In this document: piece after piece, positions 1 to 32,245 of the stretch
How positions within the stretch are numbered: the first letter of the stretch is position 1
Layout: each line of letters opens with the position of its first letter
Assembly (NCBI GenBank): GCA_947458835.1
Contig: CANHBC010000021.1
Coordinates: forward strand, 1-32,245
From: Betaproteobacteria bacterium
GTDB lineage: Bacteria > Pseudomonadota > Gammaproteobacteria > Burkholderiales > CAIKXV01
Direction: 5' to 3'
DNA: 32,245 bases
Position numbers and translations under genes: made by a program
The notes under the pieces: model-generated
Told to the model about the DNA's origin: nothing
What the model saw: the letters and a program-made list of their open reading frames with translations, nothing else
Database searches by the model: none

Positions 1-27
1 CGATACACGCACCTCGCAACCGCCCAA

Positions 28-145
28 TGTCTGACGACCATAGCGGAGTGGAACCACCCCTTCCCATCCCGAACAGGACCGTGAAACGCTCCAGCGCCGA
101 TGATAGTGCGATCTTTTTCGCGCGAAAGTAGGTCATCGTCAGACT
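28..145 (+). rRNA. rrf: 5S ribosomal RNA
   Basis: The ends pair as a 9-bp terminal helix (29-37 with 136-144), and the interior holds the conserved 5S segments around 62-84 (CCCATCCCGAACAGGACCG) and 125-140 (GAAAGTAGGTCATCG). These internal signatures match the betaproteobacterial 5S form rather than the gammaproteobacterial one. The gene is about 117 nt, the normal length. Bases 1-27 would be the 23S-5S spacer, with the rest of the rRNA operon off the left edge. Exact ends are uncertain by one or two bases. Confidence 0.95.
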
Positions 146-153
146 CCCCCCTC

Positions 154-184
154 AACGCCCCGGCCATTCGGTCGGGGCGTTTTC
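154..184 (+). terminator. Intrinsic terminator of the rRNA operon
   Basis: A perfect 9-bp stem (AACGCCCCG at 154-162, CGGGGCGTT at 173-181) with a 10-nt loop is followed by a run of T. It begins about 10 nt after the 5S gene, the usual place for the rRNA operon terminator. Confidence 0.9.
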
Positions 185-217
185 GTTTGCAGTCTCAACG
201 TGGAGACAGCGGGAACC

Positions 218-463
218 ATGACCGTTCCGAGCTTCATCATCTACGGGCACGACTACTGCCACCTGTGCGAGTTGATGGTCGAGCAACTGCAGCCCCTGGT
301 CGACGCAGGGCTGATGTCCTTGCGAGTAGTGGACCTCGACGATCACCCGGAACTGGAGACGCTGCATGCGGAGCGCGTCCCCGTGCTGATCCATGAGGAT
401 GGCGAGCCCGTGTGTCACGGCCGGCTTGACCGCGCGGCGCTGGAGCGCGCGCTGATGCGCTGA
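218..463 (+). CDS. Glutaredoxin-family (thioredoxin-fold) protein
   Basis: This protein of 81 residues has a thioredoxin-like start (FIIYGHDYCHLCE) with a CxxC redox pair, followed by a cis-proline region (ERVPVLI) typical of glutaredoxin-like proteins. Family members are thought to act as small thiol-disulfide reductases, but the substrate is unknown. I chose the ATG at 218; an in-frame GTG at 200 would add six residues, and a GGAGA at 202-206 fits the ATG loosely. Small glutaredoxin-like genes are known just upstream of lepA in betaproteobacteria, which supports the call. It lies only 34 nt after the rRNA terminator and no promoter is obvious, so it may depend on an element inside that gap. 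Confidence 0.8.
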   Translation: MTVPSFIIYGHDYCHLCELMVEQLQPLVDAGLMSLRVVDLDDHPELETLHAERVPVLIHEDGEPVCHGRLDRAALERALMR

Positions 464-551
464 TGCGTAGATTTCTTTAGCGCCTGGCGCGGTCGACCTT
501 CGGCACCCGTGTCCGTGCATGGTGAAAACCCCGGTGACACAGCAACTTGGC

Positions 552-557
552 TAGAAT
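552..557 (+). promoter_or_regulatory. Possible -10 element for lepA
   Basis: TAGAAT lies 76 nt before the lepA start in the 169-nt gap after the glutaredoxin-like gene. No good -35 is present at 16-18 nt spacing, so this is only a candidate based on one hexamer in a GC-rich gap. Confidence 0.25.
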
Positions 558-632
558 CCGCGTGCGCTGCCGATGGCCGCCGGCCGGCCGCCTCGCGCGC
601 AGTGCAGGTACACAGGAAACGTCGAACACCCG

Positions 633-2426
633 ATGCAGCACATCCGCAACTTCTCCATCATCGCCCACATCGACCATGGCAAGTCCACGTTGGCCGACCG
701 ATTCATCCAGCGCTGCGGAGGCCTTTCGGATCGCGAGATGGACGAGCAGGTGCTCGACTCCATGGACCTCGAGCGTGAGCGTGGCATCACGATCAAGGCC
801 CAGACGGCGGCGTTGAAGTACGTCGCGCGCGACGGGAAGACCTATAACCTCAACCTGATCGACACGCCCGGGCACGTCGATTTCTCGTATGAGGTGTCCC
901 GCTCGCTGTCGGCCTGCGAAGGCGCGCTGCTGGTGGTCGATGCGTCGCAGGGCGTGGAGGCGCAGACGGTAGCGAACTGCTACACCGCCACCGAGCTCGG
1001 CGTCGAAGTGGTCGCCGTGCTGAACAAGATCGACCTGCCATCCGCCGAGCCCGAGCGAGTGATCCAGGAAATCGAAGACATCATCGGCATCGATGCCCGC
1101 GACGCGGTGCGCGCCAGTGCGAAGACCGGACTGGGGATCGACGACATCCTGGAACAGGTGATCGAACGGATCCCGCCGCCTGAGGGCGACCCGGACGCAC
1201 CGTTGAAGGCGCTGATCATCGATTCATGGTTCGACAATTACGTCGGCGTGGTGATGCTGGTACGCGTGAAGGATGGCACGCTCCGTCCCAAGGACAAGCT
1301 GCTGCTGATGGCCACGGGCGCGACGTACGGTTGCGAACAGGTCGGCGTGTTCACACCCAAGGGGCGGCCTACTGATTCGCTCTCGGCTGGGGGCGTCGGT
1401 TACGTGATCGCCGGCATCAAGGAACTCAAGGCCGCGATGGTGGGCGACACCGTCACGCTCGCCGACCGGCCGGCCGCGGAACCGCTGCCTGGCTTCAAGG
1501 AGATCAAGTCCCAGGTGTTCGCGGGGCTTTATCCGGTCGAGTCCAACGCGTACGAGGCGCTGCGTGACGCGCTCGAGAAGCTGCACCTGAACGACTCGTC
1601 GCTGCGCTACGAGCCGGAGACTTCGCAGGCCCTCGGGTTCGGCTTCCGCTGCGGCTTCCTGGGACTGCTCCACATGGAGATCGTCCAGGAAAGGCTCGAG
1701 CGCGAGTACGACATCGACCTGATCACCACCGCGCCGACGGTGGTGTACCGCGTCCTGATGCGCGACGGCGAGACCATCGAGATCGACAACCCCTCGAAGC
1801 TTCCCGAGCAGTCGAAGATCGAGGACATCCTGGAGCCGATGATCAAGGCAACGATCATCGTCCCGCAGGATTACGTCGGACCAGTGATGACGCTGTGCAA
1901 CCAGAAGCGTGGGGCGCAGAAGGACATGCACTACTCCGGGCGGCAGGTGATCCTGACCTACGAGTTGCCGCTCAACGAGGTGGTGATGGATTTCTTCGAC
2001 AAGCTGAAGTCCGTCAGCCGCGGCTATGCGTCGCTCGATTACGAGTTCACCGACTTCCGTTCCTCCGATCTGGTCAAGCTGGACATCCTGATCAACGGCG
2101 AAAAAGTCGACGCGCTGTCTGTCATCGCCCACCGCTCGACCAGCCAGAGCCGCGGGCGCGAGCTTGCGGTGAAGATGCGCGAGCTGATCCCGCGGCAGAT
2201 GTTCGATGTCGCGGTGCAGGCGGCGATCGGCGCGCATATCATTGCACGCGAGACCATCAAGGCCCTGCGCAAGAACGTGCTGGCCAAGTGCTACGGCGGC
2301 GATATCAGCCGCAAGCGCAAGCTGCTCGAGAAGCAGAAGGCCGGCAAGAAGCGGATGAAGCAGGTTGGCCGGGTCGAGATCCCCCAGGAGGCCTTCCTGG
2401 CCGTCCTGCGTACCGACAGCAAGTGA
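633..2426 (+). CDS. lepA: Elongation factor 4 (LepA), ribosome back-translocating GTPase
   Basis: LepA is a translational GTPase that acts on the ribosome and is implicated in back-translocation and initiation or assembly quality. The 597-residue product has the P-loop AHIDHGKST near residue 10, the DTPGHVDF motif and the NKIDLP motif, followed by the EF-G-like domains and the LepA-specific C-terminal domain (around [19 protein letters not shown]). Length is standard for the family. The ATG at 633 gives the usual N-terminus ([17 protein letters not shown]); an upstream ATG at 573 in the same frame would add 20 non-conserved residues. AGGAAA sits at 614-619, slightly far from the start. It is followed by lepB after 19 nt, as in most proteobacteria. 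Confidence 0.98.
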
Positions 2427-2445
2427 CGAACGAAGAGAGCGCACC

Positions 2446-3249
2446 TTGAACTTCCCCCTGATCATGCTGGTGCTGCTCGTCTTCACCGGCGGAATCTGGC
2501 TACTCGATCGGTTCGTGCTCAGGCGCAACCGTCCGCAGGGCAAGCCGGAGCCCTGGTGGATCGAGTACCCGAAGAGCTTCTTTCCGGTGATCCTGATCGT
2601 CTTCGTGCTGCGCTCGTTCCTGTTCGAACCGTTCAAGATTCCTTCGGGATCGATGATCCCCACGCTTCTGGTGGGTGACTTCATCCTGGTGAACAAGTAC
2701 ACCTATGGCGTCCGGCTGCCGGTCGCCAACGTGAAGGTGATGGACATGGGCTCGCCGCAGCGCGGCGACGTGATGGTCTTCCGCTACCCCGAGGATCCTT
2801 CGCTCGATTACATCAAGCGCGTGGTCGGAGTGCCGGGTGACCGCGTCGCCTATCGCGACAAGCAACTCGAGATCAACGGCACGCCCGTGCCGGTGAAGCC
2901 GGTCGGCGACTACAGCTACGTGGAGGGAGGGCTGTCCTTCGTCAATGCGCGTCGGCTGTCCGAGACGATCGGCGTGACGGCGCACGACATCCTGGTGCAG
3001 CCGGAGATGCCCACCCTGCAGCCGGGCGGGGTGCGGCGCTTTCCGCAGCGCGAAAATTGCGAATACAATGATTCCGGCTTCACCTGCACGGTGCCTCCGG
3101 GGCACTACTTCACGATGGGTGACAACCGTGATGCCAGCGCCGACAGTCGCTACTGGGGATTTGTCCCGGAGCGCAACATCGTCGGCAAGGCGGTCATGAT
3201 CTGGTGGAACTTCGACGCGATGGGCCGCATCGGTACGCGGATACAGTGA
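2446..3249 (+). CDS. lepB: Signal peptidase I
   Basis: This is the inner-membrane serine protease (family S26) that cleaves signal peptides from exported proteins. The 267-residue product has two hydrophobic segments near residues 4-22 and 47-60, the catalytic serine in PSGSMIPT (Ser69), the general-base lysine in YIKRVVGVPGD (Lys124) and the C-terminal GDNRDASADSR box (225-235). I chose the TTG at 2446, which has a GAGAG stretch 8-12 nt upstream; an ATG at 2464 would shorten the first membrane segment. The enzyme is shorter than the E. coli one (324 residues), mainly in the periplasmic beta domain. Neighbours lepA and rnc confirm the locus. Confidence 0.96.
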   Translation: MNFPLIMLVLLVFTGGIWLLDRFVLRRNRPQGKPEPWWIEYPKSFFPVILIVFVLRSFLFEPFKIPSGSMIPTLLVGDFILVNKYTYGVRLPVANVKVMDMGSPQRGDVMVFRYPEDPSLDYIKRVVGVPGDRVAYRDKQLEINGTPVPVKPVGDYSYVEGGLSFVNARRLSETIGVTAHDILVQPEMPTLQPGGVRRFPQRENCEYNDSGFTCTVPPGHYFTMGDNRDASADSRYWGFVPERNIVGKAVMIWWNFDAMGRIGTRIQ

Positions 3250-3266
3250 AGGTAGGGACCTCGTCC

Positions 3267-3623
3267 ATGCGCGAGCGGCAAAAGGGCATATCGCTGATCG
3301 GGTTCCTCCTGGTCAGCGTTGCGATCGTGTTCATCAGCATCTTCGCGCTGAAACTCGTGCCCGCCTACCTCGAGCAGTACACCATCGAGAAGGTCTTCCG
3401 GCAGATCACGAACAACCCCGAGTTCAGCAATGCCACCGCGGCCGACGTGCGTGCGGCATTCGCCCGGCAGGTCTCGATCGACTCGGTCCGTGCGGTCGGT
3501 CCCTCGGATCTCGAGATCACGCGGGAGGCCGGAAAGCTTGTGATCGAGACGCAGTATCAGGTCACCATCCCGCTGATCGCGAACGTCAGCCTGCTGGTTG
3601 ATTTCAAGGCGAGTTCGCGCTGA
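3267..3623 (+). CDS. DUF4845 family small membrane protein
   Basis: This 118-residue protein has a short basic N-terminus (MRERQKG), one hydrophobic helix at about residues 8-33, and a soluble domain that would face the periplasm. Position between lepB and rnc and the overall pattern match the DUF4845 family, whose function is unknown. The junction KGISLIGFLL resembles a type IV prepilin leader (a glycine before a hydrophobic helix) but lacks the glutamate at position +5. The ATG at 3267 has a good ribosome-binding site (AGGTAGGGA at 3250-3258). An earlier GTG at 3246 overlaps the lepB stop and is less likely. Confidence 0.8.
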   Translation: MRERQKGISLIGFLLVSVAIVFISIFALKLVPAYLEQYTIEKVFRQITNNPEFSNATAADVRAAFARQVSIDSVRAVGPSDLEITREAGKLVIETQYQVTIPLIANVSLLVDFKASSR

Positions 3624-3656
3624 GGCGGCGTAGCCGCTGCGCGCCGCGACGCCGTC
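3624..3656 (+). promoter_or_regulatory. Stem-loop in the rnc leader
   Basis: The 43 nt between the DUF4845 gene and rnc hold an 8-bp stem with one G-U pair (3624-3631 with 3649-3656) and, as an alternative, a tighter 5-bp hairpin (3625-3629 with 3633-3637). RNase III in E. coli cleaves its own mRNA leader, so this stem is a candidate for similar control. That role is inference. Confidence 0.4.
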
Positions 3657-3666
3657 CACGCCCAAG

Positions 3667-4329
3667 ATGTCCCGCGCGATCCAGCATGCATTCTCCGAAC
3701 CCAGGCTGCTCTCGCGCGCACTGACGCACCGCAGCTTTGGCGCCGACAACAACGAGCGGCTCGAGTTCCTCGGTGACAGCGTGCTCAACTGCGTGGTTGC
3801 TCAGGCACTGCTCGACCGATTCCCGGCGGCCACGGAGGGCGAGTTGTCCCGGCTGCGTGCGAACCTCGTGAACCAGCAGGCGCTGTTCGAGGTCGCACTC
3901 GGGCTGGAACTGGGCGCATCGCTGCGGCTGGGGGAGGGCGAGGCACGCACCGGCGGGCACCGCAGGCCGTCCATCCTTGCCGATGCGTTCGAGGCCGTGG
4001 TCGGCGCCGTGTTCATCGATGCCGGGTATGGGGCAGCGGCCGCCTTCGTGCTGGCGAACCTCGGGCCCCGGCTCGGCGCCATCGACATCCACGCGCCGGC
4101 GAAGGACCCCAAGACCCGGCTGCAGGAATGGCTGCAGGCCCGCCGCCACCCGTTGCCGCGCTATGTCGTGGTGTCGATCACCGGGGAGGCGCATGCCCAG
4201 CGCTTCGAGGTCGAATGTACGCTGGAGGCGCCACCGCTGAAGACCCGTGGCACCGGATCGAGCCGGCGAGCGGCCGAGCAGTCGTCCGCCGAGGTGGCGT
4301 GGCTGCAACTCGCGGAGCGGCAGCCATGA
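3667..4329 (+). CDS. rnc: Ribonuclease III
   Basis: RNase III cuts double-stranded RNA in rRNA maturation and mRNA control. The 220-residue product has the signature NERLEFLGDS (residues 29-38), giving metal-binding Glu30, Glu33 and Asp37, with Asp106 and Glu109 in SILADAFEA, so the active site is complete. A double-stranded RNA-binding domain follows from about residue 147 (DPKTRLQEWLQ) to the end, including GTGSSRRAAEQ. Its stop overlaps the era start by 4 nt, the classic rnc-era coupling. The predicted ribosome-binding site before the ATG is weak, and the leader is structured. Confidence 0.98.
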   Translation: MSRAIQHAFSEPRLLSRALTHRSFGADNNERLEFLGDSVLNCVVAQALLDRFPAATEGELSRLRANLVNQQALFEVALGLELGASLRLGEGEARTGGHRRPSILADAFEAVVGAVFIDAGYGAAAAFVLANLGPRLGAIDIHAPAKDPKTRLQEWLQARRHPLPRYVVVSITGEAHAQRFEVECTLEAPPLKTRGTGSSRRAAEQSSAEVAWLQLAERQP

Positions 4330-5231
4330 CCACCACGCCGAAGCAGTCCGGGCGCATCGCGATCGTCGGCCGGCCGAACGTGGGCAAGTCGACGCTGCTC
4401 AACCGACTGATCGGAACCCGCCTTGCCATCGTCTCGAAGCGGCCGCAGACGACCCGGTCCAATCTGCTCGGCATCCTGACCCGCGGCGACCAGCAGTTCG
4501 GCTTCGTCGACACGCCGGGCCTTCAGGACAACCGCAGCGGCCATCGCTCCCGCACCTACAACCGGGAAGCGATCCAGGCGCTCGATGGAGTCGACGCGGT
4601 GGCCTGGGTGGTCGAGGCCGACCGGTTCGGCCCCGCCGACCAGGCGGTGGCGAGGGCCTTGCCGCCCGGGCTGCCGGTGGTGCTGGTGATCAACAAGATC
4701 GACCAGATGCGCGACAAGCGCATGCTGCTGCCGTTCATCGATCGCGTGCGTCGCGAGCGTGAGTTCTCGGCGATGGTGCCGGTCAGCGCCGAACACGACG
4801 CGTCCTTCGATCCGCTGCTCGACGCGCTGGCGGTGCACCTGCCAGAGCAGGATGCCCTCTACGACCCGGATGCACTGACCGATCGTGGCGAGCGCTACTT
4901 CGCCGGGGAGATCCTCCGCGAGAAACTGTTCCGGTTCCTGGGTGCCGAGCTCCCCTACGACTGCGACATCGAAATCGACACCTTCGAAGAGTTGCCCAGG
5001 CTGCGCCGCATCTACGCGACGATCACCGTCGCGCGCCCCGGCCAGAAGGCGATCGTGATCGGCGAACGCGGCGCACAGCTCAAGGCGATCGCCACCGCCG
5101 CGCGGCATGACATGGAGGCGCTGTTCGGCTGCAAGGTCTTCATGGAACTCTGGGTAAAGGTGCAACGCGCGCGCGCGCGGCCGGCCGGTGGCCCCGACGT
5201 CGCGCTGCCGGGCGAGCCCGGGCAGGACTGA
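4326..5231 (+). CDS. era: GTPase Era, 30S assembly factor
   Basis: Era binds the 3' end of 16S rRNA and helps finish the small ribosomal subunit. The 301-residue product has G1 GRPNVGKS (15-22), G3 DTPG (62-65), G4 NKID (123-126) and a C-terminal KH domain with the GERGAQLKAI loop (247-256). The ATG at 4326 overlaps the rnc stop by 4 nt and has GGAG 8 nt upstream. The last 20 residues are a Pro/Gly/Ala-rich tail beyond the KH domain. The recO start follows after one base, so the three genes are almost certainly cotranscribed. Confidence 0.98.
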   Translation: MTTTPKQSGRIAIVGRPNVGKSTLLNRLIGTRLAIVSKRPQTTRSNLLGILTRGDQQFGFVDTPGLQDNRSGHRSRTYNREAIQALDGVDAVAWVVEADRFGPADQAVARALPPGLPVVLVINKIDQMRDKRMLLPFIDRVRREREFSAMVPVSAEHDASFDPLLDALAVHLPEQDALYDPDALTDRGERYFAGEILREKLFRFLGAELPYDCDIEIDTFEELPRLRRIYATITVARPGQKAIVIGERGAQLKAIATAARHDMEALFGCKVFMELWVKVQRARARPAGGPDVALPGEPGQD

Positions 5232-5232
5232 C

Positions 5233-5955
5233 ATGGCCGGGGGCGGAACCCGGGTCACGCAGGTGCCGGCCTTCGTGCTCCACACCTATCCGTTCCGCGA
5301 GACCAGTCTCATCGTGGAGGCGTTCACAGGTCCGTACGGCCGCATCGCGTGGGTCGCGCGGGGTGCGCGGCGGGCTGGATCGGCGATGCGCGGCCTCCTG
5401 CTGCCATTCCAGCCGATGTCGGCCGGATGGGGCGGGCGGGGCGAGCTGCGCACGCTGCACAAGGTCGAGTGGATCGGCGGCCTGCCGCCGCTGCGCGCGA
5501 CGCCGCTGCTCTGCGGCCTGTACGTGAACGAGCTGCTGCTGCGGCTGCTGCGCAGGGAGGATCCGCACGAGCAGTTGTTCGAGGATTACGCGCGCGTACT
5601 GGTGGACCTCTCTGTCGGCACGGGCTTGTCGGCGACGCTGCGACGTTTCGAGCGTGAACTGCTCGCTGGTATCGGCTACGGGCTCGTGCTCGACCGGGAT
5701 GCGTCCAGCGGCGCGCCGATCGATCCGTCGGCGCGCTACGTGTACCTCGTCGGCGCCGGTCCGGTGCCGATGGAGACCGGGCGCGAGGGCATAGAATTGA
5801 GCGGGCAGACGCTGGTCGACATGTCGCTCGACCGCTACACCGATGCGCGAAGCCTGCAGGAAAGCAAGCTGCTGACACGCCACGTGCTGGCCCATTACCT
5901 CGGCGACCAGCCATTGCACACGCGCGACCTGCTGCGTTCTCTGCAGGCCCTCTGA
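5233..5955 (+). CDS. recO: DNA repair protein RecO
   Basis: RecO works with RecR to load RecA on SSB-coated DNA at gaps. The 240-residue product shows the N-terminal OB-fold pattern (AFVLHTYPFRETSLIVEAFT, then GRIAWVARGARR) and the helical C-terminal half (LYVNELLLRLL, then TLRRFERELLAGIGYGL). No CxxC zinc pair is visible in the C-terminal part; only some RecO proteins have one. The ATG at 5233 is one base after the era stop with GGCAGGA just upstream. The gene order era-recO-pdxJ is standard in proteobacteria. Confidence 0.94.
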   Translation: MAGGGTRVTQVPAFVLHTYPFRETSLIVEAFTGPYGRIAWVARGARRAGSAMRGLLLPFQPMSAGWGGRGELRTLHKVEWIGGLPPLRATPLLCGLYVNELLLRLLRREDPHEQLFEDYARVLVDLSVGTGLSATLRRFERELLAGIGYGLVLDRDASSGAPIDPSARYVYLVGAGPVPMETGREGIELSGQTLVDMSLDRYTDARSLQESKLLTRHVLAHYLGDQPLHTRDLLRSLQAL

Positions 5956-5985
5956 AACCCCTCGACGGGACGGACCCGTAACACG

Positions 5986-6723
5986 ATGACCCGACTGAGC
6001 GTCAACCTGAACAAGATCGCACTGCTGCGCAATTCGCGCGAGAGCGGGCTGCCTAGCGTGACCCGGGCGGCCGAAGTGTCTATCGCCGCCGGTGCGCTCG
6101 GCATCACGGTGCATCCGAGGCCGGACCAGCGCCACATCCGGCCCGGCGACGTGCACGACCTGTCGCGGCTGCTCGATGCCCGGCCCGGCATCGAGTTCAA
6201 CATCGAGGGCAACCCGTTCCACAACCTGATGCAACTCGCGCTCGAGGTCCGGCCTGACCAGTGCACGCTGGTGCCGGACGAGGCCGGTGCACTCACGTCC
6301 AGCTTCGGCTGGGCGCTACCCGAGCGAGCGGCCGAACTCGAGCCGCTGGTGAAGCGGCTGAAGGACGCCGGTATCCGCGTGAGCCTGTTCATGGATCCCC
6401 GACCGGAAGCGATGCGTCTCGCACGCGATCTGGGAGCCGACCGGATCGAGCTGTACACCGAGGCCTACGCCAGCCATCCGGACGATGCCGCGGTGCTGGC
6501 GAGTTATGTCGAGAGCGCGCAGGCCGCACGCGAGGCGGGCCTGGGGGTCAATGCGGGGCACGATCTCAACCTCGTCAACGTCGGCCGCTTCGTGTCCGCG
6601 GCTGCGCCGATCGACGAGGTATCGATCGGCCATGCACTGGTCGGCGACGCACTGGAGATAGGGCTGGCTTCGGCGGTCCGGGCATACGTGGCCGCGCTGG
6701 CGGCCGGAAAGGTGGAGGCATGA
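5986..6723 (+). CDS. pdxJ: Pyridoxine 5'-phosphate synthase
   Basis: PdxJ condenses 1-deoxyxylulose 5-phosphate with 3-amino-2-oxopropyl phosphate to form pyridoxine 5'-phosphate, the last step of DXP-dependent vitamin B6 synthesis. The 245-residue TIM barrel has SVNLNKIALLRNSR at the N-terminus, the GITVHPRPDQRHIR segment (His43, Arg45, His50), the FNIEGNP strand with Glu74, and the NAGHDLNL loop near residue 187. The N-terminal LNKIALLRNSR form is the variant without the E. coli-type VATLR sequence. It is 30 nt after recO and overlaps acpS by 4 nt. Confidence 0.97.
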   Translation: MTRLSVNLNKIALLRNSRESGLPSVTRAAEVSIAAGALGITVHPRPDQRHIRPGDVHDLSRLLDARPGIEFNIEGNPFHNLMQLALEVRPDQCTLVPDEAGALTSSFGWALPERAAELEPLVKRLKDAGIRVSLFMDPRPEAMRLARDLGADRIELYTEAYASHPDDAAVLASYVESAQAAREAGLGVNAGHDLNLVNVGRFVSAAAPIDEVSIGHALVGDALEIGLASAVRAYVAALAAGKVEA

Positions 6724-7118
6724 TCTACGGAATCGGTACCGACCTGGTCGCACTCGACCGCGTCGAGCGGCTGCTCGCACGCTACGGCGATCGCTTCGTC
6801 GAGCGGGTGCTGATGCCCGACGAGCGCAGCGCATTCGAACGTACGCGGCGGCCGGTCAACTTCCTCGGCCAGCGCTTCGCGGCCAAGGAAGCGTGCTCGA
6901 AGGCCTTCGGGCTCGGGTTGCGGTTCCCGGCGACGCTGCACCAGATGGGCGTGGCCAGCGATCCGCGTGGCAAGCCGCTCCTGGTGTTCGGCGACGCGCT
7001 GGCCGCGCATGCGGCGCGCGAGGGAGTACAGGGCGGGCATGTTTCGCTCACCGACGAACGCGGCATGGTCTGCGCGATGGTCGTGCTCGAGCGCGCAGGC
7101 GAGGGGGAGAGCCGATGA
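6720..7118 (+). CDS. acpS: Holo-[acyl-carrier-protein] synthase
   Basis: AcpS moves 4'-phosphopantetheine from CoA to the serine of ACP; its substrate AcpP is encoded at 21569-21805 here. The 132-residue product has the N-terminal IYGIGTDLV with the metal-binding Asp8 and the FAAKEACSKAFG motif with Glu57. The ATG at 6720 overlaps the pdxJ stop by 4 nt and is preceded by AAGGTGGAGG. Length matches the family. The following nagZ start again overlaps its stop by 4 nt. Confidence 0.97.
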   Translation: MIYGIGTDLVALDRVERLLARYGDRFVERVLMPDERSAFERTRRPVNFLGQRFAAKEACSKAFGLGLRFPATLHQMGVASDPRGKPLLVFGDALAAHAAREGVQGGHVSLTDERGMVCAMVVLERAGEGESR

Positions 7119-8176
7119 GCACGACCGACATGCGCAATGCCCCCCGGCCGCTCGGTCCGGTGATGCTCGACGTGGCCGGGCTCGTGCTCGACGCCGACGA
7201 CCGACGGCGCCTTGGCCATCCCTCCTGCGGCGGCGTCATCCTGTTCGCGCGCAACTACGAATCGCCCGCGCAACTGGCTGCGCTGGTGGCATCGATCCAC
7301 GCGCTACGCACGCCCACGCTGCCGGTCGGCGTCGATCATGAGGGTGGACGCGTCCAGCGATTCCGCGAGGGGTTCACCGCCATCCCGTCGATGGGCTCGA
7401 TCGGCGCCGGCTGGGCCGAGGACCCCGAAGGGGCCTGCCGCAGGGCAGGACGGGCAGGCGAGGTGATGGCGGCCGAGCTCCGTGCCTGCGGCGTCGACTT
7501 CACCTTTGCGCCGGTCCTGGACCTCGATTTCGGGCGCAGCGGCGTGATCGGCGACCGTTCGTTCCACCGCGACCCGGCAGCGGTGGTACAGCTCGGGCGT
7601 GCGCTGGTGCGCGGCCTGGGTCGCGGCGGGATGGCCTCGGTAGGCAAGCACTTTCCCGGGCATGGCTACGCCGAGGCTGATTCCCACGTCGACGTGCCCG
7701 TGGACGATCGGCCGCTGGAGGCCATCCTGACGGACGACGCGCTGCCCTATGTACGCCTGGCACCGGGCGACCTGGCCGCGGTCATGCCGGCGCACGTGAT
7801 CTACCCGGCGGTGGACGCGCAGCCGGCGGGCTTCTCTCGGACCTGGCTACAGGACATCCTGCGCCGCCGACTCGGCTTCGACGGGGCCATCCTGAGTGAT
7901 GACCTTTCGATGGAAGGCGCGCGCGTGGCCGGAGACGTCCACGGCAGGGCACTCGCCGCGCTGTCGGCGGGCTGTGACCTGGTGCTCGTCTGCAACCGTC
8001 CGGACCTGGCCGACGAGCTGCTCACGGCGCCGTTGCCGCTGGTCGGTGCGGCTGCGGCGCGCCGGCTGTCGGCGCTGCGTGGCCGCTCGCCCGTGTCCGG
8101 AGAACCGGCTGGCCTTCAGGCGCTGCAGGCTTCGGACTGGCATGCACAGGCCGTGCGTGCGCTTGGCGATCGATGA
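7115..8176 (+). CDS. nagZ: Beta-N-acetylhexosaminidase NagZ (GH3), peptidoglycan recycling
   Basis: NagZ is the cytoplasmic glycoside hydrolase that removes N-acetylglucosamine from anhydro-muropeptides during cell-wall recycling; its products influence beta-lactamase induction in some bacteria. The 353-residue product has the GH3 barrel with VDHEGGRVQRF (73-83), KHFPGHG (178-184), the acid/base segment ADSH (188-191) and the nucleophile segment SDDLSMEGA (261-269). It is a single-domain enzyme, as expected. The ATG overlaps the acpS stop and GGGGGAG lies about 6 nt upstream. No clear terminator follows in the 160-nt gap to the next gene. Confidence 0.97.
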   Translation: MSTTDMRNAPRPLGPVMLDVAGLVLDADDRRRLGHPSCGGVILFARNYESPAQLAALVASIHALRTPTLPVGVDHEGGRVQRFREGFTAIPSMGSIGAGWAEDPEGACRRAGRAGEVMAAELRACGVDFTFAPVLDLDFGRSGVIGDRSFHRDPAAVVQLGRALVRGLGRGGMASVGKHFPGHGYAEADSHVDVPVDDRPLEAILTDDALPYVRLAPGDLAAVMPAHVIYPAVDAQPAGFSRTWLQDILRRRLGFDGAILSDDLSMEGARVAGDVHGRALAALSAGCDLVLVCNRPDLADELLTAPLPLVGAAAARRLSALRGRSPVSGEPAGLQALQASDWHAQAVRALGDR

Positions 8177-8336
8177 GATTGCGCCGCGGAAGGTGCACAT
8201 GACCGGTAGCCCGCCGGAACTGTTACCTTGTCGGACGCAGCGCGGCTCGCGCACGCTCGGACTCCTGCCGCGCGCTCCGCGCCTCACGGCGCTGTAGAAC
8301 GGCCGCTCCCTTCCCAGTCACCGTCAGACCCGACCC

Positions 8337-8747
8337 ATGTCCGACCTCTCGAACCGGAGACCCCAGGATTACGCCTTCGAGGACTGGCGGCACCTCCATG
8401 AGTCCGACCGGGAGGCGTTCGAACTGCGACGCAGGGAAGCCCTCGAGTCGGTCATCCAGGCCGCGCCTGCGGACATGCAGACCCGGCTGCGCGGCCTGCA
8501 GTTCAGGCTCGACATGGAGCGTGCGCGCGCTGGCAGCGGCCTGGCATCGTGCCTGAAGGCGCAGTCGATGATGTGGGACAGCCTGCTGCGGATGCGCGAT
8601 GCGCTTGCCGAATTGTCCGGCCTCGAGGATGACGGACTGCTGGGCGCGGTCGCGCGTAGTCGGGCCGAAGCGCGCACGGCGACGATCATCCCGTTCCGGC
8701 CAGCCCGCCCGCCGGAGTCCGACGGGCTTCCCACTGAACCAAAGTAA
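8337..8747 (+). CDS. DUF3135 domain protein
   Basis: This 136-residue soluble protein begins with a region matching the DUF3135 pattern (FEDWRHLHESDREAFE, then RLRGLQFRLDMERARA and SMMWDSL). It is rich in charged and helical residues, with no signal peptide or membrane segment, and ends in a Pro-rich tail. Function is unknown. It is separated from nagZ by 160 nt in which I see no convincing promoter or terminator, and uvrC begins 18 nt after it, so the two may share a transcript. Confidence 0.75.
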   Translation: MSDLSNRRPQDYAFEDWRHLHESDREAFELRRREALESVIQAAPADMQTRLRGLQFRLDMERARAGSGLASCLKAQSMMWDSLLRMRDALAELSGLEDDGLLGAVARSRAEARTATIIPFRPARPPESDGLPTEPK

Positions 8748-8765
8748 TCTATTCGAATCAGTACG

Positions 8766-10670
8766 GTGAACAATAGTCCTGAGAGACCGCTTCAGGAAGA
8801 TCCTGCGTCAGCCGATCGATCGGGTCTCCCTCCGGCGGAGCCCGAGCAACGGTCTGCATTGCCGGAGCGCGAGGCGTTGCTCCGCCGCTCCTCCGAGCTC
8901 CCGCACAGACCCGGCGTCTACCGAATGATCGGTGCGGACGAGAACGTGCTCTACGTCGGCAAGGCGATCGACCTGCGCAAGCGCGTCGCTTCCTACTTCC
9001 AGGCCGGCCGTCATGCGTCGCCGCGGATCGAGCTGATGGTGCGCCAGGTGTGCCGTTTCGACATCACGATCACCCGGTCCGAGTCCGAGGCGCTGCTGCT
9101 CGAGAACAACTTCATCAAGTCGCTGCAGCCGCGCTACAACATCCTGTACCGCGACGACAAGTCGTATCCATACCTGCGGATCGGCGCGGGGCCATTCCCC
9201 CGGCTGGCGTTCTACCGCGGGGCCCTGGACGGCAAGTCGCGCTACTACGGGCCGTTCCCCAATGCAGGTGCGGTGCGCGCGAGCATCCAGCTGATCCAGA
9301 AGGTGTTCCGCCTGCGGACCTGCGAGGAGACGGTGTTCCGCAACCGTTCGCGGCCCTGCCTGCTGCAGCAGATCCACCGCTGTACCGGGCCCTGCGTCGG
9401 CCTGATCGAACCCCAGGCCTATGCCGAGGACGTCGCCGATGCGATGCTGTTCCTCGAGGGACGCGACGACCTGGTCATCGAGAAGCTGGTGCGCCGGATG
9501 GAAGCGGCCTCCGAGCGGCTGGCATTCGAGGAGGCGGCAACCCTGCGTGACCAGATCCAGGCGCTGCGCAAGGTCCGCGAGTCGCAGTTCGTCGATGCCG
9601 GCACTGCGACCGACGCCGACGTCGTTGCCTGCGAATCGATCTCCGGTCGTTTCTGCGTGAACATTGCGATGATCCGCGCTGGCCGACACGTGGGCGATCG
9701 AAGCCTGTTTCCTGACCATGCCGACGGCGCAGCCCCGGGCGAAGTGCTGGCGGCGTTCCTGTCTCAGCACTATCTTGGCGCGGACGTTCCGACCCAGATC
9801 ATCGTGCACCCGCCGATCGAGGCCGACGGCCTGCTGGAGGTGCTGTCTGAACAGGCGGGACGGAAGGTGCACCTGTCCACCAATCCGCGCGAGACCCGTC
9901 GCCGTTGGCTCGAGATGGCGATGCAGAATGCCCGCCTCGCGCTCGAGCGGCGCCTGGCCAGCCTGCAGAACCAGGAGGCGCGGCTGGCCGCGCTGCAGGA
10001 GGCCCTGCACCTGCCTGACGCCGTGCGCCGGATCGAGTGCTTTGACGTGAGCCATACGATGGGCGAGGCGGCCGTGGCGTCGTGCGTGGTCTACGACGGC
10101 GACGGCATGCGCCCGGGCGAGTACCGCCGCTACAACGTGGCACCGGATGCGCCAGGCGACGACTACGCCGCGATGCGCGAGGCGCTCGAGCGCCGCTTCC
10201 GACGCGCGGTGGCGGGGGAGGGACGGCTGCCCGACCTGCTGCTGATCGACGGCGGACCCGGGCAGTCACGCATCGCGCGCGAGGTCCTTGACGACCTGGG
10301 CGTGATCGACCTGCCGGTGGTCGGCGTGGCGAAGGGCGAAGGACGCAAGCCCGGGCTCGAGACACTCGTCTTCACCGACGGCCGCGAAGGACTACAGCTG
10401 GCGATGGACCACCCGGGTGCACACCTGGTGCAGCAGATCCGCGACGAGGCCCACCGATTCGCGATTCAGGGCCATCGCGCACGACGCGACCGCAAGCGCG
10501 TGGGCTCGGCACTGGACGGCATCCCGGGCGTGGGTCCGCGCCGTCGCCAGCAACTGCTCGCCCGCTTCGGCGGATTGCGCGGGGTAGCCGCCGCGAGCGC
10601 GCAGGACCTGATGCAAGTGGATGGAATCAGCCATGCACTCGCTGAACGCATCTACCGGGCGCTACACTGA
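8766..10670 (+). CDS. uvrC: Excinuclease ABC subunit C
   Basis: UvrC makes both incisions around a DNA lesion in nucleotide excision repair. The 634-residue product has the GIY-YIG nuclease domain (GVY at 50-52, VLYVGKA at 61-67), the UVR motif (ERLAFEEAATLRDQI) that binds UvrB, the RNase H-like second nuclease domain (including ECFDVSHTMGEA and LLLIDGGPGQ), and C-terminal helix-hairpin-helix motifs (GIPGVGPRRRQQLL). The GTG at 8766 adds about 30 residues of low complexity before the nuclease domain. A TTG at 8859 would give a more typical N-terminus. Neither has a strong ribosome-binding site, so the start is uncertain. Confidence 0.96.
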   Translation: MNNSPERPLQEDPASADRSGLPPAEPEQRSALPEREALLRRSSELPHRPGVYRMIGADENVLYVGKAIDLRKRVASYFQAGRHASPRIELMVRQVCRFDITITRSESEALLLENNFIKSLQPRYNILYRDDKSYPYLRIGAGPFPRLAFYRGALDGKSRYYGPFPNAGAVRASIQLIQKVFRLRTCEETVFRNRSRPCLLQQIHRCTGPCVGLIEPQAYAEDVADAMLFLEGRDDLVIEKLVRRMEAASERLAFEEAATLRDQIQALRKVRESQFVDAGTATDADVVACESISGRFCVNIAMIRAGRHVGDRSLFPDHADGAAPGEVLAAFLSQHYLGADVPTQIIVHPPIEADGLLEVLSEQAGRKVHLSTNPRETRRRWLEMAMQNARLALERRLASLQNQEARLAALQEALHLPDAVRRIECFDVSHTMGEAAVASCVVYDGDGMRPGEYRRYNVAPDAPGDDYAAMREALERRFRRAVAGEGRLPDLLLIDGGPGQSRIAREVLDDLGVIDLPVVGVAKGEGRKPGLETLVFTDGREGLQLAMDHPGAHLVQQIRDEAHRFAIQGHRARRDRKRVGSALDGIPGVGPRRRQQLLARFGGLRGVAAASAQDLMQVDGISHALAERIYRALH

Positions 10671-10674
10671 GCCG

Positions 10675-11253
10675 ATGTATCCCGCACTGCCAAACCACCT
10701 CACGTGGGCGCGCATCGTCGCGATCCCGATCTTCATCGCGGTCTTCTACCTGCCGGACGACTGGCTCCTGCCGCAGCAGAAGAACCTGGTGGGCACGGTC
10801 CTGTTCGTCGGCGCGGCGCTCACCGACCTGCTCGACGGATACATCGCCCGGCGCTATCAGCTGACCACGCCGTTCGGGGCATTCCTCGACCCGGTCGCCG
10901 ACAAGCTGATCGTCGCTGCCGCGCTGATCCTGCTGGTCGAACTGGACCGGGTGGGCGCGGTGGTGGCTGCGATCATCATCGGACGCGAGATCACGATCTC
11001 CGCATTGCGCGAATGGATGGCGAAGGTCGGTGCGAGCCGCAGCGTGGCGGTGTCGATGATCGGCAAGGTGAAGACGGCCGCGCAGATGACGGCGATTCCG
11101 ATGCTGCTCTACCACCAGCCGCTGCTGGGCATCGACGTGCAGGCGGCCGGCACCTGGCTCATCTACCTCGCTGCGGTGCTCACACTATGGTCGATGGCGT
11201 ACTACCTGCGGCGTGCGCGACCCGTCGCGGCGGGCGACATGCAGGACGGATAG
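10675..11253 (+). CDS. pgsA: CDP-diacylglycerol--glycerol-3-phosphate 3-phosphatidyltransferase
   Basis: PgsA commits CDP-diacylglycerol to phosphatidylglycerol and cardiolipin synthesis in the inner membrane. The 192-residue product has several membrane helices and the full CDP-alcohol phosphotransferase signature from DLLDGYIARR (51-60) to FLDPVADK (70-77), with its four aspartates. The ATG at 10675 is 4 nt after the uvrC stop, so translational coupling is likely. The order uvrC-pgsA-tRNA-Gly-Cys-Leu is the same as in E. coli (uvrC-pgsA-glyW-cysT-leuZ). Confidence 0.97.
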   Translation: MYPALPNHLTWARIVAIPIFIAVFYLPDDWLLPQQKNLVGTVLFVGAALTDLLDGYIARRYQLTTPFGAFLDPVADKLIVAAALILLVELDRVGAVVAAIIIGREITISALREWMAKVGASRSVAVSMIGKVKTAAQMTAIPMLLYHQPLLGIDVQAAGTWLIYLAAVLTLWSMAYYLRRARPVAAGDMQDG

Positions 11254-11293
11254 CGTCGATGGCGCACGCGATGTCGCATTGCACGCATCGACG
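11254..11293 (+). repeat. Inverted repeat between pgsA and the tRNA promoter
   Basis: A perfect 8-bp inverted repeat (CGTCGATG at 11254-11261, CATCGACG at 11286-11293) begins at the base after the pgsA stop and ends 3 nt before the -35 box of the tRNA-Gly promoter. It has no T-run, so it is not a classic intrinsic terminator. It could be a processing stem or a binding site; this is undetermined. Confidence 0.5.
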
Positions 11294-11296
11294 TGC

Positions 11297-11324
11297 TTGA
11301 CATCTTCGCCGCCGAATCTATAAT
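11297..11324 (+). promoter_or_regulatory. Consensus sigma70 promoter for tRNA-Gly
   Basis: TTGACA (11297-11302) and TATAAT (11319-11324) are both perfect consensus hexamers, with a 16-nt spacer. The predicted start, near 11331, lies about 9 nt before the mature tRNA. The GC-rich bases after the -10 box (TCGGGC) resemble the discriminator of stringently controlled stable-RNA promoters. Confidence 0.9.
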
Positions 11325-11339
11325 TCGGGCTCCTGTGAT

Positions 11340-11415
11340 GCGGGAATAGCTCAGCTGGTAGAGCGCAACCTTGCCAAGGTTGAGGTCGGGAGTTCGAGCC
11401 TCCTTTCCCGCTCCA
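11340..11415 (+). tRNA. tRNA-Gly (GCC)
   Basis: The 76-nt cloverleaf has a 7-bp acceptor stem (GCGGGAA with TTCCCGC), the anticodon GCC at 11373-11375 in the loop TTGCCAA, the T-loop GTTCGAGCC and an encoded CCA end. It is the first of three tRNA genes and has its own strong promoter and a terminator directly downstream. Confidence 0.98.
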
Positions 11416-11425
11416 ATCAATACCG

Positions 11426-11459
11426 TGGGGAGCGCACATCGCGCTTCCCATTTTTGTTT
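11426..11459 (+). terminator. Intrinsic terminator inside the tRNA cluster
   Basis: A 10-bp stem (11426-11435 with 11441-11450, one G-U pair) with a 5-nt loop is followed by TTTTTGTTT. It starts 11 nt after the tRNA-Gly CCA end. It should end the tRNA-Gly transcript before the next tRNA, or act as a partial terminator. Confidence 0.88.
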
Positions 11460-11543
11460 GATAGACGTGCATCGCCCGCAGCATCGCCAACGCGGCAGCC
11501 GGCGCGCAGGTCGAACACCCGTCCGAAGCAGAGGACGGCACAG

Positions 11544-11617
11544 GGCGGGGTGGCAGAGTGGTTATGCAGCGGCCTGCAAAGCCGTGTACGCCGGTTCGAT
11601 TCCGACCCCCGCCTCCA
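11544..11617 (+). tRNA. tRNA-Cys (GCA)
   Basis: The 74-nt gene has the acceptor stem GGCGGGG with CCCCGCC, the anticodon GCA at 11576-11578, the T-arm GGTTCGATTCC and an encoded CCA. It follows the terminator by 84 nt, and no consensus promoter is visible in that gap. Confidence 0.97.
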
Positions 11618-11631
11618 TTATTGATTTCGCC

Positions 11632-11720
11632 GCCCGGGTGGTGAAATTGGTAGACACAACGGACTTAAAATCCGTCGCCCTTGAATGGGCATACCGGTTC
11701 GAGTCCGGTTCCGGGCACCA
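11632..11720 (+). tRNA. tRNA-Leu (UAA)
   Basis: The 89-nt gene has a long variable arm as expected for a leucine tRNA, the anticodon TAA at 11666-11668 in a loop closed by ACGGA/TCCGT, the acceptor stem GCCCGGG with TCCGGGC (one G-U pair) and an encoded CCA. It lies 14 nt after tRNA-Cys, and a protein start codon follows 6 nt after its CCA. Confidence 0.97.
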
Positions 11721-11726
11721 GTCACC

Positions 11727-12212
11727 GTGATCATCTATGACTTCCGCTGCGATCTCGAGCACCGGTTCGAAGGCTGGTTCGGTTCGCAGGACGATTGCGA
11801 GCGTCAGTTGCAGGCCGGGCACGTCCGCTGCCCGGTGTGCGACGGCTCGACCGTCACGCGCGTCCCCAGCGCGCTGCATGTAAAGCGTACCGAGCCGGAA
11901 CCCGTGCGCCGTGCGCCTGCCGGGCCACGCGCATCGATGGCTGTGCAGGGCGGGGAGGGTACTCCACCGCAGGCTGCAGCCGGTGATGATCCGGCGGCGC
12001 TCCGAGAGGCCATGGACCAGTTGCGCCGATGGGTCGCGTCGACCGAGGATGTCGGGCAGGCGTTTGCAGAGGAGGCGCGGCGCATTCACAACCAGGAAGC
12101 GCCCGAGCGTGCGATCCGTGGCGTCACCACACCTGCGGAGGTCCGTGCGCTCAGCGAGGAAGGCATCCCGGTGCTACCGCTGCCTGCGCACCTGGTCGAC
12201 AAGCAACACTGA
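11727..12212 (+). CDS. DUF1178 family protein
   Basis: This 161-residue protein begins IIYDFRCDLEHRFEGWF and has a zinc-ribbon-like CPVC pair at residues 35-38, matching the DUF1178 family (short N-terminal zinc-binding region, Pro/Ala-rich middle, helical C-terminal part). Function is unknown. The GTG at 11727 gives the family N-terminus; the only upstream in-frame ATG (11685) lies inside tRNA-Leu. The start is 6 nt from the tRNA 3' end and no ribosome-binding site fits, so after tRNA processing the mRNA would be nearly leaderless. It ends 24 nt from the convergent gene downstream. Confidence 0.85.
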   Translation: MIIYDFRCDLEHRFEGWFGSQDDCERQLQAGHVRCPVCDGSTVTRVPSALHVKRTEPEPVRRAPAGPRASMAVQGGEGTPPQAAAGDDPAALREAMDQLRRWVASTEDVGQAFAEEARRIHNQEAPERAIRGVTTPAEVRALSEEGIPVLPLPAHLVDKQH

Positions 12213-12236
12213 GGGGCAGCGGCACGCTGGCCGGGC

Positions 12237-13928
12237 TCAGGCGACCCACTCGCTCACCGGTGCCCTGGCCTCGTGCAGCGGCTGTGTGACCACGTCCACC
12301 AGCGTAGGTCCGCCGTGCTCGGCGGCGGCAGCCAGTGCCGCGCGCAGCATCGACGGATCGGTCACGCGCCAGGTGCGTACGCCATAGGCCTCGGCGACCT
12401 TCGCGTGGTCGGTTCGTGTGAAGTCGACCGAGAAGTAGCGCTGCTGGAAGCCGGTTTTCTGGCCGGCCTTGATCCAGCCGAATACGCTGTTCGACACCAC
12501 GACCATCATGATCGGCAGCCGCAGGCGCACGATCGTCTCGAGTTCGCCGGCGGTGAATGCGAAGCTGCCATCGCCCATCACCGATACGCATTTCGCCTGC
12601 GGACGACCGAAGTGGGCGCCGATCGCGCCAGACATGGAATAGCCGAGTGCGCCGTGGGCGCGATTGGAGATGAAGTGCCGCCCCGATTCGCGGAACCGGT
12701 AGAACGCCGAGAAGTAGGGGCAGGGCGTGCCGGGGTCGCACACCACCACGGCATCTGAAGGCAGGACTTCGTTGAGCGTCGCCACCAGCCGCTCGGGCAG
12801 CACCTCGGTCTCGCCGCTGGCGGCGAGTCGGTCGAATGCAGCGAACTTCTCCTGCAGCGCGCGCACGACCCGTGCCTCGCCGTCGTGCCGCCTCGCTCCC
12901 GTCGAACGTCGACCGAGTTCCGCGTCGATCGCCTGGAGTGCGAGGCGGGCATCCCCCACCAGGGCGACCTCGGTACGGTAGATCGCACCGATCACCTGCG
13001 GATCTGCGTCGATGTGAACGATGCGCGTACCGCGCCTGGGGAATCGCCAGCGCTCGGTGGTCACGCTGCCGGCACGGCAGCCGATGAACATCACGAGGTC
13101 CGCTTGCTCGACCACTGCGCGCGTGGGCAACGTCCCGCCGTTGCTGCCGACCACGCCGACGCACAATGGATGTGTCTCGGCCAACGAGCCCTGGCCGGAG
13201 ATGGTGGTGGCGACGGGCGCCCCGAGCCGCTCCGCGACGCTCGCGAGTTCGGCTTCTGCACCGGAGATCACCACGCCGCCGCCGCAGAGGATCAGCGGAC
13301 AATTCGCAGACAGCAGCGCATCGACCGCTGCGACGACCGCTGCGGGATCAGGCGCGCTCCGCCAGGATGGATAGGTCGCATGCTCGGGCTGCGCCCACAC
13401 GTCGTCCGGATCGACCGCGACATCCTTCTGCGTGTCGAACGGCAGTGCCAGGTGCGCCGCACCCGGCTTGCCGCTGGTCATTGCGCGGAACGCTGCACGC
13501 ACCGTCTCCGGAAGACGGTCGGCGCGGTCGATGACTGCATTCCATTTGGTGAGAGGCCGGAACAGCGACCGCTGGTCCAGTTCGGTTAGCGTGTAGCGGC
13601 CCCGCGACGTCGTGGCTATGTCGGTCGTGATGCCGAGCACCGGAATCGAGCTTTCATTCGCCTCGACGATGCCCGGCAGGATGTAGGTCGCGCCGCCGCC
13701 GCTGGGGCCTTCGCATACCCCGACGCGGCCGCTCACCCGGGCGTAGGCGTCGGCCATGTAGGCAGCCGACCGTTCGTCGCGGGTGAGGATGTGCTGGATG
13801 CCGTGGTCGAGCGTAGCCAGCGCATCGTAGAGCGGCAGGCTGGTGTCGCCGCACAGTCCGAACACGTGTCGGACACCGTGTGCCTGGAGCATGCGCACCA
13901 TGGCTTCTGCGCCGCTGAGCTTCGTCAT
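12237..13928 (-). CDS. Thiamine-diphosphate-dependent enzyme, acetolactate synthase-like
   Basis: This 563-residue protein has the three-domain layout of the acetolactate synthase/benzoylformate decarboxylase superfamily: an N-terminal pyrimidine-binding domain with the catalytic glutamate (TRDERSAAYMADAYAR, Glu52), a central domain (about 190-340), and a C-terminal diphosphate-binding domain with the GDGS...N motif (452-480). It should act on a 2-oxo acid or similar substrate, but which one cannot be read from sequence. No regulatory subunit gene (ilvH) lies nearby, so it is probably not the biosynthetic acetolactate synthase. I chose the ATG at 13928 (MTKLSGAEAM); an upstream start would add 29 unlike residues. 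It is transcribed against the DUF1178 gene and sits in a non-core stretch. Confidence 0.85.
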   Translation of the reverse strand: MTKLSGAEAMVRMLQAHGVRHVFGLCGDTSLPLYDALATLDHGIQHILTRDERSAAYMADAYARVSGRVGVCEGPSGGGATYILPGIVEANESSIPVLGITTDIATTSRGRYTLTELDQRSLFRPLTKWNAVIDRADRLPETVRAAFRAMTSGKPGAAHLALPFDTQKDVAVDPDDVWAQPEHATYPSWRSAPDPAAVVAAVDALLSANCPLILCGGGVVISGAEAELASVAERLGAPVATTISGQGSLAETHPLCVGVVGSNGGTLPTRAVVEQADLVMFIGCRAGSVTTERWRFPRRGTRIVHIDADPQVIGAIYRTEVALVGDARLALQAIDAELGRRSTGARRHDGEARVVRALQEKFAAFDRLAASGETEVLPERLVATLNEVLPSDAVVVCDPGTPCPYFSAFYRFRESGRHFISNRAHGALGYSMSGAIGAHFGRPQAKCVSVMGDGSFAFTAGELETIVRLRLPIMMVVVSNSVFGWIKAGQKTGFQQRYFSVDFTRTDHAKVAEAYGVRTWRVTDPSMLRAALAAAAEHGGPTLVDVVTQPLHEARAPVSEWVA

Positions 13929-14060
13929 AGAGGTCTCGTTCCGCAGGTCGGATGCATGCCGCGAGTGTATACAGGGTCTTGCGGCGGCGCGGCTGCCGTG
14001 CCCCGGCAGTGGCATTCCGGCAGGCGCCTGGCGGTGTCTGTTTGCGGCCGTGAACGGTTA

Positions 14061-14076
14061 TTATGTAAATTGTAGA
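14061..14076 (-). promoter_or_regulatory. Possible AT-rich promoter for the thiamine enzyme
   Basis: Read on the minus strand, a short AT-rich patch (TACAATTTACATAATA) stands out in GC-rich DNA about 133-148 nt before the start codon. It offers two -10-like hexamers (TACAAT, CATAAT) but no good -35. Confidence 0.3.
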
Positions 14077-14103
14077 ATCCAAAGGAAACGCGCCGAAGCG
14101 CGT
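14077..14103 (-). terminator. Intrinsic terminator after the methyltransferase gene
   Basis: On the minus strand a 6-bp GC stem (ACGCGC/GCGCGT) closes a TTCG tetraloop, followed by TTTCCTTT. It begins 34 nt after the methyltransferase stop. The C(UUCG)G loop is exceptionally stable, which offsets the short stem and interrupted T-run. Confidence 0.7.
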
Positions 14104-14137
14104 CTCCCTTGCGTGGCCGCGGATCAGCGCTGCCCGC

Positions 14138-14974
14138 TCATCGCGAACGGACTGCCGTCCAGCCCTTGCCTTCGATGCGGTCGCCGACGACACGACCGGC
14201 GAAGTCACGCGTGGCACCGGCACCGTCGACCAGCGAGAAGCTGATCTGGTCGCCGCGAAGCGTACCCTTTGCAACCTTGACCGAGCCGCCGCTGCCTTCG
14301 AACTTCTGGTACTGCTGGGTCAGCGAGACTGTGACCGGCGCACCCGAAGTCGGCGTGATCGTCCACGAACCCGCAACCTTGGCAGGAACGATCCACAGGT
14401 AGATCGTCTGGTTGCTGCCGGCCACGGATTCAGTGCGGTCGGCCTCCCAGTCACCCATGGTGAACGCATGGGACACGACGCGCGTACCCGGGCGCATGTC
14501 GAGTACCGTCGGGCGCAGCTTCAGGTTCAGCCCGGGCAGCAGGTACATCGTGACCACGGCTGCATCGGTGAAGTTGTGCTCGAAGATGTTGGTCTGCAGG
14601 AAGCGCGCCTTGCCGGCCAGTCCGAGTTCCTGTGCCCAGCAGTTGGCGATGTTGAACCGCCCGTCGTCCAGTTCGATGCCGCGCGCATTGGCGCCGCGCT
14701 TGGCGGCGGCCAGCACGATGCGCCCGTCGCCAGAGCCGAGGTCGACCAGCGTCTCGCCGGACTTCAGCTCGGCGAAGTCGAGCATGCGCTCGACCGTCTG
14801 CAGGCGCGTCGGTACGTAGATCACATCACGCCCCGGGCCGGTATCGTCGTACTTCTTGTGGCAGGCCGACGGACGCTGGTCCTCGGTGTAGAGCTGAGCA
14901 GACACTGGGCCGGCAACGGCGAGGCCCAGGCCGATTGCGAGGACGCCTGCAGCGCCTCGGAAGCTGTGCATCAT
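14138..14974 (-). CDS. Predicted exported class I SAM-dependent methyltransferase
   Basis: The 278-residue product begins with a classic Sec signal peptide (hydrophobic core at about 9-22, cleavage after VSA at 26). It then has a Rossmann methyltransferase domain: VPTRLQTVERML, motif I VDLGSGDG (77-84) and an acidic residue after strand 2 (GIELDD, 100-104). The core pattern resembles the FAM173/ATPSCKMT-like lysine methyltransferase group. The final 80 residues look like a beta-rich extension (GSWTITPTSG to the end). Cofactor supply outside the cytoplasm is unexplained. The ATG at 14974 has GGGAG about 11 nt upstream; ATG 14971 is also possible. Target unknown. Confidence 0.8.
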   Translation of the reverse strand: MMHSFRGAAGVLAIGLGLAVAGPVSAQLYTEDQRPSACHKKYDDTGPGRDVIYVPTRLQTVERMLDFAELKSGETLVDLGSGDGRIVLAAAKRGANARGIELDDGRFNIANCWAQELGLAGKARFLQTNIFEHNFTDAAVVTMYLLPGLNLKLRPTVLDMRPGTRVVSHAFTMGDWEADRTESVAGSNQTIYLWIVPAKVAGSWTITPTSGAPVTVSLTQQYQKFEGSGGSVKVAKGTLRGDQISFSLVDGAGATRDFAGRVVGDRIEGKGWTAVRSR

Positions 14975-15160
14975 GATGTTCCGTTCTCCCTGTTGTTGAA
15001 GGCGACGCACCCCGCCACCATCCTCGCGAGAATATCGCGTTTGGATGCCCGTGGCGCTCCCATCGACGCAGTACTCGTCGCGCGGGATCCGGGCCTTGCG
15101 CGTGCGTAAGAGGACGACCTCGCGCCGAGGCGAAAACGTCGGCTGCCTTGCGGTGGTCCG

Positions 15161-15844
15161 CTACCTGCGCGGGGCCGCTTCGATCATTTCGGCGATGCGC
15201 TGCTGTCCCGCGCTGCGCGCCCATGCGGCGGCCGTGCGCCCTGCATCGGTCGTGCGTGTGGCGTCGGCGCCGCGCCGGAGCAGCAGCGCTACCGCGTCCG
15301 CGCGCCCTTCCGACGCGGCCATCATCAGGGGCGTGGTGCCGTTGTCGGACGCGGCATTGATGTCCGCGCCCGCGTCGAGCAGCAGCGCCAGCACGCCATC
15401 ATGCCCGCGCAGCGCGGCGTAGTGCATCGCCGTCCAGGCCGGTTCGTCGGTATTGATGCGAACGCGTCTCCCCAGCAGTTCGCGCACGATGCCCTCGCTG
15501 CCGCCGAGCGCGGCGTACATGAGTGGTGTCTCGCCGAACCGGTTGCGCGTCTCCAGGCGTGCACCCGCTGCCATGAGCACGTTGAACACGTCGCGATGGC
15601 CGTGCTGCGCCGCGCGCGCGAGCAGCGTGTTGCCGTCCTTGTCGGTCGTGTTCACGTCGATGCCACGGGCAAGCAGCGCGCGCACCGTCGCGGCCTGGTT
15701 GGCATCCACGGCCTCGAACACCTTGTCGAAGGCCGACTGGGCGCGCGCCTGCGGCGCGGGTGCCATCAGCGCGACCGTGGGCACCGCCGCCAGCCACTGC
15801 AGGGCGACGCGTCGCCCGGGAACGGAAGACTTCTGCGGGCTCAT
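15161..15844 (-). CDS. Exported ankyrin-repeat protein
   Basis: The 227-residue product has an N-terminal signal sequence (hydrophobic at about 13-29, likely cleaved after ARA at 35). A Gly-Arg-Arg at 10-12 makes the Tat route possible but not clear. Five to six ankyrin repeats follow (about 38-68, 69-101, 102-134, 136-168, 169-201, with a partial last repeat), showing the usual TPLMYAA and LLL.GAD patterns. Such proteins mediate protein binding; the partner is unknown, and periplasmic ankyrin proteins are common in proteobacteria. Its ATG overlaps the tatD stop by 4 nt, so it is probably translated from the long upstream operon. Confidence 0.88.
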   Translation of the reverse strand: MSPQKSSVPGRRVALQWLAAVPTVALMAPAPQARAQSAFDKVFEAVDANQAATVRALLARGIDVNTTDKDGNTLLARAAQHGHRDVFNVLMAAGARLETRNRFGETPLMYAALGGSEGIVRELLGRRVRINTDEPAWTAMHYAALRGHDGVLALLLDAGADINAASDNGTTPLMMAASEGRADAVALLLRRGADATRTTDAGRTAAAWARSAGQQRIAEMIEAAPRR

Positions 15845-16620
15845 GCGGGAACCTTGAACAGCGTGCGGAAGTTATGGGTGCTGGCCTCGGCCACCGCCGC
15901 GACCGGCAGTTCGCGCAGCCGTGCGATCTCGGCGGCCACCAGCGTAACGAACGAGGGCTCGTTGGTGCGTCCCCGATGCGGCACCGGCGCGAGGTACGGC
16001 GAATCGGTCTCGATCAGCAGTCGGTCGAGCGGTACCTCGCGCGCTACCTCTTTCAGCGCGGCGGCGTTGCGGAAGGTCACGATCCCCGAGAACGAGATCA
16101 TGAACCCGAGGTCGATCGCAGCCATCGCGACGTCCAGTGTCTCGGTGAAGCAGTGCATCACGCCACCCACCTGTGCAGCGCCCTCCTCCCGCAGGATCGC
16201 CAGCGTGTCAGCAGCCGCTGCACGCGTGTGGACGATCAATGGCTTGCGGCAGGCGACGGCGGCGCGGATATGGCGCCGGAAGCGTTCCTGCTGGGCTGCC
16301 GCTGGTGGCGTGCCAGGATCGTCGAGCCGGAAATAGTCGAGGCCGGTCTCGCCGATGGCCACCACGCGAGGCAGCGCCGCACGCTCGAGCAGCTGCTCGA
16401 CGGTGGTCGTATCGGTGGCGGGCTGGTCGGGGTGCACACCGACCGAGGCAAACAGGTTTGCATGTGCAAGGGCCAGCGCATGCACGCGCGGGAAATCCTC
16501 CAGGTTCACGGCCACGCACAGCGCGTGGGTGACGCCGGCCTCCTGCATGCGTGCCAGCACGCCTTCGCTGTCGGCAGCGAGCGCGGGGTAGTCGAGGTGG
16601 CAATGCGAATCGATGTACAT
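15841..16620 (-). CDS. TatD-family metal-dependent hydrolase (YcfH type)
   Basis: This 259-residue TIM-barrel protein has the TatD metal ligands: DSHCHLD (His6, His8), GETGLDYF (Glu91), IVHTR (His131), GVMHCF (His156) and ETDSP (Asp206). TatD proteins are 3'-5' DNases or related hydrolases; the YcfH branch is coded next to holB in E. coli, and the precise substrate is not settled. The ATG at 16620 gives the family start MYIDSHCHLD. It follows holB by 43 nt without the pilZ gene that often separates them. Confidence 0.94.
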   Translation of the reverse strand: MYIDSHCHLDYPALAADSEGVLARMQEAGVTHALCVAVNLEDFPRVHALALAHANLFASVGVHPDQPATDTTTVEQLLERAALPRVVAIGETGLDYFRLDDPGTPPAAAQQERFRRHIRAAVACRKPLIVHTRAAAADTLAILREEGAAQVGGVMHCFTETLDVAMAAIDLGFMISFSGIVTFRNAAALKEVAREVPLDRLLIETDSPYLAPVPHRGRTNEPSFVTLVAAEIARLRELPVAAVAEASTHNFRTLFKVPA

Positions 16621-16663
16621 GTCGTTGGAGGACCGGAGGTCGCAGCAGGGTGGCACCGCGCGA

Positions 16664-17740
16664 TCAACGCGCGCCGGTCGCCTGCAGGTAGTCGAGCCAG
16701 AGCGCTTCGAGCGTCAGCTGCGCGTTCAGCGGATGGCGGATCCATCGCTGTCGCTGGGCGAGTGTACGGTGCAGGCGGGTGATCGCGCGCAGCGTCATCG
16801 CTGCCGAGAGGCGCTGCAGGGTCGCCGCTTCCGCGGGGTGGAAGCGAGGGCGCGCACCGGCCTTCACCCGCGCGAGATCGTGCGTCCACTGGACCAGCCA
16901 GGTCAAGACCTGAGGGGCGCCCGCCTCCTTCGTCTCGCGCGCTGCGGCCAGCGCGGTGGTGCCGCCGCCGGACACGCAGCGCAGCCACGCCCGGTGCAAG
17001 GCCACACGCACCGGGTCGGCATCGTCGAGGGCCGCCTGGGGGGCACCGCCCGCCAGCGCCAGGGCGGTCGGGGCATCCCCCACGCCCTGCGCCTGCAGCC
17101 AGCCGACCGCCTCGTCGAACCCGGGGCGTGGCAGGGCCACGCGCATGCAGCGGCTGAGCACGGTCGCACTGACCCGCTGCAGCCGGTGCGCGACCAGCAG
17201 GAAGCGCATGCCCGGCGGCGGCTCCTCCAGGAGCTTGAGCAGGGCATTGGATGCGGCCACGTTCATCGCATCGGCCGGATGGATCACCACCACCCGCGCT
17301 CCGCCCCGGTGGCTGCTGAGCTGGGCCAGTTCGTTGAGCGGGCGCAACTGCCCGATCAGGATGGCCTGGCTGGGCGCCTTCCCCTTCGGCTTGTCGTCCG
17401 CACCCGCCCGCGGTTCGGCGCCCTCCTCCTCGCCGTCACCGTCGTCGGCGGCCAGCGATGCGGGCTCGATCAGACGCAGGTCCGGATGGTTGCCGGCCTC
17501 GACGAGTCGGCAGCCGGGACACTCCAGGCAGGGGCGCCGTGGCGCCTCGGCCGGTGCCTCGCACAGCCAGTGCGCGGCCATCGCCAGCGCGAAGCGGCGC
17601 TCGCCGATACCCGCCGGGCCATGCAGCAGCATCGACGGCACGCCGGAGCGCACGGCAGCTTCCCAGGCCTGCCGGTGCCAGGGCATGGGGGTCGGCATCT
17701 CCGGACGTTCCGGGGCCGCGCTGGCCGGCAGGCGTGCCAT
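16664..17740 (-). CDS. holB: DNA polymerase III subunit delta prime
   Basis: Delta prime is the stator of the clamp loader that places the sliding clamp on DNA. The 358-residue product has a degenerate P-loop (GPAGIGERRF, 41-50, lacking the usual GK[ST], as expected for a subunit that does not hydrolyse ATP), the zinc module with Cys60, Cys71, Cys74 and Cys77, ASNALLKLLEEPP (163-175) and the SATVLSRC sensor region (191-198). Residues 98-122 form an acidic then basic insert that is probably a disordered loop. The start at 17740 is 3 nt after the tmk stop; internal ATGs at 17698 or 17686 would give a more typical N-terminus. Confidence 0.94.
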   Translation of the reverse strand: MARLPASAAPERPEMPTPMPWHRQAWEAAVRSGVPSMLLHGPAGIGERRFALAMAAHWLCEAPAEAPRRPCLECPGCRLVEAGNHPDLRLIEPASLAADDGDGEEEGAEPRAGADDKPKGKAPSQAILIGQLRPLNELAQLSSHRGGARVVVIHPADAMNVAASNALLKLLEEPPPGMRFLLVAHRLQRVSATVLSRCMRVALPRPGFDEAVGWLQAQGVGDAPTALALAGGAPQAALDDADPVRVALHRAWLRCVSGGGTTALAAARETKEAGAPQVLTWLVQWTHDLARVKAGARPRFHPAEAATLQRLSAAMTLRAITRLHRTLAQRQRWIRHPLNAQLTLEALWLDYLQATGAR

Positions 17741-17743
17741 CGA

Positions 17744-18355
17744 TCAGCCGATGCGCCGTCCGATCGCCCGCGCGATCGCTGCCTGTACGTCGGCGATCGA
17801 CTGCCCCGCATCCAGCACGCAGAACCGCCCGGGCTCGCGCCGGGCCTGCTCCAGGTAGCGGTTGCGTACCCGCTCGAAGAAGCCGAGATCCTCGCGCTCG
17901 AAGCGATCGGTGGCATTGCGCGCCAGCACGCGGCCACGTGCGGTCCCGGCATCGGTGTCGAACAGCAGCGTGAGGTCGGGTGAGAGGTCGCCGTGGGTGA
18001 TCGAGGCCAGTGCTTCGACCGAAGACTCTGCCACGCCGCGGCCGCCGCACTGGTAGGCGAAGGTCGCATCGGTGAAGCGGTCGCACAGCACCACCGCGCC
18101 GCGTGCAAGCGCCGGTCGCACGACCTCCTCGAGGTGCTGCGCCCGCGCGGCGAAGATCAGCAGGGTCTCGGCGAGGATGTCCATCGGATGGCCGAGCACG
18201 ACCTCGCGCAGTCGCTCACCAAGCGGCGTGCCGCCGGGCTCGCGGGTCTGTACCACTGCATGGCCGGCGTCGGCCATCCGTTGCGCAATGAAGCCGGCAT
18301 GGGTGCTCTTGCCCGCGCCATCGATGCCTTCCAGCGTGATGAACAGCCCTGCCAT
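17744..18355 (-). CDS. tmk: Thymidylate kinase
   Basis: Tmk phosphorylates dTMP to dTDP for DNA synthesis. The 203-residue product has the P-loop EGIDGAGKST (9-18), the TREPGGTPLGE loop that places dTMP, the CDRFTDATFAYQ motif and a C-terminal lid region. Length is standard. It lies between mltG (22 nt) and holB (3 nt) in the same order as in E. coli. Confidence 0.97.
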   Translation of the reverse strand: MAGLFITLEGIDGAGKSTHAGFIAQRMADAGHAVVQTREPGGTPLGERLREVVLGHPMDILAETLLIFAARAQHLEEVVRPALARGAVVLCDRFTDATFAYQCGGRGVAESSVEALASITHGDLSPDLTLLFDTDAGTARGRVLARNATDRFEREDLGFFERVRNRYLEQARREPGRFCVLDAGQSIADVQAAIARAIGRRIG

Positions 18356-18377
18356 CGCGTGTCCGATCGATCGTGTG

Positions 18378-19403
18378 CTAGCGGCCAGGTGCGGCGCGCC
18401 CGAGCTGGTATCTTCGCACGGCCCTGTTATGGTCAGCGAGCGTCTCGGAGAATTCCGAGGCGCCGTCGCCCCGTGCCACGAAGTAGAGCGCGCGCGTGGT
18501 CTGGGGATGCAGTGCGGCGCGCAGCGACGCGAGGCCAGGCATCGCGATCGGCGTGGGAGGCAGTCCGTTGCGCGTGTACGTGTTGAATGGCGTGTCGGTC
18601 AGCAGATCGCGCCGTCGCAGGTCGCCGTCGAACGCCTCACCCAGCCCGTAGATCACCGTCGGATCAGTCTGCAGTCGCATGCCGATGCGCAGGCGGTTGT
18701 GGAAGACGCCGGAGATGCGCTCCCGGTCGGCCGCGCTACCGGTCTCCTTCTCGATGATCGATGCAAGCACCAGAGCCTCGTACGGGGACCTCAGCGGCAG
18801 CGCGGGTGCACGCGCCGCCCATTCACGCTCGAGATGCCGGTCCATCGCGCGCAGCGCACGCGCGAGCAGCGCGCGTTCGCTGCTGCCACGGGTGAACAGG
18901 TAGGTGTCTGGAAACAGCCGCCCCTCGAGGGAGCCGGACTCGACGCCGAGCGCCTTCGCGAGTTCTGCCTCTCCCAGCGGTGCGGCCTCCGGGCGGATGT
19001 CCGGGCTGGCGGCGATCGCCGCACGCCACTGGCGCAGGGTCCATCCCTCGACGAACGTGATGCCGCTCAGCGTGACATCCCCGCTGGTGATCTTCTGCAG
19101 CAGTTCCCACGCGGACGCGCCAGACTCCAGTTCGTAGCGGCCGGCGCGTACCCGGGTGTGGGCACCGGTCAGACGACCCAGCGCTACCAGCGGCAACGCA
19201 TGGTCAAGCACGCCCGCGCGCACCATTGCACCCGCGGCCGCACGCAAGCCCCTGCCCTCCTCGATGGTGAACTCCGCCGGCGAGGAGGGCAGCGCCGGAC
19301 GCCAGACGAACAGGTAGGCGAGCACGAGCCCGGCAGCGAGTGCCGCCGACAGCAGGGGAACCCCGAGCAGCCAGGCCAGGGCGTTGCGGCGCCTACGAAC
19401 CAT
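18378..19403 (-). CDS. mltG: Endolytic murein transglycosylase MltG
   Basis: MltG is an inner-membrane lytic transglycosylase that cuts nascent glycan strands and may set their length. The 341-residue product has one transmembrane helix near residues 12-33, a periplasmic LysM-like region (about 44-110, TIEEGRGLRAAAGAM), and the YceG catalytic domain with the glutamate in ASIIEKETG (Glu218). Later signatures include QTDPTVIYGLG, NTYTRNGLPPTPI and LYFVARGDG. The ATG at 19403 overlaps pabC by 11 nt and is preceded by GGGGCAGG, so coupling is likely. Confidence 0.97.
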   Translation of the reverse strand: MVRRRRNALAWLLGVPLLSAALAAGLVLAYLFVWRPALPSSPAEFTIEEGRGLRAAAGAMVRAGVLDHALPLVALGRLTGAHTRVRAGRYELESGASAWELLQKITSGDVTLSGITFVEGWTLRQWRAAIAASPDIRPEAAPLGEAELAKALGVESGSLEGRLFPDTYLFTRGSSERALLARALRAMDRHLEREWAARAPALPLRSPYEALVLASIIEKETGSAADRERISGVFHNRLRIGMRLQTDPTVIYGLGEAFDGDLRRRDLLTDTPFNTYTRNGLPPTPIAMPGLASLRAALHPQTTRALYFVARGDGASEFSETLADHNRAVRRYQLGRAAPGR

Positions 19404-20238
19404 CCTGCCCCAGGTGGTCGAGCAGCGCAGCATGCCAGGCCGGTCGTGCGAACGTGCGGTCGCACAGCCGGCGTACCCACCAGCTACCGGCCACGCTGTT
19501 GCACATCACGAGCGCGTCGGCAGCCAGCACCCTGGCCAGCGGCAGTGGCTCGATCGTGCACGCGATCCCGGCCGCGCGCGCCCAGTCGAGGATACGTCCG
19601 CGCTGTACGCCCGCGACGCCGCAGCGCGACAGGTCAGGCGTGGCGAGGCGTTCGCCTTCGGCGATGAAGAGGTTGCTCATCGTGCCGCAGATCGCGTGGC
19701 CCGCGGCGTCCAGGGTGAGCCCTTCCGGCATCCGCTCGTCGTCCCATTCCGCACGGGCCAGCACCTGTTCGAGGCGGTTCAGGTGCTTCACTCCGGCCAG
19801 CGCGGGCTGGTCGGCCAGCCGCAGGCGGCACAAGTACAGTTCTATGCCGGCGCGCGCCGCCTCCGGCGGCACGACGGGGGGCAGCGTCGCGCGCAGGACC
19901 GTGCACAGCGGTGCGCCGTGGCGCCGGCGGTAGCCGCGAGTGGATGCACCTCCGGTGACCGTGATGCGTGCCACGCAGTCCGGATGCTCGGCTGCCAGGT
20001 CCGACAGGTCCGACTCGATGCGCAAGAGGTCGGGCGGACCGAGTTGCAGCCGTGTCAGGTCATCGGCCAGCTTGGCGGCATGGCGATGCCAGGCGGCGAC
20101 GTGTCCGCCCGCCAGCCGGACGGTGCGGAACACGCCGTCACCGTAGCCGAAGCCGCGATCGGCTGCGGATACCGCAGGCCGCGACGGGTCGATGGACACG
20201 CCGTCGACGCGCAGGAACAGCGTGCCGTCGGGACTCAT
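19393..20238 (-). CDS. pabC: Aminodeoxychorismate lyase
   Basis: PabC is a pyridoxal-phosphate enzyme (class IV aminotransferase fold) that turns 4-amino-4-deoxychorismate into p-aminobenzoate and pyruvate for folate synthesis. The 281-residue product has DRGFGYGDGVFRT (28-40), the cofactor lysine in AGVKHLNRLEQV (Lys151) and GTMSNLFI. A related branched-chain aminotransferase is less likely because of the fabF-pabC-mltG context, which matches E. coli. The ATG at 20238 was chosen because upstream residues are not family-like. It follows fabF by 60 nt. Confidence 0.93.
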   Translation of the reverse strand: MSPDGTLFLRVDGVSIDPSRPAVSAADRGFGYGDGVFRTVRLAGGHVAAWHRHAAKLADDLTRLQLGPPDLLRIESDLSDLAAEHPDCVARITVTGGASTRGYRRRHGAPLCTVLRATLPPVVPPEAARAGIELYLCRLRLADQPALAGVKHLNRLEQVLARAEWDDERMPEGLTLDAAGHAICGTMSNLFIAEGERLATPDLSRCGVAGVQRGRILDWARAAGIACTIEPLPLARVLAADALVMCNSVAGSWWVRRLCDRTFARPAWHAALLDHLGQDGS

Positions 20239-20298
20239 CCTGGGCAGGGCGCGGCGCACGCCGGGGTGATCACCCGATCGCGCGGCCACACGGAAGGC

Positions 20299-21537
20299 TC
20301 AGCGCAGGCGCCGGAACACCAGCGAGCCGTTGGTGCCGCCGAAGCCGAAGTTGTTCTTCAGTGCGGCGTCGATCGTCATCTGCCGCGCCTCGTTGGCGCA
20401 GTAGTCGAGATCGCACTCCGGATCCTGGTTGAAGATGTTGATGGTCGGCGGCGATACCTGGTGGTGGATCGCCAGCACCGTCACCACCGACTCGAGGCCG
20501 CCGGCGCCACCGAGCAGGTGTCCGGTCATCGACTTGGTGGAGTTCACGACCAGTTTCCGGGCGGTTTCGGCGCCGAACGCCGCCTTGATCGCCTCGGTCT
20601 CGTTCTTGTCGCCCAGCGGCGTGGAGGTGCCGTGTGCATTCAGGTACTGGACGTCGGCGGGATCGATGCCCGCATTGCGCATCGCGTTGACCATGCAGCG
20701 GCGCGGACCGTCCATGTTGGGCGCGGTCATGTGGTACGCGTCGCTGCTCATGCCATAGCCGGCCAGTTCGGCGTAGATGCGCGCGCCCCGGGCGCGGGCA
20801 TGTTCGTACTCTTCGAGTACCAGCACGCCGGAGCCCTCGCCCAGCACGAACCCGTCGCGGTCCTTGTCCCACGGGCGCGAGGCGGTCGTCGGGTCGTCGT
20901 TGCGGCTCGACAGCGCCCGCGCGGCGGCAAAGCCACCGATGCCCAGTGGCGATACCGTCGATTCGGCACCGCCTGCCAGCATCACGTCGGCATCGCCGTA
21001 CTCGATCAGCCGCCCGGCCTCGCCGATGCAGTGCAGGCCGGTGGTGCATGCGGTGACCACCGCCAGGCTGGGTCCCTTCAGTCCGAAGCGGATGCTCAGG
21101 TGCCCGGAGATCATGTTGATGATCGACGCGGGCACGAAGAACGGCGAGATGCGGCGCGGCCCCTTCGCGGTGAGGTCGGCGTGGGTCTGCTCGATCAGCG
21201 GCAGGCCGCCGATGCCCGAGCCGACGATCACGCCGATCCGCTCGGCGTTCTGCTCGGTAACCTCGATCCCGCTGTCGGCCCAGGCCTGGACGCCGGCGGC
21301 CATCCCGTAGTGGATGAACGTGTCCATGTGCCGGGCTTCCTTCGCCGGCATGTACTGCTCGACGTCGAAGCCCTTCACTTCGCCGGCGAACCGGCAGGAG
21401 AAGGCACTGGCATCGAAGCGGGACACGTTGCCGATGCCGCTGCGCCCGGCGACCAGGTTGCCCCAGGCCTCCGGGATGCTGTTGCCGACGGGGGAGATCA
21501 CCCCCAACCCTGTCACCACTACACGACGACGCGTCAT
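20299..21537 (-). CDS. fabF: Beta-ketoacyl-ACP synthase II
   Basis: FabF extends acyl-ACP by condensation with malonyl-ACP in fatty acid synthesis. The 412-residue product has the catalytic cysteine in TACTTGLHC (Cys164) and the two active-site histidines in [11 protein letters not shown] and [12 protein letters not shown]. Sequence around [16 protein letters not shown] and [11 protein letters not shown] is close to E. coli FabF. It follows acpP by 31 nt, the conserved acpP-fabF pair. Confidence 0.98.
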
Positions 21538-21568
21538 TGGCCAGCCTGCCGATCGGTAATCGCTGCGC

Positions 21569-21805
21569 TTACTTCTGGTGGGAGGTGACGTAGTCGATCG
21601 CCTGCTGCACCGTGGTGATCTTCTCCGCTTCCTCGTCCGGAATCTCGGTCTCGAACTCTTCCTCGAGCGCCATCACGAGTTCCACCGTGTCGAGCGAATC
21701 GGCGCCGAGGTCGTCGACGAAACGCGAATCGATCTTCACGTCGGCTTCGTTGACGCCGAGCTGCTCGGCGACGATCTTCTTGACCCGGCTTTCCACGTTT
21801 TCCAT
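21569..21805 (-). CDS. acpP: Acyl carrier protein
   Basis: AcpP carries growing acyl chains on a phosphopantetheine arm added by AcpS (coded at 6720-7118). The 78-residue acidic protein has the attachment serine in [12 protein letters not shown] (Ser37). The start at 21805 has a strong ribosome-binding site (AGAGGGG, 7 nt away). The 168-nt gap after fabG holds a candidate promoter and a hairpin, consistent with the extra expression this abundant protein needs. Confidence 0.99.
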
Positions 21806-21864
21806 TGCAGACCCCTCTTATAGTGTGAATCGTTTGAAGGCACCGAGGCGTTGCCCCGGGCTGC

Positions 21865-21884
21865 CCGCAGCGAAACGGCTGCGG
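21865..21884 (-). promoter_or_regulatory. Hairpin in the acpP leader
   Basis: A perfect 7-bp stem (CCGCAGC with GCTGCGG) with a 6-nt loop lies in the fabG-acpP gap just downstream of the candidate acpP promoter. No T-run follows, so it is more likely a stability or processing element than a terminator. Confidence 0.45.
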
Positions 21885-21893
21885 ATTCTACCA
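21885..21893 (-). promoter_or_regulatory. Candidate extended -10 promoter for acpP
   Basis: Minus-strand TGGTAGAAT is an extended -10 (TGn plus TAGAAT) with no clear -35. It would give a leader of about 75 nt for acpP. acpP is known to have its own promoter within fab clusters in E. coli, which supports the idea. Confidence 0.4.
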
Positions 21894-21973
21894 AAAACGC
21901 ACCCTCGCTCCGCGCCGGCGGAATTGGTCTGCCGACGCGTGAAACCAGGCGTGCCTGACGCCTGCCACCGCGT

Positions 21974-22729
21974 TCATTCCATGTACAGGCCACCATTGAC
22001 GTGCAGCGTGCTGCCGGTGACGTAGGCCGCGCCCGGCGAGACCAGAAACAGCACGGCCGCGGCGATGTCGGCGGCCTCGCCCAGGCGACCGAGCGGCACC
22101 TGCCCGAGCAGCGCGCTCTTCTGCTCAGGCTTGAGCGAGCGCGTCATGTCGGTGTCGATGAAGCCGGGGGCCACGCAGTTGACGGTGATGTTCCGGCTAC
22201 CGACCTCGCGCGCGAGGGCGCGCGTGAAGCCGAGCATCCCCGCCTTCGACGCCGCATAGTTCGCCTGGCCGGGATTGCCCATCGAACCGACCACGGAGCC
22301 GATGTTCACGATCCGTCCCCGGCGTGCCTTCATCATCGGGCGCAGGACCGCGCGTGACAGGCGCCACACCGATTTCAGGTTGGTGTCCACCACGGAATCC
22401 CACTCGTCCTCGCTCATGCGCATCAGCAGGTTGTCCCGCGTGATGCCAGCGTTGTTCACCAGTATCGATACGCCACCTTCGGCGGCTGCGATCGACTCGA
22501 GCAGCGCATCGACCGCAGCCCCGTCGTTCACGTCCAGACGTACGCCCCGCCCCGGCAGACCGGCCGCGGCGAACGCGGCCCCGATCGCATCGGCGCCAGC
22601 TTCGCTCGTCGCCGTGCCCACGACCCTGGCGCCAGCCTCGGCCAGGGCCATCGCGATCGCCTGGCCGATGCCACGCGTAGCGCCAGTGACCAGCGCGACC
22701 TCGGAATTCAGCAGCTCTGTCGTGGTCAT
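21974..22729 (-). CDS. fabG: 3-oxoacyl-ACP reductase
   Basis: FabG reduces 3-oxoacyl-ACP with NADPH. The 251-residue short-chain dehydrogenase has the cofactor motif TGATRGIGQA (15-24), NNAG (92-95), and the catalytic Ser145, Tyr158 and Lys162 (NYAASKAG). Length and motifs are standard. Its ATG overlaps the fabD stop by 4 nt, so the two are translationally coupled. Confidence 0.98.
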   Translation of the reverse strand: MTTTELLNSEVALVTGATRGIGQAIAMALAEAGARVVGTATSEAGADAIGAAFAAAGLPGRGVRLDVNDGAAVDALLESIAAAEGGVSILVNNAGITRDNLLMRMSEDEWDSVVDTNLKSVWRLSRAVLRPMMKARRGRIVNIGSVVGSMGNPGQANYAASKAGMLGFTRALAREVGSRNITVNCVAPGFIDTDMTRSLKPEQKSALLGQVPLGRLGEAADIAAAVLFLVSPGAAYVTGSTLHVNGGLYME

Positions 22730-23673
22730 GCGCACACCGCCTTCAGTGCCTCGTCCAGCGAAGCCGGGTCGACGATCGCGAAGCCCTGCAGGCTGCCATC
22801 GATGCGTCGGGTCAGCCCGTTCAGCACCTTGCCCGGACCGCATTCGATGACTGTGCCTGCACCCATCGCGGCGATCGCCCGCACCGTCTCTACCCAGCGC
22901 ACCGGCGAGCGAGCCTGGCGCGCCAGCGCGTCCCGGATGGCTGCCGGGTCGGACACCACCGCCACGTCGACGTTGTTGACCACCGGGATCGCCGGGGCGG
23001 ACAGCGTGACCTCGCGCAGGAAGCCGGCCAGTCGCTCGGCCGCAGGGGCCAGCAGCGACGAATGGAACGGCGCGCTCACCGGCAGCATCAGGGCACGCTT
23101 CGCCCCCGCCGCCTTTGCGCGCTCGGCCGCACGCTCGACCGCGCTACGGTGGCCGGCGATCACGACCTGACTGGGCGCATTGAAGTTGACCGGCTCGACC
23201 ACTTCGCCCTGCGCCGCTTCGGCACAGGCGGCGCGGACCGCATCATCGTCGAGGCCCAGGATGGCTGCCATCGCGCCCGTGCCCATCGGTACGGCTTCCT
23301 GCATCGCCTGCGCGCGAAAGCGCACCGTGCGCACCGCGTCTGCCAGTGTCAGCGCACCGGCGGCCACCAGTGCCGAATATTCACCGAGGCTGTGCCCCGC
23401 GACCACTGCCGGCGCGGGACCACCGCAGGCGAGCCATTCCCGCCAGACAGCAACGCCAGCGGTGAGCATGACCGGCTGGGTGTTCACCGTCGCATTGAGC
23501 GCGGTGTCAGGTCCCGTCTCGACCAGCGTCCAGAGGTCTTCGCCGAGCGCGGCCGAAGCTTCGTCGAACGTGGCACGTACGCCGGGACATTCGGCGAAGG
23601 CACGCATCATGCCGACGGACTGTGAACCCTGGCCCGGGAACACGATCGAAAAGGGAATCTTGGCGGTAGTCAT
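22726..23673 (-). CDS. fabD: Malonyl-CoA:ACP transacylase
   Basis: FabD moves malonate from CoA to ACP, supplying every condensation step. The 315-residue product has the FPGQGSQ motif (12-18), the nucleophile in GHSLGEYS (Ser95) and the catalytic histidine in SAPFHSSLL (near 204). It lies 49 nt after fabH and overlaps fabG by 4 nt. The ribosome-binding site before its ATG is weak. Confidence 0.98.
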   Translation of the reverse strand: MTTAKIPFSIVFPGQGSQSVGMMRAFAECPGVRATFDEASAALGEDLWTLVETGPDTALNATVNTQPVMLTAGVAVWREWLACGGPAPAVVAGHSLGEYSALVAAGALTLADAVRTVRFRAQAMQEAVPMGTGAMAAILGLDDDAVRAACAEAAQGEVVEPVNFNAPSQVVIAGHRSAVERAAERAKAAGAKRALMLPVSAPFHSSLLAPAAERLAGFLREVTLSAPAIPVVNNVDVAVVSDPAAIRDALARQARSPVRWVETVRAIAAMGAGTVIECGPGKVLNGLTRRIDGSLQGFAIVDPASLDEALKAVCA

Positions 23674-23722
23674 TCAGGTCGAAAGGTGGGTGGATCGGAA
23701 GGGACGGCGTCGTGGCTCCGGT

Positions 23723-24709
23723 TCACCAGCGCAGCAGCACCGAGCCCCAGGTGAAGCCGCCTCCGACACCTTCGAGCAGCACAAGCTGCCCGGGCCTGAT
23801 CCGGCCGTCGCGAACGGCGGTGTCGAGCGCCAGCGGTATGGACGCCGCCGAGGTGTTCGCATGGCGGTCGACCGTGACCACCACGCGTTCCATCGGCAAG
23901 CCCAGCTTGCGGGCGGTGGACTCGATGATCCGGATGTTCGCCTGGTGAGGCACCAGCCAGTCGATGTCCGCAGGCGCGAGGCCGTTTGCATCGAGCGCCT
24001 CGTGGGCGGCCTCGGCCAGCACCCGAACTGCGAAGCGGAACACAGCGTTACCGTCCATGTGCACGAATGGTGCGCCCTCTACCCGGCCGCTGTCGATGCG
24101 GGCAGGCACGCCGAGGATGCCGCTGAAGCTGCCGTCCGCGTGCAGGTGCGAGGACAGGATCCCCGGGCCGTCGGTGGCGCTCAGCACCACCGCGCCGGCG
24201 CCGTCGCCGAACAGGACGCAGGTGGAGCGGTCGTTCCAGTCGAGGATGCGCGAATACACCTCGGCGCCGACCACGAGCGCATGGCGGCACTGCCCTGCGC
24301 GCACCGCGAGATCGGCCGATGACAGGGCATACACGAACCCGCTGCACACGGCCTGGAGGTCATAGGCCGGGCAGCCTGCGATGCCGAGCTTCTGCTGGAG
24401 GATGCAAGCGGTGCTCGGGAACACCACATCAGGCGTGGTCGTCGCGACGATCACGAGTCCGATGTCCGCTGGCTGCAGCCCCGCAGCCTCGATAGCCCGG
24501 CGGGCAGCCTCAAGCGCGAGGTCGCTGGCGAGCTGGCCCTCGGCCGCGAAATGCCGCTGGCGGATGCCCGTGCGCGTGGATATCCACTCGTCGGAGGTGT
24601 CGACGCGCTGGGCGAGTTCGGCGTTGGTGACGCATCGTTCGGGCAGGTAGCTCCCGGTGCCGCTGATCCGCGAACGGACCTGTGCATTCGACACGCCCGG
24701 ACCGTTCAC
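23723..24709 (-). CDS. fabH: Beta-ketoacyl-ACP synthase III
   Basis: FabH starts fatty acid synthesis by condensing acetyl-CoA with malonyl-ACP. The 328-residue product has the catalytic triad: Cys122 in [13 protein letters not shown], histidine in VPHQANIRI and asparagine in [12 protein letters not shown] chose the GTG at 24709, which overlaps the plsX stop (GTGA); a GTG at 24694 would give a length closer to other FabH proteins, and neither has a strong ribosome-binding site. Confidence 0.97.
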
Positions 24710-25725
24710 GCCGCGCCCCGCTGCAACTGGTTCACCCGTTCGCTGATGCGGCCGGCGAGTCCCATGCGGACTTCCTCCACGGCGCGCCCGATCGCGAACC
24801 CGAAGCTGAAAGCGTCGGCCGAGCCATGGCTCTTGACCACGACGCCCTGGAGGCCGAGCAGGCTCGCGCCGTTGTAGCGGCGATGGTCCACCGTGCGCTT
24901 GAATGCCTTCATCACCGGCAGCGCGCACAGCCCTGCCAGCCGGGTCATCCACGTGCGCGTGACCTCGCGGCGCAGCACGACGCCGAGCATCTGGGCAAGC
25001 CCTTCCGAAGTCTTCAGCGCGACGTTGCCGACGAAACCGTCGCAGACGATCACGTCAACAGTGCCCTTGTAGATGTCGTCACCCTCGACGTTGCCGTAAA
25101 AGTTCACGCCGCTCAGCCGCAGCAGTTCCGCTGCCTGCTTCACCGTGTCGTTGCCCTTGATGTCCTCGACGCCGATGTTCAGCAACCCGACGCTCGGTGC
25201 ATCGACGTGGTCCAGCGCTCCGACGAGACTCGCACCCATGATCCCGAACTGCAGCAGTTGCACCGGCGTGCAGTCAACATTGGCGCCCAGGTCGAGCATG
25301 TAGGTACGCCCGCGCATCGAGGGCAGTACGCCGCAGATCGCCGGCCGCTCGATGCCTGGCAGGGTCTTCAGCACGAAGCGGGAAGTGGCCATCAGTGCGC
25401 CGGTGTTGCCAGCGCTCACGCAGGCGTCGGCCTCACCGGCCTTGACCAGGTTGATCGCTACGCGCATCGAAGACTTCTTCTTGCTGCGCAGCGCATTGGC
25501 GGGCGGTTCGTCCATCGCGACCACCTCGGGCGCGTGCAGCACGCGCAGCCGATCGCTTTCCGTGCGTCCGGCCGCGGCCAGCGCCGCGCCGATCGTGTCC
25601 GACAGACCCACCAGCACGACCGAAAGGTCGGGATCTGCGTCAACGGCGGCGATCGCCGCGGGCACCGTGATGACCGGCCCGTGGTCGCCGCCCATGCAGT
25701 CGATCGCGACGACTACCCGCGACAT
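24706..25725 (-). CDS. plsX: Phosphate acyltransferase PlsX
   Basis: PlsX makes acyl-phosphate from acyl-ACP, feeding the PlsY step of phospholipid synthesis. The 339-residue product has the start [12 protein letters not shown], the [25 protein letters not shown] region and the [13 protein letters not shown] signature. The ATG at 25725 has GAGAGGCGGG upstream; a GTG at 25752 would add nine residues. It follows rpmF by 110 nt and overlaps fabH by 4 nt. Confidence 0.97.
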
Positions 25726-25835
25726 GTCAGCGCCCGCCTCTCGAGATGCCACTTGAAGCCCAGCCGAAGCCCCTGGATCGACCCGCGTTCAATGGGCCTG
25801 CCTGCCCGAAGCACGAGGCAAACGGAGGACGCCGC

Positions 25836-26015
25836 TCAGTCTTTCTTGCCAGCGGTGACCTTCTTGCCGCGGTAGTAACCCGACGGGCTGATGTGGTGGC
25901 GCAGGTGCACTTCACCGGTCGTCGGTTCGACGCCGAGCGGTGCTGCGGTGAGGAAGTCGTGGGCGCGGCGCATGTTGCGGCGGGACGGCGATTTCTTGTT
26001 CTGCTGGACTGCCAT
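25836..26015 (-). CDS. rpmF: 50S ribosomal protein L32
   Basis: L32 is a small basic protein of the large ribosomal subunit. The 59-residue product begins [19 protein letters not shown] and has [14 protein letters not shown] near the end, both typical of proteobacterial L32; this form lacks zinc-binding cysteines. AAGAGG lies about 9 nt before the ATG. It follows yceD by 10 nt, the conserved yceD-rpmF pair. Confidence 0.98.
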
Positions 26016-26025
26016 GATGAACCTC

Positions 26026-26550
26026 TTAGTCTTGATTGCCTTGTTGGGTGCCGCCGCGTCGCGGCGAAAGCCTGCCGAGTGCCGCGAACGGATGTGCTGC
26101 CCTGTCGTCGCCGACCGGCAGGTCGGCGTCACACTGCGTCATGCCGTGTACATCATGGCGCGGCGCGATCGGCCACTGCAGCAGCAATTCGTCTTCAACC
26201 AGTTCCGTGACGTCCAGTTCCTGCGACGCCGGAATCGCATCAACCCCATCCTCGTCTGCCGCATCGAGGTCTGCGTCGTTGCGCGCGAGCCGCACCCTGT
26301 TCCCGATCTGGACCGGCCAGCGCATCGGACCGAGGCAGCGCAGGCAACGAACCATCAGCCAGCCTTCGATCTTCAGTTCGAGCGCCGGTTTATCGTCCCA
26401 CAGGATGCCGCGCACCTCGTAGCTGACTTCACCGGCACGGTCGACGAGACTGTCGTCGAGCCGGGTCAGCCGGTCGCCCTGCAGCGTGCCCTGGCAACGA
26501 TTGCCGGAACGCGCGAAGGCGATGCTGTCAATAACTGGGTTGTGCGACAT
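26026..26550 (-). CDS. yceD: YceD family protein (DUF177), 23S rRNA accumulation factor
   Basis: YceD-family proteins support normal 23S rRNA levels and are usually coded next to rpmF. The 174-residue product has the [11 protein letters not shown] cysteine segment and the acidic region [20 protein letters not shown] that mark the family. The ATG at 26550 ([12 protein letters not shown]) has no ribosome-binding site, and the predicted transcription start is only a few bases upstream. An alternative upstream start at 26583 lies inside the promoter. Confidence 0.9.
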
Positions 26551-26559
26551 AAACGTCGG

Positions 26560-26588
26560 ATAATATTGCGATTTCCAAGCCATGTCAA
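26560..26588 (-). promoter_or_regulatory. Strong sigma70 promoter of the yceD-rpmF-fab operon
   Basis: On the minus strand TTGACA (26588-26583) and TATTAT (26565-26560) are separated by exactly 17 nt: a perfect -35 and a five-of-six -10. Predicted start is near 26553, two to four bases before the yceD ATG. Confidence 0.85.
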
Positions 26589-26591
26589 AGA

Positions 26592-27194
26592 ATGCAGGCC
26601 ATGCCCGCGACCAACCCGTCCCGACTCATCCTTGCCTCGACCTCGCCCTATCGCCGGGCGCTGCTCGATCGGCTGGGCCTGCCGTTCGAGGTCGTGGCAC
26701 CTGCCGTGGACGAGACCCCCGCTCCCGGCGAAGCGCCCTCGGCACTGGCCAGCCGGCTGGCCCGGGCGAAGGCGCTGGCCGTGGCATCGTGCGCGCGCGA
26801 TGCGGTGGTGATCGGCTCAGACCAGGTGGCCGAACTCGACGGCCAGCCGGTGAACAAGCCGGGGACCCATCCGGCTGCGGTTGCCCAGTTGCGCAGCCTG
26901 TCCGGACGCACCGTCCGCTTCCATACGGCACTGTGCGTCCTGAGACTCGAACCGTCACGCGTGGCCGAGGTCGTGGTCGCCACCGATGTCCGTTACCGCG
27001 CGCTCGACGACGCGCAGATCGAGCGCTACCTGCGGCGCGAGACACCGTACGACTGCGCAGGCAGCGCGAAGGTGGAAGGCCTCGGTATCGCGCTCGCCGA
27101 GTCGGTCCGCTGCGAAGATCCGACCGCGCTGGTCGGGCTTCCGCTGATCGCGCTCTCGGGCTGGCTGCCCGAGTTCGGCCTGCACATCCTGTAG
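26592..27194 (+). CDS. maf: Maf family nucleotide pyrophosphatase (YceF type)
   Basis: Maf proteins hydrolyse non-canonical nucleotides; the YceF branch acts on 7-methyl-GTP. The 200-residue product has the start RLILASTSPYRRALLDRLG, VDETPAPGE, GSDQVAEL and GSAKVEGLGI, typical of the YceF branch, which matches its place divergent from yceD. ATGs at 26592 and 26601 are both possible; neither has a clear ribosome-binding site. It converges on sppA with a 13-nt gap. Confidence 0.93.
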   Translation: MQAMPATNPSRLILASTSPYRRALLDRLGLPFEVVAPAVDETPAPGEAPSALASRLARAKALAVASCARDAVVIGSDQVAELDGQPVNKPGTHPAAVAQLRSLSGRTVRFHTALCVLRLEPSRVAEVVVATDVRYRALDDAQIERYLRRETPYDCAGSAKVEGLGIALAESVRCEDPTALVGLPLIALSGWLPEFGLHIL

Positions 27195-27207
27195 CCTCGG
27201 GCGCGGG

Positions 27208-28167
27208 TCAGCGCACCGGCATCGCCCGTGGCGCGGTCGCTGCCCCCCAGAGCGCCTCGGCCGAGGCGGCGCCGAATCGCCTGACCACGCGCTCCGCGAT
27301 GTTCTCGCGCGGTGTGTAGTCGACGATGGTTTCGGCCTTGATCACCTCGCGCGCGACCTGTTCGACGCTGCCCAGCGCATCGGCCAGTCCGAGCTCGATG
27401 CTTCGCTCCCCGGTCCAGACCAGACCGCTGAAGATCTGCGGGTCGGGCTTGAGGCGGTCGCCCCGGCCGCGCTTCACCACGTCGATGAACTGCGCATGGA
27501 TATCGGACAGCATCTGCTGGGCATGCGCACGCTGCTTCGGATCCAGCGGCGAGAACGGATCGAGGAAACCCTTGTTGTCGCCCGCGGTCAGCAGGCGGCG
27601 TTCGACGCCGAGCTTGTCCAGCACCCGGGAGAACCCGAAGCCGTCCATCAGCACGCCGATCGACCCGACGAGGCTCGCACGGTTCACGAAGATCTGGTCG
27701 GCCGCGACGGCGATGTAATAACCGCCCGAGGCGCAGACATCCTCCACCACCGCATACAGGGGAATATTCGGATACTGAGCCCGCAGCCGGCGGATCTCGT
27801 CGTTGACCTGCCCCGCCTGCACCGGACTGCCGCCCGGGCTGTTGATCCGCAGCACCACGCCCTGGGTGTTGTGATCCTTGAACGCGGCCTGCAGGCCGGC
27901 GGTGATCTGCTCGGCCGACGCTGGACTGTCGTTGGCGATCACACCGTTGACCTGCACCAGCGCCGTGTGCTTGCCCGGCGAGGCCATCTCGCGGGCGTCG
28001 AACCAGCCCGCCGCAATGAACAGCAGCAGGAAGAGGTAGAGGAAGGTCAGCGACTTGAAGAAGATGCCCCAGTAGCGGCTGCGCCGCTGCTCCTGCAGGG
28101 TCGAAAGCGCCAGGCGTTCCAGCACCTGGCGCTCCCAGTTGCCGTGCTTGTCATCGGATGGGTTCAT
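27208..28167 (-). CDS. sppA: S49 family signal peptide peptidase (SppA-like)
   Basis: This inner-membrane serine protease likely degrades cleaved signal peptides or misfolded membrane proteins. The 319-residue product has one membrane helix (about 36-55), NSPGGSPVQAG (109-119), the catalytic serine in CASGGYYIA (Ser147) and the catalytic lysine in AGDNKG (Lys199). It is the short single-domain form, about half the length of E. coli SppA. The ATG has AAGAGGAA 7 nt upstream. It follows a HAD phosphatase by 34 nt. Confidence 0.94.
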   Translation of the reverse strand: MNPSDDKHGNWERQVLERLALSTLQEQRRSRYWGIFFKSLTFLYLFLLLFIAAGWFDAREMASPGKHTALVQVNGVIANDSPASAEQITAGLQAAFKDHNTQGVVLRINSPGGSPVQAGQVNDEIRRLRAQYPNIPLYAVVEDVCASGGYYIAVAADQIFVNRASLVGSIGVLMDGFGFSRVLDKLGVERRLLTAGDNKGFLDPFSPLDPKQRAHAQQMLSDIHAQFIDVVKRGRGDRLKPDPQIFSGLVWTGERSIELGLADALGSVEQVAREVIKAETIVDYTPRENIAERVVRRFGAASAEALWGAATAPRAMPVR

Positions 28168-28201
28168 TCAGTGTTCCTCTTGGATCCCGGTCGTGCCCGG
28201 T

Positions 28202-28858
28202 TCAGGCGTGCTGCCTGAGCCAGCGGTGCAGATCGTCGAATCGGTGGATGCAGGCGAGCGGCGATGCGGCGGCCAGTTGCTCCCCCGGATGGGCGCCATA
28301 GGTCACCGCCAGGCCGGCGACACCCGCGGCACGCGCCATGTCGAGGTCGTGCGTGGTATCACCGACCATCACGCTGCGCGTGGCACCGATCCCGAGTTCC
28401 TCGAACAATTCGTGCAGCATCAGCGGATCGGGCTTGGAGGCGGTCTCGTCCGCACAGCGGGTCGCGTCGAAGCAGTCCTCGACACCGAGGTTGCGCATCG
28501 CCCGGTCGAGCCCGCGCCGCGTCTTGCCGGTGGCGACCGCAAGGCGGAATCCGGCCGCGCGAAGGTCGTGCAGCGCCGCCTTGGCGCCGTCGAACAGCGG
28601 GATCTGCGCATCGCCGGCGAAATAGTGCGTGCGGTAGCGGTCCGCCAGCCTGCGCTGGTCCGGCACTGGCAGCCCCGGCACGAGGTGGGCCAATGCATCG
28701 TCCAGTCCCAGGCCGATCACGTAGCGCGCCCGCTCCTCGCTCGGCACCGGCGCTCCGATGTCTGCGCACGCCTGCTGGATGCAGCGCGCAATCAGGCCGG
28801 CCGAGTCGGCGAGCGTGCCGTCCCAGTCGAAGACGATGAGGTCAAACCGGTTGGGCAT
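28202..28858 (-). CDS. HAD-family phosphatase (Gph-like)
   Basis: The 218-residue product has the HAD motifs in order: FDWDGTLADS (Asp11, Asp13), VATGK with the conserved threonine, the lysine in SKPDP, and GDTTHD. A helical cap between motifs 1 and 2 places it in the HAD-IA group with phosphoglycolate and related phosphatases; the true substrate cannot be told. Its start overlaps the end of rluC by 17 nt, so the two are coupled. Confidence 0.9.
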   Translation of the reverse strand: MPNRFDLIVFDWDGTLADSAGLIARCIQQACADIGAPVPSEERARYVIGLGLDDALAHLVPGLPVPDQRRLADRYRTHYFAGDAQIPLFDGAKAALHDLRAAGFRLAVATGKTRRGLDRAMRNLGVEDCFDATRCADETASKPDPLMLHELFEELGIGATRSVMVGDTTHDLDMARAAGVAGLAVTYGAHPGEQLAAASPLACIHRFDDLHRWLRQHA

Positions 28859-29864
28859 CGGGGGCTTTCGGGGTGCGGAGCAACTTCTCCTCGGCGGCGC
28901 GGGCGTCGAGTTGCGAGATGAAATGGATGAAGTCGGGGGGCAGCGGCGCTTCGATCGACATCGTCTCCCCGGTGCCGGGGTGCCGGAAGCGCAGGCTGAA
29001 TGCGTGCAGCATCAGGCGGCGGATGCCGAGCTTCTTCAAGGGGCGATCGCGCTCGGCATCGCCGTACTTGTCGTCGCCGAGGATCGGATGCGACACATGC
29101 GAGAGGTGTACACGGATCTGGTGGGTGCGACCGGTGAACAGATGCGCGTCCAGCAGGGTGAAGGCTTTCCAGGTTGCCAGCGGGACAAATTCTGTCTTCG
29201 CGCTGACGGACCGGGCGGTGGAACCCGCCGTCGGTACCCGCATCCGCTTCTCGGCCACGCCCTCGAGCGTCTCCTCCAGCGGCGCCTCGATGACCCGTCG
29301 CCCCTTGCGCCAGGTGCCGTGCGCCAGGGCCCGGTAGTGTTTGGTGACCCGCCCCTCGCGCAGGTCATCGTGCAGCGCGGTAAGCACGCTGCGCTTCTTC
29401 GCCAGCAGGAGGAGCCCGGAGGTGTCACGGTCTATCCGGTGCACCAGTTCAAGGAATCTCGCGGTCGGGCGCTCTGCACGCAACTGCTCGATGACCCCGC
29501 GCGACACGCCGCTGCCGGCATGGACCGCCCAACCGGAGGGCTTGTCCAGCACGAGCAGCCAATCGTCCTCGTGAATCACATGCTGCGCCAGAACCGGCGG
29601 CGCAGCGCCTGCGCGCGGCGTGCTGCCCGGCAGGGGGGCGCCGAGCCGCACCGGCGGCACCCGTACCGCGTCATCCAGGGCAAGTCGGCGCTCGGGCTGT
29701 GCACGCTGGCCGTTGACCCGCACTTCGCCGCGACGCAGCAACCGATAGACGTGGCTCTTCGGAACCCCCTTCAGGATCTTCAGAAGGAAGTTGTCAAGTC
29801 GCTGGTTGACGCTTGATTCGTCAACGATTTCCATGCGAACGACCGGTTTGCCGGAGGCGTCCAT
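28842..29864 (-). CDS. rluC: 23S rRNA pseudouridine synthase RluC
   Basis: RluC makes pseudouridines at 955, 2504 and 2580 of 23S rRNA in E. coli. The 340-residue product has an N-terminal S4 RNA-binding domain (about 20-70) and the RluA-family catalytic motif HRIDRDTSG (142-150, catalytic Asp145), followed by GRTHQIRVH. Its position beside rne, divergently, is the same as in E. coli and supports RluC over RluD. GGAG lies 9 nt before the ATG. The first ten or so residues are a variable tail. Confidence 0.95.
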   Translation of the reverse strand: MDASGKPVVRMEIVDESSVNQRLDNFLLKILKGVPKSHVYRLLRRGEVRVNGQRAQPERRLALDDAVRVPPVRLGAPLPGSTPRAGAAPPVLAQHVIHEDDWLLVLDKPSGWAVHAGSGVSRGVIEQLRAERPTARFLELVHRIDRDTSGLLLLAKKRSVLTALHDDLREGRVTKHYRALAHGTWRKGRRVIEAPLEETLEGVAEKRMRVPTAGSTARSVSAKTEFVPLATWKAFTLLDAHLFTGRTHQIRVHLSHVSHPILGDDKYGDAERDRPLKKLGIRRLMLHAFSLRFRHPGTGETMSIEAPLPPDFIHFISQLDARAAEEKLLRTPKAPDAQPV

Positions 29865-29928
29865 ATTGCTATACTCCGGGTCGGCGACAGTGTGCGGACG
29901 GTCCTCGCAGACGGGAGGCCTGCTGCGC

Positions 29929-29950
29929 GATCGAGTTTTTGCGCTCGATC
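29929..29950 (+). repeat. Inverted repeat in the rluC-rne gap
   Basis: GATCGAG (29929-29935) and CTCGATC (29944-29950) form a perfect 7-bp stem with an 8-nt loop containing five T. The right arm, CTCGATCAAG, recurs exactly at 30050-30059. Function unknown. Confidence 0.5.
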
Positions 29951-30290
29951 AAGGTGCTGGACAACTCTCCGGCCGAAGTGGTACACCCGAACCGGCTTTC
30001 CCTGATTTCCACAGGTTACTTTCGCTCACCTGAACAAGCAGCGATCTTACTCGATCAAGTGCGTAACGCCGCAGGCGCGCATTGCAGCGGTCTTTTCCGC
30101 AGCGCGCCGTCGCGGCATGCAGACGCAGAAGCCTGGCAGGTCCGTTCGATGTCTTTCCTTTGCTTCCGGTCATTCCAGCAGGCGCCCACGCGTGTCGACC
30201 CCCGGTCGGCCGTCGGTGTCCGGACGGCTGTCAGAAGCTTGTCCCCGACAGAAAAGGTGCGAGACCCCTCACCACTGACCTGACGCATCC

Positions 30291-30309
30291 GCAACCGGTC
30301 CCCGGTTGC
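30291..30309 (+). repeat. Perfect hairpin in the rne leader
   Basis: GCAACCGG (30291-30298) and CCGGTTGC (30302-30309) form an 8-bp stem with a 3-nt loop, 53 nt before the rne start. No T-run follows. It is the strongest single stem in the leader and a candidate for RNase E-mediated control. Confidence 0.6.
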
Positions 30310-30362
30310 CCTGCGCGCCCGGCTTCGCGCGACCCCGTGCTTGATCGCGGGAGTCTGAATCA

Positions 30363-32245
30363 ATGAAACGCATGTTGTTCAATGCGACGCAGGCGGAAGA
30401 ACTCCGCGTCGCAATCGTCGATGGCCAGAAGCTGATCGACCTCGATATCGAAACCGCAGGAAAAGAACAGCGCAAGAGCAACATCTACAAGGGAACCATC
30501 ACCCGCGTCGAACCCAGCCTCGAGGCCGCCTTCATCGATTACGGCGCCGATCGGCACGGTTTCCTGCCCTTCAAGGAGGTCGCCCGCTCCAACTTCCGCA
30601 GCGGGGCCGAGACGGACCCGGCACGCGCGACCATCAAGGATGCGCTGCGCGAAGGCCAGGAAGTCATCGTCCAGATCGACAAGGACGAACGCGGCACCAA
30701 GGGCGCCGCCCTCACCACCTACATCAGCCTGGCCGGCCGCTACATCGTGCTGATGCCGAACAACCCGCGTGGCGGCGGAGTGTCGCGGCGGATCGAGGGT
30801 GAAGACCGCAACGAGTTGCGCGACCTGGTCGCCCAGCTAGACGTGCCCGCCGGGATGAGCGTGATCGCGCGCACGGCCGGCATCGGTCGCACGCTCGAGG
30901 AACTGCAGTGGGACCTCGCCTACCTGCTGCGCCTCTGGGAAGCGATCGAGTCGGCGGCCAAGCGCGAGTCGGCGCCGTCGCTGATCTATCTCGAGAGCAG
31001 CCTCGTCATCCGGGCGATCCGTGACTACTTCAGTCAGGACATCGGCGAGATCCTGATCGACACGCCGGACATCTACGACCAGGCCCGTTCGTTCATGGCC
31101 GCGGTGATGCCCGGCAACCTCAGCCTGATCAAGCACTACCGGGACGACGTCCCGTTGTTCTCGCGTTTCCAGATCGAACACCAGATCGAGAGCGCGTACT
31201 CGCGCCAGGTCACCCTGCCCTCCGGCGGCGCGATCGTCATCGACCACACCGAGGCCCTGGTCTCGGTGGACGTCAACTCGGCCCGCGCGACGCGCGGCGG
31301 CGACATCGAGACCACCGCGTTCAACACGAACTGCGAGGCGGCCGACGAGATCGCCCGGCAACTTCGCCTGCGCGACCTCGGTGGCCTGATCGTCATCGAC
31401 TTCATCGACATGGAGAACGCGCGCAACCAGCGCGAGGTGGAGACCCGGCTGCGCGACGCCCTGCACGTGGACCGCGCGCGCGTCCAGATGGGGAAGATCT
31501 CCCGATTCGGCCTGATGGAACTGTCGCGCCAGCGGCTGCGTCCGTCGCTCGGCGAATCGGCGCACATTCCGTGTCCGCGCTGCCACGGGACCGGCTTCGT
31601 GCGCGGCATCGAATCGACGGCACTGCACATCCTGCGCATCCTGCAGGAAGAGGCGATGAAGGAGAACACCGGCGCGGTGCATGCTCAGGTGCCGGTCGAT
31701 GTCGCGACCTTCCTGCTCAACGAGAAGCGCCAGGACATCCAGAGCATCGAGCTGCGCCAGAAGGTCAACGTGGTGCTGGTGCCCAACCTGCACCTTGAGA
31801 CCCCCAACTACACGGTCACACGGCTGCGCCACGACGAGTTGAACGCCGCCGAGCCGCCCGCGGCGAGCTACCAGCTGGTGGTCGCGCCCGAGGCGCCGGA
31901 GACGCTGCCCGGCATGCCGGCGGAGCGTCCCCAGCGGCCGCAGGCCGCGGTCCAGGGCATCACGCCCGAGGCGCCACCGCCGGCTCCAGTGCATGCACCG
32001 CAAGCGGCTTCGACCCCTGCGCCCATGCCAGCCCCGGCGCCGCGCTCACTGTTCGACAAGATGTTCGGCTGGCTCAGCGGCAAGTCCGCCACCCCGGCGG
32101 CATCGTCGGAGCCTTCTCCCTCGCCGGTCGTGGCACCGTCCCCGGCTGCACGCAGCTCGACCGGTGATGCCGCACGCAGGGCTGGCGGCCGCGATGCCGA
32201 CCGCCGTCGTGGGGGCCGAGGGGATCGTCCGGAGCGCGGTGAACG
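30363..32245 (+). CDS. rne: Ribonuclease E, N-terminal part (cut by window edge)
   Basis: RNase E is the main endonuclease of RNA decay and rRNA/tRNA processing, and scaffolds the degradosome. The visible 627 residues contain the S1 domain (about 35-125, starting [19 protein letters not shown]), catalytic Asp303 (SVDVNS) and Asp346 (VIDFIDM), and the zinc-link CPRCHGTG (Cys404, Cys407). All four residues have the same numbers as in E. coli. After about residue 510 the sequence becomes Pro/Ala-rich, with an amphipathic stretch ([10 protein letters not shown], 562-571) in the place of the E. coli membrane-binding helix, then Arg-rich. The C-terminal scaffold is off the edge. The ATG has GCGGGAG about 9 nt upstream. 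Confidence 0.97.

Follow-up and report, generated by a model that had tools for sequence, protein, structure and literature searches.

Conserved promoter layout predicting a near-leaderless yceD message in a betaproteobacterium and across its class

Genes and signals at the yceD locus

The window, by which we mean the whole stretch of 32,245 nucleotides that was analyzed, carries a gene run on its minus strand that is opened by yceD. It is followed by rpmF, a plsX-like gene and then fab genes, the latter recognized by eye from the ORF translations (Table 1). This is the gene order of the E. coli type. The divergent neighbour maf begins close by; the distance to the yceD ATG is 41 bp from the first maf ATG and 50 bp from the second.

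Table 1. Positions of the genes and sequence signals at the yceD locus of the window.
Feature	Position	Strand	Evidence
yceD (DUF177), ATG at 26550, without Shine-Dalgarno sequence	26026..26550	-	Pfam PF02620, E 2.6e-14
rpmF (L32), second cistron	25836..26015	-	Pfam PF01783; Shine-Dalgarno sequence AAGAGGT overlaps the yceD stop codon
plsX-like gene, same gene run	24706..25752	-	Pfam PF02504; 5' end taken from the longest ORF start
maf, divergent neighbour	26592..27194	+	Pfam PF02545
-35 hexamer TTGACA	26583..26588	-	Sequence; TTGAC(A) recurs in relatives
-10 hexamer TATTAT, 17-nt spacer	26560..26565	-	Sequence
Discriminator and start region CCGACGTTT	26551..26559	-	Positions 1-6 GC-rich, purine at 6, pyrimidines at 7-9

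Over the promoter stretch the minus strand reads TTTGACATGGCTTGGAAATCGCAATATTATCCGACGTTTATG. A preliminary description of this DNA had proposed a promoter of the form TTGACA-17-TATTAT on this strand, and it can indeed be read there; the two hexamers agree with the consensus in 11 of 12 bases. Only nine nucleotides, CCGACGTTT, lie between the -10 hexamer and the ATG of yceD. The promoter signal is located immediately 5' of the start codon and this codon is AUG, both of which are features of a (near-)leaderless mRNA. Positions 22000-32245 contain two promoter-like sites (shuffled sequences gave a mean of 0.7), and this one has the better score. The pattern TTGACN-16..18-TANNNT-5..12-ATG matched once in the 32-kb window versus 0.02 matches expected from shuffles. 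A stricter pattern, TTGACA-16..18-TANNNT-8..10-ATG, resulted in four matches in the 3.76-Mb genome, and its reversed control in one; apart from the yceD site, the matches of the stricter pattern have -10 boxes with only 3/6 consensus bases. When positions 25500-27600 were searched for a structured leader RNA, no Rfam family reached its gathering score. The gene rluC (29864, minus strand) was considered as a second leaderless candidate and rejected, because by eye it looks Shine-Dalgarno-led, with GGAG before its ATG.

The -10 region at 26558-26566 is nearly symmetric, and the plus strand reads GATAAT/TAATAT there. Several relatives from the same order read TGATATAAT, an extended -10 element, on the opposite strand at 26558-26566 (by eye). 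The divergent neighbour may therefore share a bidirectional promoter with yceD.

The preliminary description had also stated that yceD has no ribosome-binding site, which agrees with the calculated pairing energies. In the 20 nt before the yceD ATG of the window the pairing with the anti-Shine-Dalgarno sequence amounts to 0.0 kcal/mol, versus -6.5 kcal/mol for rpmF. The same holds for relatives: over 50 loci the median for yceD is 0.0 kcal/mol, and pairing below -4 kcal/mol occurs at only two of them (L111, -6.1; L129, -4.8). The rpmF gene was found by motif in 44 of the 50 loci and not in the remaining 6; its median is -6.9 kcal/mol, its Shine-Dalgarno pairing is stronger than that of yceD in 44/44 loci, and none of the 44 gave a near-leaderless promoter call at rpmF. 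Furthermore, the first 60 nt of the predicted message appear weakly structured, since shuffling gave an equally good or better fold in 196 of 200 cases.

Conservation of the layout among relatives

We scored a genome as positive if it contains a σ70-like promoter with at least 9 of 12 matching positions and an in-frame ATG 7-11 nt after the -10 hexamer. An alignment of close relatives had been suggested as a check in the preliminary description; in the genus of the window it returned the same layout in 9 of 10 readable genomes, window included. The exception, G001, has ACG at the start position and a likely start further down, and one more genus member (G002) is cut by a contig end. In the order the layout is present in 54 of 98 genomes and in 37 of 49 families, 51 of the 54 with a distance of exactly 9 nt; poorly matching families were over-sampled on purpose, so that 54/98 must not be read as the rate of a random sample. 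In the class outside the order, which was represented by one genome per family, 71 of 87 families are positive; the distance is 9 nt in 54 of them and 10 nt in 11. Dinucleotide-shuffled upstream DNA was positive in only 7 of 1960 cases (order) and 5 of 1740 cases (class).

Within the allowed 7-11 nt, the distance from the -10 hexamer to the ATG is exactly 9 nt in 105 of the 125 positives, and the spacer between the hexamers measures 17 nt in 100, 18 nt in 23 and 16 nt in 2 of them. These 125 genomes had been selected for ATG. Allowing GTG, TTG or CTG added 4 of the 60 remaining genomes, and in none of these does the start codon follow the best promoter of the genome at a distance of 9 nt. In a phylum-wide draw the layout was present in 24 of 27 genomes of the class, here taken together with the order; seven of these 27 genomes were already among those counted above. 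Outside the class it was seen in none of the 20 genomes fetched from 45 with a YceD match. The view of the preliminary description that such a message would be unusual in proteobacteria cannot be kept for yceD: most of the class families sampled here have the layout, E. coli has it, and the leaderless state of E. coli yceD is already in print, in one clause of PMC4378010. What is new is the conservation across the class; in the open-licence literature searched we found no description of a class-wide, distance-fixed conservation at yceD.

The 98 genomes of the order comprise 28 loci, 40 regions mostly chosen as one per family, and 30 of 32 drawn from poorly matching families. The 87 genomes of the class are all of the 89 with a YceD match except G000 and G058. 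The loci L007 (G002) and L010 (G006), in which the contig ends at the gene start, were left out of the counts; another piece of G006 (L031), outside the 98, has the layout by eye. Genomes without a YceD match, which also stand outside the counts, numbered 4/60, 8/300, 26/115 and 46/120 in the four draws.

The layout is missing in 44 of the 98 genomes of the order and in 16 of the 87 of the class. Some families without it have leaders of about 30 nt and little Shine-Dalgarno sequence; in others over 100 nt separate the best promoter from the first ATG. In five genomes of the order (G186, G062, G270, G243 and G104) the first in-frame ATG follows 128-252 nt after the best promoter, and family f31 had no positive genome in the sample. 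G054 was scored negative, since its frame, although opened by an ATG at +10, is broken downstream; its locus (L027) has the usual promoter and ATG with an in-frame stop within the first codons, so that either the gene is broken or the sequence contains an error. Two loci, L014 (G035) and L011 (G001), carry ACG exactly at the position of the start codon; an in-frame ATG follows later, at 12 or 43 nt from the -10 hexamer. These two genomes are possible recent escapes from the near-leaderless state.

The association with yceD was also seen in a search that ignored genes. The pattern TTGACA-17/18-TATNAT-NSSSSGCTTATG was run over the genome contigs and matched at least 117 stretches; the listing gave 80 loci. 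Among these 80 listed matches 77 open yceD: 74 frames contain the C-x-R-C motif as in YceD, and three more (L225, L231 and L264) are YceD by their N-termini. In L225 and L231 rpmF follows, while L264 is cut short. Of the other listed matches two are cut by a contig end and one belongs to another gene. The latter (L239, positions 4401-4442), on a contig labelled Lentisphaerae, is the one readable listed match that opens a different gene.

Start of transcription and start of translation

Purines at positions 5-10 after the -10 hexamer are restricted in the window to G 26554 and the A of the ATG. We infer that transcription starts either at G 26554, with the 4-nt leader GUUU, or at A 26550, without any leader. 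The preliminary description had placed the start at about 26553. This position is a T, which makes 26554 a little more likely; the near-leaderless layout as such, with a predicted leader of 0-4 nt, is strongly supported by the comparison.

In genomes with the 9-nt distance, positions 7-9 are free of purines in 49 of 51 cases in the order and in 44 of 54 in the class, and position 6 is a purine in 32 of 51 and 46 of 54, respectively. Because positions 7-9 are mostly purine-free, the start would be either at position 6 (4-nt leader) or at position 10 (the A of the ATG). The trinucleotide pyrimidine-T-T at positions 7-9 is kept in 16 of 20 genomes of the order that have a promoter of at least 9.5 and no ATG at +10, with a background of 3.6%; for the class outside the order the signal is weak (3/7). 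Since this motif persists without an ATG at +10, it seems to have a role in transcription as such, and this speaks for position 6 as the start. Its retention where the start codon has moved perhaps reflects a constraint of its own on the start of transcription.

Positions 1-6 after the -10 hexamer have a GC fraction of 0.91 in the order and 0.81 in the class; the corresponding values for the 100 nt upstream of the promoter are 0.57 and 0.52. GC-rich discriminators are a feature of growth-controlled σ70 promoters, of the type that drives genes for rRNA and ribosomal proteins. The yceD promoter resembles these, and stringently controlled promoters, in its GC-rich positions 1-6. The composition of the discriminator hence suggests growth control.

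In E. coli K-12 the region reads TTGACT-17-TAATAT-GCGCGCCCT-ATG. The yceD-rpmF operon of E. coli has the same gene order and the same distance of 9 nt from the -10 hexamer to the ATG as the window. Its promoter differs in that it is weaker (TTGACT, TAATAT) and has no purine at positions 6-9, so that the A of the ATG or the G at position 5 would be favoured as the start there. A further difference is the gap to yceF, which measures 198 bp in E. coli and contains SraB.

The position of the start codon was judged from the coding sequence. Over codons 2-8 of yceD the first and second codon positions are less variable than the third in 14 of 14 codon columns. Relatives share residues directly after the ATG: Ser2, followed by Val-Ile-Asp in the order and by Leu-Pro in the rest of the class. 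In 43 of 54 genomes of the order the checked region, which ends five codons inside the conserved part, contains no further ATG, GTG or TTG. In the class such alternatives are absent from the checked region in only 33 of 71 genomes, so that the argument is weaker there than in the order. Together, these patterns indicate that the ATG at 26550 is very probably the true start of yceD.

Possible origin and role of the layout

In our judgement yceD is probably an old near-leaderless first cistron that separates strong transcription from weak synthesis of YceD. A σ70-type promoter with a GC-rich discriminator would start transcription 0-4 nt before the AUG of yceD, with G 26554 as the most likely position. 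Because the message has no Shine-Dalgarno sequence and a weakly structured 5' end, ribosomes would have to recognize the near-terminal AUG directly, and they would do so with low efficiency. The rpmF cistron would be translated from its strong Shine-Dalgarno sequence over the yceD stop codon. In this way one strong and probably growth-controlled promoter could yield much L32 and only little YceD, which is a factor for the accumulation of 23S rRNA. The distribution among families suggests that the layout is old: the common ancestor of gamma- and betaproteobacteria probably had it already, and several families would since have lengthened or lost it. The promoter sequence, its geometry and conservation, the lack of a Shine-Dalgarno sequence at yceD and the contrast with rpmF are observations made here. 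The lower translation of yceD would apply by analogy with E. coli, where a ribosome profiling study from 2014 describes yceD as "without 5'-noncoding leader" and reports a lower translation efficiency for it than for rpmF, with which it shares the operon (PMC4378010). We infer the exact start site, the growth control, the age and the purpose of the layout.

An alternative that we regard as unlikely takes the near-leaderless yceD message as a sensor: 70S or stress-altered ribosomes, or a high IF2:IF3 ratio, would favour its translation, so that its output follows the ribosome pool. The recurrence of the layout across the class and the nearly invariable AUG would agree with this. So would the phenotype of an E. 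coli yceD knockout, which has less 23S rRNA; the growth of the same mutant at 25 and 37 degrees C, however, was like that of the wild type (PMC5049393, which also reports co-transcription of yceD and rpmF in E. coli). Furthermore, low translation by itself explains the layout. The preliminary description had suggested such a link to altered ribosomes; the observations agree better with weak translation of YceD, without a Shine-Dalgarno sequence, in front of a strongly Shine-Dalgarno-led rpmF. The sensor has a more far-reaching form, which is improbable: a feedback device since the gamma-/betaproteobacterial ancestor, in which YceD is made only via a 5'-terminal AUG and at a rate that follows the ribosome pool (70S, 50S supply, IF2:IF3). 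If this were true, the synthesis of YceD would report the status of the large subunit, and that of the Shine-Dalgarno-led L32 from the same message would not.

It is rather doubtful that the layout is a by-product, in which a short gap to the neighbour or a constraint on the promoter start region sets the distance and there is no selection on translation. The window promoter is close to the divergent gene maf, and local compaction may contribute there; the persistence of pyrimidine-T-T without an ATG at +10 also points to a motif that partly serves transcription. E. coli, however, has the same 9 nt in spite of its much wider gap to yceF. The neighbour seems to differ between families, with maf-like or biotin-carboxylase-like ends (by eye), yet the 9 nt stay, and the Shine-Dalgarno sequence is absent in most yceD loci tested.

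We consider it very unlikely that the main transcript comes with a leader from further upstream and that the site at 26588-26560 is a minor one. Some E. coli data would fit: SraB is annotated upstream of yceD, and the dRNA-seq study of Romero et al. (2014) lists, in the part available, five mRNAs with leaders shorter than 10 nt, with yceD not among them (PMC4681348). This absence is either in conflict with PMC4378010 or the result of conservative calling. A transcript from upstream would, however, still have no Shine-Dalgarno sequence before yceD in the window, and the yceD promoter recurs across the class. In E. coli K-12 (L130, positions 1215-1262) a stem-loop and T run, located where SraB has its annotated 3' end, abut the yceD -35 hexamer and might insulate yceD from upstream transcription, albeit with a fold only mildly better than that of shuffled sequences (z -1.3).

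A misplaced start codon, with translation from the in-frame ATG at 26583 or from inside the gene, is hardly credible: 38 of 71 class genomes do have another ATG, GTG or TTG between the called ATG and the end of the checked region and 3 of 71 have one between the -10 hexamer and the called ATG, but the ATG at 26583 lies within the promoter, upstream of any start from it, and is missing in the nine other readable genus members, and the residues common to relatives begin at 26550, with no alternative start in most genomes of the order.

Three enterobacterial start-site maps, for Salmonella, E. coli/Klebsiella and Shigella, do not name yceD in their main texts. Start-site papers on B. cenocepacia, C. 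metallidurans and N. gonorrhoeae count leaderless mRNAs; in the accessible parts of these and of an Alteromonas paper there is no mention of rpmF, L32, plsX or DUF177 (not all four in each). The Shigella map contains 172 chromosomal start sites without a leader. The layout at yceD resembles the leaderless or near-leaderless mRNAs of rhlB and pgpA in E. coli (PMC4681348) and of acuR in Rhodobacter (cited in PMC3293720) in its predicted leader of less than 10 nt and its lack of a Shine-Dalgarno sequence. The leaderless acuR is described as well transcribed and far less translated (cited in PMC3293720). In the parts of these sources available rhlB, pgpA and acuR are described as individual cases, whereas the yceD layout concerns one gene across a class.

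Leaderless messages are reported as few in the available parts of enterobacterial maps (five in E. coli, 33 in Salmonella). Here one housekeeping gene, which heads a ribosome/fatty-acid gene run, has a layout with a near-zero predicted leader in most families sampled. The signature from the -10 hexamer to the ATG could be used by gene finders to place the start of yceD. With the preferred reading of a poorly translated first cistron and the sensor both in mind, yceD may serve as a natural case, accessible in E. coli, for the purpose of leaderless translation, be it the setting of protein ratios within an operon or the sensing of ribosome state.
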